DNA from: Lysobacter sp. BMK333-48F3
GTDB taxonomy: Bacteria > Pseudomonadota > Gammaproteobacteria > Xanthomonadales > Xanthomonadaceae
NCBI RefSeq assembly: GCF_019733395.1
Contig: NZ_JAIHOO010000001.1
Coordinates: forward strand, 1,302,001 to 1,366,000
Length of the DNA: 64,000 bases
Direction of reading: 5' to 3'
A program made the translations under genes and the position numbers. Positions within the stretch are counted from its first letter, which is position 1. Every line of letters begins with the position of its first letter. Positions 1 through 64,000 of the stretch are shown piece after piece. The notes below the pieces were generated by a model. The model searched no databases. It was not told where the DNA came from and worked only from the letters and a program-made list of their open reading frames with translations.

Positions 1-326
1 GGATCGAGTTGCTGCAGCCGGCCCAGCGTCACCACCGCATTGTCCGGCTCGCCCGGCAGGCGGGCGCGGCTGCGCCGGGTCGCGGCCAGGGCGCTGCGGT
101 AGACCTCGGCCAGGCGGAACGGGCCGCCGCGGGCGAGCGCGCCCTTGAACAGCACCGGGCGGCGGTCCCAGTCCTCGTCGGCGAAGACCTCCCAATCCAG
201 CGCGTCGCGTTCGATCGGCGCTTGCGGCGGCAACTCGGGCCGCGCGGTTTCCGGCGTCGCGCGCTCGAACGCTACGGTTTCCGACGTTGCGGTCTCCAAC
301 GATGCGCGCTCGAACGATCCGTTCAT
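1..326 (-). CDS. JmjC/cupin-8-like protein, N-terminal part only
   Basis: About 108 residues are visible before the window edge cuts the gene. After an acidic, Glu/Thr-rich leader of about 38 residues comes a stretch reading LDWEVFADEDWDRRPVLFKG, which resembles the start of JmjC/cupin-8 hydroxylases, where a Trp and an R-P-[VL] motif precede the barrel. The metal-binding H-x-D/E would lie beyond the edge, so activity cannot be judged. The ATG overlaps the stop of the upstream gene (ATGA at 323-326), which implies translational coupling in the same operon as the LanM-like dehydratase. If intact, it would be an Fe(II)/2-oxoglutarate oxygenase that could hydroxylate the small peptides of this operon (inference). 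Family call moderate, role uncertain. Confidence 0.6.
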   Translation of the reverse strand, partial: MNGSFERASLETATSETVAFERATPETARPELPPQAPIERDALDWEVFADEDWDRRPVLFKGALARGGPFRLAEVYRSALAATRRSRARLPGEPDNAVVTLGRLQQLD

Positions 327-1507
327 GCCGGCACCCGCTCGCGCTGGATCGCGCGCAGATCGTGCAGCCTTTGCAGCAACGCGAGCAGGCCCGGATCGAC
401 ACGCCGCCGCGGACCGGCGCACAGTTGCGCGACCGTGGCCGGCGCGCCGCCTTGCAGCGCCTGCAACAGCGCGTCCACGCGCGGATGCACCGGCATCGAG
501 AACGCATGGCCGTTGACCGCCCACCACTCGCGCTCGCCGTCGGCCAGGCGCAGCAAGGGGCTGCGCCGGTCCAGGCCGACCCGGTCGGCGGGCGCCAAGG
601 GCTCTTCGCGCGGCGCGGGCACCGGTTCCAGGCCTGCGGCGCTGGCGCGCGCGGCCCAGCTCGCACGCAGCGCGCGCTGCAGATCGCCGCCGGCCACCGC
701 CGCGCGCATCTGCGCGGCGACCTGCTGCAGCGGCGCGATCGCGGCGCGGCCGCGCGGCGGGAAGTCGAGCATCGCCACCTGCGCCTGCTCGCCGAGTTCG
801 GCGTCCACCAGTTCGGCCAGCACATCCTTGACCGCCACCGCCGCTGCTTCGCCGCCGACCGGCACGCTCACCGCCAGGCCCAGGGTCGGGCCGAGATCGG
901 CCTCCTCGACCCAACCGGCTTCGGGCCAGTACAGCGCCTCGCCCGCGACCGCGCGCAGGACCCGCGCCGGCGCGCCCCCGGCGCGCGGACGCGCGCGCCA
1001 GCAGCGCACTTCGCTGCCGCCCAGCAGCGGCAGGCGCAGGCTCGCCGCCGCCGGTTCGAAGCGCGGCCCCAGCGTGCCGGCGTCGGCCTCGCCCAGCCAC
1101 AGCTCGGCGGTCAGCGCCAGGCTCGGCTGTCCGAAGCGCTCGAACAGCCCCGCCAGCGCCTCGCGCGCTTGCGCCCACAGCGCGTAGTCGAGGAACAGCG
1201 GCTGGGTCACCCGCAGTTGGAAACCGCGCCCGTCCAGGCGCGCGCGCACCCGCGCCACATAGCCGGCCGCATCGGCATCGTCCGCGCCGGGCAACAGATC
1301 GCCCGGTGCGCGCATCCAGCCGCCGTCGACGTAGAAGCGCACGTCGGGCAGGGCCAGGAAGCGGGTGCCGGCGCGGAACGGTTCGGCCGCACGGCGCACC
1401 AGCGCGTAAGCGCTCGCGGGGTCCAGGGCCGGCGCCGCGCCCGCCAGGCGACAGGCGCGGCGGCGCCAATGCGTCTGCAGGCCGCTCCAGTCGATCGGCG
1501 CGCTCAT
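323..1507 (-). CDS. Degenerate JmjC/cupin-fold protein with C-terminal winged helix
   Basis: 394 residues. Residues 130-215 follow the JmjC/cupin-8 pattern: LTAELWLGEADAG, then a P-L-L-G-G-S-E-V-x-C-W strand, then EALYWPEAGWVEE where the family has a G-D-x-L-Y-x-P-x-G-W-x-H strand. The expected iron ligands are missing: R149-F150-E151 sits where H-x-D/E is usual, and E201 sits where the distal His is usual. A catalytic oxygenase is therefore unlikely. Residues 315-394 read like a small winged-helix domain, as at the end of ribosomal oxygenases or in PqqD-type peptide-binding domains. A peptide-binding or scaffold role in the operon is plausible (inference). Start chosen because its ATG overlaps the stop of the dehydratase gene (ATGA, 1504-1507). 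Confidence 0.65.
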   Translation of the reverse strand: MSAPIDWSGLQTHWRRRACRLAGAAPALDPASAYALVRRAAEPFRAGTRFLALPDVRFYVDGGWMRAPGDLLPGADDADAAGYVARVRARLDGRGFQLRVTQPLFLDYALWAQAREALAGLFERFGQPSLALTAELWLGEADAGTLGPRFEPAAASLRLPLLGGSEVRCWRARPRAGGAPARVLRAVAGEALYWPEAGWVEEADLGPTLGLAVSVPVGGEAAAVAVKDVLAELVDAELGEQAQVAMLDFPPRGRAAIAPLQQVAAQMRAAVAGGDLQRALRASWAARASAAGLEPVPAPREEPLAPADRVGLDRRSPLLRLADGEREWWAVNGHAFSMPVHPRVDALLQALQGGAPATVAQLCAGPRRRVDPGLLALLQRLHDLRAIQRERVPA

Positions 1508-3900
1508 TCGCGCGCCGCCGCGAACTGGCCGTGGATGCGCGCGGCGTAGTCGGCCAGCGGCTCCAGCCCCATCGCCCGGCGGCGACGGTCGACCTCGCGC
1601 GGACGTTCGATCGGGCAGGGTTCGAAGCCCTCGTCGCGGCGACGGAACTTGGTCCCGTAGCGCTGCTTGCGCCCGCGCTGCACGCGCAGGGCGTCGGTCA
1701 GATAGGCCAGCTCGCGCAGGCTCATGTCGCCGTCGCGCGCCGCCGCGGCGATCAAGCGCAGGCAACGGTCCTGGAACGCGCGCGGCCCGTCGGCGTGCTG
1801 GAGCAGACGGCAAGCCGCTGCGGCCGCGGCGTCGCCGACCCGCGCGCGCCCCGGCCAACCGTGGCGTTCGACCACCGCCTGCAGCCAGGCCATCGACTGC
1901 TGCACATGCGCCTGCAACTGCGCCTCCAGCGCGGCGTCGGCGAAACCGCCGTCGGTCCACGGCGTGCGCAGGGCCGCATCGATGCGGTCGATGCGCAACA
2001 ACCGCTGCGCTACTGCGCCGGCGTCGTCCTGGTTCGCCTCGTCTTGATTCGCCTCGACCGCCTCGACGGGCTGCGAAAGCGCCTCCACCCGCAGGCTCAC
2101 CTCGTCGCCCTGCCAGCGGCAGACCACGCGCCGGTCCTGACGCGCCCAGTCGAAAGCCGCTTCGCCGTCCTGCGCGCCCAGCCAGTGCAGGCGCACGCCC
2201 AGGCGCGGATCGTGCAGTTCGCCGCAGCGGCCGTGCGCGGCGCTCAGATCGGGCACCACATGAGCGACCGCATCGCGAACCGCCACCGCCAGGTCGAGCA
2301 AGTCGAAGCCTTCGCCACGACGTCGCGCCGGCTGCGGATTGAGCCGTTCGCGCGGCTGCGGCAAGGCGCCGCGCACGCGCAGCGCCGGGCCGCTGGCCGA
2401 CGGCGGCCGCATCAACAGCGGCGCATCGCCGTCCAGTCGGGTATAGAAATACGGCACGTCGCCGCAACGAAGTTGCGCGCGTTCTCCGGCGATGTAACCG
2501 CGCAGGTCCGGCGCCGTCGCGGCGTGCGGGTCCAGCGCGGCGGCGTATTCGGGCGTCGGCCGCAGCAGCACCCGGGTGCGGCGCCCGCGCAGGCGCGTGC
2601 GCAGCGCCGCGCGCAATTCGTCGCGATGCAGGTGCAGGCGCATCCACAACTCGAACAGGCCGCGCAGGAACTCCAGCGGATAGGCGCCGTAGCCGACCCG
2701 GCCGGCGCGATCGGCGACCAGGCCGGGCGCCTGCTCGCGCCGCCACGGCCGCGCCACCGCGCGCAGTTGCGCGCCGCCGTCGTCGCGGTCGAAGAAGGCC
2801 CAGTCCGGTCCCTCGCTGTCGCCGCGCGCGGCATCGCGTTCGAACCCGGCCGGATAGCGGCCGCGATCGCGTTCGCCGACGGTCAGCCCGGTGTCCTCCA
2901 GCCGCTGCACCGGAAACAGGCAGACCTCCAGGTCCACCGGCAGCAGTTGCGGCCGGCCCTGGCGCAGCCCGCAGACCAGGTTGCCCGGCCCCAGGTCGAC
3001 CAGGCCGAGGCCGAAACAGGCGCCGGCCAGGGCGCCGGCATCGCGCCACAGGCGCCGCGCCTGGGCGCGGCCCAAGCGCGTCGCACGCAGGCGGCGGCCG
3101 CGCAGGCGGCCGTAGCCCGGCGGCGGCGCGATCCATTCCTGCCACAGGTAATCGCGGTCGCGACCGCGGCCATGAAAACTGTTCAGCGTCGGCAGCCGCA
3201 CCGCACCGGGCCCGCCGGCCAGCGCGTTGATCCAGGCGAATACGCCGTCGTCGCCGAGCAGGGCGATCTCGGCATCGGCCGGACGCGGCTTGTAGGCCAG
3301 GACCACGCCGTTGGCCCAACTCGCGCGCAGCACGCGCTGGCCGCCGTGGTGGGTTTCTTCCGGATGCGCCCACAGCGCCGTCACCGGGCCGTCCACGCCG
3401 GCGTGCGCGGCTAGCGCGCCGCTGCGCAGATCGCGCGCCAAGCGGCGCGCAAACGCTCCCAGGAACCGGCGATGGCGCTCGCGCAGGGCGCGCAGGCGCG
3501 CGGCCAGGCGCGACCGGCGCGGCGCCAGGCACCAGTGCAAGGCCAGGTCCAGCACCGGCGCGTGCAGTTCGCCGTTGTCGAGCGCGAGCGCGGCCGGCCG
3601 CACCCGTGCGGCGTGCGCGCGCGCCAGCGCGGCGCAGTCGCGGTCGAGCGCATCGAGGAAGGCCAGCCACGGCGCCAGGCGCGCATCGCGCAAGGCATCG
3701 CCGATGCGGCGCGCGGCGCGTGCGCCGCGCCAGGGGCGCAGCGGAACCAACAAACCGTCGTCGCCCAGGCGCGCGCGCGGCGGCCACCACCAGGCGATGC
3801 CGCCTTCGGCGACCGCGGCCAGCAACCGACGCGCGGCGGGCGATGCCGGCGCGTCGACGGCCCCGGGCGCGGGCGGCAGATCCAACAAGGATTCGCTCAT
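1504..3900 (-). CDS. LanM-type dehydratase domain without cyclase, DUF6624-like tail
   Basis: 798 residues. The first ~620 match the DUF4135 dehydratase half of class II lanthipeptide synthetases. Visible motifs are THHGG at 183-187, YKPR at 203-206, DLGPGN at 302-307, PVDLEV at 321-326, R443..T449 in RVLLRPTPEY (the spacing of the Arg/Thr elimination pair), and CGDVPYF at 479-485. Gly304 occupies the place where LanM enzymes usually have His in D-x-H-x-x-N, so the kinase step may be altered. There is no LanC cyclase domain. Instead, about residues 630-795 resemble DUF6624 (LAYLTDALRV, KQRYGTKF, CPIERP, GLEPLADY). The expected activity is phosphorylation and elimination of Ser/Thr in the peptides encoded just upstream (inference). 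ATG at 3900 preferred over an upstream in-frame TTG at 3918; no clear ribosome site for either. Confidence 0.8.
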   Translation of the reverse strand: MSESLLDLPPAPGAVDAPASPAARRLLAAVAEGGIAWWWPPRARLGDDGLLVPLRPWRGARAARRIGDALRDARLAPWLAFLDALDRDCAALARAHAARVRPAALALDNGELHAPVLDLALHWCLAPRRSRLAARLRALRERHRRFLGAFARRLARDLRSGALAAHAGVDGPVTALWAHPEETHHGGQRVLRASWANGVVLAYKPRPADAEIALLGDDGVFAWINALAGGPGAVRLPTLNSFHGRGRDRDYLWQEWIAPPPGYGRLRGRRLRATRLGRAQARRLWRDAGALAGACFGLGLVDLGPGNLVCGLRQGRPQLLPVDLEVCLFPVQRLEDTGLTVGERDRGRYPAGFERDAARGDSEGPDWAFFDRDDGGAQLRAVARPWRREQAPGLVADRAGRVGYGAYPLEFLRGLFELWMRLHLHRDELRAALRTRLRGRRTRVLLRPTPEYAAALDPHAATAPDLRGYIAGERAQLRCGDVPYFYTRLDGDAPLLMRPPSASGPALRVRGALPQPRERLNPQPARRRGEGFDLLDLAVAVRDAVAHVVPDLSAAHGRCGELHDPRLGVRLHWLGAQDGEAAFDWARQDRRVVCRWQGDEVSLRVEALSQPVEAVEANQDEANQDDAGAVAQRLLRIDRIDAALRTPWTDGGFADAALEAQLQAHVQQSMAWLQAVVERHGWPGRARVGDAAAAAACRLLQHADGPRAFQDRCLRLIAAAARDGDMSLRELAYLTDALRVQRGRKQRYGTKFRRRDEGFEPCPIERPREVDRRRRAMGLEPLADYAARIHGQFAAARE

Positions 3901-3961
3901 CGGGCCGCGTCGCCGCAACCGCGACGACGCGGCCGGCGCGAGGCGCCGGCCGCGGGGCCGA

Positions 3962-4114
3962 TCACGGAATGCAGTAGATGCGGCGGCAGGTGGCCGGCAC
4001 GAAGCTCGCGCCTGCGGCGGCCTGCTTGCGCAGTTCGCCGATCGCCAGCGCCGGCACGGCCTGGCGCTGCTTGGTTGCGGTGGACGGGGCGGGCTTGGAC
4101 TTCTTCATCTTCAT
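3962..4114 (-). CDS. Candidate RiPP precursor peptide 1
   Basis: A 50-residue peptide starting MKMKKSKPAPSTATK and ending ASFVPATCRRIYCIP. It has a strong ribosome site (AAGGAG, 8 nt before the ATG). The basic and Ala-rich first ~35 residues look like a leader, with a possible helix around AIGELRKQAA. The end holds Thr42-Cys43 and Cys48, so a dehydrated Thr and two thiols are available for ring formation. It lies 61 nt upstream of the LanM-like gene on the same strand. Its C-terminus aligns with that of the neighbouring peptide (AS-aromatic-x-P-x-[ST]-C-x-R-x-IYC). No double-Gly cleavage site is obvious. The coding call rests on the ribosome site, operon position and shared motif; the product is unknown. 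Confidence 0.75.
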   Translation of the reverse strand: MKMKKSKPAPSTATKQRQAVPALAIGELRKQAAAGASFVPATCRRIYCIP

Positions 4115-4178
4115 CGGACCATCTCCTTGGGCAGGTGACGAGCCGCGACGCGGGCGCGCCGCGGTCAGGGGCGCAGGA

Positions 4179-4334
4179 TCAGACGCAATAGATGAAACGA
4201 CTGCACGAACGCGGCGCGTACGACGCCGAAGCCGGGATCGGCTTGCTCAACGGCTGCGGGGTCGGTTCGAGCTTGACGCGGGTGGCCGGCGCAACGGCCG
4301 GCGCGGACGCTTTCGCGGTGGCGGCTTGCTTCAC
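4179..4334 (-). CDS. Candidate RiPP precursor peptide 2 (GTG start)
   Basis: A 51-residue peptide with a GTG start and a good AAGGAG site at 4342-4347 on the complementary strand. It begins MKQAATAKASAPAVAP and ends SASYAPRSCSRFIYCV. The leader is rich in Ala, Pro and Lys. The final 14 residues share the AS-[FY]-x-P-x-[ST]-C-x-R-(F)-IYC pattern with peptide 1 although the leaders differ, which indicates selection on the C-terminal core. Candidate modifiable residues are Ser36, Ser38, Ser43, Ser45, Cys44 and Cys50. It is the first gene of the minus-strand operon and is separated from peptide 1 by 64 nt. It is shorter than common gene-calling cut-offs. Confidence 0.75.
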   Translation of the reverse strand: MKQAATAKASAPAVAPATRVKLEPTPQPLSKPIPASASYAPRSCSRFIYCV

Positions 4335-4398
4335 GGTGGCTCTCCTTGAGTACGCGTTGGAACGCGCGGAGCGGCACCGTCGGCGACTCCGCGCACGA

Positions 4399-4447
4399 AC
4401 GCTTCGCGGCGCAACGCGCGTACCTCCGTACGCCCGCGGCGAAGCGT
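4399..4447 (-). promoter_or_regulatory. Nested hairpin in the presumed leader of the peptide operon
   Basis: Two nested inverted repeats lie 65-113 nt upstream of the first peptide start. The outer 9-bp arms are at 4399-4407 and 4439-4447; the inner 6-bp arms at 4418-4423 and 4428-4433 close a 4-nt loop that reads GGAG on the transcribed strand. It could be a leader RNA structure or an operator. The function is not shown by the sequence. Confidence 0.35.
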
Positions 4448-4663
4448 CCCGACTCTAGCCCATGCCGACGCCACGCCCGCCAGCGGGCGCGCAAACCGTG
4501 AGCGGCTTCGCAAGCTTCGCCCCGGCGTCGGATCGGGCGCGACCGGGGCCGCGACCGCTGACGATGATGGAAAGCCTGGAAAACAAGGGAAATACGCCGG
4601 CGGCCAACGCCGCGATGACCGATCGGACTATGTGCGCCCGCAGCATCGCGCCACGCACCGCTT

Positions 4664-4705
4664 TCCCGATTCCCGATTCCCGATTCCCGAATCCCGAATC
4701 CCGAA
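4664..4705. repeat. Heptanucleotide tandem repeat (CGGGAAT/CGGGATT)n
   Basis: About six imperfect copies of a 7-bp unit, the first half reading TTCCCGA and the second half ATCCCGA, so the tract is partly self-complementary. It abuts the 3' end of the ydcF-like gene. Confidence 0.8.
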
Positions 4706-5389
4706 TCACCGAATCCGCTCGAGCATCCGCCGATTGCCGATCAGTTGCGCCCAGCGCGCGCCGATGTCGCTCATGCATACGTAGGCGGCCTCGCCGGCCA
4801 GGCGCAGCAGCATGCGCGGGCTCAGCCGCAGGCGCGGCTCGGCCGCGCACAGCTCCCAGTCGTAGCCGAGCTGGCGCGCGAACAGGGCGCAGCGCGCCAG
4901 GTGATAGCGGCTGCTGAGCAGGGTCACCCGCGTACGCATGCCCTCGCCGAGCAGGACCCGCGCATTGCGCAGGTTCTGCAGGGTGTCGCGCGATTCGGCT
5001 TCCAGCCGCAGCGGCGCGTCGGCCGACAGGCCGCGTGCGAGCAGGCCGGAACGGGCCAGTTCGGCTTCGGTCGGCTCGTCGTCGGCGCCGCCGCCGAGCA
5101 GCACCACGCTGGCCGGCGGACGCTCCCGCCACAGCGACACCGCGCGGTCCAGGCGCGCTTCGAAATCGTGGTCCAGGCGCCCGCCCGGCGCGTGCTTGCC
5201 GAACAGCAGCACGCATTCGCCGCGCTCGGGCTGGCACGGCGCATTGCGCGCCACCCGCAGCACGTGGACGAAGTAGCCCACGTAGACCAGGCCGGCGCTG
5301 AGCACGCAGGCGGCCGAAGCCACCGCCGCGACGTGCAGCACGTCGCGGTCGCCGAACAGCGACAGACGATGGGACAGGCGACTGCTCAT
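4706..5389 (-). CDS. YdcF/SanA-like DUF218 membrane protein
   Basis: 227 residues. One membrane segment lies near residues 18-42 (HVAAVASAACVLSAGLVYVG), followed by a DUF218 domain. This shows the family's pattern of a strand-Gly core (ASVVLLGGGADDE), then T-E-A-E-x-A, then E-S-R-D-T-L-Q-N, then SSRYHLARC. Members such as SanA, ElyC and YdcF act at the cell envelope; the reaction is unknown. It stands between the peptide operon and the pigment cluster and reads on the same strand as the peptide operon, without obvious coupling to either. Confidence 0.75.
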   Translation of the reverse strand: MSSRLSHRLSLFGDRDVLHVAAVASAACVLSAGLVYVGYFVHVLRVARNAPCQPERGECVLLFGKHAPGGRLDHDFEARLDRAVSLWRERPPASVVLLGGGADDEPTEAELARSGLLARGLSADAPLRLEAESRDTLQNLRNARVLLGEGMRTRVTLLSSRYHLARCALFARQLGYDWELCAAEPRLRLSPRMLLRLAGEAAYVCMSDIGARWAQLIGNRRMLERIR

Positions 5390-5575
5390 GCGATGCGGCG
5401 CGGAAACCTCGGCGACCCCTGTGGACGGAACCCGGATGCGGGGACCGGCGCGGCCGCTGAAGCGTTCACCGCGGCGGGCCGGTGCGATCCGGCGGGGCGG
5501 ACGGCCCCCTCGCTATACTGCCGTCGGTCCCCTTCGCCCGATTCTACCGACTACGTGACGTCCGTACCCGCTCCG

Positions 5576-6775
5576 ATGCCGCCGCTGGCGGTCCGCGCCT
5601 ATACCGCCACCACCGCGCTCGGCCGCGGCCTGGAGGCCCAGGCCCAGGCCCTGCGCGAGCGCCGCAGCGGCCTGCGCCGCAACGATCTGGCGCCGCTGGC
5701 GCCGGGCGAGGCGCCGCTGGACTGCTGGATCGGCCGGGTCGACGGGCTCGAGGACGCCGCCCTGCCGGCGCATCTGGCGCCCTGGGAGTGCCGCAACAAC
5801 CGCCTGGCCTGGCTGAGCCTGCAGGCCGACGGCATTCAGGCGGCGATCGCCGAGGTCGCAGCGCGCCACGGCGCCGAACGGGTCGCGGTGATCATCGGCA
5901 CCTCGACCTCGAGCATCGGCGCGACCGAAGAGGCCTATGCCGACCTCGACGGCGACGGCCGCTTTCCCGCCGGCCTGGCCCGGCCCGGGCTGCACACCCC
6001 GCATTCGCTCGGCGCCTTCGTCGCCGCGGCCACCGGCCTGCGCGGCCCCTGCGTGACCGTGGCCACCGCCTGCTCGTCCAGCGCCAAGGTCTTCGCCCAG
6101 GCCGCGCGCCTGATCGGCGCCGGGCTCGCCGACGCGGCCCTGGTCGGCGGCGTCGACACCTTGTGCGGCAGCGTGCTGTTCGGCTTCAACTCGCTGCAAC
6201 TGGTCTCGACCGCGCCGTGCCGGCCGTTCGACGCCGACCGCGACGGCCTGTCGCTGGGCGAAGCCGGCGGCTTCGCCGTGCTCGAACGCCTCGACGCCGG
6301 CGAAACCGCGCCGTTGCGGCTGTGCGGCTACGGCGAATCCAGCGACGCCCACCACATGTCCTCGCCGCACCCGCAGGGCCTGGGCGCGCGCCTGGCGATG
6401 GCCGACGCCCTGGCCCGCGCCGGCATCGGCGCCGACCGGGTCGGCTACCTCAACCTGCACGGCACCGCCACCCCGGCCAACGACTCGATCGAGGCGCTGG
6501 CGGTGGCGGCGCTGTTCCCGCCGTCGCTGCACGCCGGCTCGACCAAGGGCTGGACCGGGCACACCCTCGGTGCCGCCGGCATCGTCGAATCGGCGATCGC
6601 CCTGCTCGCGCTGGAACGCGGCCACCTGCCCGGCACGCTCAACAGCGCCACGCCGGATCCCGGCAACGGCCCGCAGATCCGCTTCGACGACGCCCGCACC
6701 GAGATCGCTTACGCCATGAACAACTCCTTCGGCTTCGGCGGCAACAACTGCTCGCTGGTGTTCGCCCGCGCATGA
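5576..6775 (+). CDS. Beta-ketoacyl-ACP synthase of the aryl polyene cluster
   Basis: 399 residues, a full-length FabF/FabB-type condensing enzyme. The Cys-His-His triad is visible: Cys in VATACSSSAK, His in NLHGTATPANDS and His in GWTGHTLGAAG, and the Gly-rich end FGFGGNNCSL is present. It would extend the aryl polyene chain by decarboxylative condensation with malonyl-ACP. The next gene starts inside its stop (ATGA at 6772-6775) and is a ketosynthase-like partner, the usual pairing in aryl polyene clusters. An in-frame GTG at 5555 is an alternative start; neither start has a clear ribosome site. Confidence 0.85.
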   Translation: MPPLAVRAYTATTALGRGLEAQAQALRERRSGLRRNDLAPLAPGEAPLDCWIGRVDGLEDAALPAHLAPWECRNNRLAWLSLQADGIQAAIAEVAARHGAERVAVIIGTSTSSIGATEEAYADLDGDGRFPAGLARPGLHTPHSLGAFVAAATGLRGPCVTVATACSSSAKVFAQAARLIGAGLADAALVGGVDTLCGSVLFGFNSLQLVSTAPCRPFDADRDGLSLGEAGGFAVLERLDAGETAPLRLCGYGESSDAHHMSSPHPQGLGARLAMADALARAGIGADRVGYLNLHGTATPANDSIEALAVAALFPPSLHAGSTKGWTGHTLGAAGIVESAIALLALERGHLPGTLNSATPDPGNGPQIRFDDARTEIAYAMNNSFGFGGNNCSLVFARA

Positions 6776-7605
6776 GTTCCACCGCCACGCAAGCGCGCAG
6801 CGGCGCGTCCCCGGTCTTGAGCGCGATCATCGAAGGCGTCGGCTACTGGAGCCGCGGCCTGCCCTCGTGGGCGGCGGCGCGCGAATTCGTCGCCGGCGCC
6901 GAGGCCGCCGAAGCGGCGCCGGGCCGGCCCTCGCCGCAGCTGCTGGCGGCGAACGAACGCCGGCGCGCGCCGGACACGGTCGCGGTGGCGCTGGAAGTGG
7001 CGCTGGCCGCCTGCCAGGACGCCGGCCGCGATCCGGCCACGCTGCCGTCGGTGTTCGCCTCCAGCCACGGCGACATGGCGATCACCGACTACATGTGCGC
7101 CACCCTCGCCCGCGAGCCGCGCACGATTTCGCCGACCCGTTTCCACAACTCGGTGCACAACGCCGCCGCCGGCTACTGGACCATCGGCGCCGGCTCGATG
7201 CGCCCGGCGACCGCGATCAGCGCGCTCGAGGCCAGCTTCGCCCAGGGCCTGATCGAAGCCCTGGCCCAGCTCGCCGCCGGCGACGAGGCGGTGCTGCTGG
7301 TCGGCTACGACGGCGCCGCGACCGGGCCGCTGCAGGACGTATCGCCGAGCCAGGGCCTGCTGGGCGCGGCCCTGGTGCTGGCGCGCGCCGCTACGCCGGC
7401 GCGCGGACCGCGCCTGCGCGCCTGGCTGGACCAGGCCGGCGACGGCGACGCGGCGCCGGCCTCGGGCAAGCTGTCCGTCCGCGAAACGGGCAACGCCAGC
7501 GCGCCGATGCTGGCCTTGTTCGACGCCCTGGCCTGCGGCCATGATCGCCTCGCCCTGCCGGCGGGCGCCGGCCGGATCCTGCGGCTGGAGCTCGCCCATG
7601 ACTGA
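6772..7605 (+). CDS. Ketosynthase-like partner (chain-length-factor type)
   Basis: 277 residues, matching the short beta-ketoacyl synthase-like proteins of aryl polyene clusters (ApeC type). It has a thiolase-fold core (VFASSHGDMAITDYMCATL, FHNSVHNAAAGYWTIG, EAVLLVGYDG). The usual active-site Cys in a T-A-C-S-S nucleophile elbow is replaced by the HNSVHNAAAGYW region, so it is probably not a condensing enzyme alone but a partner of the preceding ketosynthase. It overlaps that gene by 4 bp and the following glycosyltransferase by 8 bp, so the three are co-translated. Confidence 0.8.
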   Translation: MSSTATQARSGASPVLSAIIEGVGYWSRGLPSWAAAREFVAGAEAAEAAPGRPSPQLLAANERRRAPDTVAVALEVALAACQDAGRDPATLPSVFASSHGDMAITDYMCATLAREPRTISPTRFHNSVHNAAAGYWTIGAGSMRPATAISALEASFAQGLIEALAQLAAGDEAVLLVGYDGAATGPLQDVSPSQGLLGAALVLARAATPARGPRLRAWLDQAGDGDAAPASGKLSVRETGNASAPMLALFDALACGHDRLALPAGAGRILRLELAHD

Positions 7606-8461
7606 TCACGCCGCCGCACCGGGCCACAGCGCCGATCGGCCGCGAGCCGCGCGGCTGGACCGCAACAACGTCGCCATCGTCATTCCCGCGCTCAACGAAG
7701 CCCTGCGCATCCGCGAAGTGGTCGAAGGCGCGTTGGCGCAGTGCCCGCACGTGATCGTGATCGACGACGGCTCCGACGACGGCACCGGCGAACGCATCGC
7801 CGACCTGCCGGCGACCGTGCTGCGCCACGCCCAACGCCAGGGCAAGGGCGCCAGCCTGCGCGACGGTTTCGCCGAAGCCCTGCGCCGCGGCTTCCTCGCC
7901 GTGGTCACCATGGACGGCGACGGCCAGCACGCGGCCGACGACATTCCGCGCCTGATCGACAGCGCCAACCGCCATCCCGGCCACATCGTGATCGGCGCGC
8001 GCCTGCGCAAGCGCGCCGCGCAGCCGACCTATCGCCGTCTGGCCAACAATTTCGGCGACTGGGGCGTGGCCTGGGGCACCGGTTACCAGATCGCCGACAG
8101 CCAGAGCGGGCAGCGCCTGTACCCGGCCGAGGTCATGGCCCTGCGCGAGGTGCCGGGCGAGGATTTCGTGTTCGAGGCGCAGATCCTGATGTCGGCGGCG
8201 CAGCAACTGGGCACGCGCTGCGTTTCGGTGCCGATCGAATCGCGCTACCAGACCCAGGATTCGGACGAGCAGTTCCGCGCCAGCCACTTCAAGCCGCTGC
8301 GCGACTTCAGCCGGATCACCTCGCACATCGTCCTGCAGTGCCTGCGCCGCGGCGGCGTGCCGGCGATGTACCGCCGCATCCGCGCCAATCCGCCGCTGAT
8401 CGACGACCCCAGCGGCGAATTCGCCAGCGCGCCGGCCAAGGTCCAGGCCAACCCGCGCTGA
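7598..8461 (+). CDS. Family 2 glycosyltransferase
   Basis: 287 residues. The N-terminal GT-A fold shows VAIVIPALNE, VIVIDDGSDDGTG and the metal-binding TMDGDGQH, as in polyprenyl-phosphate or lipid glycosyltransferases. There is no long C-terminal membrane domain. In aryl polyene clusters a GT2 enzyme of this kind is thought to decorate the lipid part of the pigment; the donor is unknown. It overlaps the upstream ketosynthase-like gene by 8 bp. Confidence 0.85.
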   Translation: MTDHAAAPGHSADRPRAARLDRNNVAIVIPALNEALRIREVVEGALAQCPHVIVIDDGSDDGTGERIADLPATVLRHAQRQGKGASLRDGFAEALRRGFLAVVTMDGDGQHAADDIPRLIDSANRHPGHIVIGARLRKRAAQPTYRRLANNFGDWGVAWGTGYQIADSQSGQRLYPAEVMALREVPGEDFVFEAQILMSAAQQLGTRCVSVPIESRYQTQDSDEQFRASHFKPLRDFSRITSHIVLQCLRRGGVPAMYRRIRANPPLIDDPSGEFASAPAKVQANPR

Positions 8462-8476
8462 GGCCTGGCGCCCGGC

Positions 8477-8941
8477 TCAGGGCCGCGGCGGCGGGCCTTG
8501 CGGGCCCGGATCGCTCAGCGGCGGCGGATCCAGCACATAGATCGCCACGCCGTGGCCGAATTTCTGCCGCGGACTGATGTCGATGCCGACCCCGCCGCCG
8601 GTGTAACTGCGCCCGCCGACCCGGCCGGCGCCGACGCTGACTCCGCCGCCGCCGTAACCGTCTTCGGTGCCCTGGAACAGCACGCCGTTGGCGCCCAGCT
8701 TGGCGGCCTCGTTGCGCAGCTTGCCGATCACCGAATCCATCTTGTTCTGTTCGCCGTAGGTGAACGGGCCGCTATTGCTCTGCAACAGGGCGATCTCCTC
8801 GTAGCGGCTCGGCGGCGGGGCGAAATACACCCGCACCTGCGCCACCGGCACCGGCGGCCGCGGCCGGCCGGTCAGGACATGGGAGCTGGCGCAGGCGGCG
8901 AGCATCGGCACCAACGCCGCGATGACGGCAAGTCTGCGCAT
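8477..8941 (-). CDS. Small outer-membrane-type lipoprotein
   Basis: 154 residues with a classic lipoprotein signal: MRRLAVIAALVPMLAACASS, lipobox LAAC. The mature part contains RYEEIALLQSNSGPFTYGEQ and KLRNEAAKLGANGVLFQGTED, a pattern of small lipoproteins that resemble a YbjQ/DUF4156-like fold, followed by a Gly-rich tail and a proline-rich end. It converges with the glycosyltransferase gene (15 bp between stops). A link to pigment transport is possible from position only. Start chosen at the Met that begins the signal peptide. Confidence 0.7.
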   Translation of the reverse strand: MRRLAVIAALVPMLAACASSHVLTGRPRPPVPVAQVRVYFAPPPSRYEEIALLQSNSGPFTYGEQNKMDSVIGKLRNEAAKLGANGVLFQGTEDGYGGGGVSVGAGRVGGRSYTGGGVGIDISPRQKFGHGVAIYVLDPPPLSDPGPQGPPPRP

Positions 8942-9160
8942 GAGGACAGCTCCGTGGATGGCTGCGGCCATCCTACGACGGTGGGCGCTGCGGCGCGATG
9001 AAGCCGGATCCGTCAGCGCCGGGGATTCAACCGCGCGTCGGCCGGCGAACCTCGGGCCGGGCCGCAGGCGCGAATCGCTTGCGCTGGCGCTTTGGCGCGG
9101 CCGGCGAGGGGCAACGATCCGGGCCCCCGTGTGTGCGCTCACCGGCGCGGCGGCCTCGGC

Positions 9161-9901
9161 TCAGCCCATACCGCCGTTGATGCCAATCACCTGGCCGTTG
9201 ATGTAACCGGCGTCGTTCGAACACAGGAACGCGACCAGGGCCGCGACCTCGTCGGCGCGGCCGGCGCGGCCGGCCGGCACCATCTGCTTGATCGCCTCGG
9301 GCGGGAACGCGTCGGCGGCCATGCGTCCTTCGATCACGCCGGGCGCGATCACGTTGACGGTGATGCCGCGGCTGGCCATCTCCCGCGCCAGCGATTTCGA
9401 TGCGCCGTGCAGCGCGGCCTTGGCCGCGGCGTAATTGCTCTGGCCGCGGTTGCCCAGCACCGCGGCGACCGAGGACACGCTGACGATGCGGCCCCAGCGC
9501 GTGCGCGCCATCGGCAGCAGCAAGGGCTGGGTGACGTGGAAGAAGCCGTGCAGGGACACGTCGATCACCCGCGTCCACTGCGCCGCGCTCATGCCGGCCA
9601 TCGGCGCGTCGTCGTGGATGCCGGCGTTGTTGACCAAGCCCTGGATCGGACCGTCCTCGAGCAACCGCTCCAATGCCGCGCGCGCGGCCTCGCCGTCGGC
9701 GACGTCGAAGGCCACCGCCTCGGCCCGGCCGCCGTCGGCGCGGATCTGCGCGGCCAGCGCTTCGGCGCGCTCCAGGCCGGCGTTGGCGTGCACGATCACC
9801 TGCCAGCCGTCGCCGGCCAGGCGACGGCAGATCGCGCCGCCGAGATCGCCGCTGCCGCCGGTGACCAGGGCGCGGCGCGGCGCGGAAGGCGGCTGGGACA
9901 T
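9161..9901 (-). CDS. 3-oxoacyl-ACP reductase, FabG type, of the aryl polyene cluster
   Basis: 246 residues, a short-chain dehydrogenase. The cofactor loop TGGSGDLGGAI, the NNAG motif (LVNNAGIHDD), the Ser in SVSSVAAVLGN, and the Y-x-x-x-K pair in SNYAAAKAALHG are all present. It would reduce the beta-keto group formed by the cluster's ketosynthases with NADPH. It is the last gene of the minus-strand pigment operon that runs down from the ACP at 16.5 kb. Confidence 0.88.
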   Translation of the reverse strand: MSQPPSAPRRALVTGGSGDLGGAICRRLAGDGWQVIVHANAGLERAEALAAQIRADGGRAEAVAFDVADGEAARAALERLLEDGPIQGLVNNAGIHDDAPMAGMSAAQWTRVIDVSLHGFFHVTQPLLLPMARTRWGRIVSVSSVAAVLGNRGQSNYAAAKAALHGASKSLAREMASRGITVNVIAPGVIEGRMAADAFPPEAIKQMVPAGRAGRADEVAALVAFLCSNDAGYINGQVIGINGGMG

Positions 9902-9949
9902 GCGGGCGGCTCCGATCGGTAAAGGCCGATTGTCCCCGGATGGAGGCGG

Positions 9950-10093
9950 GAGGTGAAGCGTGGTCCGGGAGCGAGTGGCCGGAAGCGAGCGACGAACGTA
10001 GAGGAGTGAGAAGTGAGCAAAGCCACCGGCATCTACCGCCCCGGCTTTTCCTCACTCCTCGCTCCTCGTTTCTCTCTTCTCGCTCCTGGCTTC
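9950..10093. repeat. AG/CT-rich inverted repeat region
   Basis: A purine-rich arm (GAGGAGTGAGAAGTGAG near 10000) faces a pyrimidine-rich arm (CTCACTCCTCGCTCCTCG near 10053) across about 40 bases, both made of degenerate 7-bp units. It separates fabG from the gene that ends at 10092. No gene is seen in it. Confidence 0.55.
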
Positions 10094-10601
10094 AATCCGG
10101 CACCGCGAACCCCGCCGGATACGGCGGCGCGCCGCGTCCGTGCCGGCATTCGATCTGGTCCAGATCGTGGACGATCGCCAGGCCGTCGTCGCCGCACTGC
10201 AGGCGCTGCTCGCCGCACCACAGCGCCCAATCGCGCTCTTCTTCGTCGGCCTCGTCCGGGTCCGGGCCGTCCAGCGCCAGCACCCACCATTCCAGCCGGC
10301 GCCGCGCGCCCGGCCGTCGGCGCAGGGCGGCGCGATGGACGAAGTCCAGTTCCGCCGGACCGCTCGCGGCCGAGGTTTCCAGCCAGGGCAGGAAGGTCGC
10401 CAGGCGCGCGCCGGCGACGGCGTGCATGTCGACCCAGCGGTCGGCCAGCATGTCTTCGTCGTAGGGTCGGTCGCAGCGCTCGATCCAGTGCAGCCGCGCG
10501 CCCTCGCGCTGGGCGAAGTTCAGGCGCAGGCGGAAGCGGTGGCCGACGCTGCCGTCCTCATGCAGGGCGTGCGGATCCTCGAATTGGAACTGGAACGGCA
10601 T
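10092..10601 (-). CDS. Uncharacterised protein within the pigment operon
   Basis: 169 residues, not recognised. It is soluble, Trp- and acidic-rich (WCGEQRL, DEADEEERDWALW, RRLEWWVLALDG) with no signal or membrane segment. It lies 65 bp downstream of the dehydratase gene at 10.7-11.1 kb and upstream of fabG on the same strand, so it may be cotranscribed with the pigment genes, but nothing in the sequence assigns a function. ATG start preceded by a weak purine run. Confidence 0.6.
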   Translation of the reverse strand: MPFQFQFEDPHALHEDGSVGHRFRLRLNFAQREGARLHWIERCDRPYDEDMLADRWVDMHAVAGARLATFLPWLETSAASGPAELDFVHRAALRRRPGARRRLEWWVLALDGPDPDEADEEERDWALWCGEQRLQCGDDGLAIVHDLDQIECRHGRGAPPYPAGFAVPD

Positions 10602-10666
10602 CGGCGACGGTCTGCGGCGGGACTACCCACGCAAACGCCGCGTCGCCGCCGGCGTGAACGCCGCGC

Positions 10667-11098
10667 TCAGTCGCCGCGCGCCATCACCGCGGCGCGGCCG
10701 CGGGCGATCGGTTCGCTGCGATGCAGGATCTCGAACTCGTACTGCCAACTGTCCGCGCCCGCAGCGAGCTGGCGCGCGCGCCCTTCCAGCGCGCCGGGCA
10801 GGTCGTCGATGCGCGCCAGCCGCAGCTCGACCCCGCGCAGCGCCACCAGCACGCCCGGCCTGGCCCGGCCGCCCTGCGCGCGCGCCAGCAAACCGCCGTG
10901 CACGGCCATCAGCTGCGCGCCGTACTCGCATAGATGCACCGCATGCAGGCGCCCGCCGCTGCGCAAGGGGTGGGCCGGATCGCGATGGCCATCGCTGCGC
11001 GCGACGATGCGTTCCTCGTCCCATTCGGCCACTGCTTCCCACAGGCACATCAGGCCCTGGTGCGGGATCAGCGCGGCGATGGCTTCACGCGTGCGCAT
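10667..11098 (-). CDS. FabZ-like 3-hydroxyacyl-ACP dehydratase (ApeP type)
   Basis: 143 residues of hot-dog type. The start IPHQGLMCLWEAV and LHAVHLCEYGAQLMAVHGGLLA match the dehydratases of aryl polyene clusters, where the second motif carries the active-site acidic residue (Glu in CEYGAQ). It would dehydrate 3-hydroxyacyl-ACP to create the conjugated double bonds. It overlaps the upstream MMPL exporter gene by 14 bp, so translation is probably coupled. Confidence 0.8.
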   Translation of the reverse strand: MRTREAIAALIPHQGLMCLWEAVAEWDEERIVARSDGHRDPAHPLRSGGRLHAVHLCEYGAQLMAVHGGLLARAQGGRARPGVLVALRGVELRLARIDDLPGALEGRARQLAAGADSWQYEFEILHRSEPIARGRAAVMARGD

Positions 11099-13430
11099 GC
11101 GCGTCCTCCGCCGCGGCCGCCGGCTCGCGCACGATCAGCAGGGCCAGTACGAAATTGAACGCTACGCCGAGCGCGACCGTCGCGCCGATCGCGCGCAGCA
11201 CCGGAATCGAAGACAGCGCCAGCAGCGCGAACACCATGAACGTGGTCAGGCTGCAGACGATCACCGCGTGCAAGGTGCGCAGTTGTTCATTGCGGTCGTC
11301 GCCGGCGTGGTCGAAGAACAGCGCGTAGTCCAGGCCCAGGCCGGCGGCGAGGATCAGCGAGACCAGGTGGAACAGGTTGAGCTCGACCCCGGCCAGGCGC
11401 AGCACGGCCAGGATCAGCAGGGTGGTCAGTGCCATCGGCGCGAGCACGCGCAGCACCCGTCGCGGCGAGCGCAGCGCGATCCACACCGCCGCGGCCAGCA
11501 GCACCGCGGCCAGGGCCAGCGCCATCAGCACCCGGCCGCGGTAATCGGCGACCAGCGATTCGGAGGCCTGCTTGAGGTCGAGCAACTGGCCGCCGTGGCG
11601 GCGCGCCGCCGCCGCGACCGCGACCGGATCGGCCAGTCCGGTCAGCGAGACCAGCGCGGTGGCGTGGCCGGGGCGCTGCAGCAGCAGGCCTTCGACGCTG
11701 ACCGCCAGCGGCGTCCCGGCGAGGTCGCGCGCGCTCAGCGGCGGCGCCTGCCGCGCGCGCTCGACGTCGGCGAGAAAATCGGCGAAGGCGTCGCTGCGGA
11801 ACGGCGTGGCGGCGAGCGCCGTCTCCAACGCTGCATCCAGCGCGGCGGCCTCCGGCAGACGCTGCTGGCGTTCGCGCTGGGTCCTGGCGCTGGGCAGGTA
11901 ACGCGCGGCCAGGTCGTAGCCGGCGATCGCGCCTTGTTGGCGCAGCGCGGGCAGTTCGGCCATCAACGCTTCGGAGGCCTGCAGCGCGGCTTCGGCGTCG
12001 CCGCGTTCGATCGCCACCACGTAACGCACGTCGGGCGCGCCGAGCTCCTCGCGCAGTTGCGCGTCGCGCGCCAGCGCCGCGGCCGGCACCGGGGTCAGCT
12101 TGGCCAGGTCGTTCTGCCAGAACGGTCCCGGCACGAACACGATCGCCGCCAGTGCCAGCGCCGCGATCGAGGCGCTGCCGGCCAGGCCGATCCGCGGCCA
12201 GCGCGCCAACCGCGTCCAGGCCCGCGCCAGCCACGGCGAACCGGCGGCGTCGCGCGGCGCGGGGTCGATCAACGCCGGCAGCGCGAAGCGCGTGGCCAGC
12301 GCCGCGGTGGCCAGGCCGACGATGGTGAACACCGCCAGCTGCTGCAGGCCGTCGACGCCGGACACGAAGAAGGTCAGGTAGGCGATGCAGGTCGAGACCA
12401 CGCCGGTGCCCAGCGTGGGCCACAGGCTGCGCGCGCTGGCCCACGGCGACAGCCCTGGCCGCTGGTGGCTGAACAAGTGGATCGGATAATCCTGGACCAC
12501 GCCGATCAGGGTGAAGCCGAAGGCGACGGTGATGCCGTGCACGCCGTCGAACATCGCCGCGACCGCGCCCAGGCCGGCCAGGCCGGCGGTCGCCAGCGGC
12601 AGGCCGCCGAGCAGCGGCACCTTCCAGCTGCGGTACGCCAGCCACAGCAACAAGGCGAAGACGATGCCGTCGATGGTGCCGATCAGGCTGGCCTCGCGCT
12701 GGGTGCGGCCGCCGATCTCGACCGAGAACGCGCCCGGGCCGCTGATCGTCAGCTGCGCCGGGCTGCCGCCGCGGGCTTGCGCGAACGCGCTGCGGATCGC
12801 CTCGATCGCCTGCTGCTGGCCGGTGGGATCGAAGCCGGCGGCGCGGGTTTCCACCGCCAGCAAGGCCTGCCGCCCGGCGCGGTCGAACCACACCCCGTGC
12901 AGGGTCTGCGGCGCCTGCGCCGGTTGCCAGGCTTCGGCCAGGCGCAGCATCTCCAAGGTCGGATCGCTGGGCAGCAAGGGCTCGATCAGCTCGCCGGCGG
13001 GCGAACCCAGGTCTTGCAGCCGCTGCTCGAGCTGGTCGCGCAGGTAGTCGGCGTCGAAGGCCTGTTCGTCCAGGGTCGGCGACAACAGATAGCGATACGG
13101 GCGCAGGCGCTCGGGCACCGCGTCCAGGCCTTGCCCGGCGCCGTTGGCGACCAGCTTGAATCCGGGCTGCGCCGCCAGCGTGTCGCGCAACGCCGCCGAT
13201 TGCGCGGCCAGGGTCGCCGGATCGTCGCCGTCGATCGCCAGCAACAGCAGGCGCGAGCCCGGGCCTTCGCCGAGTTCGTCGATCAGCAGTTTCTGCGCCG
13301 GGGTCTGCGCGGTCGGCATGAACCGGCGCAGATCGCCGCTGAGCTGCAGGCGCTGGCCGATCGCCCAGCCGGCCACGGCCAACGCGGCCAGCCACAGCAG
13401 GGCCAGCCCGATCCGGCGCGCGGGCGTCAT
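11085..13430 (-). CDS. MMPL/RND-type exporter of the aryl polyene cluster
   Basis: 781 residues, with the layout of the MMPL branch of RND transporters: a membrane segment near residues 7-25, a periplasmic loop, a block of five to six membrane segments (about 250-400), a second loop and a second membrane block at the end. Motifs include GTIDGIVFALLLWLAYRSW and GVVQDYPIHLFSH in the first block, and GLGLDYALFFDHAGDD in the second. These place Asp residues in the membrane as in proton-driven RND pumps. Clusters of this kind use such a protein to move the finished aryl polyene toward the outer membrane. The start codon overlaps the stop of the LolA-like gene (ATGA). Confidence 0.85.
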   Translation of the reverse strand: MTPARRIGLALLWLAALAVAGWAIGQRLQLSGDLRRFMPTAQTPAQKLLIDELGEGPGSRLLLLAIDGDDPATLAAQSAALRDTLAAQPGFKLVANGAGQGLDAVPERLRPYRYLLSPTLDEQAFDADYLRDQLEQRLQDLGSPAGELIEPLLPSDPTLEMLRLAEAWQPAQAPQTLHGVWFDRAGRQALLAVETRAAGFDPTGQQQAIEAIRSAFAQARGGSPAQLTISGPGAFSVEIGGRTQREASLIGTIDGIVFALLLWLAYRSWKVPLLGGLPLATAGLAGLGAVAAMFDGVHGITVAFGFTLIGVVQDYPIHLFSHQRPGLSPWASARSLWPTLGTGVVSTCIAYLTFFVSGVDGLQQLAVFTIVGLATAALATRFALPALIDPAPRDAAGSPWLARAWTRLARWPRIGLAGSASIAALALAAIVFVPGPFWQNDLAKLTPVPAAALARDAQLREELGAPDVRYVVAIERGDAEAALQASEALMAELPALRQQGAIAGYDLAARYLPSARTQRERQQRLPEAAALDAALETALAATPFRSDAFADFLADVERARQAPPLSARDLAGTPLAVSVEGLLLQRPGHATALVSLTGLADPVAVAAAARRHGGQLLDLKQASESLVADYRGRVLMALALAAVLLAAAVWIALRSPRRVLRVLAPMALTTLLILAVLRLAGVELNLFHLVSLILAAGLGLDYALFFDHAGDDRNEQLRTLHAVIVCSLTTFMVFALLALSSIPVLRAIGATVALGVAFNFVLALLIVREPAAAAEDAHAHA

Positions 13431-14152
13431 CAACGCGCGGCGCCGTGGCCGCGGCACAGGGCCGCGAGCTGGCTGGCGTCGGCGACGTTGGCAGCGGCGC
13501 GCGCCGCGCTGGCCAGCAGGGTGCGTTGCTGCTCGTTGCCGCGCGCGGGCCGGGTTTCGATGCAGCGCAGTTCGTCGTCGCGGCCGAGCAGCACGATCTC
13601 GCGCACCCGCGCCGCCAGCCCGGCGTCCTTCGGGATCAGGCTGATCGTCCATTGCCGGCGCGTGCCTTCGGCGGCCAGGCGGTAGTGCTGCTCGAGCAGG
13701 GCGCGATCGCCGCCGAGCAGGGCGCCGAAGCTGGCCTGCAACGCGACCAGTTCGGGCGCGCGCGCCAGCGAGAAGCGCTTGGCCGGCTTGTTCGGGCGGA
13801 CCACGCTGACCTCGCCCTGGCCCGGCTTGGCGCCGGCCTGGATGGTGGTGGTCTCGGCATAGGGCGCGCGCACCTCGCGCACCAGGGTCGCCGCGTCGGG
13901 ACGGCGGTACTCGCCGGACAGGCGCAGCGGTTGCTTGAGCAGGGCCGAACCGCGCACTTCGACGAAGTCGGTGCGCGCCGGCGCCGGCTGCGCCAGGCGC
14001 GGCAGGATCCAGGCCGGATCGGCCGGCGCGGCTTCGGCCGGCGCGGCGGCGGGCGCCGATTGCGCGGCGCCGGCCTCAGTAACCGGAGCGGCGTGCAGCG
14101 ACGCCGCGGCGCACAGCAGCGCCAGCGTCCACAGGCAGGGCTTGATCGTCAT
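13430..14152 (-). CDS. LolA-like periplasmic carrier of the aryl polyene cluster
   Basis: 240 residues with a signal peptide (MTIKPCLWTLALLCAAASLHA). The mature part contains FVEVRGSALLKQPLRLSGEY and PYAETTTIQAG, typical of LolA-like proteins that shield lipids in a beta half-barrel. In this cluster it would hand the lipid-linked pigment across the periplasm to the outer membrane. It overlaps the 3' end of the acyltransferase gene by 77 bp and its stop overlaps the start of the MMPL gene. A Met two codons upstream (14158) is an alternative start. Confidence 0.8.
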   Translation of the reverse strand: MTIKPCLWTLALLCAAASLHAAPVTEAGAAQSAPAAAPAEAAPADPAWILPRLAQPAPARTDFVEVRGSALLKQPLRLSGEYRRPDAATLVREVRAPYAETTTIQAGAKPGQGEVSVVRPNKPAKRFSLARAPELVALQASFGALLGGDRALLEQHYRLAAEGTRRQWTISLIPKDAGLAARVREIVLLGRDDELRCIETRPARGNEQQRTLLASAARAAANVADASQLAALCRGHGAAR

Positions 14153-15047
14153 CGGCATGCCAGAAATCGTAGAAGTTGAACCAGTTATAGGGCGCGCTGC
14201 GGGTGTGCAGCTGCAGCCGCTCGGCGTAGCGCTGGACCAGCGCGGCCAGGATAGCGGGGCGGTTATGCCGCTCGATCGCCACACCGTCGCTGAACGCTTC
14301 GAAGATCAGGTCGTAGCGCGGGCCGCCGCGGTACAGGCCGAAGGCCAGCACCACCGGCACCTTCAGCGCGGCGGCGATCAGCCACGGCGCGCTCGGGAAC
14401 GGCGCCGCGGCGCCGAGGAAGGAGGCGGCGACGCTGGGCTCGCCGGGGCCGACGCGGTCGACCAGCAGGGCCACCACCGCGCCCTCGTCGGTGGCCTGCT
14501 TGATCGCCAGCACGATCGAGGGCCCGTCCTGGCCGGCATCGATCACGGTGCAGGCGATGTGCGGATCGAGCGTGTCCAGCAGCTCGGTCAGCGCCGGGTT
14601 GTGGCCGCGGTCGAGCAACACCCGCAGCTTCATCCCCGGGCGTTGCCGCGACAGCACCCGCAAGGCCTCGAAGCTGCCCAGGTGCGAGCCGAACAGCAGC
14701 AGACCCTGGCCGCGGTCGAGGTGGCGCTCCAGCGCGTCCAGGCCGCTGACCCGGATGTCGAACGGCTGCATCCGCCCGCACAGCAGGTACAGCCGGTCGA
14801 GGATGGTCGCGGCGAAGGTGTGGATGTGGCGGGCGATGTCGAGCAGACCGGGGCGGCGGTCGAGCACCCGCGCCAGGTAGGCGCGCGAGGCGCGCCGTTC
14901 CGGTCCGCGCACGGCCAGGAAGTAGGCCACGATCGGGTACAGGGTCAGTCGCGCCAGGGCGCGGCCGCCGCGGCTGGCGACGAAGGCGATCGCGCGGAAG
15001 GCGAGCCGGCCGCCGCCTTCGGGACGCTGCTTCCAGTGCGCGCTCAT
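14076..15047 (-). CDS. LpxL-like acyltransferase of the aryl polyene cluster
   Basis: 323 residues of the lysophospholipid/lipid A late acyltransferase family. The catalytic H-x4-E motif is in LLFGSHLGSFEALR, followed by ALLVDRVGPGEPSVAASFLG and SAPWLIAAALKVPVV. Members of these clusters join the polyene acyl chain to a membrane lipid. It begins within the stop of the upstream dehydratase gene (ATGA at 15044-15047). The hydrophobic stretch near residues 33-47 suggests membrane association. Confidence 0.85.
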   Translation of the reverse strand: MSAHWKQRPEGGGRLAFRAIAFVASRGGRALARLTLYPIVAYFLAVRGPERRASRAYLARVLDRRPGLLDIARHIHTFAATILDRLYLLCGRMQPFDIRVSGLDALERHLDRGQGLLLFGSHLGSFEALRVLSRQRPGMKLRVLLDRGHNPALTELLDTLDPHIACTVIDAGQDGPSIVLAIKQATDEGAVVALLVDRVGPGEPSVAASFLGAAAPFPSAPWLIAAALKVPVVLAFGLYRGGPRYDLIFEAFSDGVAIERHNRPAILAALVQRYAERLQLHTRSAPYNWFNFYDFWHADDDQALPVDAGAAVRRGVAARRSGY

Positions 15048-15376
15048 GCGCCGGCTCCATCGGCGACTGCTTCGCCGCTGGCGATCAGTTGATCCTCGCG
15101 CCGGACCCGGAACCGCCAGCGTCCGGGCCCCAGCGTTTCCAGCTCGATCTGCGCGTCCTGCTGCGGCAGCAAGGGCTGGACGAACTTGACCTGCGGCAGG
15201 CGCAGGCCGGGCAAAGGCCCGTGCCCGGCTTCGATCGCCTCGATCACCCGCTCCAGCACCACCACGCCGGGCACCAGCGGCCGCCCCGGGAAATGGCCGG
15301 GCAGGCAGGGATGATCGGAATCGACGGCGAAATGCATGAGGATCGGAGCGGCGAGGAACGATGGATCGGAAGGCAA
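15044..15376 (-). CDS. FabA/FabZ-type dehydratase (ApeI type)
   Basis: 110 residues of hot-dog fold. The FabZ signature is visible as HPCLPGHFPGRPLVPGVVVLE, with the active-site His in GHFPGRP. It lies between the membrane protein and the acyltransferase, the usual place of ApeI. It would dehydrate 3-hydroxyacyl-ACP during polyene elongation; together with the protein at 10.7 kb the cluster has two dehydratases. The 123-bp gap upstream is where the ligase gene (ApeH) lies in many related clusters, but it is absent here. Confidence 0.85.
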   Translation of the reverse strand: MPSDPSFLAAPILMHFAVDSDHPCLPGHFPGRPLVPGVVVLERVIEAIEAGHGPLPGLRLPQVKFVQPLLPQQDAQIELETLGPGRWRFRVRREDQLIASGEAVADGAGA

Positions 15377-15499
15377 GGATAAAGCACCGGCCGCAGCGGC
15401 CGCGTGGAAATGCGACCGCCGCCGCTTGCCGCGCGGCCCAATGTGTGGCGAGGCCGATCCGGCGGCGCGGGCCGGGCCCGCTGCCTTTAACGCCGAAAC

Positions 15500-16201
15500 T
15501 CAGGAAAACAGGTCGCGCCAGAAACGCGGGCCGAGCCGGGCCATGCGCCGCAGGAAATCGAAAAAGCCGGTTTCCGGGCGCTGGACGAACAAACGCCGCC
15601 GGACCAGGTACTCGGCGGCGAACAAGCCGCCGACGATTCCGTAGTTGAGCAGGTTGGCGAACCAGGACCATTGCTCCTGGGTGATCGCGAAGGCCGGGGG
15701 ATGGCCGAGCCGGGCCAGCAGGCCGTCGGGCACGGCGATCGTCGCCAACGCGCCGTTGATCAGCGCCAGCAGCAGCAGGACCGCCGCCCACAGCGCGGTC
15801 AGGCGGCGGGTGTAGCGGTACAGCGGCGGCGCCAGCGCGGCCGGCGCGCAGTCGTGCAGGGCGGCGACGATGCGGGTGATCAGCGCCTCGCGCGGCGCGC
15901 GCAGGCTGCGCCCGAACCACCAGCCCAGCCAGGCGTTGAACAGCATCGGCGGCGCCAGCAACAGCATCTGCGCCAGCGGCGTGCGTGCGGCCAGGCCCAG
16001 CGCCACGGCCAGCGCCAGCACCAGCGCCCACACCGCCGGGCGCAGGGCCAGCAGGCCGTCGATGGCGACGAACACGATCAGGTCGGCCAGGGCCAGCGCC
16101 GCGACCCAGCCGCCGCCGTCGTGGCTGGCCCAATGCGCCAGCAACGGATAGGCGATGGCCAGCAGCAGGCGCGCCGGGGCGCTGAACGAAGAAGCGGTCA
16201 C
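15500..16201 (-). CDS. Integral membrane protein of the aryl polyene cluster (COG4648 type)
   Basis: 233 residues, with five or six predicted membrane segments (for example VAALALADLIVFVAIDGLLAL, AVWALVLALAVALGLAA, LTALWAAVLLLLALINGAL). The end ETGFFDFLRRMARLGPRFWRD matches the conserved tail of the predicted membrane proteins that accompany ACP genes in pigment clusters. Biochemical role unknown. It sits between the ACP and the ApeI-type dehydratase in a conserved order. Confidence 0.7.
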   Translation of the reverse strand: MTASSFSAPARLLLAIAYPLLAHWASHDGGGWVAALALADLIVFVAIDGLLALRPAVWALVLALAVALGLAARTPLAQMLLLAPPMLFNAWLGWWFGRSLRAPREALITRIVAALHDCAPAALAPPLYRYTRRLTALWAAVLLLLALINGALATIAVPDGLLARLGHPPAFAITQEQWSWFANLLNYGIVGGLFAAEYLVRRRLFVQRPETGFFDFLRRMARLGPRFWRDLFS

Positions 16202-16256
16202 GGGGCGGCGGCTCGCGGCCGGAGCAGACGGTGGACGACGGCGGCGGACGCGCCGC

Positions 16257-16526
16257 TCAGGCGGCGCGGTGCTGCTCGATGTGGCCCGACAGCGCGCGCA
16301 ACGAGGCGAAGATGCGCCGGTTCTCGTCGTTGTCCGAGCGCAGCTGGAAGCCGTAGCGCTTGCTGATCGCCAACGCCAGTTCGAGCGCGTCGATCGAATC
16401 CAGGCCCAGGCCGTCGTTGAACAGCGCCGCTTCCGGATCGATCTGCTCCGGCGCCACGTCCTCCAGGTTCAGGCTCTCGACCAGCAGCTGCGCCAGTTCG
16501 CGTTCGGCAGGGCTTTGTTCAGACAT
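16257..16526 (-). CDS. Acyl carrier protein of the aryl polyene cluster
   Basis: 89 residues, acidic. The phosphopantetheine site is the Ser in GLGLDSIDALELA, at the start of helix 2 as in all ACPs. It is the first gene of the minus-strand pigment operon and carries the growing polyene. The Sfp-type transferase needed to arm it may be the protein encoded at 60031-60627. The 219 bp between it and the divergent flavoprotein gene should hold both promoters. Confidence 0.9.
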   Translation of the reverse strand: MSEQSPAERELAQLLVESLNLEDVAPEQIDPEAALFNDGLGLDSIDALELALAISKRYGFQLRSDNDENRRIFASLRALSGHIEQHRAA

Positions 16527-16745
16527 CGGGACGATCCGGTGGGGCTAAGGCGAAGGGCGGTCACGATCCGCCATCGGCGCCGCAGGCGCAACCGGGCGTC
16601 GCCGTCCGGCGCCGTCCGGAACCCGCCGACCGGGCGACAGGCCCAGCCAGATCAACCACTTGCGCGCCATCGGCAGACGGTCCGCAGACGCGGCCCAGGG
16701 CCGCAGGCTGCACAGCCGGCGAAGGCGGCAGGCTATGATTTGCGC

Positions 16746-18134
16746 ATGACTCCGCCCGAATCCGCGCCCGGCGCCACCGCCACGGCTCCCGTTTCCGCCC
16801 CGGCCCAGGCGCCCGCACAGACCCTCGAGGTCGACGTGCTGGTGATCGGCGGCGGCCCGGCGGGCACCACCGCGGCGACCCTGTTGGCGCGCAAGGGCTG
16901 GAAGGTGCTGTTGCTGGAGAAGGACCGGCACCCGCGCTTCCACATCGGCGAATCGCTGCTGCCGATGAACCTGGCCATCCTCGAGCGCCTCGGCGTGCTC
17001 GAGCAGGTGCGCGCGATCGGCGTGCACAAGCCCGGCGCCGAGTTCCCGATCGACGCGCAGCGCTACAACACCTTCCGTTTCGAGCGCGCGCTGAATCCGA
17101 CGTTCGGCTACGCCTTCCAGGTCAAGCGCGAGGAATTCGACCAGTTGCTGTTCCGCCACGCCCAGGCCAACGGCGTCGACGCGCGCGAGCAGGTCAAGGT
17201 CGAGAAACTCGAATTCGGCGCCGACGGCCGCCCCGCCCTCGCCCATGCCCGCGCCGCCGACGGCGCCGCGCTGCAGGTGCGCATGCGCTACCTGGTCGAC
17301 GGCAGCGGCCGCGACACCTTCCTCGGCAGCCAGCTCAAGCTCAAGCGCAAGAACCCGCTGCACCAGTCGGCGGCGATCTTCAGCCATTTCACCGGCGTGC
17401 AGCGCCGCGACGGCGAGGACGCCGGCAACATCACCGTGCAGCGCTTCGCCCACGGCTGGATGTGGCTGATCCCGCTGCAGCGCGGGGTGATGAGCGTGGG
17501 CGCGGTGTGCTTCCCCGAGTACCTCAAGCAGCGCCGCGGCGACAACGAGAACTTCCTGATGCGGACCCTGGAGTCCGAGCCCTCGGTGTGGGCGCGCATG
17601 CAGGGCGCGCAGCGCTGCGGCGAGGTTCACGTCACCGGCAACTATTCCTATACCTGCAGCCGCATGGCCGGCCCCGGCTGGGTCATGGTCGGCGACGCCT
17701 ACGCCTTCGTCGATCCGGTGTTCTCCTCCGGCGTCTACCTCGGCATGAACAGCGGCGAACAGGCCGCGGCCGTGGTCGACGGCGCGCTGCGCGAACCGGC
17801 CCGCGAGGCCGCGCTGCAGGGCGAAATGACCGTGCGCCTCAAGCGCGGCCTGAAACATTTCCAGTGGTTCATCTATCGCTTCACCACCCCGGTCATGCGC
17901 GAATTGTTCAACGCTCCACGCAACTTCTGGCAGGTCGAGCAGGCGGTCATCTCGATGCTCGCCGGCGACGTGTTCGACAACCGGGCGGTACTGCGCCGCC
18001 TGCGGCTGTTCCGTTTCATCTATGCGCTCACCGCCGTGCGCATGGCGCCGCAGGCGCTGCGCGGCTGGCTGCGGCGCAAGCGCCAGGTCGGGGTCGACTT
18101 CCGCGGCGACACCCTGCAGCGGGGCAACCCGTGA
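16746..18134 (+). CDS. Halogenase-like FAD-dependent oxidoreductase of the pigment cluster
   Basis: 462 residues. After a Pro/Ala-rich leader comes the FAD-binding VLVIGGGPAGTTAATLLARK, then KDRHPRFHIGESLLPMN, the pattern of flavin-dependent halogenases and tryptophan-halogenase-like proteins. HGWMWLIPLQRG contains the W-x-W-x-I-P motif that sets halogenases apart from monooxygenases, and GDAYAFVDPVFSSGVYLG is the second FAD motif. Xanthomonadins are known to be brominated, so this is the probable pigment halogenase (inference). The stop overlaps the GTG of the chorismatase gene (GTGA, 18131-18134), so the two are co-translated. Confidence 0.8.
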   Translation: MTPPESAPGATATAPVSAPAQAPAQTLEVDVLVIGGGPAGTTAATLLARKGWKVLLLEKDRHPRFHIGESLLPMNLAILERLGVLEQVRAIGVHKPGAEFPIDAQRYNTFRFERALNPTFGYAFQVKREEFDQLLFRHAQANGVDAREQVKVEKLEFGADGRPALAHARAADGAALQVRMRYLVDGSGRDTFLGSQLKLKRKNPLHQSAAIFSHFTGVQRRDGEDAGNITVQRFAHGWMWLIPLQRGVMSVGAVCFPEYLKQRRGDNENFLMRTLESEPSVWARMQGAQRCGEVHVTGNYSYTCSRMAGPGWVMVGDAYAFVDPVFSSGVYLGMNSGEQAAAVVDGALREPAREAALQGEMTVRLKRGLKHFQWFIYRFTTPVMRELFNAPRNFWQVEQAVISMLAGDVFDNRAVLRRLRLFRFIYALTAVRMAPQALRGWLRRKRQVGVDFRGDTLQRGNP

Positions 18135-19150
18135 GCGCGGCCGCCGCAATGCTGGCCGGCCCGCGCCTGCAGGTCGACTACCTGGACGCCACGCCCGAGG
18201 CGCTGTTGGCGCAGGACGACACCCTGGCGGTGTTCGGCTTCGGCGCGGACGCGCCGCATCACCACGACCCGCGCTATCTGCGCGTGGCGCTGGAGCCGTT
18301 CGGCGACACCCGCCTGGAGCGCTGGCGCGGCACCGGCCCGGTCAGCAAGGGCCGCGACGGCGACCTGGCCTGGGCCGAGGACGGCGCGCTGCAGTTCGGC
18401 GTGATCGAGTTCGACGAACCCGAACCGCTGCCGGGCGAAGCCGCCAACGGCGAGATCGCGCGCGCCGCCGAGTATCTGTACCGCAAGCTGATCGGCTTCA
18501 CCGCCGAGCGCGGCTACCCGCACTTGCTGCGGATCTGGAACTACCTCGACGGCATCACCCTCGGCCACGGCGACGAAGAGCGCTACCGCGTGTTCTGCGT
18601 CGGCCGCGCGCGCGGCCTGGGCGAGTTCGACACCGCCCAGTTGCCGGCGGCGACCGCGATCGGCCGCGTCGACGGCGCGCGCCGGCTGCAGGTGTACTGG
18701 CTGGCCGGGCGCAGCCCAGGCACGCCGCTGGAGAATCCGCGCCAGGTCAGCGCCTACCGCTACCCGCGCCAGTACGGTCCGCAGTCGCCGAGCTTCGCCC
18801 GGGCGATGCTGCCGCCGCAGCCGGCGGCGATGCCGCTGCTGCTGTCCGGCACCGCGGCGGTGGTCGGCCACGAGTCGCGCCACGCCGATTCGGTGCTGGC
18901 CCAGCTCGACGAGACCCTGGCCAATTTCGACAGCCTGCTCGCCGCCGCGCGCCAGCGCCGCCCGCAGCTGCCGGGCGCGTTCGACGCCGGCACCCGGCTG
19001 AAGGTGTACGTGCGCGACGCCGAAGACATGGCGGCGGTGGCCGCGGCGCTGGACCGGCGCTACGGCGAACGGGTGCCGCGGATCCTGGTGCACGCGGCGA
19101 TCTGCCGCTACGAGCTGCGGGTCGAGATCGACGGCGTCCACGGCGGCTGA
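18131..19150 (+). CDS. xanB2: Chorismatase XanB2-like, hydroxybenzoate synthase
   Basis: 339 residues. It matches the FkbO/Hyg5/XanB2 chorismatase family: FGVIEFDE, AAEYLYRKLIGFTAERGYPHLLRIWNYLD split across 480-540 of the local sequence, RYRVFCVGRA, NPRQVSAYRYPRQYGP, and GTAAVVGHESRHADSV with the catalytic Glu region near the end. XanB2 in Xanthomonas converts chorismate to 3- and 4-hydroxybenzoate; the former is the xanthomonadin starter and the latter feeds ubiquinone. GTG start overlapping the upstream stop. Confidence 0.88.
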   Translation: MSAAAAMLAGPRLQVDYLDATPEALLAQDDTLAVFGFGADAPHHHDPRYLRVALEPFGDTRLERWRGTGPVSKGRDGDLAWAEDGALQFGVIEFDEPEPLPGEAANGEIARAAEYLYRKLIGFTAERGYPHLLRIWNYLDGITLGHGDEERYRVFCVGRARGLGEFDTAQLPAATAIGRVDGARRLQVYWLAGRSPGTPLENPRQVSAYRYPRQYGPQSPSFARAMLPPQPAAMPLLLSGTAAVVGHESRHADSVLAQLDETLANFDSLLAAARQRRPQLPGAFDAGTRLKVYVRDAEDMAAVAAALDRRYGERVPRILVHAAICRYELRVEIDGVHGG

Positions 19151-19248
19151 GCGCGCCGCAGGTCACGCCGACCTGCGGCACTTGCAATCGCCCGGGCAGA
19201 CATTACGTTGCAGGCATGGCCGATCCGGCCGCTTGCGGAGCCACCTCG

Positions 19249-19497
19249 ATGGGTTTGATCAGTCTGCTCTGGGGCATCGTCGCGCTGCTGTGGATGATCG
19301 CCGCCCTGATTCCGTTCTTCGGCTGGGGCAACTGGTTCATGATTCCGTTCGCCGCGATCGGCGCGATGATCGCCGCGATCGGCCTGTTGTTCACCCGCAG
19401 CGAGAACAACGCCCGGGCCAAGGCCGGCTTGTGGCTCAACGGCATCGCGATCCTGGTCGGCGTGGTCCGGCTCGCCCTCGGCGGCGGTTTGATCTGA
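19249..19497 (+). CDS. Small membrane protein, DUF4190-like
   Basis: 82 residues with two strong hydrophobic stretches (LLWGIVALLWMIAALIPFF and MIPFAAIGAMIAAIGLLF), then NARAKAGLWLNGIAILVG, the pattern of small two- or three-segment membrane proteins whose function is unknown. ATG at 19249 is preferred because GGAG lies 9 nt upstream; an ATG at 19216 would add 11 residues. Confidence 0.65.
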   Translation: MGLISLLWGIVALLWMIAALIPFFGWGNWFMIPFAAIGAMIAAIGLLFTRSENNARAKAGLWLNGIAILVGVVRLALGGGLI

Positions 19498-19602
19498 GCG
19501 CGACGCGGTAAGCGCCGGCGCTGCGACCGCGCCGGCGCGACGACGGCATCGAGCGCCCCGAACGCGATCCGCGTCGGACGCGGCTGCGCGATGCGCGGCC
19601 GC

Positions 19603-21155
<1,553 letters not shown>

Positions 21156-21159
<4 letters not shown>

Positions 21160-22004
21160 GCCGCGGCCTCTTCGCTGCGCGGCGCGCTGCGCTTCACGTC
21201 GAGCCAGTCGCGCAGGCCGTCGCCGAGAAACTGGAACGCGGCCAGGGTGGCGACCAGGAAACCGGCCGGGAACAGCAGGGTCCACGGCGCGCTGTCCAGC
21301 TCCTGCACGCCTTCGGCGAGCAGACCGCCCCAGCTCGAGGAAGGCTCGTCGATCGACAGGCCGAGGAAGCCGAGGAAACTTTCGACCAGGATCGCCTGCG
21401 GCAGGATCAGGCCGAGGTAGACCAGGGCCAGCGGCAACAGGTTCGGAATCACGTGCCAGCGCAGACGCTGGCCGAAGCTGGCCCCGGCCGCCTGCGCGGC
21501 GAGCACGAACGGCGCTTCGCGCAGGCGCGCCGCCTCGGCGCGCATCACCCGCGCCAGGTCGATCCAGACATAACCGCCGATCGCGACCAGCAACAGCCAC
21601 AGCGAGCGTTCGAACAGGGTCAGCAGCAGGATCACCACCAGCAGGAAGGGCAAGGCCGAGAACACGTCGAGCACGCGCAGCATCGCCCGTTCGGTGCGCC
21701 CGCCGGCCAGCCCGGCGACGGCGCCGTAGCTCAGGCCGATCGCCAGCGCGACCACGCTGGCCAGCAGGCCGATGCCGAGCGACAACCGCCCGCCGGCCAG
21801 GGTGCGCGCGAACACGTCGCGGCCGATCGCGTCGGTGCCGAACCAGTGCCCGGCCGTGCCCGGGGTCGCCGACAAGGCGTCCCAGTCGGGCAGGATCGGC
21901 CCGTAACGGCTCAGCGCCGGCGCCAGCCAACAGGCGGCGGCGAGGACGGCGAGAACCGACAGACAGGTGCGGGCGAGCGGCGGCAGCGAGGCGAGGGAAC
22001 GCAT
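21156..22004 (-). CDS. ABC transporter permease, DppC/YejE type
   Basis: 282 residues, six membrane segments. Characteristic features are HWFGTDAIGRDVFARTLAGG near the N-terminus and the coupling-loop motif EAARLREAPFVLAAQAAGAS. It pairs with the double ATPase downstream (4-bp overlap). The partner DppB-type permease and the solute-binding protein are not seen in the window; upstream there is only a repeat and an insertion sequence, so the operon may have been truncated or the partners may lie elsewhere. Confidence 0.85.
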
Positions 22005-22093
22005 TGGCGCTCATCCTAGCGGCTTCGCTTGCGCTGGGGTCGCGGACGTCGACCGGGCTGGGGTCCTTGTCGCTCTTGGTAGCAAGGGCAAGG

Positions 22094-22226
22094 GCAAATC
22101 CCCCCTGCCCCCCTTTTTCAAAGGGGGGAACAGCAACAGCGGGGAACCGCATCAGTCGCGGAGATCTGCAGCCGCCGCGGTATCGGGACGCCCCATGCCC
22201 CGCACAACGCTTCCCCCCTTTGAAAA
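22094..22226. repeat. GCAAATCCCCC..AAAGGGGG palindromic repeat pair, interrupted by IS
   Basis: One unit runs from GCAAATCCCCCC (22094) to AAAGGGGGG (22128). An inverted unit begins at 22211 and is split by the insertion sequence; its remainder, ending GGGGGGATTTGC, is at 22976-23004. The same unit occurs at 27.4 and 36.0 kb. At the outer ends the sequence runs into short hexamer repeats. Confidence 0.75.
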
Positions 22227-22975
22227 GGGTCTTAGGAAGCAAACAGCCCCTCAGAGTGGGTTGGATCGTAGCAACTTGAGGGTCGCCCGGTAGAGGTCTT
22301 CGTGGCGGTGGTTGAAGCGGAACTCGCACTCCTTCAGGTGCAGGTAGAAGGTGGCCTTGGGCACCCCGTTGAATTTGGCCAGGCGCCGCTTGGCGAAGCT
22401 CCAGAAGCTCTCGATGCCGTTGATGTGGTTGTCGCCCTCGGCGAAATGATTGCCGCTGTGGCGAATGCGCCAGTGCTTGGCATAGCCCAGGTCGACCAGG
22501 CCGTCGTAGCTGGACAGACAGTCGGAGAGGATTTCGCTCTCCAGGCGAATATGCCCACGAATTAAGGCCTGAAGCGTGGCGGTTTTGCAGTTGGGGACGA
22601 TCTGGGTGTAGACGTGCTGGCCGCGTTTGAGCATGCCGAAGACGATGGTTTTCTTGCCGGCGCCGCGGCCGCGTTTGCCGCGCACGCGCCACGGTCCGAA
22701 GAAGGATTCGTCGACTTCCACCTGGCCGGTGAACGGCGAATGCTGCTCGCATTCGGTGGCGATGGCACGACGCAAGGCAAGGAAGATCGAGTTGACCGAT
22801 CGCACGCTCAACCCGGTCAGTTGCGCGGTGCTGGTCGCGGTCAGGTCCAGGGCCCAGCAGCGCACGAGGGCCCGAAATCGGGCCTCGCTGATTTTCGAAC
22901 GGCTGTAGTACCTATTTTTCTTATTCATTTCAGGAAGATAGCTGCGTTATGAGGCAGCTTTGCTTCCTAAGACCC
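22227..22975 (-). mobile_element. IS1595-family insertion sequence
   Basis: A 749-bp element with 17-bp perfect terminal inverted repeats (GGGTCTTAGGAAGCAAA at 22227-22243 and its complement at 22959-22975) around a single transposase gene. Both sides are flanked by the direct repeat TTGAAAA (22220-22226 and 22976-22982), consistent with a 7-8 bp target duplication. The target was the centre of an intergenic palindromic repeat. Confidence 0.85.
22251..22928 (-). CDS. IS1595-type (ISXO2-like) DDE transposase
   Basis: 225 residues. The catalytic DDE-type core is visible: VEVDESFFGPW, ILSDCLSSYDGL and the conserved HINGIESFWSFAKRRL of the ISXO2-like domain. An N-terminal helix-turn-helix-like region (LTATSTAQLTGLSVRSVN) precedes it. 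The reading frame is intact, so the element may still be active. The gene spans almost the whole element between the inverted repeats. Confidence 0.88.
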   Translation of the reverse strand: MNKKNRYYSRSKISEARFRALVRCWALDLTATSTAQLTGLSVRSVNSIFLALRRAIATECEQHSPFTGQVEVDESFFGPWRVRGKRGRGAGKKTIVFGMLKRGQHVYTQIVPNCKTATLQALIRGHIRLESEILSDCLSSYDGLVDLGYAKHWRIRHSGNHFAEGDNHINGIESFWSFAKRRLAKFNGVPKATFYLHLKECEFRFNHRHEDLYRATLKLLRSNPL

Positions 22976-23153
22976 TTGAAAAAGGGGGGCCAGGGGGGAT
23001 TTGCTTTGGCTTTGGCTTTGGCTTGGCTTCGGCTTCGGCTCTTGAGCCCCCCACCCAGCCCACCCCACATACCGCCCCGTCATAAGCAGATGAGGCAATA
23101 CCTTTTCCCTCCGCCCCCGGGCCCGGCCACATTTCCTACATGGTGACTGGGAA
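22976..23153. repeat. Right half of interrupted repeat plus (TTTGGC)n tract
   Basis: Bases 22976-23004 complete the repeat unit split by the insertion sequence and end in GGGGGGATTTGC. They run straight into a hexamer tract (TTTGGC then TTCGGC) to about 23042. The remainder up to the Rrf2 gene should hold its promoter; no gene is seen. Confidence 0.65.
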
Positions 23154-23633
23154 ATGCTGACGATGAAGGCCAAGTACGCCCTGCGCGCGATGTGCGCCTT
23201 GGCGCGCGTCCAAGGCCGGCCCGGTGCGGGTCGCGTCGAGGTGCCGCGCCTGCAGGCCAGGACCATCGCCCAGCACAGCGGCGCGCCGGGCAAATTCCTG
23301 GAGTCGATCCTGGTCGACCTGCGCGAGGCCGGCTTCATCGACAGCCGGCGCGGGCAGAAGGGCGGGCACACCCTGGCGCGGCCGGCCGAGCAGATCATGG
23401 TCGGCGACCTGATCCGCGCCATCGACGGCCCGCTGGCTCCGGTGCTGTGCGCCAGCGTCAGCGCCTACCGGCCCTGCGCCGATTGCCGCGACCCCGACGG
23501 CTGCACCCTGCGCGCGTTGATGCGCGAGGCGCGCGATGCGATTTCCGATGTGCTCGATCGGCGCAGCCTGGCCGAATTCGCCCGCGCCTCGTCGACGCCG
23601 ACCCTGCTGACCGTGGAAGGAGAGGCGCGATGA
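23154..23633 (+). CDS. Rrf2-family transcriptional regulator of the sulfate locus
   Basis: 159 residues. An N-terminal winged helix (KAKYALRAMCALARV, FLESILVDLREAGFIDSRRG) is followed by a Cys-rich segment with four Cys in LCASVSAYRPCADCRDPDGC, which in Rrf2 proteins binds an iron-sulfur cluster or forms a redox switch. Position directly upstream of a porin and sulfate transporter genes suggests control of sulfur uptake, as for Rrf2-type CymR (inference). ATG at 23154 used; ATG at 23163 is also possible. Confidence 0.85.
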   Translation: MLTMKAKYALRAMCALARVQGRPGAGRVEVPRLQARTIAQHSGAPGKFLESILVDLREAGFIDSRRGQKGGHTLARPAEQIMVGDLIRAIDGPLAPVLCASVSAYRPCADCRDPDGCTLRALMREARDAISDVLDRRSLAEFARASSTPTLLTVEGEAR

Positions 23634-23872
23634 GCCGCGGCGCGACGCGAACCGGCAAACGCACGGCGGCGGCTGCGCGTACCGCGTCCGGGCCGCACAA
23701 CGGCGAACCGGACATCAACATCGTCAACCTCAGCGACACCGAATTCGCCTTGCTGCAGGCCCTGCGCGGGCTCGATGAGGGCCGGATCGAAGTGCGGGTC
23801 AGCCAGGCGCGGATCGTCGAGATCGTCCGCAGCCAGCGCCTGCCGGTCGCCGCCGCCGAATCCTGGGGCTGA
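23630..23872 (+). CDS. DUF2292 (YezD-like) small protein
   Basis: 80 residues. After a basic N-terminus the sequence FALLQALRGLDEGRIEVRVSQARIVEIVRSQRL matches in spacing the DUF2292/YezD family, given here in two parts (FALLQALRGLDEGRIEV; SQARIVEIVRSQRL). Members are often found with sulfate and cysteine genes, as here. Its start overlaps the stop of the Rrf2 gene (ATGA at 23630-23633), so the two are co-translated. Function unknown. Confidence 0.75.
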   Translation: MSRGATRTGKRTAAAARTASGPHNGEPDINIVNLSDTEFALLQALRGLDEGRIEVRVSQARIVEIVRSQRLPVAAAESWG

Positions 23873-24013
23873 GCGCCGATACTCGTGCGCCCGCACCGCC
23901 CGTCATCGGCCGCGCCCTGGCGCGACCGCCGCCGGCTCGCTGTTTCCGCTGCACCCGCTGCGTCCGCGCCACCCGGATCGCCTCACCGTTCCGCCCGTTC
24001 GTAGGAGCACATC

Positions 24014-25486
24014 ATGCAAACCCGGGTTCGACCTCCGCATGCGGCACGCGCCGCGACCGTCTGGCTGTGCGGCGCGATCGCCTGCGCCCTGGCACTGCCG
24101 ACGCAAGCGCAAACGCCGCCGCCCGCCGGCGAACTCACGGTGGAAGCGCTGGCCGAACGCCTGCGCGCGATCGAGCAACGCCTGGGCGGCGGCGACGCGG
24201 TCGCCGGCGCGTCCGCCGACAGCGGCAGCCTGGCCGAACTCGACCAGCGCCTGCGCATCATCGAACGCAAGCTGGAACTGCAGGCCGAAGACGCGGCGGC
24301 CAAGGCGGCGAACACGCCGAGCGTGTCGCTGAGCGCAAGCAAGGGCCTGGCGATCAAATCGCCGCCGCCCGGCGAGGTCGAAGTCAAGCTCAAGGCGCTG
24401 GTCCAGGCCGACGGCCGCTTCTTCATCGGCGACGAGCGCTCGCCGCAGAACGACACCTTCCTGTTCCGCCGCATCCAGCCGACCCTGGAAGGGACCTGGG
24501 GCTCGCTGGTCGGTTTCCGGCTGACCCCGGAATTCGCCGGCGACAGCGCGACCATCAACGACGCCTACCTGGACCTGAAGTTCGACCCGCGCGCGACCCT
24601 GCGGATCGGCAAGTTCAAGAGTCCGGTCGGCCTGGAGCGCCTGCAGTCCAGCGGATCGAATGCCTTGATCGAGCTCGGCCTGGCTTCGGAGCTGACTCCG
24701 AACCGCGACCTCGGCGTGCAGTTGCAGGGCGAGTTCGCCGGCGCCACCGTGTCCTACGCGCTGGGCGTGTTCAACGGCGCGGTCGACGGCCGCGACAGCC
24801 CGACGGTCAATCCCGACAACGAATTCGAGCTGGCCGGGCGGGTGTTCCTGGAACCGTGGAAGAACGACGGCGGCGCGCTGTCGGGGCTGGGCGTCGGCCT
24901 CGCCGGCAGCCGCGGCGACAAGCGCGGCAGCGGCAACAACGCCTTGCCGCGTTACCGCACGCCGGGCCAGGTGCAGTTCTTCAACTACCGCAGCGCGGTG
25001 CTGGCCGACGGCGCGCACAGCCGCTGGTCGCCGCAGGCCTGGTACTACCGCAACGCGTTCGGCGTGATCGGCGAATACGTCGCCTCGCGCCAGGACGTGC
25101 GCAACGGCGCCTTCGCCGACGAACTCGATCACCGCGCCTGGCAAGTCACCGCCGGCTACGTGCTGACCGGCGAGGACGCCGGCTACAAAGGCGTGGCCCG
25201 GCCTAACCAAGCCTTTACGGTCGGTGGCGCAGGCTGGGGCGCATTCGAGCTGGTCGCGCGCTACGGCCGCCTGGAGATCGACGAGGCCGCGTTTCCGCGT
25301 TACGCCGACCGCAACGCGGTGGCCGCCGCCGCACGCTCCTGGGGCCTGGGACTGAACTGGTATCTCACCGGCAACCTCAAGCTGGTCGCCAACTACACCC
25401 AGACCGCTTTCGACGGCGGCGCCGCCGCGGGCCGCGACCGCGAAGACGAAAAAGCCTTCTTCACCCGCGCCCAACTCGCTTTCTGA
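24014..25486 (+). CDS. Phosphate-selective-type porin (OprO/OprP family)
   Basis: 490 residues with a signal peptide cleaved after TQAQ (ALALPTQAQ). Residues 35-95 form a coiled coil-like, Leu-rich segment with two similar halves ([16 protein letters not shown] and [15 protein letters not shown]). The barrel domain follows ([38 protein letters not shown]), and the chain ends with Phe (RAQLAF), the outer-membrane insertion signal. Placed before sbp and cysTWA it probably admits sulfate rather than phosphate (inference). It follows the DUF2292 gene by 141 bp and precedes sbp by 29 bp. Confidence 0.85.
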
Positions 25487-25515
25487 CCTTCCGCCACTTC
25501 GCACAGGACCGAATC

Positions 25516-26532
25516 ATGAAAACCGTTATCCGATGGGCGCCGCTGCGATGGGCCGTACTCGGCCTGGCGCTGGCCGCCGGCAGCGCCGCGGCCAAGGACG
25601 CCGAACTGCTCAACGTCTCCTACGACCCGACCCGCGAGTTCTACGCCGAGGTCAAACAGGTGTTCGCCGCGCAGTGGAAGCAGAAGACCGGCGAAACCCT
25701 CAACCTGCGCGCCTCGCACGGCGGCTCGGGCAAGCAGGCGCGCGCGGTGGTCGACGGCCTGGAAGCCGATGTGGTGACCCTGGCCCTGGCCGGCGACATC
25801 GACACCATCGCCAACGCCAAGCAACTGCCGGCCAACTGGCAGAGTCGCCTGCCGCACCAGAGCTCGCCCTACACCTCGACCATCGTGTTCCTGGTGCGCA
25901 AGGGCAACCCGAAGGGGATCAAGGACTGGGGCGACCTGGTCAAGCCCGGCGTGGCGGTGATCACCCCCAACCCCAAGACCTCCGGCGGCGCGCGCTGGAA
26001 CTACCTGGCCGCCTGGGCCTGGGCCTCGACCCAGTACCGCGACGGCGACAAGGTGGTCGACTATCTCACCGGCTTGTTCAAGAACGTGCCGGTGCTCGAC
26101 ACCGGCGCGCGCGGCTCGACCACCACCTTCGTCGACCGCAAGATCGGCGACGTACTGTTGGCATGGGAAAACGAAGCCCTGCTGACCCTGCAGGAACCGG
26201 CCAGCCGCAACCAGTTCGAGATCGTCGTGCCCAGCCTGAGCATCAAGGCCGAGCCGCCGGTGGCCTGGGTCGACAAGAACGTCGACAAGCACGGCACGCG
26301 CAAGCAGGCCGAGGCTTACCTGCGCTTCCTCTACACCCCCGAGGGCCAGCGCCTGGCGGCCAAGCACGGCTATCGCCCGGCCGAGCCGGACAAGGTCCCG
26401 GCCGCGGAGCTGGCCAAGTTCCCGGCGGTCAAGCAGGTCACCATCGACAACGCCTTCGGCGGCTGGAAGAAGGCCCAGGCCGCGCATTTCTCCGACGGCG
26501 GCTTCTTCGACAAGATCTATCTGCCGAAGTGA
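25516..26532 (+). CDS. sbp: Sulfate-binding periplasmic protein
   Basis: 338 residues, full length for the family, with a signal peptide ending AAGSAAA. Family motifs are [31 protein letters not shown] and [16 protein letters not shown], which contribute sulfate-contacting residues. It delivers sulfate or thiosulfate to the CysTWA transporter encoded after a 1.27-kb rearranged spacer. The last third of this gene has been copied twice downstream, once inverted and once direct, but this first copy is intact. Confidence 0.92.
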
Positions 26533-26550
26533 TCGCACAGGGATCGCGCA

Positions 26551-26590
26551 GGGACGGAGGGGGTTAAGCGCGCTTAACCCCCTCCGTCCC
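26551..26590 (+). terminator. 40-bp palindrome after sbp, copy 1
   Basis: A perfect inverted repeat (GGGACGGAGGGGGTTAAGCG and its complement, no loop). No T-run follows. Identical copy at 27324-27363 and a related imperfect one after cysA at 30627-30666. It may attenuate transcription or protect the 3' end, and forms the axis of the large palindrome. Confidence 0.6.
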
Positions 26591-26608
26591 TGCGCGATCC
26601 CTGTGCGA

Positions 26609-27030
26609 TCACTTCGGCAGATAGATCTTGTCGAAGAAGCCGCCGTCGGAGAAATGCGCGGCCTGGGCCTTCTTCCAGCCGCCGAAGGCGTTGTCGATGG
26701 TGACCTGCTTGACCGCCGGGAACTTGGCCAGCTCCGCGGCCGGGACCTTGTCCGGCTCGGCCGGGCGATAGCCGTGCTTGGCCGCCAGGCGCTGGCCCTC
26801 GGGGGTGTAGAGGAAGCGCAGGTAAGCCTCGGCCTGCTTGCGCGTGCCGTGCTTGTCGACGTTCTTGTCGACCCAGGCCACCGGCGGCTCGGCCTTGATG
26901 CTCAGGCTGGGCACGACGATCTCGAACTGGTTGCGGCTGGCCGGTTCCTGCAGGGTCAGCAGGGCTTCGTTTTCCCATGCCAACAGTACGTCGCCGATCT
27001 TGCGGTCGACGAAGGTGGTGGTCGAGCCGC
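26609..27030 (-). pseudogene. Inverted 3' fragment of sbp
   Basis: The complementary strand encodes the last ~140 residues of the sulfate-binding protein (from [13 protein letters not shown] to DKIYLPK) identical to the intact copy. It lacks the signal peptide and N-terminal lobe, and its only starts come from antisense sequence of the neighbouring copy, so it should make no functional binding protein. Confidence 0.85.
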
Positions 27031-27305
27031 CGGTGGCCTGGGTCGACAAGAACGTCGACAAGCACGGCACGCGCAAGCAGGCCGAGGCTTACCTGCGCTT
27101 CCTCTACACCCCCGAGGGCCAGCGCCTGGCGGCCAAGCACGGCTATCGCCCGGCCGAGCCGGACAAGGTCCCGGCCGCGGAGCTGGCCAAGTTCCCGGCG
27201 GTCAAGCAGGTCACCATCGACAACGCCTTCGGCGGCTGGAAGAAGGCCCAGGCCGCGCATTTCTCCGACGGCGGCTTCTTCGACAAGATCTATCTGCCGA
27301 AGTGA
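27023..27305 (+). pseudogene. Second direct 3' fragment of sbp
   Basis: Repeats bases 26250-26532 with an offset of 773 and no difference seen in translation ([13 protein letters not shown] to DKIYLPK). It has no start codon of its own and no signal peptide. It ends with the same hairpin sequence as the intact gene and restores the original junction toward cysT. Confidence 0.85.
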
Positions 27306-27323
27306 TCGCACAGGGATCGCGCA

Positions 27324-27363
27324 GGGACGGAGGGGGTTAAGCGCGCTTAACCCCCTCCGTCCC
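27324..27363 (+). terminator. 40-bp palindrome, copy 2, before cysT
   Basis: Identical to 26551-26590. Followed by CATGACCCGCC, probably the original downstream flank of sbp, so this copy most likely marks the ancestral end of the gene. Confidence 0.6.
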
Positions 27364-27806
27364 CATGACCCGCCCACGACCCGCCTGTAACCCGCGCTTT
27401 TGCGGCCCCCTTAGCTTTTGCTTCTCCCCCTTTGAAAAAGGGAGGTAGGGGGGATTTGCTCTTGCCCTTCCCCAAGCGCCAGAAAAGCAAATCCCCCGCG
27501 CCGCCGCCGAGTTCGGACTTCGTACCGACGTCGGGCGCTGGCCCCCTTTTCCAAAGGGGGCCACGGAACCAGGCCCGGTCCGCAGCCGCTGGCGACGACC
27601 GCCCTGCGGCGCCAGGTTGAGCCGCCCGGCCACCGCGTCCGCCCGTGCCTGCCGTTCACCGCCAACGAACCCGCCACCGGTCATCGTGGCCCGGCCCGAT
27701 ATCGCCATCGCGCACTAGCTAACAACCAACGCGCATTTCCCCTGGACCGCAAACCCGCGATAGCGTCACACCCCTTCGTCCCTCCGCCACCGCCGCCCAC
27801 CGCCAC
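27364..27806. other. Spacer before cysT with a repeat pair
   Basis: No gene is seen in these 443 bases. Two inverted units of the CCCCCTTT..AAAGGG repeat family lie at 27425-27460 and 27487-27552, tail to tail with GGGGGGATTTGC and GCAAATCCCCC facing each other across about 25 bases. The rest is GC-rich spacer leading to the cysT start. Confidence 0.6.
27425..27552. repeat. Palindromic repeat pair of the GCAAATCCCCC family
   Basis: Left unit CCCCCTTTGAAAAAGGGAGG..GGGGGGATTTGC, right unit GCAAATCCCCC..CCCCCTTTTCCAAAGGGGG. Here the GCAAAT ends face inward, the opposite arrangement to the pairs at 22.1 and 36.0 kb. Confidence 0.7.
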
Positions 27807-28673
27807 ATGAGCGAGCACGCGTTGACCCTGCCGGCCTCCGCCTCCCGATGGCGCAGGCCGCTCCCCGGTTTCGGCCTCGGCCTGGGCCTCGGCCTGGCTT
27901 GGCTGGGGCTGGTGGTGCTGTTGCCGCTGGCCGCGCTGGTGCTGCGTTCCGGCGGCCTCGGCCTGGCCGGCTGGCTGCGCGCGATCTCCGACCCGCGCGT
28001 GGTCGCCTCGCTCAAGGTCAGCTTCGGCACCGCCTTCGTCGCCGCCCTGGCCGCGCTGGTGTTCGGCGCGGTGGTGGCCTGGGTGCTGGTGCGCTACCGC
28101 TTCCCCGGCCGGCGCCTGCTCGACGCCCTGGTCGACCTGCCCTTCGCCCTGCCGACCGCGGTCGCCGGCATCACCCTGGCGGCGATCTACGGCCAGAACG
28201 GCTGGGTCGGCGCCTGGCTGCAGCCGTTCGGCATCCAACTGGTCAACAACCTCACCGGCATCGTCATCGCCCTGATCTTCATCGGCCTGCCGTTCGCGGT
28301 GCGCACCGTGCAGCCGGTGCTGGAGACCCTGGGCCGCGAGCAGGAGGAAGCCGCCGCCTCGCTCGGCGCCTCGCGCCTGACCACCCTGCGCCGGGTGATC
28401 CTGCCCGAACTGCTGCCGGCCCTGCTGACCGGTTTCTCGCTCGCCTTCGCCCGCGGCCTGGGCGAGTTCGGCTCGGTGATCTTCATCGCCGGCAACCTGC
28501 CGATGAAGACCGAGATCGCGCCGCTGCTGATCACCATCCGCCTGGAAGAAGAAGGCGGGGTGACCGCGGCGATCGTGCTGGCGACCTTGCTGCTGCTGAT
28601 GTCGTTCGTGTGCCTGGTGGCGATCAACGCCGGCGCGCGCTGGCTGTCGCACGGAGGCCGCCAGGATGGCTGA
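27807..28673 (+). CDS. cysT: Sulfate ABC transporter permease CysT
   Basis: 288 residues with six to seven membrane segments. Typical CysT features are LVDLPFALPTAVAGITLAAIYGQNG in the centre (given in parts), the coupling-loop motif EEAAASLGASRLTTLRRVILP and ARGLGEFGSVIFIAGNLP. It forms the membrane channel with CysW. It starts 443 bp after the second hairpin copy and overlaps cysW by 8 bp. Confidence 0.92.
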   Translation: MSEHALTLPASASRWRRPLPGFGLGLGLGLAWLGLVVLLPLAALVLRSGGLGLAGWLRAISDPRVVASLKVSFGTAFVAALAALVFGAVVAWVLVRYRFPGRRLLDALVDLPFALPTAVAGITLAAIYGQNGWVGAWLQPFGIQLVNNLTGIVIALIFIGLPFAVRTVQPVLETLGREQEEAAASLGASRLTTLRRVILPELLPALLTGFSLAFARGLGEFGSVIFIAGNLPMKTEIAPLLITIRLEEEGGVTAAIVLATLLLLMSFVCLVAINAGARWLSHGGRQDG

Positions 28674-29526
28674 GGCGCGCGATCAATTGCAGGAACCGGC
28701 CTGGGTGCGCTGGGCGCTGATCGGCGCCGCGGTGGCGATCATGCTGCTGGTGGTGGTGCTGCCGTTGCTGATGCTGCTCGGCACCGCGTTCGGCAGCGGC
28801 CTGGACGTGTGGCTGGCCGCGGTGCGCGATCCGCACACCTTGTCGGCGCTGCGCCTGACCCTGATCACCACCGCCATAGTCGTGCCGGTCAACGCGGTCT
28901 GCGGCGTGTTCATGGCCTGGGCCCTGACCCGCTTCGAGTTCCGCGGCAAGCGCACCCTGCTGGCCCTGATCGACCTGCCGTTCGCGGTCTCGCCGGTGGT
29001 CGCCGGCCTGTGCCTGGTGCTGTTGTTCAGCCCGACCCACGGCTTTTTCGCCGACCTGCTCAACCGCTACGACCTGAAGATCCTGTTCGCCACCCCGGGC
29101 ATCGTCCTGGCGACCTTGTTCGTGACCTTTCCGTTCGTGGTCCGCGAGCTGATCCCGTTGATGGAACAGCAGGGCAGCGACGAGGAACTGGCGGCGCGCT
29201 CGCTCGGCGCCAACGCCTGGAGCATGTTCTTCCGCGTCACCCTGCCCAACATCAAATGGGGCCTGCTGTACGGCGTGCTGTTGTGCAGCGCGCGGGCGAT
29301 GGGCGAGTTCGGCGCGGTCACCGTGGTGTCGGGCAACGTCATGGGCAGCACCAACACCCTCTCCCTGCACGTCGAGGTGCTGTACAAGCAGCTCGGCGGC
29401 GAGGGCGCCGCGGCGTTCGCGGTCGCCTCCCTGCTCGCCGGCCTGGCCCTGGTCACCCTGGTGGTCAAGATCTGGCTCGAAGCGCGCCACGGCGACGCGC
29501 TCGCGCGTTCGCACCGCCGGCACTGA
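28666..29526 (+). CDS. cysW: Sulfate ABC transporter permease CysW
   Basis: 286 residues, six membrane segments. The CysW pattern is clear: LIDLPFAVSPVVAGLCLVLL, the coupling-loop motif EELAARSLGANAWSMFFRVT and ARAMGEFGAVTVVSGNVMG. It overlaps cysT by 8 bp and is followed after 32 bp by cysA. Confidence 0.92.
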   Translation: MAEARDQLQEPAWVRWALIGAAVAIMLLVVVLPLLMLLGTAFGSGLDVWLAAVRDPHTLSALRLTLITTAIVVPVNAVCGVFMAWALTRFEFRGKRTLLALIDLPFAVSPVVAGLCLVLLFSPTHGFFADLLNRYDLKILFATPGIVLATLFVTFPFVVRELIPLMEQQGSDEELAARSLGANAWSMFFRVTLPNIKWGLLYGVLLCSARAMGEFGAVTVVSGNVMGSTNTLSLHVEVLYKQLGGEGAAAFAVASLLAGLALVTLVVKIWLEARHGDALARSHRRH

Positions 29527-29558
29527 TTAGCGAGCACCGACTAGCGAGTTCCGCACCT

Positions 29559-30602
29559 ATGGATCTGCATCTCCACGCCATCGCCAAGCGCTACGCCAAC
29601 GTCGCCGCCCTCGACGCGGTCGACCTGCAGGTCGCTTCCGGCGAGCTGGTCGCCCTGCTCGGCCCGTCCGGCTCGGGCAAGACCACCCTGCTGCGGGTCA
29701 TCGCCGGCTTGCTCCAGCCCGACTCGGGCCGGCTGCTGTTCGGCGAACAGGACGCGACCCGGCTGAGCCTGCGCGAGCGCAACGTCGGCTTCGTGTTCCA
29801 GCACTACGCGCTGTTCAAGCACATGACCGTGGCCGAGAACATCGCCTTCGGCCTGCGCAGCCGGCCGCGCGCGCGGCGCCCGGACAAGGCGACGATCGGC
29901 AAACGCGTGCAGGAACTGCTCGGCCTGATCCAGTTGCCCGAGCTCGGCGCGCGCTATCCCGAACAACTGTCCGGCGGGCAGAAGCAGCGCGTCGCCCTGG
30001 CCCGCGCGCTGGCGATCGACCCGACCGTGCTGCTGCTCGACGAGCCGTTCGGCGCGCTCGACGCCAAGGTCCGGGTCGAACTGCGCCGCTGGCTGCGCCG
30101 CCTGCACGACCAGACCGGGCAGACCACCTTGTTCGTCACCCACGACCAGGAAGAAGCGCTGGAACTGGCCGACCGCGTGGTCGTGCTCAAGGACGGCCGG
30201 ATCGAACAGATCGGCACCCCGGACGAGATCTACAGCGCGCCGGCCTCGGCCTACGTGTTCGACTTCATCGGCCGCGCCAACGTGATCGAGGGCCAGACCG
30301 AGGGCGGCGAGCTGTCGGTCAACGGCCACGCCATGCGCCTGCCGGTCGACAGCCGCAGCCGCAGCCGGGCCAGGCTGTACGTGCGCCCGCACGACATGGC
30401 CCTGGTCGACAGCGACGACGGCCTGCCGGCGCGGGTGGTCTCGGCGCACCGGCTGGCCGAGCGGATCACCCTGGAACTGGCGATCGAAGGCCAGCACCGC
30501 CCGCTGGAACTGGACTTGGCCGCGACCCCGGACGCAGTGACCCCGGCGCCCGGCAGCACCGTGCACGTGCGGCCGCTGCGCTATCGGGTGTATTCCGACT
30601 GA
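29559..30602 (+). CDS. cysA: Sulfate ABC transporter ATPase CysA
   Basis: 347 residues. Walker A is in LLGPSGSGKTTLLRVIAG, the Q-loop in FVFQHYALFKHMTV, the signature in EQLSGGQKQRVALARAL and Walker B in VLLLDEPFGALD. A TOBE-type C-terminal domain (ANVIEGQTEGGELSV, RLYVRPHDMAL) follows. It energises sulfate import through CysT-CysW. ATG at 29559 sits 32 bp after cysW. Confidence 0.93.
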   Translation: MDLHLHAIAKRYANVAALDAVDLQVASGELVALLGPSGSGKTTLLRVIAGLLQPDSGRLLFGEQDATRLSLRERNVGFVFQHYALFKHMTVAENIAFGLRSRPRARRPDKATIGKRVQELLGLIQLPELGARYPEQLSGGQKQRVALARALAIDPTVLLLDEPFGALDAKVRVELRRWLRRLHDQTGQTTLFVTHDQEEALELADRVVVLKDGRIEQIGTPDEIYSAPASAYVFDFIGRANVIEGQTEGGELSVNGHAMRLPVDSRSRSRARLYVRPHDMALVDSDDGLPARVVSAHRLAERITLELAIEGQHRPLELDLAATPDAVTPAPGSTVHVRPLRYRVYSD

Positions 30603-30626
30603 CGCCGGGCGCAGGCCTGCGCGACA

Positions 30627-30666
30627 GGGACGCAGGGGATTAAGCCTGCTTGATCCCCTCCGTCCC
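30627..30666 (+). terminator. Imperfect 40-bp palindrome after cysA
   Basis: GGGACGCAGGGGATTAAGCC faces TGCTTGATCCCCTCCGTCCC with a few mismatches. Same family as the perfect copies after sbp. It lies 24 bp after the cysA stop and may end the sulfate operon transcript. Confidence 0.55.
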
Positions 30667-30760
30667 TTACGGGCAGCTTGCCCGTCTTGCCCGGAACACA
30701 GCATCCCCGCCCGCCGCGACCCGCGGTCGCAGGCCGCCGCCGGCCGCGGGAGTAGACTAG

Positions 30761-31759
<999 letters not shown>

Positions 31760-31768
31760 TATTTCTTC

Positions 31769-32599
31769 TTAGTCTGATTGCTCCTCCATTCTCTGAAGCG
31801 CCTTGTCCATTGCCGACTCGATTCTGACCAAATTCTCAGCAGATTGAGCTTTGAAATCGCCAATGTCGCCGTCCAAATCTAGCTCCTGTCGTATAGCCAC
31901 CATGACAGGAGCTTGGACCTCGGCAATGCGCTTCATCACGGGAATCACACTTCTTGAGAACTCGTAACTCAGTTCGGTTCGTTTCTCCATCAACGCAATC
32001 TTGTGTTCTGAATGTCTTTCAGCCTGCCCCTGACTGTATTCATAAGAGCGGCATAGAGCCTCAAACACCGCAGACTCGGTTCGCGCAGATTCGTTGAACT
32101 GTGTTATGGCAGCCAAAATCCTCTTCGATTCATCAACGTACCTGGAGTGCGCCTCCGAGATCGTATCGATGTCCGTCTGTACATCATGCAGCGGCCGGAC
32201 AACCTCTATCATCTCGAGAAGCAACTCTCCGTAAGTCGTCGTCAGCTCCCCAACCAGTCGCGCCGTGGGAGCGCTGGAAACAAGCTGCAACTTTGCTGCG
32301 ATCACGAAGAGGTCTTGGAAGCCATCTGCCAGATTTACCTTCTTCGGGTCGATATTTGGCAATTTCCCGATCTGATGGCTAGCTCTAGCAAACTCTTCAA
32401 CAGCCCTTAAATAAACTTCTCTGCGCAGAGTTGCATTGCGATCTTTCTGTTTTTCGCTTGCATCATGACGTAGCTGTTTAGCCAAACGATTTGTGTTACT
32501 CCAATTCGAGAGCATTACTCCAGCCAGAGTTATAATCGAGGCGATCACACCCGACCAAATCACGTTCGGTATCGTCGCGGCCCACTCAATCAAATTCAT
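31769..32599 (-). CDS. AT-rich orphan membrane protein
   Basis: 276 residues, not recognised. One membrane segment near residues 8-30 (IPNVIWSGVIASIITLAGVML) is followed by a long, charged, mostly helical part with coiled-coil character. Base composition is much lower in GC than its neighbours and it uses codons such as AAA, ATA and TTA that are rare here, which points to horizontal gain. ATG at 32599 chosen because it begins the membrane segment; the open frame extends upstream to 32638. It is convergent with hemB, 9 bp apart. Confidence 0.65.
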   Translation of the reverse strand: MNLIEWAATIPNVIWSGVIASIITLAGVMLSNWSNTNRLAKQLRHDASEKQKDRNATLRREVYLRAVEEFARASHQIGKLPNIDPKKVNLADGFQDLFVIAAKLQLVSSAPTARLVGELTTTYGELLLEMIEVVRPLHDVQTDIDTISEAHSRYVDESKRILAAITQFNESARTESAVFEALCRSYEYSQGQAERHSEHKIALMEKRTELSYEFSRSVIPVMKRIAEVQAPVMVAIRQELDLDGDIGDFKAQSAENLVRIESAMDKALQRMEEQSD

Positions 32600-32699
32600 A
32601 GCTTCCCCCCAAGCTCTTTGTCGACCCAGCATTAGCATCCAAAGCTAATTGTGCACTCTGATACTGCGGAGCCGCGCACGGCGGCTCCGCAGCGGCGGA

Positions 32700-33017
32700 T
32701 CAATACGGATAGAACGTGCAGGGTTCGGTCACCTGGACGTTGAGCTGGCTGGCGTAACCGCCGAGCTGGGTATCGCACTCGCTCTGGCTCAGCGTGGTGA
32801 TATGCACATAGGTCCACGAATAGACCACCGAGCCGGTCGGGCCATCGACCCGATGCGGTTTCAGCCAGCGCACCGTCGCCTTCCATTCGCCGAAGCGGGC
32901 CGGATCGGACGGCACCGGCGTCGCGCCGCCGGAACTGGCGGCGAGCGACGGCAGCGCGGCGGCCGACAACACGAACGCGAACAGCAGTCCCCCCAACTTA
33001 CCTTTCGTGACGTTCAT
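32700..33017 (-). CDS. Small secreted protein
   Basis: 105 residues with a signal peptide (LLFAFVLSAAALPSLAA). The mature part has a Trp/Tyr-rich middle (WKATVRWLKPHRV, VVYSWTYVHIT) and two Cys (SECDTQL and TEPCTFYPY) that could form a disulfide in the periplasm or outside. No family recognised. Confidence 0.65.
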   Translation of the reverse strand: MNVTKGKLGGLLFAFVLSAAALPSLAASSGGATPVPSDPARFGEWKATVRWLKPHRVDGPTGSVVYSWTYVHITTLSQSECDTQLGGYASQLNVQVTEPCTFYPY

Positions 33018-33485
33018 GAAAAATCCTTTTCATAGGCCACACAGCGTGGCCGGCGCAGCATAGCCACGCGACGGCACGCGGCCGCTCGGCCGCAGGCCGG
33101 TTCCGATAGGCGGCGGTTCGACCGGTATCGGCGGAAACGCCTGCGCCGTCCGTCTGCGACCGGAGGCTGGCCGGTTTTCTCGGCGCTCACGTAAGCGCGT
33201 ACGACGACGCGGTCGCGGCTTGTAACCGGAGGAAATCCCCGTCAGACGCCGCTCCTACCCCAACGGCAATAGTCTGCTTTCTGTAGGAGCGGCGTGAGCC
33301 GCGACAACCGAAGCGGTGCAATACCACGCCGTCGGTCGAAACCGAGAAAGCCAACGCATCAAAGCAGAAAGCCCGGAATGACCGGGCATCGGCGACAACG
33401 CTTACGTCCATCGCTGCGGTTGTCGCGGCTTGTGACCGAAGGAAATCCCCGTGGGACGCCGCCCCTACAAAGCGGCCTTCGTGTC
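33018..33485. repeat. Intergenic region with TAGGAGCGGCGTGAGCCGCGAC-type repeats
   Basis: Two direct copies of a ~47-bp unit (TCGCGGCTTGT..CGCCGCTCCTAC) lie at 33213-33259 and 33423-33468, and a truncated inverted copy at 33281-33306. No gene is seen. The unit is partly self-complementary at its ends, as in REP-like elements. Confidence 0.65.
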
Positions 33486-34397
33486 TCAGCCCTTGCCTGC
33501 GCCGACGCAACCGTCCTGGCCGGTGACCGCCGGCGCCTTCATCCGGTAGATGTCCTGCTTGCCGGCCTTGGGCGCCTTGGCGGTGCCGTTGAGCAGCAAC
33601 TCGCCGGGCTTGTTCCAGTCGATCACCGGGCCGTAGGTGTAGGCGCCGGCGGCATTGAACGACAGCGCCAGCGGCATCGCGTCGGCGTAGTGCGCGCCGT
33701 CGCACTGGGCCAGGTACAGGCGCACGTCGCCGTCGCCATCGACGTCGTTCGAACGCGCGAACACGATCGCGCGGCCATCGCCGAGCCAGGTCGCGTCGAA
33801 TTCGTCGGCGGCGGTGTTGATGCCCGGCGCCGGCTTCGGATCGGCGAAGACGCGACCGTTCCAGCTGGCGATCCACAAGTCCTGGCCGCCGGCGCCGCCG
33901 CGGCCGTCGCTGGCGAACAGCAGGTGGCGGCCGTCGCGGCTCGGCGCCGGCGCCCATTCGCGGCCGTCGGTGTTGACCCCGGCGCCGAGGTTTTCGGCCG
34001 GGCCGTAGCCGTCGGCGCGCACTGCGGCGCGGTAGAGGTCCTCGGCCCCCTGACCGCCGGGACGATCGGAGAAGAAATACAGCCAGCGGCCGTCGCCGCT
34101 GAACATCGGGTCGTAGTCCTTGTGCGGACCGTTCAGGGCCAGCGGCTGCGGGTTCTGCCAGCGACCGCCGATCAGCTCGGCCTGCCACAGATCGCGCCCG
34201 CCCGGACCGCCTGGGCGATCGCTGCCCCAGACGATGCGCCGCCCGTCGGGACTCACCGTGGCTCGCACCTCGCTGTCGGGGGTGGACACCACGCCCATGC
34301 CTTCTATGCCGAATTCGGCCAAACCGGCCTGCGCCGGGACGCCCAGTACACAGGCGAGGAGTAGACTGGACCCGAACCGGACCCTGGCGTGCCGCAT
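33486..34397 (-). CDS. Exported TolB-like beta-propeller protein (PD40 repeats)
   Basis: 303 residues with a signal peptide ([14 protein letters not shown]). At least four PD40-type repeats are visible: [55 protein letters not shown] and [17 protein letters not shown], giving a TolB-like propeller. It probably acts in the periplasm as a binding module; partner unknown. Start at 34397 chosen for the signal peptide. Divergent from aroE, 49 bp apart. Confidence 0.8.
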
Positions 34398-34446
34398 CGT
34401 GCGTCTCCCAACAGGAAGGGTCTCCAGTCTAGAACGAGGCGCGTCC

Positions 34447-35316
34447 ATGTCGATCGATTCCAGTTCGTCCAGTCCCGTCCTGCGTTACGCCGTGTTCGGC
34501 CATCCGGTCGCCCACTCGCTGTCGCCGCGCATCCATGCCGCGTTCGCGCGCCAGTTCGGCATCGCCCTGGAATACCGCGCGATCGACGCCGCACCGGAGC
34601 AGTTCGACGTGGCCCTGGCCGAGTTCGCCGCCGAAGGCGGCCTCGGCGCCAACATCACCCTGCCGCTGAAGACGCGCGCGGCCAGCATCTGCAGCCACCT
34701 CAGCGAGCGCGCCCAGCGCGCCGGCGCGGTCAACACGCTGATCCGCAGCGCTACCGGCTGGGAAGGCGACAACACCGACGGCGTCGGCCTGGTGCGCGAC
34801 CTGACCGACCGCCACGGCCTGGACCTGCGCGCGCGCCGCACCCTGCTGATCGGCGCCGGCGGCGCCGCACGCGGCGTCGCTCCGTCCCTGCTCGACGCCG
34901 GCATCGGCGATCTGTACATCGTCAACCGCACCGGCGAGCGCGCCGACGCGCTGGCCGACTCGCTCGGCATGCCGGGCCGGGTGCACCCGCGCTACCTCGC
35001 CGACGTCGGCACGCTCGGCAACTTCGACCTGATCGTCAACGCCACTTCGGCCGCGCGCGAAGACGGCATGCCTTCGCTGCCGATGAGCCTGGCCACGCCG
35101 CGCACCGCCGCGGTCGACCTGAGCTACGGCGAGGCGGCGATTCCGTTCCTGGCCTGGGCCAAGGTCGCCGGCGCGCACGACCGCGTCGATGGCCTGGGCA
35201 TGCTGGTCGAACAGGCCGCCGAGAGCTTCGAGCGCTGGCACCGCAAGCGTCCGGACACCGACCCGGTGTACGCGATGCTGCGCGAGCGCGACGACGCGCT
35301 GGTCACGGCGGACTGA
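34447..35316 (+). CDS. aroE: Shikimate 5-dehydrogenase
   Basis: 289 residues. It reduces 3-dehydroshikimate with NADPH in the chorismate pathway. Substrate site [13 protein letters not shown], catalytic Lys in [10 protein letters not shown], Asp in [13 protein letters not shown], cofactor loop [15 protein letters not shown]. Chorismate is also the substrate of the pigment gene product at 18.1 kb. Followed within 5 bp by the DUF952 gene. Confidence 0.95.
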
Positions 35317-35320
35317 GCCC

Positions 35321-35677
35321 ATGGCGAACGCCGGTTCCGAGCACCCGCCTGCGTTCGCCGGGCCCGCGCCCGCCATCGTCTATCACTTCGCCGCGCCGGC
35401 CGACTGGACCGCAGCGCAGGCCAGCGGCGAGTACGCGCCCGCGGCCCTGGCGCGCGAAGGCTTCCTGCATTGCGCGACCCAGGCGCAGCTGCCGGGCGTG
35501 ATCGAGCGCCACCAGCGCGGCCGCGGCGCGCTGGTGCGGCTGAGCCTGGATGCGGCCGCGCTGGGCGCTGCGCTGCGCTACGACTGGAGCGCGCGCAGCG
35601 GCGATCACTATCCGCACGTCTACGGACCGATCCCGCTGCATGCGGTGCGCGCGACCGAGCCGTTCGAAGCGCCGTGA
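35321..35677 (+). CDS. DUF952 family protein
   Basis: 118 residues. The DUF952 pattern is clear: [31 protein letters not shown] and [17 protein letters not shown]. Function unknown; members are small cytosolic proteins sometimes linked to tRNA or nucleotide chemistry without proof. Starts 5 bp after aroE, so cotranscription is likely. Confidence 0.85.
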
Positions 35678-35705
35678 GCGGCGCCTGTCTACGACGCGAA
35701 CCGGC

Positions 35706-35969
35706 ATGAGCCAGTCCTGTCGCGACCGCTGCGGCGCCTGCTGCATCGCGCCTTCGATCAACTCGCCGATTCCGGGCATGCCGCACGGCAAACCGGCCGG
35801 CATCCCCTGCGTGCAGCTCGACGACGAACTGCGCTGCCGCTTGTTCGGCCGACCGGAACGCCCGGCGTTCTGCGGCTCGCTGCAGCCGAGCCGCGAGATG
35901 TGCGGGCAGGACCGCGTGCAGGCGATGCAGTGGCTAGGGTGGTTGGAAGAGCAGACCCGGCCGGGGTGA
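35706..35969 (+). CDS. YkgJ-family Cys-cluster protein
   Basis: 87 residues. The family signature is [20 protein letters not shown], then [19 protein letters not shown], then [12 protein letters not shown], giving eight Cys likely to bind zinc or an iron-sulfur cluster. Function unknown. It follows the DUF952 gene by 28 bp in the aroE transcription unit. Confidence 0.85.
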
Positions 35970-36008
35970 GCCGCAGCGCCTTGCGCATCGAACGAAGACC
36001 GGGCAAAA

Positions 36009-36237
<229 letters not shown>

Positions 36238-36258
36238 CAGCCGCCGCAGAGCGACGCC

Positions 36259-37640
36259 TCAAAGCAAGCCGTCGCGCTTGACCGCCAGGTACTTCTCGAC
36301 CAGCGACGCCGCCAGCTGGTCGCAGCTCACGTCCAGCACCATCACCCCGTGGTTGCGCAGCGCCTCGTGCGCAGCGGAACGGTGTTCCAGGTACTGCGCG
36401 GTCGCGCCGGCGCGGATCGCGCCGGACAGGTCGACGACGTCTTCGCCTAGCGCCTGGTCCAGCGAACCTTCGCGCAGGCTGGCCACGCAGACCAGATGGC
36501 GGCCGCGCAACATGCGCACCGCGGCGAGCAGGTCGTCCATGTCCTCGTCGCGCAGGTTGGTCACCAGCATCACCAGCGAACGCCGGCGCTGGCGCAAGGA
36601 CAGCTCGGTCGCCGCGGCCAGGAAGTCGGTCGCCACCGCCTGCGGCTGCAGCGCGTAACTGGCGCGCAGCAGGTTGTCGATCGCGCCGACCCCGCGCTGC
36701 GGCGGCACCCAGCGGCTTTCGCCGCCGCTGGCGAGCAGGCCGACGCCGTCGCCCTGGCGCAGGGCCAGGTAGGCCACCACCAGCGCCGCATCCAGCACGT
36801 GGTCGAAATGCGACAGCGCGCCGTCGCGCGCCATCAGCCGGCGGCCGGTGTCGAGCATCAGCACCAACTGCTGGTTGCGTTCGTCCTGGTACTCGCGCGA
36901 GATCAAACGCCGCGCGCGCGCGGTGGCCTTCCAGTCGATCTGGCGCAGGCTGTCGCCGACCCGGTACTCGCGCATCTGGTGGAAATCGGTGCCCTCGCCG
37001 CGACGCCGCTTGACGTGCGCGCCGACCAGGCGCGAGGCCTGTTCGGCGCTGAACATCGCGAACTTGGCCAGCGGAGCGAAGTTGGGAAACACGCGCACGC
37101 GCTGGATCTCGCCGCCCAGCCGCGACTGCCACCATAGCCCCCACGGCGAATGCAGGCGCAGCTGCACGCCGTCGAACTGGAAGTCGCCGCGACGGTCGGG
37201 ACGCAACTGATACTCGAAGCTCGCGCTTTCGCCGCGGCGCAACTCGACCCGGCGCGGCAGATCGCGCATCGCCCACTCGCCCGGATGCAGGTCGAACAAG
37301 TCCAGGCGTTGGCGCCGCAGCGTCTCCACGGTCAGGGTGACCGGACGTTCGACGCCGATCGCCCAGGTGTCGTGCATCTGTCGCGCCACTTGCGGCGTCG
37401 GCGCGCCGCGCAGGCGCAGGCCGTCGACCAGCAGCAGCGCCAACAGCGCCGCGCCGCTCAGCCACCACGCCGAGGCCGGCGCCCAGCCCGCGCTCGCGGC
37501 CAGGCCCAGCAACGACCAGGCCAGCGCCAGCGCGCCGACCCGCGGCGCCGGCCGCAGCCAGCTGCGCCGCGGCAGCGCGCGCTCGCGCGGTACCGGCGGG
37601 GCAGCGGCGTGGACCGGCAGCGGCGGCGGAACGGCTCGGC

Positions 37641-37644
<4 letters not shown>
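36259..37644 (-). CDS. DUF58 protein
   Basis: 461 residues. Two membrane segments near residues 35-75, then the DUF58 core with GEGTDFHQMREYRVGDSLRQ and IDWKATARARRLISREYQDE, followed by a von Willebrand A-like domain (LVLMLDTGRRLM). Works with the MoxR ATPase encoded upstream (4-bp overlap). These operons are thought to mature or assemble envelope protein complexes. Last gene of a seven-gene operon. Confidence 0.85.
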
Positions 37645-38626
<982 letters not shown>

Positions 38627-38630
<4 letters not shown>

Positions 38631-39850
38631 AAGCGGTTTCTCATGCGGATCAAAGTGGCGATACGGGCGCGGAACGCGGCGTGTTCGCGCGCCAGCGGCG
38701 GAGTCAGCGCGTCGCGGATCTCTTCGGCGGACAACGCCGGCGCGCTTTTGAAGCGTTCGGCCAGCAGCGCCACGCGCGGCTCGCCGTCGAGTCCGGCGGC
38801 GTAGGGATCGCGCCGGCGCAGGCGGGCCAGGAAGGCGCGACGCGCGGCCTCGTACAGGCGCGGGCCGTAGCCGTACCGGTAGACGTGCTCGCCGCTGGCG
38901 ACGATGTGCTCGAGCAGCGAGCGCCGCTCCAGCGCCGGCGCCGGCCGCAGCGGGCCGAAGCGCTGCATGCGCAGCCACAACCAGCCCAGCAGCCACAGCA
39001 GCAGCGGCAGCCAGGCCATCCAACTGCGCTCGATCAGGGTCTTCCACAGCGACGGCACTTCCGCAGCGTAGATCAGGTGCACGGTGCCGGCGCGGTAGTT
39101 CGGCGCCAACAGCTGGCGGGCCAGGGCGGCGTTGGCGGGCTGGGCGATCTTGTCGTCGGAGAAGCGCAGGCCGCGCAACAAGGGATTGCCCGAGCCGGTG
39201 TCGTTGGACAGGAAGTCCAGGTCCGAGACCACGTCGACATGGCCCTGGCCGTGGGCGAAACGGGCGTAGACGTAGGCGCTGTCCTCGTCGCCCCAGGCGC
39301 GCTCGGGCTCGCTGTCGCTGTTGTAGAAATAGAACCGGCGGCCGCCGCAGAACTGGCCCTGCGCATCCAGGCCGCGCTCGTAGAGGCCGACGCAGCCGTT
39401 GCGCAGTTCGTCCTCGTCGGCGGCGTCGTCGCGGTCGAGCAGGGTGACGCCGAGTTCGGTCAGCACCGGCACCGGCGACTCGCCGAGCTGTTCGTGCAAC
39501 GGCGGCGTGCGCACGATCAGATGGCCGCCGCGCTCGGCCCAGGCCAGCAAGGCCTTGGCGTCGTCGCTGCCGAGCGTGCGCGGGTCGCGGAAGATCAACA
39601 CGGTGTCGCGCGGCTGCAGCGGGTGCAGGCTCAACGCCAGGCGCTGGCGGGCCTGGACCCGGACCTGGTCGCGCTGCAGCGCCAGCTTGAGCACGTACAG
39701 GGGATTGCTCGCCGCCTCGCCGCTGCGCGGCGCGTCGACGCTTTCCTCGACCCGGGCGTAGCCGTCGCGCCACACCGCCACGCCGACCACGATCACGACC
39801 GCCAGCGCGATCGCGACCAGGGCGCCGATCGCCAGCCGAGCGCGGCTCAT
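38627..39850 (-). CDS. DUF4350 membrane protein
   Basis: 407 residues. N-terminal membrane segment (LAIGALVAIALAVVIVVGVAVW), a soluble DUF4350 domain (GGHLIVRTPPLHEQL, GQGHVDVVSDLDFLSNDTG), then a second segment (WLPLLLWLLGWLWLRMQ) and a helical tail. Typical partner of MoxR operons; function unknown. Confidence 0.82.
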
Positions 39851-41526
39851 GCGGCCCACCCGAAACGCCGGCCGAGCAGGCCGACCAGTTCGTCGAACTC
39901 CTCGTCGCCCGGCAGCACATCGGCATAGGCCGCGTACTGCCAGGTGCGCACGGCGCGGGCGAAGGCCTCGCGGTCGTCGGCCAGGGCCAGCTTGCGCGAG
40001 GCGCGCAGGCACTGCGCCTCGGTCGCGCCCGGCACCAGCACCACGTCGGCGCGCTGCGCCATCGATTCGACCGCGGCGCGGTACATCAACGCCAGGGCGT
40101 CGCGGGCGCGGCCGGCGCGCCACAGCCGGCGGATCGCGGTCGGAATATCGTCGGGCAGCGGCTCGGGCTCGGCCGTCGCGCCGACCCGCAGCTCGCCCGG
40201 CGCGGGCTCGTCTTCCTCGCCGCCGCGGAACCAGCCCAGCCAGCGCGAGGCGCTCCACAGCAGGGCGATCGCGATCGCCGCGACCACGCCCCACAGCAGC
40301 CACTGCACCACCGCGGCCAGGTTGCCGCCGAGCCCGTCGAACATGCTCAGATTGGTCGGCTTGCGCTCTTTCTCCTTTCGCTCGGCCTTGGGCTTCCACA
40401 CCGTCTGCTTGCGCTTGGGCGACACGCTCGGGTCCTGCATCGCCTTGGCCACCGCCTCGCGCAGGGCGCGGTCGTCGCGGCGGTCCTCGCCGAACACCTC
40501 GCCCAAGGTCGAGGGCAGGCGCCGGGTCTTGCGGCTGTCGTCGACGTAATCGCGGACCGGCGCGTATTGCGTCGCATCTTCGTCGGCGACCTCTTCGTCG
40601 CCGGCGGGTTCCGCATCGGCCGCCTCTTCGCTGGCCGCCTCTTCGGTGGCCGGCTCGTCCGCGGCCTGCGCCGCAACCTCGGCGTTCGCCGACGCCGCCC
40701 GATCCTGGGCGGCCGCGTCGGGGGCGAAGCCGATCATCGCGCACAGCACCAGCAGCATCGGCGCCGCGGCCGCGGCCAGGCGCGCGCGCAGGCGGCGGAA
40801 CACGATCTCGATGTCCCAACCCTCGATCTCGGTGCGGCGGTTGAGGTACAGGCCGAAGCCGGCGCCGACGTAGAACGGCTCGATCAGCGAGGTCGCCAGC
40901 CAGGCCACGCCGTTGAGGGTGGCGTCGAACCATTGCGGCTGCGCCGCGACCGCTTCGAGCAGGGCCTTGAAGGTGTCGGGCAGATAGTCGAACGGCACGA
41001 ACATCAGCGCGCCGAGCAGTGCGCCGAGCAGGATCACGATCTCGAAATGGATGCAGGTCAGGGTCAGCAGCGCGCCGACCCCGTACACCGGCGCGCCGAG
41101 CGCGCCGCGGCGCTGGCGCGCCTCGCTGCCGCTGCCGCCTTCGAGCAGGTCGACCGGCAAGTACAGCGAACGCGCCGGGCCGAGCCGGCGCCAGGTCAGG
41201 TACGGCAGCCACCAGCGTCCGCCCCAGCGCAACGCCGCGCGCACGGTCTGGCGCGCGTCGGGGGTTTCGCCGAACACCGCCCGCGACAGCACGAACAGCG
41301 GGATGCGGTCGAACCAGGGCTTGAGCCACCACATCAGCAGGCCGGCCAGCCACAGCAGGTCGAAGGCCCAGCCCAGCGCATTGAGCGCGATCAGCAGCGG
41401 CAGCGAGGTCAGCAGCCACGGCTTCCAGATCGCCCCGGCATGACGGCGGACCAGGGCCATGCCGAGCTCGGCGGCCTCCCAGGCGCTGCGCGGGCGCAGC
41501 GCGACGGTGAGCGCTTCCAGCCTCAT
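39847..41526 (-). CDS. DUF4129-type membrane protein
   Basis: 559 residues. The N-terminal half has several membrane segments; the middle (about 275-400) is an acidic, Ala/Glu-rich linker followed by a basic stretch; after another segment (VVQWLLWGVVAAIAIALLW) the end carries the DUF4129 part (AIRRLWRAGRARDALALMYRAA, WQYAAYADVLPGDEEFDEL). Usual member of MoxR-DUF58 operons, function unknown. Confidence 0.78.
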   Translation of the reverse strand: MRLEALTVALRPRSAWEAAELGMALVRRHAGAIWKPWLLTSLPLLIALNALGWAFDLLWLAGLLMWWLKPWFDRIPLFVLSRAVFGETPDARQTVRAALRWGGRWWLPYLTWRRLGPARSLYLPVDLLEGGSGSEARQRRGALGAPVYGVGALLTLTCIHFEIVILLGALLGALMFVPFDYLPDTFKALLEAVAAQPQWFDATLNGVAWLATSLIEPFYVGAGFGLYLNRRTEIEGWDIEIVFRRLRARLAAAAAPMLLVLCAMIGFAPDAAAQDRAASANAEVAAQAADEPATEEAASEEAADAEPAGDEEVADEDATQYAPVRDYVDDSRKTRRLPSTLGEVFGEDRRDDRALREAVAKAMQDPSVSPKRKQTVWKPKAERKEKERKPTNLSMFDGLGGNLAAVVQWLLWGVVAAIAIALLWSASRWLGWFRGGEEDEPAPGELRVGATAEPEPLPDDIPTAIRRLWRAGRARDALALMYRAAVESMAQRADVVLVPGATEAQCLRASRKLALADDREAFARAVRTWQYAAYADVLPGDEEFDELVGLLGRRFGWAA

Positions 41527-42532
41527 GCGGCGTCTTCGTCGTCGCGGTAGGCGGCGTTGCGGCCGCCGCGCCACAGCCACAGCCCGACCAGCAGCCACAG
41601 CGCGGCGCCGACCGTGTACTTGATCGATGCCGGCACGCTGGCGATCGACGACCAGAACGCCTCGACGAAGGCCGCGAACACCAGCATCGCGAACACGCCG
41701 ATGCAGATCTTGGCGCCGCGGCGGCCGCCGTGGATCAGCGAATCGATCCGCCGCCGCTGGCCGGGCGCGATCAGGCTCAGCCCCAGGCGCAGGCCGGCGC
41801 CGCCGGCGATCACTATCGCGGTCAGTTCCGGCGCCGAATGGCCGGCGACGAAGCGCCAGAACGGGTCGCCGTGGCCGACCGCCTGCAGGTGCCCGGCCAC
41901 GCCACCGATCATGACCCCGTTGAAGATCAGCACGAACACCGTGCCCAGCCCGGCCAGCAGGCCGCTGGCGAAGGTCTGGAAGCCGATCCCGACGTTGTTG
42001 CCGATGTAGTGCGAAAACATCTGCAGATCGTCTTCGTTGGTCCGGCCCAGGTCGGTCTTGCTCGACGGGTCGTACATCTGCTCGAAGCGCGCCAGCGCCT
42101 GCACGTCGAACAGACCGGCCGCGAGGTCGGGCTTGAGCTGGATGGCGACGAAGATGCTCACCAACGGCAGCACGAACAGCAGGGCCGCGGCCAGCATGCA
42201 ATGGCGCTCGGCGCGGACCAGGCGCGGAAAGCCGGCCAGCAGGAACTCGGCCGCGCGCCGCCAGTGCACCGGCTTGGTTCGGTACAGCACGCTGTGGCCG
42301 CGCTGCATCAGCTGCTGCAGGCGGTCGGTGACCACCGCGCTGTAGCCGCGCCGGCGCGCCAACGCCAGTTGCTGGCACAGCCGCCGGTGGCGTTCGGGCA
42401 ATTGCTCGTCGCCGAGCCCGCTCCACTCGCGGCGATGGCGGCGGGCGTGGCGGGCGCTGCCGGCGCGATGCTCCAGCCAGCGCTCGAACTCGCGCCATTC
42501 GTTCTCGTGGCGGGCGACGAAGTGTTCTTGTC

Positions 42533-42536
<4 letters not shown>
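41523..42536 (-). CDS. SpoIIM-like (stage II sporulation protein M family) membrane protein
   Basis: 337 residues. The soluble N-terminus has a helical, Arg-rich part (FVARHENEWREFERWLEHR); the membrane domain includes YIGNNVGIGFQTFASGLLAG and FVAGHSAPELTAIVIAGGAG, the SpoIIM family signature. In non-sporulating bacteria such proteins go with RDD and MoxR genes; function unknown. Overlaps both neighbours by 4 bp. Confidence 0.85.
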
Positions 42537-43215
<679 letters not shown>

Positions 43216-43216
<1 letters not shown>

Positions 43217-43713
43217 CAGGCGTCGATCACCTTGGTGTCGGCGAGCAGGTCGTGCAGGCAGCGGCTTTCCTCGCCGAAGATCCACAGCGCGTTGGCCAGG
43301 CTGAACAGCACGCCCAGGCAGGGCACCGATTCGATCAGCCCCATCACGATCATGCGCAGGCCGAGGATGCGGCCCAGCGAAGCCGGACTGCCGTCGAGAC
43401 GGACGATCTTGATCTTCAGCCAGCGCTTGCCCAGGGTCTGCCCGCTCTGCGCCAGCAGCATCAGGTTGTAGGCGAACAGGGCCAGGGCGAACAGCAGGCC
43501 CAGGCTCATGATCCCCATCTGCAGCGGCGAGGGCTGCTCGCTGTTGGGGTCGATCGCCACCGCGACGAACAGCGGCGTCATGCACAGCAAGTACAGGCCG
43601 CCGTCGATCAGGCGCGCGAGCAGGCGCATGCCGCGATCGGCGCGCACGCTGTGGTCTTGGTCCTGCGCCGGCAACGCCGACGGTGCGGCGTACGGATTCT
43701 GCGGTTCTTCCAT
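43216..43713 (-). CDS. RDD-family membrane protein, short form
   Basis: 165 residues. N-terminal MEEPQNPYAAPSA motif common in this subgroup, then RLLARLIDGGLYLLCM and GQTLGKRWLKIKIVRLDGSP with the conserved Arg and Asp residues. It heads the seven-gene operon. Role unknown, perhaps ion or solute related. Confidence 0.83.
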
Positions 43714-43779
43714 GTGGTCCCGACTCCTGCGTCGCGCCTTTTCCCCTGGCGCGACTGTAAACGCCGCCTGATTCCGTGG

Positions 43780-44322
43780 CTAGCCCGAGAGCATGCCCAG
43801 GTAACGGTCCTTGAGGCGCACATAGTGCTGCGCGCTGTAACGCAATTGTTCGATTTCGCGCTCGCTGAGCTTGCGCACGCAGCGCGCCGGATTGCCCAGC
43901 CACAGCTCGCCTTCGCCGACCGTCTTGCCCGGCGCGATCACCGCGCCCGCGCCGACGAAGCCGAAGCGCGACACGCGCGCGCCGTCGAGGATCTTGGCGC
44001 CCATGCCGATCAGGGCGAATTCCTCGATGGTGCAGGCGTGGATGATCGCGGCGTGGCCGATGGTGACGTCGTTGCCGATCACGGTCGGCAGGCCGCCCGG
44101 GCGGGTGAACGGCCCTTCGTGGGTGACGTGGACGATGGTGCCGTCCTGGACGTTGGTGCGGGCGCCGATCGAGATCGAATTGACGTCGCCGCGCACCACG
44201 CAACCGGGCCAGATCGACACGTCGTCGCCGAGGTCGACCGCGCCGATCACGGTCGCGGCGGGATCGACGTAGACGCGCTCGCCGAGGTTGGGGAAAGCGT
44301 CGAGGTAGGGGCGCAGGCTCAT
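43780..44322 (-). CDS. Gamma carbonic anhydrase-family hexapeptide protein
   Basis: 180 residues of left-handed beta-helix repeats. Metal-binding His are in DGTIVHVTHEGPF and VTIGHAAIIHACTIEEF, and IGMGAKILDGARVSRFGFVG follows. YrdA-like proteins bind zinc, but carbonic anhydrase activity is often weak or unproven. Single gene, divergent from the next. Confidence 0.88.
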   Translation of the reverse strand: MSLRPYLDAFPNLGERVYVDPAATVIGAVDLGDDVSIWPGCVVRGDVNSISIGARTNVQDGTIVHVTHEGPFTRPGGLPTVIGNDVTIGHAAIIHACTIEEFALIGMGAKILDGARVSRFGFVGAGAVIAPGKTVGEGELWLGNPARCVRKLSEREIEQLRYSAQHYVRLKDRYLGMLSG

Positions 44323-44467
44323 GCCGCCATTGTAGTCCTCGGCGCGCCCGCCGGCTTGTTCGGATGCGGTCCCTGCGGTCGCCTCGCGCGGCCGCCGCAG
44401 CCAACCCGGCCCGCGGCAGGATGCCGCATCCCGGCCGCCGGCGGCGGGCTTAGCATCGACTCACGCA

Positions 44468-45742
44468 ATGCCGCCCAGAACCGACATGGATGCCGCCACC
44501 GCCCCGACCGACGCGCCGCGGCCGCAGGCCGATGCGTGGCGCGGGCGTTTCTGGTTCGCCCTGCCGCTGCTGCTGAACCTGGCGATCGGCCTGCGCGGCT
44601 GGTGGATCCAGGGCAGCTACGAGCAGCCCTTGGCCGGCATCCTGTGGCTGGCGGTGCAAGGGCTGGCGCTCGTCGCCGTGCTGCCGTTCGCCCTGGTCGC
44701 CGCCTGCCTGAGCCGCCGCTGGGCTTCGACCCTGGGGGCGGCGGTCGCCGGATCCGTGGCCGCCGCCGGGCTGGCGCTGGTCTTGGCCTGGGCCGGCGCC
44801 GCCGCCAAGGACGCGCGCTGGGAAGATCGCCGCGAACGCCAGAGCCGGGAGTACCTGCTCGTCGCCGACGCCGTGCGGCGCGGCGATCGAGCCGCGCTCG
44901 CCCAGGCCTACGCCGACCTGCGCACGATGCGCGCGCCGGCCATGCTGTGCCGGCTCGCCAGCCAGGCCGCCGAACAGCCGCCGCTGCGCTCGGTGCGCGC
45001 CGGCCAGGATTTCGAACTTTCGCTTGCGCAAGTGATGTTCGCCGCCGATGTCCTGGTCGCCGGTCCGGCGCCGCGCGAGCAACGCCAGACCGCCCTGGTC
45101 GGCCTGCTCGCCGCGCTGATCCAGCGTGACGCATTCGACCGCTTCCCGCATTGGCTGCGGCTGTGGCGCGCCACCCTCGCCGATCCGGCCTCGACCCGCA
45201 TCGAATGGTCGCGGCCGCGCGACCTGGGCGAGGATTTCCCGCCAGGCAGCCTATGCGCAGGTTCGCCGCCGCGGATGCCGCCGATCGGCCTGGACCGCTG
45301 GGGCTACCGGCCCCTGCCGGCGCTGCGCGACGCCGGCTTCCGGCTCGACGATGCGCAGTTGCGCGAACACCTGCGCGCGGTGGGCTCGGCCGACCTGCTC
45401 GCCGGCCTGCTCGCCGCGGCCGAGCATCCGCGTCCGCTCGCCGACGACGGCGTGTGGCCGGCCGGAGCGCTGCTGACGCAACTGGCCCGGGAAAGCTTCC
45501 CGCAGCGCTTGAACGACTCCGGCGCAGCCACGCTCGGCCTGGCGCAGGCGCTGATCGCCGCCGGCGCGCGGCCGGGCGCGCCGGGGCAGGACGCCTGCGC
45601 CGCGCTCGAACGCGGCGAAGCCTTTCATCGATGGCAGCAGGCGCACCCACTGCCCGGCTCGATCCGGGATCGGCCGCAGCGCCAGGCCGACCTGCAGCGG
45701 CTGCGCGGCCTGTTGTGTCCGTCCTCGACGCCGCCGCGCTGA
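44468..45742 (+). CDS. Uncharacterised membrane protein, paralogue of the protein at 55482
   Basis: 424 residues, not recognised. Three membrane segments near the start (FALPLLLNLAIGLRGWW, ILWLAVQGLALVAVLPFALVA, AVAGSVAAAGLALVLAW) precede a helical soluble domain. The order of features, Leu/Ala-rich helices and the Cys near the C-terminus (LRGLLCPSS) match the gene at 55482-56729, though identity is low. It lies 94 bp before the aldehyde dehydrogenase gene. An ATG at 44486 (MDAATAP) is an alternative start. Confidence 0.65.
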   Translation: MPPRTDMDAATAPTDAPRPQADAWRGRFWFALPLLLNLAIGLRGWWIQGSYEQPLAGILWLAVQGLALVAVLPFALVAACLSRRWASTLGAAVAGSVAAAGLALVLAWAGAAAKDARWEDRRERQSREYLLVADAVRRGDRAALAQAYADLRTMRAPAMLCRLASQAAEQPPLRSVRAGQDFELSLAQVMFAADVLVAGPAPREQRQTALVGLLAALIQRDAFDRFPHWLRLWRATLADPASTRIEWSRPRDLGEDFPPGSLCAGSPPRMPPIGLDRWGYRPLPALRDAGFRLDDAQLREHLRAVGSADLLAGLLAAAEHPRPLADDGVWPAGALLTQLARESFPQRLNDSGAATLGLAQALIAAGARPGAPGQDACAALERGEAFHRWQQAHPLPGSIRDRPQRQADLQRLRGLLCPSSTPPR

Positions 45743-45836
45743 GCGCGCGCTTCGTCCGCAAACGCCCCCCAGCCTGTCCTCGGCCGCCCCACCGCGGTCA
45801 CGCTCCGACGCCGCCGACGCGACTACACTGCCGCGT

Positions 45837-47264
45837 ATGGACATCCCCGCCGACACGCCCATCGCCGACCTGGCCGCGACCCGCGAACGCCTGCGCACCG
45901 CCTGGCAGGCGCGCAAGCCGGACTACGCCCAGCGCCGCGCCGACCTGATCCGCCTGCGCGACGCCTTCCGCGCCCGCAGCGCGGAGATGGACGCGGCGAT
46001 CCGCGCCGACTTCGGCCATCGCTCCAGCCACGAGAACCTGCTCTCGGAAGCGATGATCGTGCTGGCCGAGATCGACCACGCCCTGGCCCACCTGCGCCGC
46101 TGGATGAAGCCGCGCCGGGCCGCGGTCGGCTGGCGCTTCTGGCCGGCGCGGGCCGAGATCCGTCCCGAACCGGTCGGCGTGGTCGGCATCCTGTCGCCGT
46201 GGAATTACCCGGTGAACCTGGCCCTGGTGCCGCTGGCCTCGGCGATCGCCGCCGGCAACCACGTCTATCTGAAACCGTCCGAGCACACCCCGCGCACCTC
46301 GCTGTTCCTGCGCGACCTGCTCGCCGACGTGTTTCCCGAAGACCGGGTCGCGGTCGCGCTGGGCGGCGCCGAGCTCGGTGCGGCGTTCTCGGCCCTGCCG
46401 TTCGACCATCTGCTGTTCACCGGCTCGACCGCGGTCGGGCGCAAGGTCATGGCCGCCGCGGCGCCGAACCTGACCCCGGTGACGCTGGAACTGGGCGGCA
46501 AGGCGCCGGCGCTGGTCTGCCCGGACTACCCGATCGAGCGCGCCGCCGCGCGCATCGCCAGCGGCAAGTGGTTCAACGCCGGCCAGACCTGCATCGGCGT
46601 GGACTACGTGCTGGTCGACGCGGCGCGCCGCGACGAACTGGTCCAGGCGCTGCTGGCGCAGTTGCGCGCCCGCTACGGCGACCTCGGCGCCAGCCGCGAC
46701 TACACCCGGATCATCAACGCCAGCCAGTACGCGCGCTTGGCGTCCTACCTCGACGACGCGCGCCAGCGCGGGCTGCAGGTGATCGAGCCCTTCGCCGATC
46801 CGGCGGCGCAGGCGCAGCGCCAGGCCGAGCGGCTGTTCCCGCCGGCGCTGGTGGTCGAACCCGACCCGCAGGCGCAGGTGATGCAGCACGAGATCTTCGG
46901 CCCGATCCTGCCGGTGATTTCCTACCGCAGCCTGGACGAGGCGATCGCGCGGATCAACGCGCTCGACCGGCCGCTAGCGCTGTATCCGTTCGGCCACGAC
47001 CGCGCCCAGATCGACAAGATCCTGGCCCAGACCCTGGCCGGCGGCGTCACCGTCAACGACACCCTGCTGCATTTCGGCGCCCACGACCTGCCGTTCGGCG
47101 GCATCGGCCCGAGCGGCATCGGCGCCATCCACGGCCGCAACGGCTTCGACACCTTCAGCAAGCTGCTGCCGGTGTTCCACCAGCGCCGGCTCGCCGCCAG
47201 CGACCTGCTCAAGCCGCCGTACCGCGGCAAGATCGACGCGATGATCCGCTGGTTGGCGAAGTAG
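45837..47264 (+). CDS. Coniferyl-type aldehyde dehydrogenase
   Basis: 475 residues. It oxidises an aromatic or aliphatic aldehyde to the acid with NAD(P). Motifs are GVVGILSPWNYPVNL, LLFTGSTAVGRKVM, the Glu in LELGGKAPALV, and the catalytic Cys in WFNAGQTCIGVDYV. The length and the C-terminal LLKPPYRGKIDAMIRWL match the coniferyl aldehyde dehydrogenase group. A near-identical copy of its last ~55 codons stands at 55193-55357, on the far side of the accessory segment. Confidence 0.9.
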   Translation: MDIPADTPIADLAATRERLRTAWQARKPDYAQRRADLIRLRDAFRARSAEMDAAIRADFGHRSSHENLLSEAMIVLAEIDHALAHLRRWMKPRRAAVGWRFWPARAEIRPEPVGVVGILSPWNYPVNLALVPLASAIAAGNHVYLKPSEHTPRTSLFLRDLLADVFPEDRVAVALGGAELGAAFSALPFDHLLFTGSTAVGRKVMAAAAPNLTPVTLELGGKAPALVCPDYPIERAAARIASGKWFNAGQTCIGVDYVLVDAARRDELVQALLAQLRARYGDLGASRDYTRIINASQYARLASYLDDARQRGLQVIEPFADPAAQAQRQAERLFPPALVVEPDPQAQVMQHEIFGPILPVISYRSLDEAIARINALDRPLALYPFGHDRAQIDKILAQTLAGGVTVNDTLLHFGAHDLPFGGIGPSGIGAIHGRNGFDTFSKLLPVFHQRRLAASDLLKPPYRGKIDAMIRWLAK

Positions 47265-47563
47265 CCGGCCCGTACCGGGTCGGACTCGACAGCAATCGCA
47301 AGCCAGGGCGGGGGCCCCCCTCCCGCGCAGGACGACGCAGTGCCGCCGCCACCGGCCCGCCTATCGGTGCCGGGCTGGCCAGACGCATCGGCCGGGGCCT
47401 TGCTCGGGGTAGCGATCGGCGCGGTGTTCGCGTTGCCGGGATGTCGTGGCATGAAATGGTCATGGAGCTATAGCCAGGACTCACAGAAGAATGCATGGAA
47501 TACCCCTGCCTTCCGGAAGATGGAGCAAGCCGAGGACCTTTATGGAATTCGCCAGAAGCTACC
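47265..47563. other. Junction region after aldehyde dehydrogenase
   Basis: No gene is supported. This marks the left edge of the accessory segment that ends at the second copy of the dehydrogenase 3' end. GC content drops near 47450-47600 compared with the dehydrogenase gene. Confidence 0.4.
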
Positions 47564-47836
47564 TTACTTAGGCGCGCTTCCGACTCGAATCTGGATTGGT
47601 GCGGAGCCTGACTCTGTGGCCGATGTCCGCTTCTGGCCGAAAGCTGTCGGAAGCTGGCCGAACCCGTGGGAGCCCGTATAGTCCCTAACCGGCCCCTCAT
47701 TGGCCTCCAGGAGGCCTCCAAACGCCCCCATCAGCCCGTCAAGAGGGTTTGAACCCGGTTCCCGTGGCTCCACCACTTCGTCGTAATCGGCTTGATCTCC
47801 GCTTTTCAGCGCTTCACCTAGCTGTCGAATGATCAA
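47564..47836 (-). CDS. Possible small protein downstream of SUKH gene (TTG start)
   Basis: 90 residues beginning IIRQLGEALKSGDQADYDEV with a TTG start and GGAG about 8 nt upstream, 20 bp after the SUKH stop. The second half (HGFGQLPTAFGQKRTSATES) reads like a run-on into repeat or non-coding DNA, so the gene may be truncated. No family recognised. Confidence 0.3.
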   Translation of the reverse strand: MIIRQLGEALKSGDQADYDEVVEPREPGSNPLDGLMGAFGGLLEANEGPVRDYTGSHGFGQLPTAFGQKRTSATESGSAPIQIRVGSAPK

Positions 47837-47855
47837 AATTCACTCCAGGACGCTG

Positions 47856-48443
47856 CTATCGTGGCGTCCAGTGGCTGTCGCTGTCGGGAGAGAGCGCGGC
47901 TTCCCAGTCGTCCCAGTCGTCAGGCTCAACCTCGATACGGTTGATGAAGTCGACGAAGTCATCTGCGACCCAACCGACGTTGTGATACGGGTTGACCGCG
48001 AACATGTCGCCGCCGTCCCGGGCCAGATAGCTCCAGAACAGCACTTGGCCGAAACGATCGGGCCGGAGGTCGAAGAGGAAGCGCGACCCTCCGCCGTTGT
48101 CCGCGAAAGCCAGCGTCTGCGGCGGAAAATGATGGCCGATGTCCCTGAACGTCTGCAGCAGACTCAGCCCATTGTTCGAACCGTCATCCACCCGGTAGAG
48201 ATTGCCGAGGAATCCGACGTGATCGGATGTGTCGGCGGAAGTGTCCACCGGCCACCACACGCGCAGCAGCTGCGATTTGGGCACGTCGTCCGGCACGACC
48301 ACCGGCGTTGCGCCGTTGAAACGGAGAAGATACTGCTCGTACTGCGTGGGCAGGGCGATGCCGCCCAGCGAAGCCTTCAGGGCATCGATGTCGTGCTGGG
48401 TCGTGGCGGGCCCCGCATTGTTGAAGCGCACTTCTCTCAGCAT
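47856..48443 (-). CDS. SMI1/KNR4 (SUKH) family protein, likely immunity type
   Basis: 195 residues. The SUKH pattern is seen in DALKASLGGIALPTQYEQYL, LLRFNGATPVVVPDDV, LAFADNGGGSRFLFDL and FGQVLFWSYLARDGGDMFAV, ending in VADDFVDFINRIE. SUKH proteins are typical immunity proteins in polymorphic toxin loci. No toxin gene is recognisable next to it, but the beta-propeller array upstream may belong to the same kind of locus (inference). GC content is lower than in the core genes. Confidence 0.8.
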   Translation of the reverse strand: MLREVRFNNAGPATTQHDIDALKASLGGIALPTQYEQYLLRFNGATPVVVPDDVPKSQLLRVWWPVDTSADTSDHVGFLGNLYRVDDGSNNGLSLLQTFRDIGHHFPPQTLAFADNGGGSRFLFDLRPDRFGQVLFWSYLARDGGDMFAVNPYHNVGWVADDFVDFINRIEVEPDDWDDWEAALSPDSDSHWTPR

Positions 48444-48560
48444 GGGAATCTCCCGACAAGCATTGATCTTTCGTGATCTAGGCAGCGCCCGTGCGTGACG
48501 CGCATCTGTTGCCGATCATCGGGCCGGAATGACGGTTGGTCCATGGGTGGAGGGACAGCA

Positions 48561-49313
48561 TCATGCGATGCGCTTCCACTCGTGGCCATCGAACTGCAGG
48601 ATGTCGTCGGAACCGACCGTCCACAGGATGCCGTGGCGCGCGTCGAGGTGCCCGAAGGTGGACGGGGCGTCGTCGTCGAATTGCACGGGCTGGAGCGTGT
48701 CGCCGTCGAACATGAAGAGGCCGTAGAGCGAGGAGATCCAGAGGCGATCACCGAACCACTCGAGGTCCCAGTAGTCGATGTCGTAGGCGCCGACGGCGAC
48801 CGGGGTCCATTGCCCGCGGCGCCCCTTGAGGAGCGTGCCGGCCAGGCCGCAGGCGTAGACGAACCCGTCAGGTGCGCAGTAGACGCGGTTGAGGATGCGG
48901 TTGGTGGGGCTTTCTTCCTCGTGCCAGTCCTGGCCGTCGTAGTGCCAGATCTCGCCGTGCCAGCCCACGGCGTACAGGTCGTCGGGGCCGAAGCCGTGGA
49001 TGGATTCGAAGATGAGGACGACGTCGGGGCCTGGGCGCGAGGGCATGTCGCCGTGGATGGGCGTCCATTGGTCCGTGCCGTCGCGACGGAATACCTTGCG
49101 GCCCACGGCACAGGCGTAGGCGACGCCTGAGATGGAACGCACTTCGCGGAACCGCAGGTCTTCGGGGACGATCCGGCTCTCGAAGTCGTCTTTTGTGCCG
49201 AACACGCGTACCTGACCGTACTCACCCACTGCCACCATCTGTGGCTGAGGAAGTTCGGCTGCACACAGGGATACGCAATTCCATCGAACCGGATCATCGA
49301 TCAGGCCGAACAT
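48561..49313 (-). CDS. Beta-propeller protein, array copy 1, N-terminus disrupted by amber codon
   Basis: 250 residues from the first usable ATG. Repeated blades are visible: QMVAVGEYGQVRVFG, DDLYAVGWHGEIWHYDGQDW, GFVYACGLAGTLLKGRRGQW, GILWTVGSDDILQFDGHEW. The frame continues upstream without ATG (FSCAAIRDRALVYVSTFSPE), aligning with residues 10-30 of the copy at 49967-50875. It reaches an ATG at 49496 with weak ribosome site, but a TAG at 49476-49478 interrupts it at codon 7. The gene is either truncated or damaged. Such propellers accompany immunity genes in toxin loci; function unknown. Confidence 0.65.
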   Translation of the reverse strand: MFGLIDDPVRWNCVSLCAAELPQPQMVAVGEYGQVRVFGTKDDFESRIVPEDLRFREVRSISGVAYACAVGRKVFRRDGTDQWTPIHGDMPSRPGPDVVLIFESIHGFGPDDLYAVGWHGEIWHYDGQDWHEEESPTNRILNRVYCAPDGFVYACGLAGTLLKGRRGQWTPVAVGAYDIDYWDLEWFGDRLWISSLYGLFMFDGDTLQPVQFDDDAPSTFGHLDARHGILWTVGSDDILQFDGHEWKRIA

Positions 49314-49589
49314 TTCACCTGCAAACTCTTCATCTTCGTCTTCAGGGTCGAAGCCGTAAAGTTCGGCGTAAGGCAGACCCTTGGCCTGTATTTCCGGTGA
49401 GAACGTACTGACGTAGACAAGGGCCCGATCGCGGATGGCCGCGCACGAAAACTTGACGCCAAAGTCGATCGGCGTCTAAGATGAGTGGTTTGTCATCGTG
49501 ACCCTTGTTGAAGGTATTGTCGTTTTCGGGCGGGCGGCATGAGGCAGAAACCGCCTCGTCGTGATCCTTCCACGCCCATTTGGCCGTCG

Positions 49590-49930
49590 TGCAGTTTCTC
49601 ATCGTCGCAAACTTGCCAAGGAATGCGCCGACAGTCGGAATGAGAAAGCAGGGAGCGAAGATCCCTCCCCCACTGGCCTCCGCACCTGCGGCCGTGTCGC
49701 CCGGCGCTAACACCCGAGAGCGCCGGCCGCAGCAGCCTACAGCAGTGTGGATGCCTGTTGACCTTCGATGAACGCCAGCCGCTCTGCTTTCGTCGTCCAC
49801 TGGGAAGGCTGGACTTCGCTTTCCTGACCAGCTCCTGTCGATCGAGAAGCACCGTGACGCCGCTCCAGGTGGTCGCAAGGCGACGAACAGCTCACCGCCG
49901 CCGAACGGCGCCGCGAGGGCGGCATCGCTC
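49590..49930 (-). pseudogene. Decayed copy of the small secreted protein gene
   Basis: The minus strand retains SGVTVLLDRQELVRKA in one frame and QWTTKAERLAFIEGQQAST in another, both matching the intact protein encoded at 51180-51752. A single-base deletion near 49828 separates the frames, and similarity is lost after the residues aligning to ASALLSA. The remaining bases up to the array copy 1 start show no clear gene. Confidence 0.7.
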
Positions 49931-49966
49931 GCGTGTTGCCCCCGCTTCTCCCGCGATCGCGAGGCA

Positions 49967-50875
49967 TCAGTCGATGCGGGTCCACGCGGTGCCATCGAAG
50001 CACATGAGGTCCTTCGCGCCGATGGACCACATCACGCCGTCACCGGTGGTTAGCCGGTAGCAGGTCTTGGCTTGGTCCTCGCCCATGTATACGGGGCCGA
50101 GTTCGCCGTCTTCGAGCACGTAGACGGCATCCATCGACGAGGCGTACAAGCGGCCGTCGAACCAGGCGAGGTTCCAAAGGTCTTCCGCGAAGTCAGTCTG
50201 AGCCAGAACCTCCCACTGTCCGGCACGGCCCTTGAGCAGCATGCCGTTGTGCCCGCAGGCGTAGACGAATCCGTCGCCGGCGCAGCAAACGTCCACGAGA
50301 ACCGTGTTGACAGGGCTCGATTGGGCGGTCCAGGTGCCGTGATCGCAGTGCCAGATCTCGCCGTCCCAACCCACCGCGTACAACTCGTCCATCGAGCGCC
50401 CGTCGATCGCCTCGAAACCACAGATGGCCTTCGGGTCAGGGTCGCGGGGAATGCCGCGCTCAAAGCTGACCCAGGCATTGTCGCCCTTGCGTAGGTACAC
50501 TTGGCGGTTCATGCCGACGACGACGACCTCGCCGCCGACGCAACGCACACCACGCAGCGGGCCACGGTCATCTGGGGAAGAGTCGGGGGAAGCGACGGCT
50601 TCCTCATGCCGGCCACCCCCGCCCACGAGCAAGGCGGATCCGAACTCGCCGACTGCGATGAGTTGCACGCGCGGATGCTGGGTCAAGGCGACGCCCGCGG
50701 TGCGCCAGTCGGTATGCCCCCCGTTTCCCCACGTGCCTGGCTTCCACTGCGTGACGCTCGACATCGCGAGTTTCGATGCGGCTACGGCATCGTCCGAGAG
50801 CACGATGTATACGACATCGCGAGAGCGGATCGCCGCGGCGACAAAAGAATAGAGGTCGGTCCAGTAGCCCGCCAT
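49967..50875 (-). CDS. Beta-propeller protein, array copy 2 (intact)
   Basis: 302 residues. Blades with the pattern G-x-V-Y-A-C-G-x-x-G-x-L-x-K-G repeat: RVQLIAVGEFGSALLVGG, DELYAVGWDGEIWHCDHGTW, GFVYACGHNGMLLKGRAGQW, RLYASSMDAVYVLEDGELG and GVMWSIGAKDLMCFDGTAW. Start at 50875 keeps the N-terminal helix YSFVAAAIRSRDVVYI shared with copy 1. No signal peptide, so probably cytoplasmic. Function unknown. Confidence 0.75.
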   Translation of the reverse strand: MAGYWTDLYSFVAAAIRSRDVVYIVLSDDAVAASKLAMSSVTQWKPGTWGNGGHTDWRTAGVALTQHPRVQLIAVGEFGSALLVGGGGRHEEAVASPDSSPDDRGPLRGVRCVGGEVVVVGMNRQVYLRKGDNAWVSFERGIPRDPDPKAICGFEAIDGRSMDELYAVGWDGEIWHCDHGTWTAQSSPVNTVLVDVCCAGDGFVYACGHNGMLLKGRAGQWEVLAQTDFAEDLWNLAWFDGRLYASSMDAVYVLEDGELGPVYMGEDQAKTCYRLTTGDGVMWSIGAKDLMCFDGTAWTRID

Positions 50876-51032
50876 GATGGTGTGTCCGGAGGTTGCGGTG
50901 CGCTTTAATCGCGTGCTGGGCCCTCGATGACCAAATCATCGAGGTGGGCGAGAGAGCCCCCTTAGTTGCTGACGGATGACGGTCGCAAGTGCGGGCCGGG
51001 GTGACGGGTGGTGCATGGGCGGAGGGACAGGC

Positions 51033-51176
51033 TCAGGCGATGCGTTCCCACTGGCGGCCATCGAACTGCAAGATGTCCTCGGCCCCGACCGTCCAGAGGA
51101 TGCCGTCGTGCGCGTCGAGGTGGAAGAAGATGGAAGGGGCGTCGTCGAGCGAGGTGTTGGAGGGGCGATACGCCAT
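51033..51176 (-). pseudogene. C-terminal fragment of a third beta-propeller copy
   Basis: 47 codons (MAYRPSNTSLDDAPSIFFHL.. to FDGRQWERIA) that match only the last blade of copy 1 (DDDAPSTFGHLDARHGILWT). It begins 3 bp after the stop of the secreted-protein gene. The 70 bp downstream also resemble the flank of copy 1 (GGAGGGACAG), showing that copies arose by duplication with their 3' flank. Confidence 0.7.
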
Positions 51177-51179
51177 AGT

Positions 51180-51752
51180 TTAAGAAACCCACCAATCCTG
51201 CACCAGGAATGGCCTGCCCTGCCCCGGCACGTACACCATGATGTGACCTTGGCTGCACAAGGGGCCGCAGCGAGTGCCCAGGTAACGGATGGCCACAGCA
51301 GCAACAGGGACCTTCGAGCCGTCCAACAGGACCGTGGCGGAGCCGCTTTCCAGCGCGGCCAGCACGATGGCCGTCGCCTCGCCATCCAAGGCCCCATTGA
51401 TTGGCACACAGCCATTTTTGCTCTTGACGGCAGCGGCAGCCGACAGCAGTGCGGATGCCCGCCGGCCTTCGATGAGTGCCAGCCGTTCTGCTTCGGTCGT
51501 CCATTGGGCATGCTGGACTGCGGCTTTCCTGGCCAGCTCCTGCCGATCGAGCAGCACCGTGACGCCGCTCCATGTGGTCGCAAGGCAATCCGCAGGCGGC
51601 CCGGAGCGTTGAGTAACCGTGCGGGTCTCGTCCACGTCGGTGCCTGCTTTGGGACGGTCGACCGGCGCTGCAAGGAGGAGTGTTGAAGTAAACATCGTCA
51701 CCAAGAAAAGCAGCGTTCTGCGACACAACGATTGAGGGAAAGTCTTGTACAT
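51180..51752 (-). CDS. Small secreted protein, intact copy of the array
   Basis: 190 residues with a signal peptide (TLLFLVTMFTSTLLLAAP). The mature part has SGVTVLLDRQELARKA, EAERLALIEGRRASALLSAA and YLGTRCGPLCSQGHIMVYVP. The phrase about an alanine-rich helix followed by two Cys suggests a periplasmic fold with a disulfide. Family not recognised. ATG at 51752 chosen for the signal peptide; the open frame runs on to 51824. Confidence 0.6.
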   Translation of the reverse strand: MYKTFPQSLCRRTLLFLVTMFTSTLLLAAPVDRPKAGTDVDETRTVTQRSGPPADCLATTWSGVTVLLDRQELARKAAVQHAQWTTEAERLALIEGRRASALLSAAAAVKSKNGCVPINGALDGEATAIVLAALESGSATVLLDGSKVPVAAVAIRYLGTRCGPLCSQGHIMVYVPGQGRPFLVQDWWVS

Positions 51753-51994
51753 GGACCGCGTGGCTGTCAGTTTGTTCAATGTCAGGAGCTTTCCAGTGAG
51801 ACGCAGACCCGGCAGCAGTCGCACAGAGCTAGGTCCTTGCGGCTGCCGATCTGAAAAACATCCAGTGCGGGACCTGTGGACGACAGAGTCATGAGACCTC
51901 GTGGCGGAAGACCCACGAGGTCGTCAGTCTAGCCGGCGTAGCCAAGTTAAGTGGAGCTGCTGTAGGCCAGTCGCTGCAGGGACTCGGCGCGGGA
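51753..51994. other. Intergenic region
   Basis: No gene or clear repeat is seen. It separates the array from the GH16 gene. Confidence 0.4.
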
Positions 51995-52924
51995 TCAAGG
52001 CGACGCCGTCTTCCTGTACACACGCACCCAATCGATATCCAGCGCTTGCGGGAACGCATTGTCGTCGATACCGTGGCGGCCGGCCCAATCGCCTCCGATG
52101 GCCAGATTCAGCAGGATATGCGCCGGCCCCGCAGGCTTGCCGTCGTTATCGTAGATCCAGCGGTAAGTGCGCGCGTTGGTCCGCACACCGTCGACGTAGA
52201 ACGCAATGCCGGTCTCCGTCCACAGCAGGCCATAGGTGTGGAAATCCGCGGTCAGGTCGGACGGGGCCCAGAACAGATTCCATGCGCGCTGGTAATTCGG
52301 ATGGGCATAGGTGAGCGCGCTCGGGATCCGCCCGGCATGGGTGACGGCGCCGCTGTGCACCATGTTCTTAGGCCGCGACGACGGGTTCTCTTCGACACCG
52401 TCGACGACGAACTCGAAGATGTCGATCTCCGGCCCCCAATACAGCTTGCCGGTCGGCGAGTAGCCCGAGTTCAACCAGAACGCAGGGAATACCCCTTTTC
52501 CGTCCGGCATGCGCACCCGAGCTTCCAGGTAATAGCTGGTGCTCGAAGAGGGCTTGAATTCCCAGCGCGACCGGATCATGCCCGATTCATAGCCGGCACC
52601 GACCCGGCGCGCGGTGAGGCTCAGCATCCCGTCGTACATCAGATGGTTCGCATTGTCCCGATAGACCTGGGCCTCGCTGGTCAGCCGGTCGAGCGTACCA
52701 TTGGCGTAGATGTAACGGGTCGCCCACTTTTCCCGATTCAACTGGGTGTCGTTGAATTCATCGTTGAATACCACCGAGTATCCAGCGGGAACGTAGCTGC
52801 CCGCGTCGCTCAGGATTCGCTCTCGCAATTCGCCCGCGTGGGCGACGGAACCGAGCACCGGCAACGCGAGGATCGTCATCGCGGCGATCGGCCGCACCCA
52901 TTGGGTATGCTTCCAGACTTCCAT
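51995..52924 (-). CDS. Secreted glycoside hydrolase family 16 protein
   Basis: 309 residues. A signal peptide (PIAAMTILALPVLGSVAHA) is followed by a single GH16 domain. The catalytic motif E-x-D-x-x-E is in GPEIDIFEFVVDG; VVFNDEFNDTQLNREKW opens the fold and HILLNLAIGGDWAG closes it. GH16 enzymes cleave beta-1,3/1,4-glucans or other polysaccharides such as laminarin. It fits the predatory, cell-wall-degrading habit of Lysobacter (inference). AAGGAG lies 8 nt before the ATG. Confidence 0.9.
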   Translation of the reverse strand: MEVWKHTQWVRPIAAMTILALPVLGSVAHAGELRERILSDAGSYVPAGYSVVFNDEFNDTQLNREKWATRYIYANGTLDRLTSEAQVYRDNANHLMYDGMLSLTARRVGAGYESGMIRSRWEFKPSSSTSYYLEARVRMPDGKGVFPAFWLNSGYSPTGKLYWGPEIDIFEFVVDGVEENPSSRPKNMVHSGAVTHAGRIPSALTYAHPNYQRAWNLFWAPSDLTADFHTYGLLWTETGIAFYVDGVRTNARTYRWIYDNDGKPAGPAHILLNLAIGGDWAGRHGIDDNAFPQALDIDWVRVYRKTASP

Positions 52925-53005
52925 TGCTAACTCCTTATTAGGGGATCCAGCGCCCGCCGGACGAGACGCATCGCGCCTCGTCATGCAGCACAAGCCAGGG
53001 GCTGG

Positions 53006-53040
53006 ATCGAAAGACCCCGTCATGAGCGGGGCCTTTCGAT
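53006..53040 (-). terminator. Hairpin between secreted protein and GH16 genes
   Basis: ATCGAAAG..CCCCG and CGGGG..CTTTCGAT form a 13-bp stem with one G-T or A-C mismatch around a TCATGAG loop. It lies after the minus-strand gene ending at 53257 and before the GH16 start, so it may end or attenuate that transcript. The rest of 52925-53256 shows no gene. Confidence 0.6.
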
Positions 53041-53256
53041 TTGATGGGACTCAGCGCCTTGCGACGGACGCGGTCGTACCCGCGACTTGGCCGCGAAGCG
53101 CCTTCACGTGCGTTGTAATCCAGCCGCAGCCTCAGGCCTGAAAGTGCAATCGTCAGGCGTCTTGGCTCTGTTTCGGCCGCATGGTCATTCGCTTCGGATC
53201 AATGGCCCGCGTCAGCTACGTCGTGCGCGCAGACGGCGGCGACCGAAAGCGCTGCC

Positions 53257-54957
53257 TCACCTTTCTGGAATGGCGTAGCTGGGAATCTGCACGTTATAGG
53301 TTTCCGTGGAGGCGGCCGACCGACCCCAGTTGGAGTTCCACGCGATCTTGGTCAGCGAGCGGTTCACCGCCGGCACCGGTGCGCTGTCGTAGTCGACGTA
53401 ACTTACCCGGGTGTCGGCGATGTTGTAGATCCGGGGATTGGCCGCCAGTTCCACCACCATGATCTTGCGATGCGCCCACTGCTGGCTGCAGCTGGTGCGG
53501 GCGCAGCCTTCGGCCTGGGTACCCATCACCACCCAGCCCGGCTTGGCGAAGGCACGGCCGGAAAAGTGCATGGCCGTGGTGGTTCCATTCAAGTACGAGG
53601 AGAACAGCGTCGTCTTTTGCCCGGTGCGCAGGTTGTACATGTAGACGTCGCCGTCCTTCAGCACCGGATCGCTGATGCGCAGGTAGTTGCTGACGTAGAC
53701 GTCGTCGCCGTTCTTGTCGATCGCCATGTCGGAGTGCTGTCCGTCGTTGGTGATCTGCCGCGAGCTGCTCAGGTCGCGCGGCCATACCGTAGTCCCGACG
53801 TAAGGCACGTTGACCACGCAGTAGTTCCCGCTCGGACTCATGCTGACGTTGTCGATGTGTCCGGTGTGATCGGCCATGCCGAGGATGCGGTCTTCGGTCT
53901 TGTCCCAGGTGAAGATGCCCAGGCGCGAGCCGGCGCTGTTCTTCACCATCAAGCACCAGTACCGGCCGTCGGCCGACGGCGAGCCTTCGGCGGCCGTCGA
54001 TGCCGAAGCCGCGGCCGGCCAGCGCGCCTTCAGGCGAGCGGCGAAGTTCGCCTGCACCGAGCGCACGCCGGTCTTCACGTCGATCTTGCGCAGCAACATG
54101 CCGACGCCTTCGGAGTTCATGTAGTACAGCAGGTCACGGTTGAGCGGGTCCCACTGCGGCTCGGCGTCGCCCGCCAGCCCGTCGCCGCCGGGCAGGTAGG
54201 ACAGCGACCGGATGTAGCGGCCGGTCGCCGGCTCGTACAAGTGCCAGGAACCGTCGCCGGCGGCGATCAGCTGCGCGCTGTCGTCGGCGTTGAACGGTTG
54301 CTTGCGCGAGTAGTCGTTGCGCGCATAGCCGGGCAGGCCGTCGGCCGCGCGGTCGGTCAGCCGCATCTGGCAGGTGCCGTAGTTGTAGCCGCGGGTGGCG
54401 ATGCCGCGCTGCGGCTGGGGTGTGGTCGCCCAAGGTTGCACGAGCTTGCCTTGCGCCAACTGGAAGCCGGCCGGATAGAACCCGGCGCAGGGACCGACGG
54501 TGCCGTCGGAGGTGGTGGCGTTGGCGGTGATCGTGGTTTCTATGCGGGTCTTGTTGCCGGCCGCGTCGAATGCCGCCACGTAGATCAGGTTGGCGCCGGC
54601 GACCACCGGAATCTTGCCGATCGTCCACGACGCGACCGTGCCGGCGCCGCTGAGCGTGGCGGTGCCGACCACCCCGGTGCGGGTGTTGTGCCACACCACC
54701 TTGGACACCGCGACATCGTCGCTGACCCAGCCGGTCAGCGAGTGACTCTGGCCGGCGACGACCCATGCGCCGCCGCTGATGCGGACCTTGGGCGACAGCG
54801 TATCGGCGAGCGTTGCGGCCGCGGCCGGCTCGATAGCGCGACTGATCGCCTGTCCGTCTGCGGCCGGGGTTTGGGCGGCGGTACCGAGGGAAGCCCACGC
54901 CATGACCGGAGCGATTCCGGCGACGCTCATAGCTGCGAATAGCGAATTCAATTTCAT
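53257..54957 (-). CDS. Large secreted beta-propeller protein with N-terminal Ig-like domain
   Basis: 566 residues. A signal peptide (LFAAMSVAGIAPVMAWAS) is followed by a Big/Ig-like domain at about 55-145 (VRISGGAWVVAGQSHSLTGW, WHNTRTGVVGTATLSG, LIYVAAFDAAGNKTR). The rest (about 165-560) has propeller-like motifs (AEPQWDPLNRDLLYYMN, SMSPSGNYCVVNVPYVG, HSDMAIDKNGDDVYVSN). It may bind or process a polysaccharide together with the GH16 enzyme. ATG at 54957 used; a TTG two codons upstream with AAGGAG 5 nt before it is a serious alternative. Confidence 0.75.
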   Translation of the reverse strand: MKLNSLFAAMSVAGIAPVMAWASLGTAAQTPAADGQAISRAIEPAAAATLADTLSPKVRISGGAWVVAGQSHSLTGWVSDDVAVSKVVWHNTRTGVVGTATLSGAGTVASWTIGKIPVVAGANLIYVAAFDAAGNKTRIETTITANATTSDGTVGPCAGFYPAGFQLAQGKLVQPWATTPQPQRGIATRGYNYGTCQMRLTDRAADGLPGYARNDYSRKQPFNADDSAQLIAAGDGSWHLYEPATGRYIRSLSYLPGGDGLAGDAEPQWDPLNRDLLYYMNSEGVGMLLRKIDVKTGVRSVQANFAARLKARWPAAASASTAAEGSPSADGRYWCLMVKNSAGSRLGIFTWDKTEDRILGMADHTGHIDNVSMSPSGNYCVVNVPYVGTTVWPRDLSSSRQITNDGQHSDMAIDKNGDDVYVSNYLRISDPVLKDGDVYMYNLRTGQKTTLFSSYLNGTTTAMHFSGRAFAKPGWVVMGTQAEGCARTSCSQQWAHRKIMVVELAANPRIYNIADTRVSYVDYDSAPVPAVNRSLTKIAWNSNWGRSAASTETYNVQIPSYAIPER

Positions 54958-54982
54958 TTTCAACTCGTCTCCTTATGAGTTA

Positions 54983-55038
54983 TGTAAGCGATTACAAGAT
55001 CATGTAATCGTTTACATAAATGAATGTAATCGATTTCA
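54983..55038 (-). promoter_or_regulatory. Three LacI-type operator palindromes
   Basis: TGTAAGCGATTACA (54983-54996, perfect palindrome), TGTAATCGTTTACA (55003-55016) and TGTAATCGATTTCA (55025-55038). Centres are 20 and 22 bp apart, about two helical turns. The sites lie 26-81 bp upstream of the secreted protein start. A CG centre in a TGTAA..TTACA frame is typical of LacI-family regulators of sugar use. No LacI-type gene is in the window. Confidence 0.7.
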
Positions 55039-55192
55039 CCCGGCGTTGACGTGACCGCCCGCTCATTTGCCGATCCTGGCGATTCGGGTAGGCAAGGCCT
55101 GAGAAGAGGCTCGCAGCCAACAACAGATCCGCCTTGGTCCGCTCGACGAGTCGTTCGACGCTGGAAGCGTTGGCGATATGCGCGAACGACCA
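55039..55192. other. Spacer between operators and aldehyde dehydrogenase fragment
   Basis: No gene is seen. It forms the right edge of the accessory segment. Confidence 0.4.
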
Positions 55193-55357
55193 GACCCGCC
55201 ATTCGGCGGCATCGGCGCCATCCACGGCCGCAACGGCTTCGACACCTTCAGCAAGCTGCTGCCGGTGTTCCGCCAGCGCCGGCTCGCCGCCAGCGACCTG
55301 CTCAAGCCGCCGTATCGCGGCAAGATCGACGCGATGATCCGCTGGCTGGCGAAGTAG
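55193..55357 (+). pseudogene. 3' fragment of the aldehyde dehydrogenase gene
   Basis: Encodes GIGAIHGRNGFDTFSKLLPV and the rest of the dehydrogenase C-terminus to RWLAK and stop. Compared with 47085-47264 it has a 15-bp deletion between CGGCATCGG repeats and only a few base changes (one changes His to Arg in VFRQRR). It has no start and no upstream part. Confidence 0.9.
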
Positions 55358-55392
55358 CGGACACGGCGATCCGCACCGCTTCGTAGCGGCGC

Positions 55393-55462
55393 CGCGGCGA
55401 TGCGGCGATGCGGCGATGCGGCGATGCGATGATGCGATGATGATCGGCGCATCGCATCGCCC
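55393..55462. repeat. Tandem (GCGGCGAT)n / (GCGATGAT)n repeat
   Basis: About four GCGGCGAT octamers followed by GCGATGAT copies and an inverted GCGCATCGCATCGC end. It lies 20-90 bp upstream of the start at 55482. Length variation here could affect expression of that gene. Confidence 0.75.
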
Positions 55463-55481
55463 ATAGAGAAGGAACTCGTCC

Positions 55482-56729
55482 ATGACCGACGTCGCCCGCA
55501 CGCCGGACGCCGCGCCTTCCGCGCGCCGCGTCGGCCTGATCGCCTTCGCGGCCTGGCCGGCGATCGTCGCGGTCTGGGTGGCCTGGCTGGCCTATCGCCT
55601 GCACCGCTCCGACGTCAGCTGGTGGCTGGCCTACGAGGGCAGCTGGGTCGCGATCGCCGCGATCGCGATCGCTCCGCTGCCGCTGCTGGTCTGGGCCGGA
55701 CGCGGCCGCCGCCTGGGCCCGGCCCTGCTCGGCTTGGCCCTGGGCGGCATCGCTGCGCTGGCCCTGGCCCTGCTCGGCCGCCAGGCGATCGTCGATCTGC
55801 GCGAACGCGACTTCCAGGCCAAGCAGGCGCGACTGGAGGCATTCGCGGCGACCGTACGCAGCGGCGATCCGGCGCGCATCCGCGCCGGCCTGGCGGCCCT
55901 GCCCGAACAGCCGACGCCGGCGCAGGCGCTGTGCGCGCTCAGCGGCGGCCCCAGCTACCGCTACGTGCGCTGGCTGTGGTTCGACGAACAGGCCTACGGA
56001 CCGCGCCAGAACGGCGCCGATCTGCTGGTGGCCGCCGCGGCCGTGGTTGCCGGACCGGCCACGCGCGAAGCCAAGCAAAGCGCGTTGCGGGTGGTGCTGC
56101 GCGCGCTGGCCGAGCACGAAACCGACGGCGCGCACTTCGCGCGCTGGGCGCAGTTGTGGCGCACGACCTTGCCGGCGCCGGTGGCCGCGGCTCCGCTGCT
56201 GTTCGAAGACGACGGCGACCCGGAGGGCTGCCGGATCGGCGACCCGGCCGAGCGCGTACTGCGCCAGTGGCAGGGGCCGGGCCTGCAGGCCTGGCTCGAC
56301 GCCGGCTTCGGCTTCGGCCCCGGGCAATCGCCGGCCGCCCTGCGCGCGGTGGAATCCAGGCAACAACTCGCGCGCCTGCTCGACGCCGCGCCGGCGATCG
56401 CCACGCAACTGCGCGAAGATCCGGTGCTGGGCGCGCGGGCGCTGTCGGCGCAGGCCGACGGCCTGTCCAAACGCCTCGACGCGGCATCGCGGCCGGCGGC
56501 GCTGGCCGAGACCATCGAGGCGCTGCGCGCCGCCGGCGCCGACCCGGTGGGCGCCGGCAGCGCCTGGACCGCCTGCGACCGCTTCCTCGACGACGAACGC
56601 AACAGCGAATCGGACGCGACCGGGACCGCCGAGCGCAACGCCGCGGCCGAGCGCATCCGTGCCGCGCTGTGCCCGGCCGGCAAGACGGTCGCAGCCACGA
56701 CGGGCCGGGCCGACAGCCGCGCGCGCTGA
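55482..56729 (+). CDS. Uncharacterised membrane protein, paralogue of the protein at 44468
   Basis: 415 residues, not recognised. Three membrane segments near the start (LIAFAAWPAIVAVWVAWLAY, AIAAIAIAPLPLLVW, LLGLALGGIAALALALLG) and a helical soluble domain rich in Ala, Leu and Arg. A Cys sits near the end (RIRAALCPAGK) as in the paralogue. A purine-rich site (AGAGAAGGAA) lies before the ATG. It directly follows the dehydrogenase fragment, while its paralogue directly precedes the intact dehydrogenase gene. Confidence 0.65.
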   Translation: MTDVARTPDAAPSARRVGLIAFAAWPAIVAVWVAWLAYRLHRSDVSWWLAYEGSWVAIAAIAIAPLPLLVWAGRGRRLGPALLGLALGGIAALALALLGRQAIVDLRERDFQAKQARLEAFAATVRSGDPARIRAGLAALPEQPTPAQALCALSGGPSYRYVRWLWFDEQAYGPRQNGADLLVAAAAVVAGPATREAKQSALRVVLRALAEHETDGAHFARWAQLWRTTLPAPVAAAPLLFEDDGDPEGCRIGDPAERVLRQWQGPGLQAWLDAGFGFGPGQSPAALRAVESRQQLARLLDAAPAIATQLREDPVLGARALSAQADGLSKRLDAASRPAALAETIEALRAAGADPVGAGSAWTACDRFLDDERNSESDATGTAERNAAAERIRAALCPAGKTVAATTGRADSRAR

Positions 56730-56746
56730 GCGCTACACTGCGCGGC

Positions 56747-57514
56747 ATGAAAATCGTCAGCTGGAACGTCAACTCGCTCAACGTGCGCCTGCCGCACCTG
56801 CAACAGTGGCTGGCCGGGTTCGCGCCCGACATCGTCGCGCTGCAGGAAACCAAGCTCGAAGACAACCGCTTCCCCGACACCGTCCTGGCCGAAGCCGGCT
56901 ACCGCAGCGTGTTCGCCGGGCAGAAGACCTACAACGGCGTGGCGATCCTCTCGCGCGAAACCGCGCAGGACGTGCAGGTCGGCATTCCCGGTTTCGAGGA
57001 CGAGCAGAAGCGGGTCATCGCCGCCACCGTCGGCGGCCTGCGCATCGTCAACCTGTACGTGGTCAACGGCCAGGACGTGGGCACCGAGAAGTACGCCTAC
57101 AAGCTGCGCTGGCTCGACGCCGTGCACGCCTGGCTGGAGCAGGAACTGGCGCGCCACCCGGACACCATCGTGCTTGGCGACTTCAACATCGCCCCGGAAG
57201 CGCGCGACACCCACGATCCGGCGGTGTGGAACGACGACCACATCCTGACCTCGACCGCCGAGCGCGACGCGCTGCGCCGCCTGCTCGCGCTCGGCCTGCA
57301 CGACGGCTACCGCCTGCACAACCAGGACGAAGGCCAGTTCTCGTGGTGGGACTACCGCCAGGCCGGCTTCCGCCGCAACCTCGGCCTGCGCATCGACCTC
57401 AACCTGGTCTCCGAATCCCTGCGCGCCCGCTGCGTCGCCTCCGGCATCGACCGCGAACCGCGCACCTGGGACCGCCCCAGCGATCACGCGCCGGCGTGGG
57501 TGGCTTTGGCTTGA
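56747..57514 (+). CDS. xthA: Exodeoxyribonuclease III
   Basis: 255 residues. It removes nucleotides 3'-5' and cleaves at abasic sites in base excision repair. Motifs are SWNVNSLNVRL, ALQETKLED, VLGDFNIAPEARD, RIDLNLVS and the final PSDHAPAW with the catalytic His. Starts 17 bp after the preceding stop. Followed by a heptamer repeat tract and a bidirectional terminator. Confidence 0.95.
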   Translation: MKIVSWNVNSLNVRLPHLQQWLAGFAPDIVALQETKLEDNRFPDTVLAEAGYRSVFAGQKTYNGVAILSRETAQDVQVGIPGFEDEQKRVIAATVGGLRIVNLYVVNGQDVGTEKYAYKLRWLDAVHAWLEQELARHPDTIVLGDFNIAPEARDTHDPAVWNDDHILTSTAERDALRRLLALGLHDGYRLHNQDEGQFSWWDYRQAGFRRNLGLRIDLNLVSESLRARCVASGIDREPRTWDRPSDHAPAWVALA

Positions 57515-57517
57515 GGT

Positions 57518-57640
57518 CGGGGCTCGGGGCTCGGGGCTCGGGAATCGGGAATCGGGAATCGGGAATCGGGAAATGCTCAGCCCTCTCGGTCCGCCACGCA
57601 ACCGCTTCTGACCATTCCCCATTCCCGATTCCCCATTCCC
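57518..57640. repeat. Heptamer tandem repeats after xthA
   Basis: (GGGGCTC)n followed by (GGGAATC)n at 57518-57571, then an opposing (CCCATTC)n tract at 57612-57640. Same unit family as 4664-4705. The two tracts could pair as a long imperfect hairpin. Confidence 0.8.
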
Positions 57641-57648
57641 GCCGCAAC

Positions 57649-57678
57649 AAAAAAGCCCGGCCGAAGCCGGGCTTTTTT
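57649..57678. terminator. Bidirectional rho-independent terminator
   Basis: AAAAAAGCCCGGC, loop CGAA, GCCGGGCTTTTTT. It lies between the convergent xthA and the GlsB/YeaQ-like gene and can serve both strands. Confidence 0.9.
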
Positions 57679-57693
57679 CGTTGCGGCAACGCG

Positions 57694-57969
57694 TCAGCGT
57701 ACGCGACCGCGGCGGAACAGATTGACGATGGCCAGCAGCACCACCGCGCCGACCAGCGACAGCAGCAGGCCGCTGAGGCTGAAAGCGCCGCTGTTGATGG
57801 TGCCCGAACCGATGCCGAGCACGCCGCCCAGCCAACCGCCGAGGAACGCGCCGACGATGCCGACGATGATGTTGAGGAAAATTCCCTGCTGACCGTCGGT
57901 CCTCATGATCATGCTGGCGATCCAGCCGATGACACCGCCTACGACCAGCCAAATGATGATACCGAGCAT
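57694..57969 (-). CDS. GlsB/YeaQ/YmgE-family small membrane protein
   Basis: 91 residues with three membrane segments. The family pattern is IIIWLVVGGVIGWIASMIM, NIIVGIVGAFLGGWLGG and a final segment before NLFRRGR. Members are stress-associated; function unknown. GGAGAAC lies shortly before the ATG. Confidence 0.88.
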   Translation of the reverse strand: MLGIIIWLVVGGVIGWIASMIMRTDGQQGIFLNIIVGIVGAFLGGWLGGVLGIGSGTINSGAFSLSGLLLSLVGAVVLLAIVNLFRRGRVR

Positions 57970-58473
57970 GTGCGTTCTCCTAGCGATTCACGGGTGATGC
58001 GCGAGGCGGCGGCGGGGCCGCCGTCGTCCCTTTCATCGGGGACGATCGCAGTCTGAATCGCGCACCGTGACGGCTGCGTCAGAGCGATATCAGTGTCGCG
58101 TGAAGCACAATGTCCCGTAAAAACAGCGCGTTTTCGCGTCGTGAAAGAGCCGCGCACAAGCGTGCGCGAGGACGGGCAAACGGTCGGTTTCGGCCGACAT
58201 GCGGACGTACTTCCGCCGGTGGCGCAGCGTCGGCACGGCGTCGGACGCTGCCGGCGGCAGGCGCCTGGCAGCCGGTTTCGAGGTCATTGTGAAAACCGCG
58301 TTTTCCAGCCGCGGCCGCGCCTTGGCGGCCATTGCGGCGAAAGGAATTCGCCGCCGCGGAAACCGCGTCGGCCGGGCCCGCGCCGTAGCCGTCATTGCCG
58401 GGCGCGCGATCGAACCCCTGGTCCGGAGCCGGTCTCGCGCATGCGCTGCGCGAACGGCCGAGCGGCGATGCGG
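57970..58473. other. Intergenic region of 504 bp
   Basis: No gene could be supported. Open frames here are shadows with Arg/Ala-biased composition and no ribosome site. No repeat of the families seen elsewhere was recognised. Confidence 0.45.
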
Positions 58474-59862
58474 TTAACCGGCCGCGTGCAGCATCGCGAC
58501 CAACGCCTGCCGCGGCAGCTTGCCGGTCTCGTTGCGCGGCAGCGCCGCGACCCGGCGCAGCGGACGCGGCAGGAACACCGGATCGATGCTCTGCCGCAGC
58601 GCGTGCAGGATCGCCGCCTCGTCCAGTTCGGGCGCGACCACCAGCGCGGCGATGCGGCGCACGCCGAACGCGTCGGCGGTGTCGAGCTGGAACACCACGC
58701 CGTCGCGCACGCCGTCGATCGCCAGCAGCTTGCGGGTCAGATCGCCGAGCGAGGCGCGCTTGCCGGCGATCTCCAGCAGGTCCGCGCTGCGGCCGCGCAA
58801 TTCGAAGCGGCCGTCGGCGTCGACTTCCATCAGATCGGCCAGCACCACCGGCTCGGGCAGATGCGGCGCATGCACCGCGGTGCCGTCGGGCTGCGGGCAC
58901 ACGCGCACGCCGGGCAACGGCGTCCAGGCGGTTTCGCGCGCGGTGCGGCGGCGCGCGAACACGCAGGTCTCGGTGGAGCCGAACACCTCGCGCACTTCGC
59001 AGCGGTACCGCGCTTCGGCGGCGGCGGCCAGTTCCAGCGACAACGGCGCGGTGGCCGAGACGATGCCGGCCAGCGCCGGCAACTCGACTCCGGATTCGAC
59101 CAGCGCGCGCAGATGCACCGGCGTGGTCACCAGCAACGGCGGCGTCGGCGCGTCGGCCAGCGCGCGGGCGACGTCGTCGGGAAAGAACGGCCGGCCGGCG
59201 TGCACCGCGACCGGCCCGAGCAGCGGCAGCAACACTGACATTTCCATGCCGTACATGTGCTGCGGCGGCACGGTCGCGACCAGGCAGGTGATGCCGTCCG
59301 CGCGCAGCAGGTCGTGCAGCGCGGCGAGGTTCTGCGCGGTGCTGGTGCGGAACGCGTCCCAGCTCTTGGGGTTGGGCTTGGGCTGGCCGGTGCTGCCGGA
59401 AGTGAAACCGATCGCCAGCAAGGCCGAGACGTCGGCGTCGAGCGGTCGCTCGGATTCGGCCCGCATCAACTCATCCGGCAGGCGCAGGTAGCGCGGCGGC
59501 AACGGGTCCAGGGCGAGGTCGCCGATGCAATAACTGTCGGGATAGCGACCGAGCACGTCGTCGATCACCGCCGGCGCGCGCGAGGACGGCAGCAGATTGG
59601 TCTGGCCGCGCAGCGCCACCGCGCACAGCGCGACCAGGAAACGGTAACGGTCCTCGCACAGGTTCACCGCGTGGCACGCCGCCGGCAAGCTCGCGGCCAG
59701 GGCGCGCACTTCGGCCTGGAAGCGGGCGCGGTCGATCGCGCCGTCGCGGCCGAAGGCGAGCGCGGCGGCCGGATCGCCGGCGACGAAGGCGAAGCGCGCG
59801 CACTCGCGCGGCGCGCCGTCCTGGCCGGACGCAACGAGACTGGAATCGACGACCGCTGACAT
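58474..59862 (-). CDS. AMP-dependent acyl/aryl ligase, ApeH-like
   Basis: 462 residues of the ANL superfamily. P-loop GFTSGSTGQPKPNPKSW, aromatic-containing motif VFGSTETCVFARR, hinge region FELRGRSADLLEIAGKRAS and the catalytic Lys in NETGKLPRQAL. The shortness and motif set match the ligases of aryl polyene clusters, which activate the hydroxybenzoate starter. No such gene lies in the main cluster at 5.5-19 kb, so this is the best candidate despite the distance. Divergent from the PPTase gene. Confidence 0.8.
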   Translation of the reverse strand: MSAVVDSSLVASGQDGAPRECARFAFVAGDPAAALAFGRDGAIDRARFQAEVRALAASLPAACHAVNLCEDRYRFLVALCAVALRGQTNLLPSSRAPAVIDDVLGRYPDSYCIGDLALDPLPPRYLRLPDELMRAESERPLDADVSALLAIGFTSGSTGQPKPNPKSWDAFRTSTAQNLAALHDLLRADGITCLVATVPPQHMYGMEMSVLLPLLGPVAVHAGRPFFPDDVARALADAPTPPLLVTTPVHLRALVESGVELPALAGIVSATAPLSLELAAAAEARYRCEVREVFGSTETCVFARRRTARETAWTPLPGVRVCPQPDGTAVHAPHLPEPVVLADLMEVDADGRFELRGRSADLLEIAGKRASLGDLTRKLLAIDGVRDGVVFQLDTADAFGVRRIAALVVAPELDEAAILHALRQSIDPVFLPRPLRRVAALPRNETGKLPRQALVAMLHAAG

Positions 59863-60030
59863 CCTGATGTGGCTTCCCGCGGCCGCCGAGGCCGCTTCAT
59901 GCTGCAACTTGCCCGGACCCGCCTGATCCTGCGCTGACGGCGCGCCTTGCGCGCCGCGCCGGCCGGCCGAGTCCGTTCCCCGCATTTAGCTTACGCTGAC
60001 CGGCCCGGCCGACGCCAAAGCACGTTGTTC

Positions 60031-60627
60031 ATGTCCGTTCCTACCCCCGCCGACGTCCATGCCGAAGCCGGTCCGCATGCGGTGCGCTGGACCTGGCTGG
60101 CGCATCGCCACGGCCATCCGGCCGAGCCCGAGGCGCGGGCCTGGCTGGCCGGGCAACTGGGCGACCCGGGGCTGTCGCTGAACCGGGACGAACGCCAGCG
60201 GCCGCACCTGAACCCGCCCCATCAGGGCTACGACTGCAACTGGAGCCACAGCGGCGAGCGCCTGCTGGTGGCGCTGGCGCGGCAGGCGCGGATCGGCGTC
60301 GACCTGGAGCGGCTGCATCGCCGGCCGCGCGCGCTGGAGGTCGCGGCGCGCTTCTTCAGCGAAACCGAAGCCGGCTGGCTGCGCGGCCATCCCGACCTCG
60401 ACCGCGCCTTCCTGCGCCTGTGGTGCGCCAAGGAGGCGGTGCTCAAGGCCCACGGCCACGGCCTGTCGTTCGGGCTGGAGAAGCTGCGTTTCGAGGACGG
60501 CGCCGACGGACTGCGCCTGGTCGAATGCGACCCGGCCCTGGGCCTGCCGCAGGACTGGACCCTGCGCGAGATCGAGCCCGCACCGGGCTACCTGGGCGCG
60601 CTGGCCTGGCGCCCGCGCCCGGCCTGA
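60031..60627 (+). CDS. Sfp-type 4'-phosphopantetheinyl transferase
   Basis: 198 residues. The Sfp motifs are IGVDLERLHRRP, ARFFSETEAGWL and RLWCAKEAVLKAHGHGLSFG, with metal-binding Asp and Glu present. It transfers phosphopantetheine from CoA to carrier proteins, probably including the ACP of the pigment cluster (inference from the divergent ligase gene). Followed by rsmG after 51 bp. Confidence 0.92.
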   Translation: MSVPTPADVHAEAGPHAVRWTWLAHRHGHPAEPEARAWLAGQLGDPGLSLNRDERQRPHLNPPHQGYDCNWSHSGERLLVALARQARIGVDLERLHRRPRALEVAARFFSETEAGWLRGHPDLDRAFLRLWCAKEAVLKAHGHGLSFGLEKLRFEDGADGLRLVECDPALGLPQDWTLREIEPAPGYLGALAWRPRPA

Positions 60628-60678
60628 ACCCCGGCGCGGGTTTCCGTCCGCCGCCGGGCATCGGCGATACTGTCGCCG

Positions 60679-61392
60679 ATGACGACCCCCACCCCTCTGC
60701 CGCCCGGGCTACGCAGCGAGCTCGAAGCCGGCCTGTCCGCGCTCGGCCTGGATCCGGCCCTGTCCGCGCCGCTGCTCGACTACCTGGCCCTGCTGGCTCG
60801 CTGGAACCGCACCTACAACCTGACCGCGGTCCGCGACCCGCAGGAAATGGTCGCCAAGCACCTGCTCGATTCGCTGGCCATGCACGCCTACGTCGACCCG
60901 CTGGCGCGCCGCGGCGGCGCCCTGGCCGACCTCGGCACCGGCCCGGGCCTGCCCGGCATCCCGCTGTCCATCGTCAAGCCCGGCCTGCGCGTGACCCTGG
61001 TCGAAAGCAACGGCAAGAAAGCCCGGTTCATGCGCGAAGCCTTGCGCCAGCTGGGGCTGAAGGACGCGCGCGTGGCCGAGTCGCGGATCGAGGCCTTCGC
61101 CGAGCCCGGCTGCTACGACGCGATCACCGCCCGCGCCCTGGCGACCCTGCCGCTGATCCTCGAACTGGGCGGGCACCTGCTCAAGCCCGGCGGAGTGTTG
61201 CTGGCGATGAAGGGCGTGCGCCCGGACGAGGAAATCGCCGCCCTGCCGCCGGCCTGGGAAGTCCGCGCGGTCGAGCCGATGCGGGTGCCCGGCCTGGAGG
61301 CCGAGCGCCATATGGTGGTGATCGGCCGCCGCGGCGAGGCCGCCGAAGCCGCCTCGGCGGCCGCGAACCCCGAATCCCGCCCTGGGGCATAA
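60679..61392 (+). CDS. rsmG: 16S rRNA (guanine-N7) methyltransferase
   Basis: 237 residues. It methylates G527 of 16S rRNA with S-adenosylmethionine. Motifs are [30 protein letters not shown] and the SAM loop [17 protein letters not shown]. Upstream of parA-parB as in many gamma-proteobacterial origin regions. Confidence 0.95.
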
Positions 61393-61463
61393 TGCCCAGT
61401 CCGGCCGGCGCCTAACGCCGGCCGTCTCCCGTCATCACACCGAATCAGCAGGGGACGAGCCGC

Positions 61464-62282
61464 ATGGCCCGCATCATCGCCGTCGCCAATCAGAAAGGCG
61501 GGGTCGGCAAGACCACCACCGCGGTCAACCTGGCCGCCGCGCTGGCGCGCGCGCCCAAGCGCGTGCTGCTGGTCGACCTGGACCCGCAGGGCAACGCGAC
61601 CATGGGCAGCGGCATCGACAAGCGCCAGCTCGAGGACTCGGTCTGCGACGTCCTGCTCGGCGAAGCCGAAGTCGGCAGCGCGATCGTGCGCGCCCCGGAA
61701 GACTTCGACCTGCTGCCCGGCAACATCGACCTGACCGCGGCCGAGATCCGCCTGATGAGCGAGGACGAGCGCGAGCAGCGGCTCAAGCGCGCGCTGGCGC
61801 CGCTGGCCGACCGCTACGACTTCATCATCGTCGACTGCCCGCCGGCGCTGTCGCTGCTGACCTTGAACGCGCTGACCGCGGCCGATTCGATCATCGTGCC
61901 GATGCAGTGCGAGTACTACGCGCTGGAAGGCCTGAGCGCGCTGGTCGACACGATCGAGGCGCTGAAGGCGCGGCTGAACCCTTCACTGGAAATCGAAGGC
62001 GTGTTGCGCACCATGTTCGACGTGCGCAACAACCTCGCCAACGCGGTCTCGGCCGAACTGATCAACCACTTCGGCGACCGGGTGTTCCGCACCATCGTGC
62101 CGCGCAACGTGCGCCTGGCCGAAGCGCCCAGCCACGGCCAGAGCATCGTCGGCTACGACAAGGCCAGCCGCGGCGGCATCGCCTACATGGGCCTGGCCGG
62201 CGAAGTGCTGCGCCGCCAGCGCGAACGCGAGCAGGCCGCCAAGGCCGCCGCGCGCGCCGCCATCGCGGAGACCGCGGCATGA
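61464..62282 (+). CDS. parA: Chromosome partitioning ATPase ParA
   Basis: 272 residues. The deviant Walker A is VANQKGGVGKTTTAVNLA; DLDPQGNATMGSGID and IVDCPPALSLLTLNA follow. It drives segregation of the origin region together with ParB. Overlaps parB by 4 bp (ATGA). Confidence 0.95.
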   Translation: MARIIAVANQKGGVGKTTTAVNLAAALARAPKRVLLVDLDPQGNATMGSGIDKRQLEDSVCDVLLGEAEVGSAIVRAPEDFDLLPGNIDLTAAEIRLMSEDEREQRLKRALAPLADRYDFIIVDCPPALSLLTLNALTAADSIIVPMQCEYYALEGLSALVDTIEALKARLNPSLEIEGVLRTMFDVRNNLANAVSAELINHFGDRVFRTIVPRNVRLAEAPSHGQSIVGYDKASRGGIAYMGLAGEVLRRQREREQAAKAAARAAIAETAA

Positions 62283-63193
62283 GTTCGACCAAGAAGCGCG
62301 GCCTCGGCCGCGGCCTGGAAGCCCTGCTCGGCCCGAAGGCCGCCGCCGAAGCCCCGACCCTGGTCGAGGCCCAGCCCGGCGACCTGCTGCGCCACCTGCC
62401 GGTGGATTCGCTGAGCGCCGGCAAGTACCAGCCGCGCAAGCACTGGGACGAAGACAAGCTGGCCGAGCTGGCCGAGTCGATCAAGGCCCAGGGCGTGATC
62501 CAGCCCATCGTCGTGCGCGAGATCGGCGAGCGCGGCGGCCGCACCTACGAAATCATCGCCGGCGAACGCCGTTGGCGCGCCTCGCGCCTGGCCGGGCTGA
62601 GCGAGATCCCGGTGGTGATCCGCGAAGTCGACGACCGCACCGTGGTCGCGATGGCGCTGATCGAGAACATCCAGCGCGAAGACCTCAACCCGCTGGAAGA
62701 AGCCCAGGCGCTGACCCGCCTGATCGACGAGTTCGACCTGACCCACGCCCAGGCCGCCGAGGCCGTGGGCCGCTCGCGCGCGGCGGTGTCCAACCTGCTG
62801 CGCCTGCTCGAGCTGCCGTCCGAGATCCGGGTGCTGGTCGAGACCCGCGCCCTGGAGATGGGCCACGCCCGCGCCCTGCTGACCCTGGCCCCGCAGGCGG
62901 CGATCGCCCTGGCCCGCCAGGCCGCCGAAGCCGGCTGGTCGGTGCGCGACGTCGAGCACCGGGTGCAGCAGCTCGCCGCCGGCAAGATCCCCATCGGCGG
63001 CAAGCCCAAGCCGGCCAAGGCCAAGCCGCAGGCCGACATCCTGACCCTGGAGCGCGAGCTGTCGGAATCGCTCAACGCCAAGGTCAACGTGCTCCACGGC
63101 CGCGGCGGCAAGGGCCGCCTGGTGATCCACTACACCGACCTGGACTCGCTGGAAGGCGTGCTGGAAAAGCTGCGCGGCAAGGTCGAGGCCTGA
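62279..63193 (+). CDS. parB: Chromosome partitioning protein ParB
   Basis: 304 residues. Start KKRGLGRGLEALLG binds ParA; the CTP-binding part shows YQPRKHW and the conserved GERRWRASRLAGL; the helix-turn-helix region includes ENIQREDLNPLEEAQALTRL and SRAAVSNLLRLLELP. It binds parS sites and spreads. No parS-like palindrome was recognised in the window. Confidence 0.95.
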   Translation: MSSTKKRGLGRGLEALLGPKAAAEAPTLVEAQPGDLLRHLPVDSLSAGKYQPRKHWDEDKLAELAESIKAQGVIQPIVVREIGERGGRTYEIIAGERRWRASRLAGLSEIPVVIREVDDRTVVAMALIENIQREDLNPLEEAQALTRLIDEFDLTHAQAAEAVGRSRAAVSNLLRLLELPSEIRVLVETRALEMGHARALLTLAPQAAIALARQAAEAGWSVRDVEHRVQQLAAGKIPIGGKPKPAKAKPQADILTLERELSESLNAKVNVLHGRGGKGRLVIHYTDLDSLEGVLEKLRGKVEA

Positions 63194-63654
63194 ACCCGTA
63201 CCGCTACCGGGTCAGCCTGCGACTGCGGCATCCCGACGCCGACCTGGGCCCCTGGACCGAACGTCTCGAGCTCGATCCGGCGACCTGCCGGCACAGCCGC
63301 GCCGGCGATCCGCGCGCAACTCCGAACGGCCAGCCCCTATCCGGGACCTACCGCGAATCGCGCTGGAGCGCCGACCTCGCGCCGGGGCCGCAGCCACAGG
63401 ACTCGCGGCTGCAGCCCCTGGAAGCGTTTCTGGCTGAGACGCTGCAGCGGCTGTCGTTGCGTGCCGAGGCCTTGCAGGCCTTGCGCGGGGACGGCGGCCG
63501 CGCCGGGTTCTTCATCGGCTTGTTCTGCGACGACGATTGCGGCCTGGAACTGGAGCCCGACCTGCTTGCCGCGGCGGCTCGGCTCGGGATCGGCCTGGAC
63601 CTGGCCCTCTATCCTGGCCACCCGCCCGAAGACCGCGCAGCCGCCGCCGATTGA
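63190..63654 (+). CDS. DUF4279-like protein, start codon unclear
   Basis: About 154 residues. YRVSLRLRHPDADLGPWTER and LELDPATCRHSRAGDPR, later GFFIGLFCDDDCGLELEPDL and ALYPG match the DUF4279 layout. No ATG, GTG or TTG is found in frame near the expected beginning; a CTG (63190) that overlaps the parB stop would fit the domain start. It may be translated by coupling to parB or be an unexpressed remnant. Confidence 0.5.
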   Translation: MNPYRYRVSLRLRHPDADLGPWTERLELDPATCRHSRAGDPRATPNGQPLSGTYRESRWSADLAPGPQPQDSRLQPLEAFLAETLQRLSLRAEALQALRGDGGRAGFFIGLFCDDDCGLELEPDLLAAAARLGIGLDLALYPGHPPEDRAAAAD

Positions 63655-63843
63655 ATCCGGCTCCGCGGCGGGGACGCGACGACGCGGCCCGAGCGCTTTT
63701 CTTGTGACCCCGACGCCGGAACCGGCGCCGTTATCCACTAAACTGGCGCCTCCGCAATCGCCGCCCGCCCAGCCGGATTTCCCTCCGGCCGGGCCTTGGG
63801 CGTCGCCGCTGCGACCGAACCCGACACCGAGAAGGAGATGCAC

Positions 63844-64000
63844 ATGAAATGGATGGCCGCCGCCGCACTGATGCTGGCACCGGTCCTGGCCTGGGCGCAG
63901 TCGAACGGGACCTGCCCCGAGCTCAACGATGCAAGCCTGAAATGGGGCCAGCGCCAGGGTGCCAACTACACCATCTGCTACCTCGAGCTGCCGTCCAGCC
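63844..64000 (+). CDS. Secreted protein, N-terminal part only
   Basis: About 52 residues visible, cut by the window edge. A signal peptide (MKWMAAAALMLAPVLAWAQ) is followed by two Cys in TCPELNDASLKWG and YTICYLEL. AAGGAG ends 6 nt before this ATG; an ATG at 63838 lies too close to it. Family not recognisable. Confidence 0.6.
   Translation, partial: MKWMAAAALMLAPVLAWAQSNGTCPELNDASLKWGQRQGANYTICYLELPSS

Follow-up and report, generated by a model that had tools for sequence, protein, structure and literature searches.

The left edge of the window (the whole stretch of 64,000 nucleotides analysed here, G000:C1:1302001-1366000 in a 5.23-Mb genome) carries an operon that looks like an undescribed RiPP family. 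Two short precursor peptides (A1 and A2) are encoded ahead of a LanM-type enzyme (B), in which a DUF6624 domain stands where the LanC half would be, and of a pair of JmjC-type paralogues (C and D), the former of which has lost its iron ligands. We consider it likely that precursor(s), B, C and D form a self-contained RiPP cassette, in which B would dehydrate an invariant Ser/Thr and C/D would oxidise the core. The gene set, its conservation, the folds and the status of the catalytic residues were all established by computation.

Organization of the Operon

The five genes follow one another closely on the minus strand, just as a sequence-only reading of this DNA had described them, with ATGA overlaps at both the B/C and the C/D junctions. 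A1 (4179..4334) encodes a precursor of 51 aa from a GTG start that is preceded by AGGAG, and its core motif, S-C-S-R-F-I-Y-C-V, occupies 4182..4208; A2 (3962..4114) encodes a second precursor of 50 aa with the core motif T-C-R-R-I-Y-C-I-P at 3965..3991. These are followed by the 798-aa synthetase B (1504..3900), the 394-aa pseudo-JmjC protein C (323..1507) and the 466-aa JmjC_2 oxygenase D. The N-terminal part of D lies at 1..326 and the remainder (G000:C1:1300926-1302000) extends beyond the window, the gene ending at G000:C1:1300926 (L003 12926), 1.07 kb left of the window edge. A DUF218 gene lies upstream of the operon on the same strand; past D come first a regulator gene of the XRE-plus-cupin type, on the opposite strand, and then a gene of the beta-lactamase family, on the same strand as the operon. 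Homologues of all three adjoin the operon elsewhere in the genus. Between the DUF218 gene and A1, at window positions 4660-4710, there are short GGGATTCGGGAATC-type tandem repeats. Neither an Rfam search nor a comparison with phage records gave a match, the promoter scan found no promoter, and terminator-like sites numbered 1 against 0.9 expected.

Next to the cassette we found no recurrent gene for a transporter, a leader peptidase or immunity, as judged from BLAST clusters and, for some of the flanking genes, Pfam scans. Such an absence is unusual for a secreted RiPP and, as no exporting or leader-cleaving gene recurs, the product may remain intracellular or leave through household exporters.

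Distribution and Phylogeny

A contig scan recovered 48 loci, which are distributed across the Actinomycetota (Streptomyces, Kitasatospora, Nonomuraea, Kribbella, Plantactinospora, Catenulispora and a Nocardiopsaceae bin), the Lysobacteraceae/Lysobacterales (Luteimonas, Lysobacter and two Lysobacterales/Lysobacteraceae bins) and one Myxococcus. Removal of six duplicates (L046, L047, L049, L078, L079 and L080) left 42 loci, which together with the window's own locus and 10 others make up the set of 53 used below; the near-identical pairs L036/L037 and L087/L093 were kept. Within the window's own family 63 of 297 genomes gave a match, 10 of them (own included) with a full-length B and the rest with DUF6624 only, and in the genus 8 of 20 genomes matched, again with the own genome included. 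Among 299 genomes drawn from the phylum (E <= 1e-30, at most three candidates scored per genome), the own genome was the only one with a full-length B, and six others had just DUF6624. In database records the proteins of the family carry the names 'DUF6624 domain-containing' or 'DUF4135 domain-containing', one being labelled 'type 2 lanthipeptide synthetase LanM'.

The genes travel together: of the 53 loci, 51 have C with B and 49 entered the count for D; the exceptions (L036, L068, L076 and L086) end at contig ends. The order is A-B-C-D in most loci and A-C-B-D in the Luteimonas loci and in G087. The flanks differ among the Lysobacteraceae, with one setting in the window's genus, another in G087 and others in G106 and G248, which share a single flanking gene, differently placed. 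In the B tree a branch with support 100/99 separates the 36 Actinomycetota rows from those of the Lysobacteraceae and Myxococcus, and this well-supported split between phyla gives no indication of recent exchange between them; the placement of L082 is unsure because of long branches. The Nonomuraea gerenzanensis locus L098 (NZ_LT559118.1:7438149-7452539) has a B that is 82% identical to that of L060; its 11.85-Mb record is filed as a plasmid and is, to judge from its size, evidently the chromosome.

The Precursor Peptides

Our first regular expression missed 7 of the 48 loci, among them four whose precursors appeared on three-frame translation and L091, which is a contig end. The final pattern ([ST]C.{1,5}YC.{0,6}$ at the C-terminus of an ORF of at least 25 aa) was applied to all 53 loci. 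Conserved small ORFs beside homologous dehydratases, whose absence had been set beforehand as refuting the RiPP proposal, were found in 52 of the 53 loci, with 69 precursor ORFs (63 of them unique) and one to three per locus; the sole locus that gave no match, L091, begins inside B at a contig end. A six-frame scan of the 751,830 bases of the 53 loci (own included) returned exactly 69 motif matches, all on the operon strand, against none in five passes over first-order Markov random sequence, and across the six frames of the 64-kb window the C-terminal motif occurs at A1 and A2 only. As Ser/Thr, Cys, Tyr and Cys are prescribed by the pattern itself, the invariance of these residues is in part a product of the search, and the real test of the motif is that every uncut locus matches and no other place does.

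The family motif is [ST]C-x(3-5)-YC, with a Cys-to-Tyr gap of 3, 4 or 5 residues in 37, 24 and 2 of the 63 unique precursors, respectively. The residue before the first motif Cys is Thr in 45 and Ser in 18, and 47 of the 63 have exactly two Cys. The narrower motif initially proposed, [ST]C.R.?IYC, stood at its [ST]C and YC ends but was rejected as a strict signature of the family, as Arg occurs within the gap in only 38 of the 63. A leader stretch [LIVMF][ILVM]Gx[LMIV][EQRDS] (for example, LDLVIGDLE) is present in 45 of the 63 unique precursors; none of the leaders in the window's genus fits this pattern, though the A2 leaders there show IGEL, IGEM or LGEV.

The last 12 aa of A1 are identical in all eight loci of the genus even though four of their codons vary, exclusively by synonymous changes that include Ser AGC/TCG switches, which shows selection on the peptide. 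Across the same eight loci the last 12 aa of A2 have seven variable sites, the motif residues being fixed. Outside Lysobacter, six loci (L052, L057, L063, L069, L070 and L072) have two or three different tandem precursors, three in the case of L063 and L070; this suggests multi-component products or diversification.

A LanM-Type Enzyme with DUF6624 at the LanC Position

In Pfam, B matches DUF4135 (PF13575) with 57.7 bits against a cut-off of 29 and has no LANC_like match, which bears out the earlier description of a LanM-like dehydratase devoid of its LanC half. The first ~600 residues fold like CylM and LicM2 (model ranges 17-573 and 18-601), so that the dehydratase region (residues 17-601) corresponds to 2098..3852 on the minus strand; the rows of the structural match span mainly residues 88-554 and so fall outside DUF6624. 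This latter domain (PF20329, 53 bits, cut-off 27; residues 631-787, 1540..2010 on the minus strand), which the sequence-only reading had overlooked, takes the LanC position. Among 43 B rows PF05147 was found in none at E 0.01 and PF20329 in 40, the other three being L082 (a split gene) and two short proteins. That a LanC half had merely been missed at the window edge was rejected, since B ends in DUF6624 and the only LANC_like domain of the own genome lies ~2.4 Mb away in another LanM. A search of the PDB sequences with the B profile (hmmsearch) gave 0 matches.

Seven of the nine catalytic residues of CylM are kept in B, D252 being replaced by Glu and H349 being lost. The positions of CylM H254, R506 and T512, which serve phosphate elimination, are retained, with D252 as Glu; at the position of His349, which belongs to the DxH motif, none of the 52 B rows that reach it has a His. 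In CylM the H349A variant is slow, yet its reaction is nearly complete after 10 h (PMC4550811), so the loss of this residue weakens the case for catalysis by B and does not exclude it.

The pocket common to DUF6624 domains is kept in B (Q701-H702, D736, Q746, G749 and R773-R774). Compared with 20 other DUF6624 domains, all from genomes of the window's family, B has two clade-specific residues: C713, in 52 of 53 B rows, is Val, Ala or Met in the others, and K751, in 51 of 53, is Gln in 20/20. The available text of one study notes that DUF6624 is frequent in four graspetide groups and flags it as a possible undiscovered biosynthetic enzyme (PMC13097080). The domain is nevertheless no RiPP marker, since it also occurs far from RiPPs, in an integron cassette and among unrelated neighbours. 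On an IncN plasmid a DUF6624 gene of its own (L095:3944-4489) is flanked by dfrA1 and aadA1 and follows the integrase of a class 1 integron, and hence DUF6624 also travels as a gene cassette; the annotated neighbours of three plasmid DUF6624 genes have no common theme.

A Putatively Active and a Probably Inactive JmjC Protein

D belongs to JmjC_2 (29.8 bits, cut-off 22) and has the iron triad HxD...H in 49/49 rows. This count omits the four loci that lack D or in which a contig end truncates it, the L068 row of the alignment being really a C sequence; L042 was entered as a piece. In L042 the D gene is split over two reading frames at ~13170 (G017:C41:50400-51669), by an assembly error or a real frameshift.

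On its own C has no Pfam match up to E 1, but profile-profile comparison shows it to be homologous to D (E 2.3e-58). Its model (pLDDT 90.2) has the YcfD/NO66-type fold according to both Foldseek and VIA-align, with YcfD aligned over the whole length. Over 51 rows the first His of the triad is present in 0 (with 8 gaps), the Asp in 2 and the last His in 26, and most of the other residues that are fixed in D are lost as well. C is probably a non-catalytic partner, a paralogue of D. The gene set initially proposed, a RiPP-type operon with two precursors and two JmjC-type proteins, is present, but one of the two JmjC-type proteins has lost its iron ligands. In the model the C-terminal domain of C has the order strand-strand-strand-helix-helix-helix, with the strands within 309-339 and the helices within 344-383; as YcfD aligns to the whole of C, this beta3-alpha3 end may be an ordinary winged helix rather than an RRE.

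LanC and the Alternative Readings

The absence of LanC was confirmed for B itself, but one clade has a LanC gene beside the operon. A separate LANC_like gene follows D in 17 of the 53 loci by tblastn, the same 17 being obtained with 12 different LanC queries, and in the three that were scanned Pfam identifies it as well (PF05147, 152-156 bits). The LanC-bearing loci are exactly those with a longer core, NSGSGT[AS]CG[ST]C..xYCC, save for the cut-off L076. The 18 long-core loci form a single Streptomyces/Nonomuraea clade (support 100/100), and they thus represent one evolutionary event and not 17. The own genome has a single LANC_like domain, inside a class II LanM of 944 aa with DUF4135 and LANC_like (G000:C1:3683089-3685923, L004:10090-12924), next to a gene judged by eye to be glycosyltransferase-like.

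Such LanC genes right after D, the LanM at C1:3.68 Mb of the own genome and the presence of LANC_like somewhere in 8 of the 10 related genomes searched could all be taken to mean that this is an ordinary class II lanthipeptide system, with DUF6624 as a passenger and a cyclase provided in trans by a different LanC or LanM in the cell. We regard this as unlikely, because the same 12 queries show no LanC gene nearby in the other 34 precursor-bearing loci, 30 of which extend 2.4 kb or more past D (L036, L051, L068 and L086, as well as L076 and L091, are too short past D for a call) and because two operon-bearing genomes, the bin G106 (97% complete) and G248 (only 75% complete), gave no LANC_like match at all. 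Moreover, extra Thr/Ser-Cys pairs are found in the LanC clade alone, as if LanC had come for those and not for the invariant motif.

The loss of the DxH His in all 52 rows that reach it, taken with the exactly two Cys of 47 of the 63 unique precursors, would also fit a B that is no longer a dehydratase and acts as a peptide kinase or core-binding protein, the chemistry then consisting of oxidation by D and a Cys-Cys disulfide. This is less probable again, since the residues of phosphate elimination (CylM H254, R506 and T512) are kept and a bare kinase would not need them; a Ser/Thr also precedes the first Cys in 69/69 precursors, although that residue is part of the search pattern. That the small ORFs are not precursors, or that the genes are neighbours by chance, is hardly credible. 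Only the shortness of the ORFs and the GTG start of A1 speak for it, whereas all 69 six-frame matches fall on the operon strand and the random control gave none, which led us to reject chance ORFs, and the same gene set recurs in different contexts and in three phyla.

A Proposed Pathway

In the self-contained cassette that we favor, A1 and A2 would each carry, behind a leader, a C-terminal core of very few residues, [ST]-C-x(3-5)-Y-C. B would phosphorylate and then dehydrate the Ser/Thr next to the first Cys, by means of its LanM lipid-kinase-like fold, to give Dha/Dhb, and one of the two invariant Cys would then probably capture the dehydro residue with no LanC domain involved. DUF6624 may position or finish the core, or may be needed for dehydration like the zinc-less cyclase domain of CcaM, as the latter is described in the available text of PMC10676384. 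D, as a YcfD/NO66-type Fe(II)/2-oxoglutarate oxygenase paired with its dead paralogue C, would hydroxylate a core residue, for which the invariant Tyr or a neighbour is a first guess, and the winged-helix/RRE-like end of C may hold the leader. The JmjC branch to which D belongs is known for beta-hydroxylation; as only Ser/Thr, Cys, Tyr and Cys are fixed in the core, the Tyr would be the likeliest site.

A more far-reaching version can be put forward only tentatively, as a possible but doubtful one. Here DUF6624 would have replaced LanC as the core-finishing domain, either forming the ring independently of LanC or acting as a comparable catalyst directed at Cys/Tyr, with the clade-specific C713 and K751 placed in its conserved pocket; the active/dead JmjC pair would be a heteromer that beta-hydroxylates Tyr; and LanC would have been recruited secondarily in the one Streptomyces/Nonomuraea clade for extra rings, the whole constituting a new thioether-/dehydro-peptide RiPP class. 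Within the family there are a DUF4135 enzyme whose natural partner domain is not LanC, a Myxococcus form in which it is split, and one clade that has LanC alongside. Hence, the clades with and without LanC are a natural experiment on the roles of LanC versus DUF6624, and B provides a testable context for the latter domain. As the minimal core has fewer than 10 residues with four fixed positions, its chemistry should be easy to test.

Relationship to Known Systems

The statement of the sequence-only reading that no described lanthipeptide class has this gene set agrees with our search of the open-licence PMC literature (a body that leaves most subscription papers and bioRxiv outside its scope), in which we found no prior description. 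B has in common with the class II LanM enzymes CylM and LicM2 the DUF4135 dehydratase domain, but it differs in having DUF6624 instead of the LANC_like half, a lost DxH His and Glu in place of D252, and its operon differs from theirs in the addition of the JmjC pair, in having no recurrent transporter and in a minimal core of ~7-9 residues. The dehydrazole enzyme CcaM ('LanMbC') resembles B in that the partner fused to its LanM-type DUF4135 is not a functional zinc LanC; there, however, it is a class III-type cyclase domain devoid of the zinc residues, accompanied by a YcaO pair, whereas B has DUF6624 and JmjC neighbours (PMC10676384, available text). By Pfam the C-terminus of B is DUF6624, and a dehydrazole-style class III-type cyclase domain behind its DUF4135 is absent. 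Neither a YcaO protein nor an ATP-grasp ligase is found among the recurrent operon neighbours, as judged from BLAST clusters of the flanking genes. The DUF4135 domain of CcaM has no activity once excised, which speaks against the pathway proposed here, although the corresponding domains of CylM, HalM2 and NukM do function by themselves (PMC10676384).

In graspetide clusters, as far as the available text describes them (PMC13097080), DUF6624 occurs alongside RiPP enzymes in groups 18, 20, 23 and 42, and the paired oxygenases SmaO/SmaX of group 18 recall the C/D pair. The core enzyme of those clusters is, however, a graspetide synthetase, and an NHLM-type transporter is common in groups 18, 20 and 23, whereas here DUF6624 is fused to a LanM dehydratase. 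Earlier lanthipeptide mining was, in the available text, anchored on LanC-like proteins (PMC7268733), so most of the B family would have been passed over. A Lysobacter survey lists 72 clusters of class II lanthipeptides; of their 27 unique precursors, 21 belong to DUF6229 and six do not (PMC11451712).

With YcfD, NO66 and MINA53, D shares the HxD...H triad and the JmjC_2 family and C the fold over its whole length. A JmjC protein of a RiPP pathway, BipG of biphenomycin, appears under the heading 'ornithine hydroxylase' in the available text of PMC12707348. The present operon differs from all of these in pairing a LanM-type enzyme with two JmjC paralogues, one of them probably inactive. JmjC proteins with RRE-like domains have been placed in RiPP-like contexts by the available text of another study, the main text of which does not mention DUF4135, DUF6624 or cupin (PMC12710340). 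The own genome encodes a second JmjC_2 protein (L115:6554-7831, G000:C1:55553-56830), 30% identical to D over the match, whose gene adjoins a methyltransferase-like gene and NRPS-like genes (both judged by eye); similar matches occur in two other genomes of the genus.
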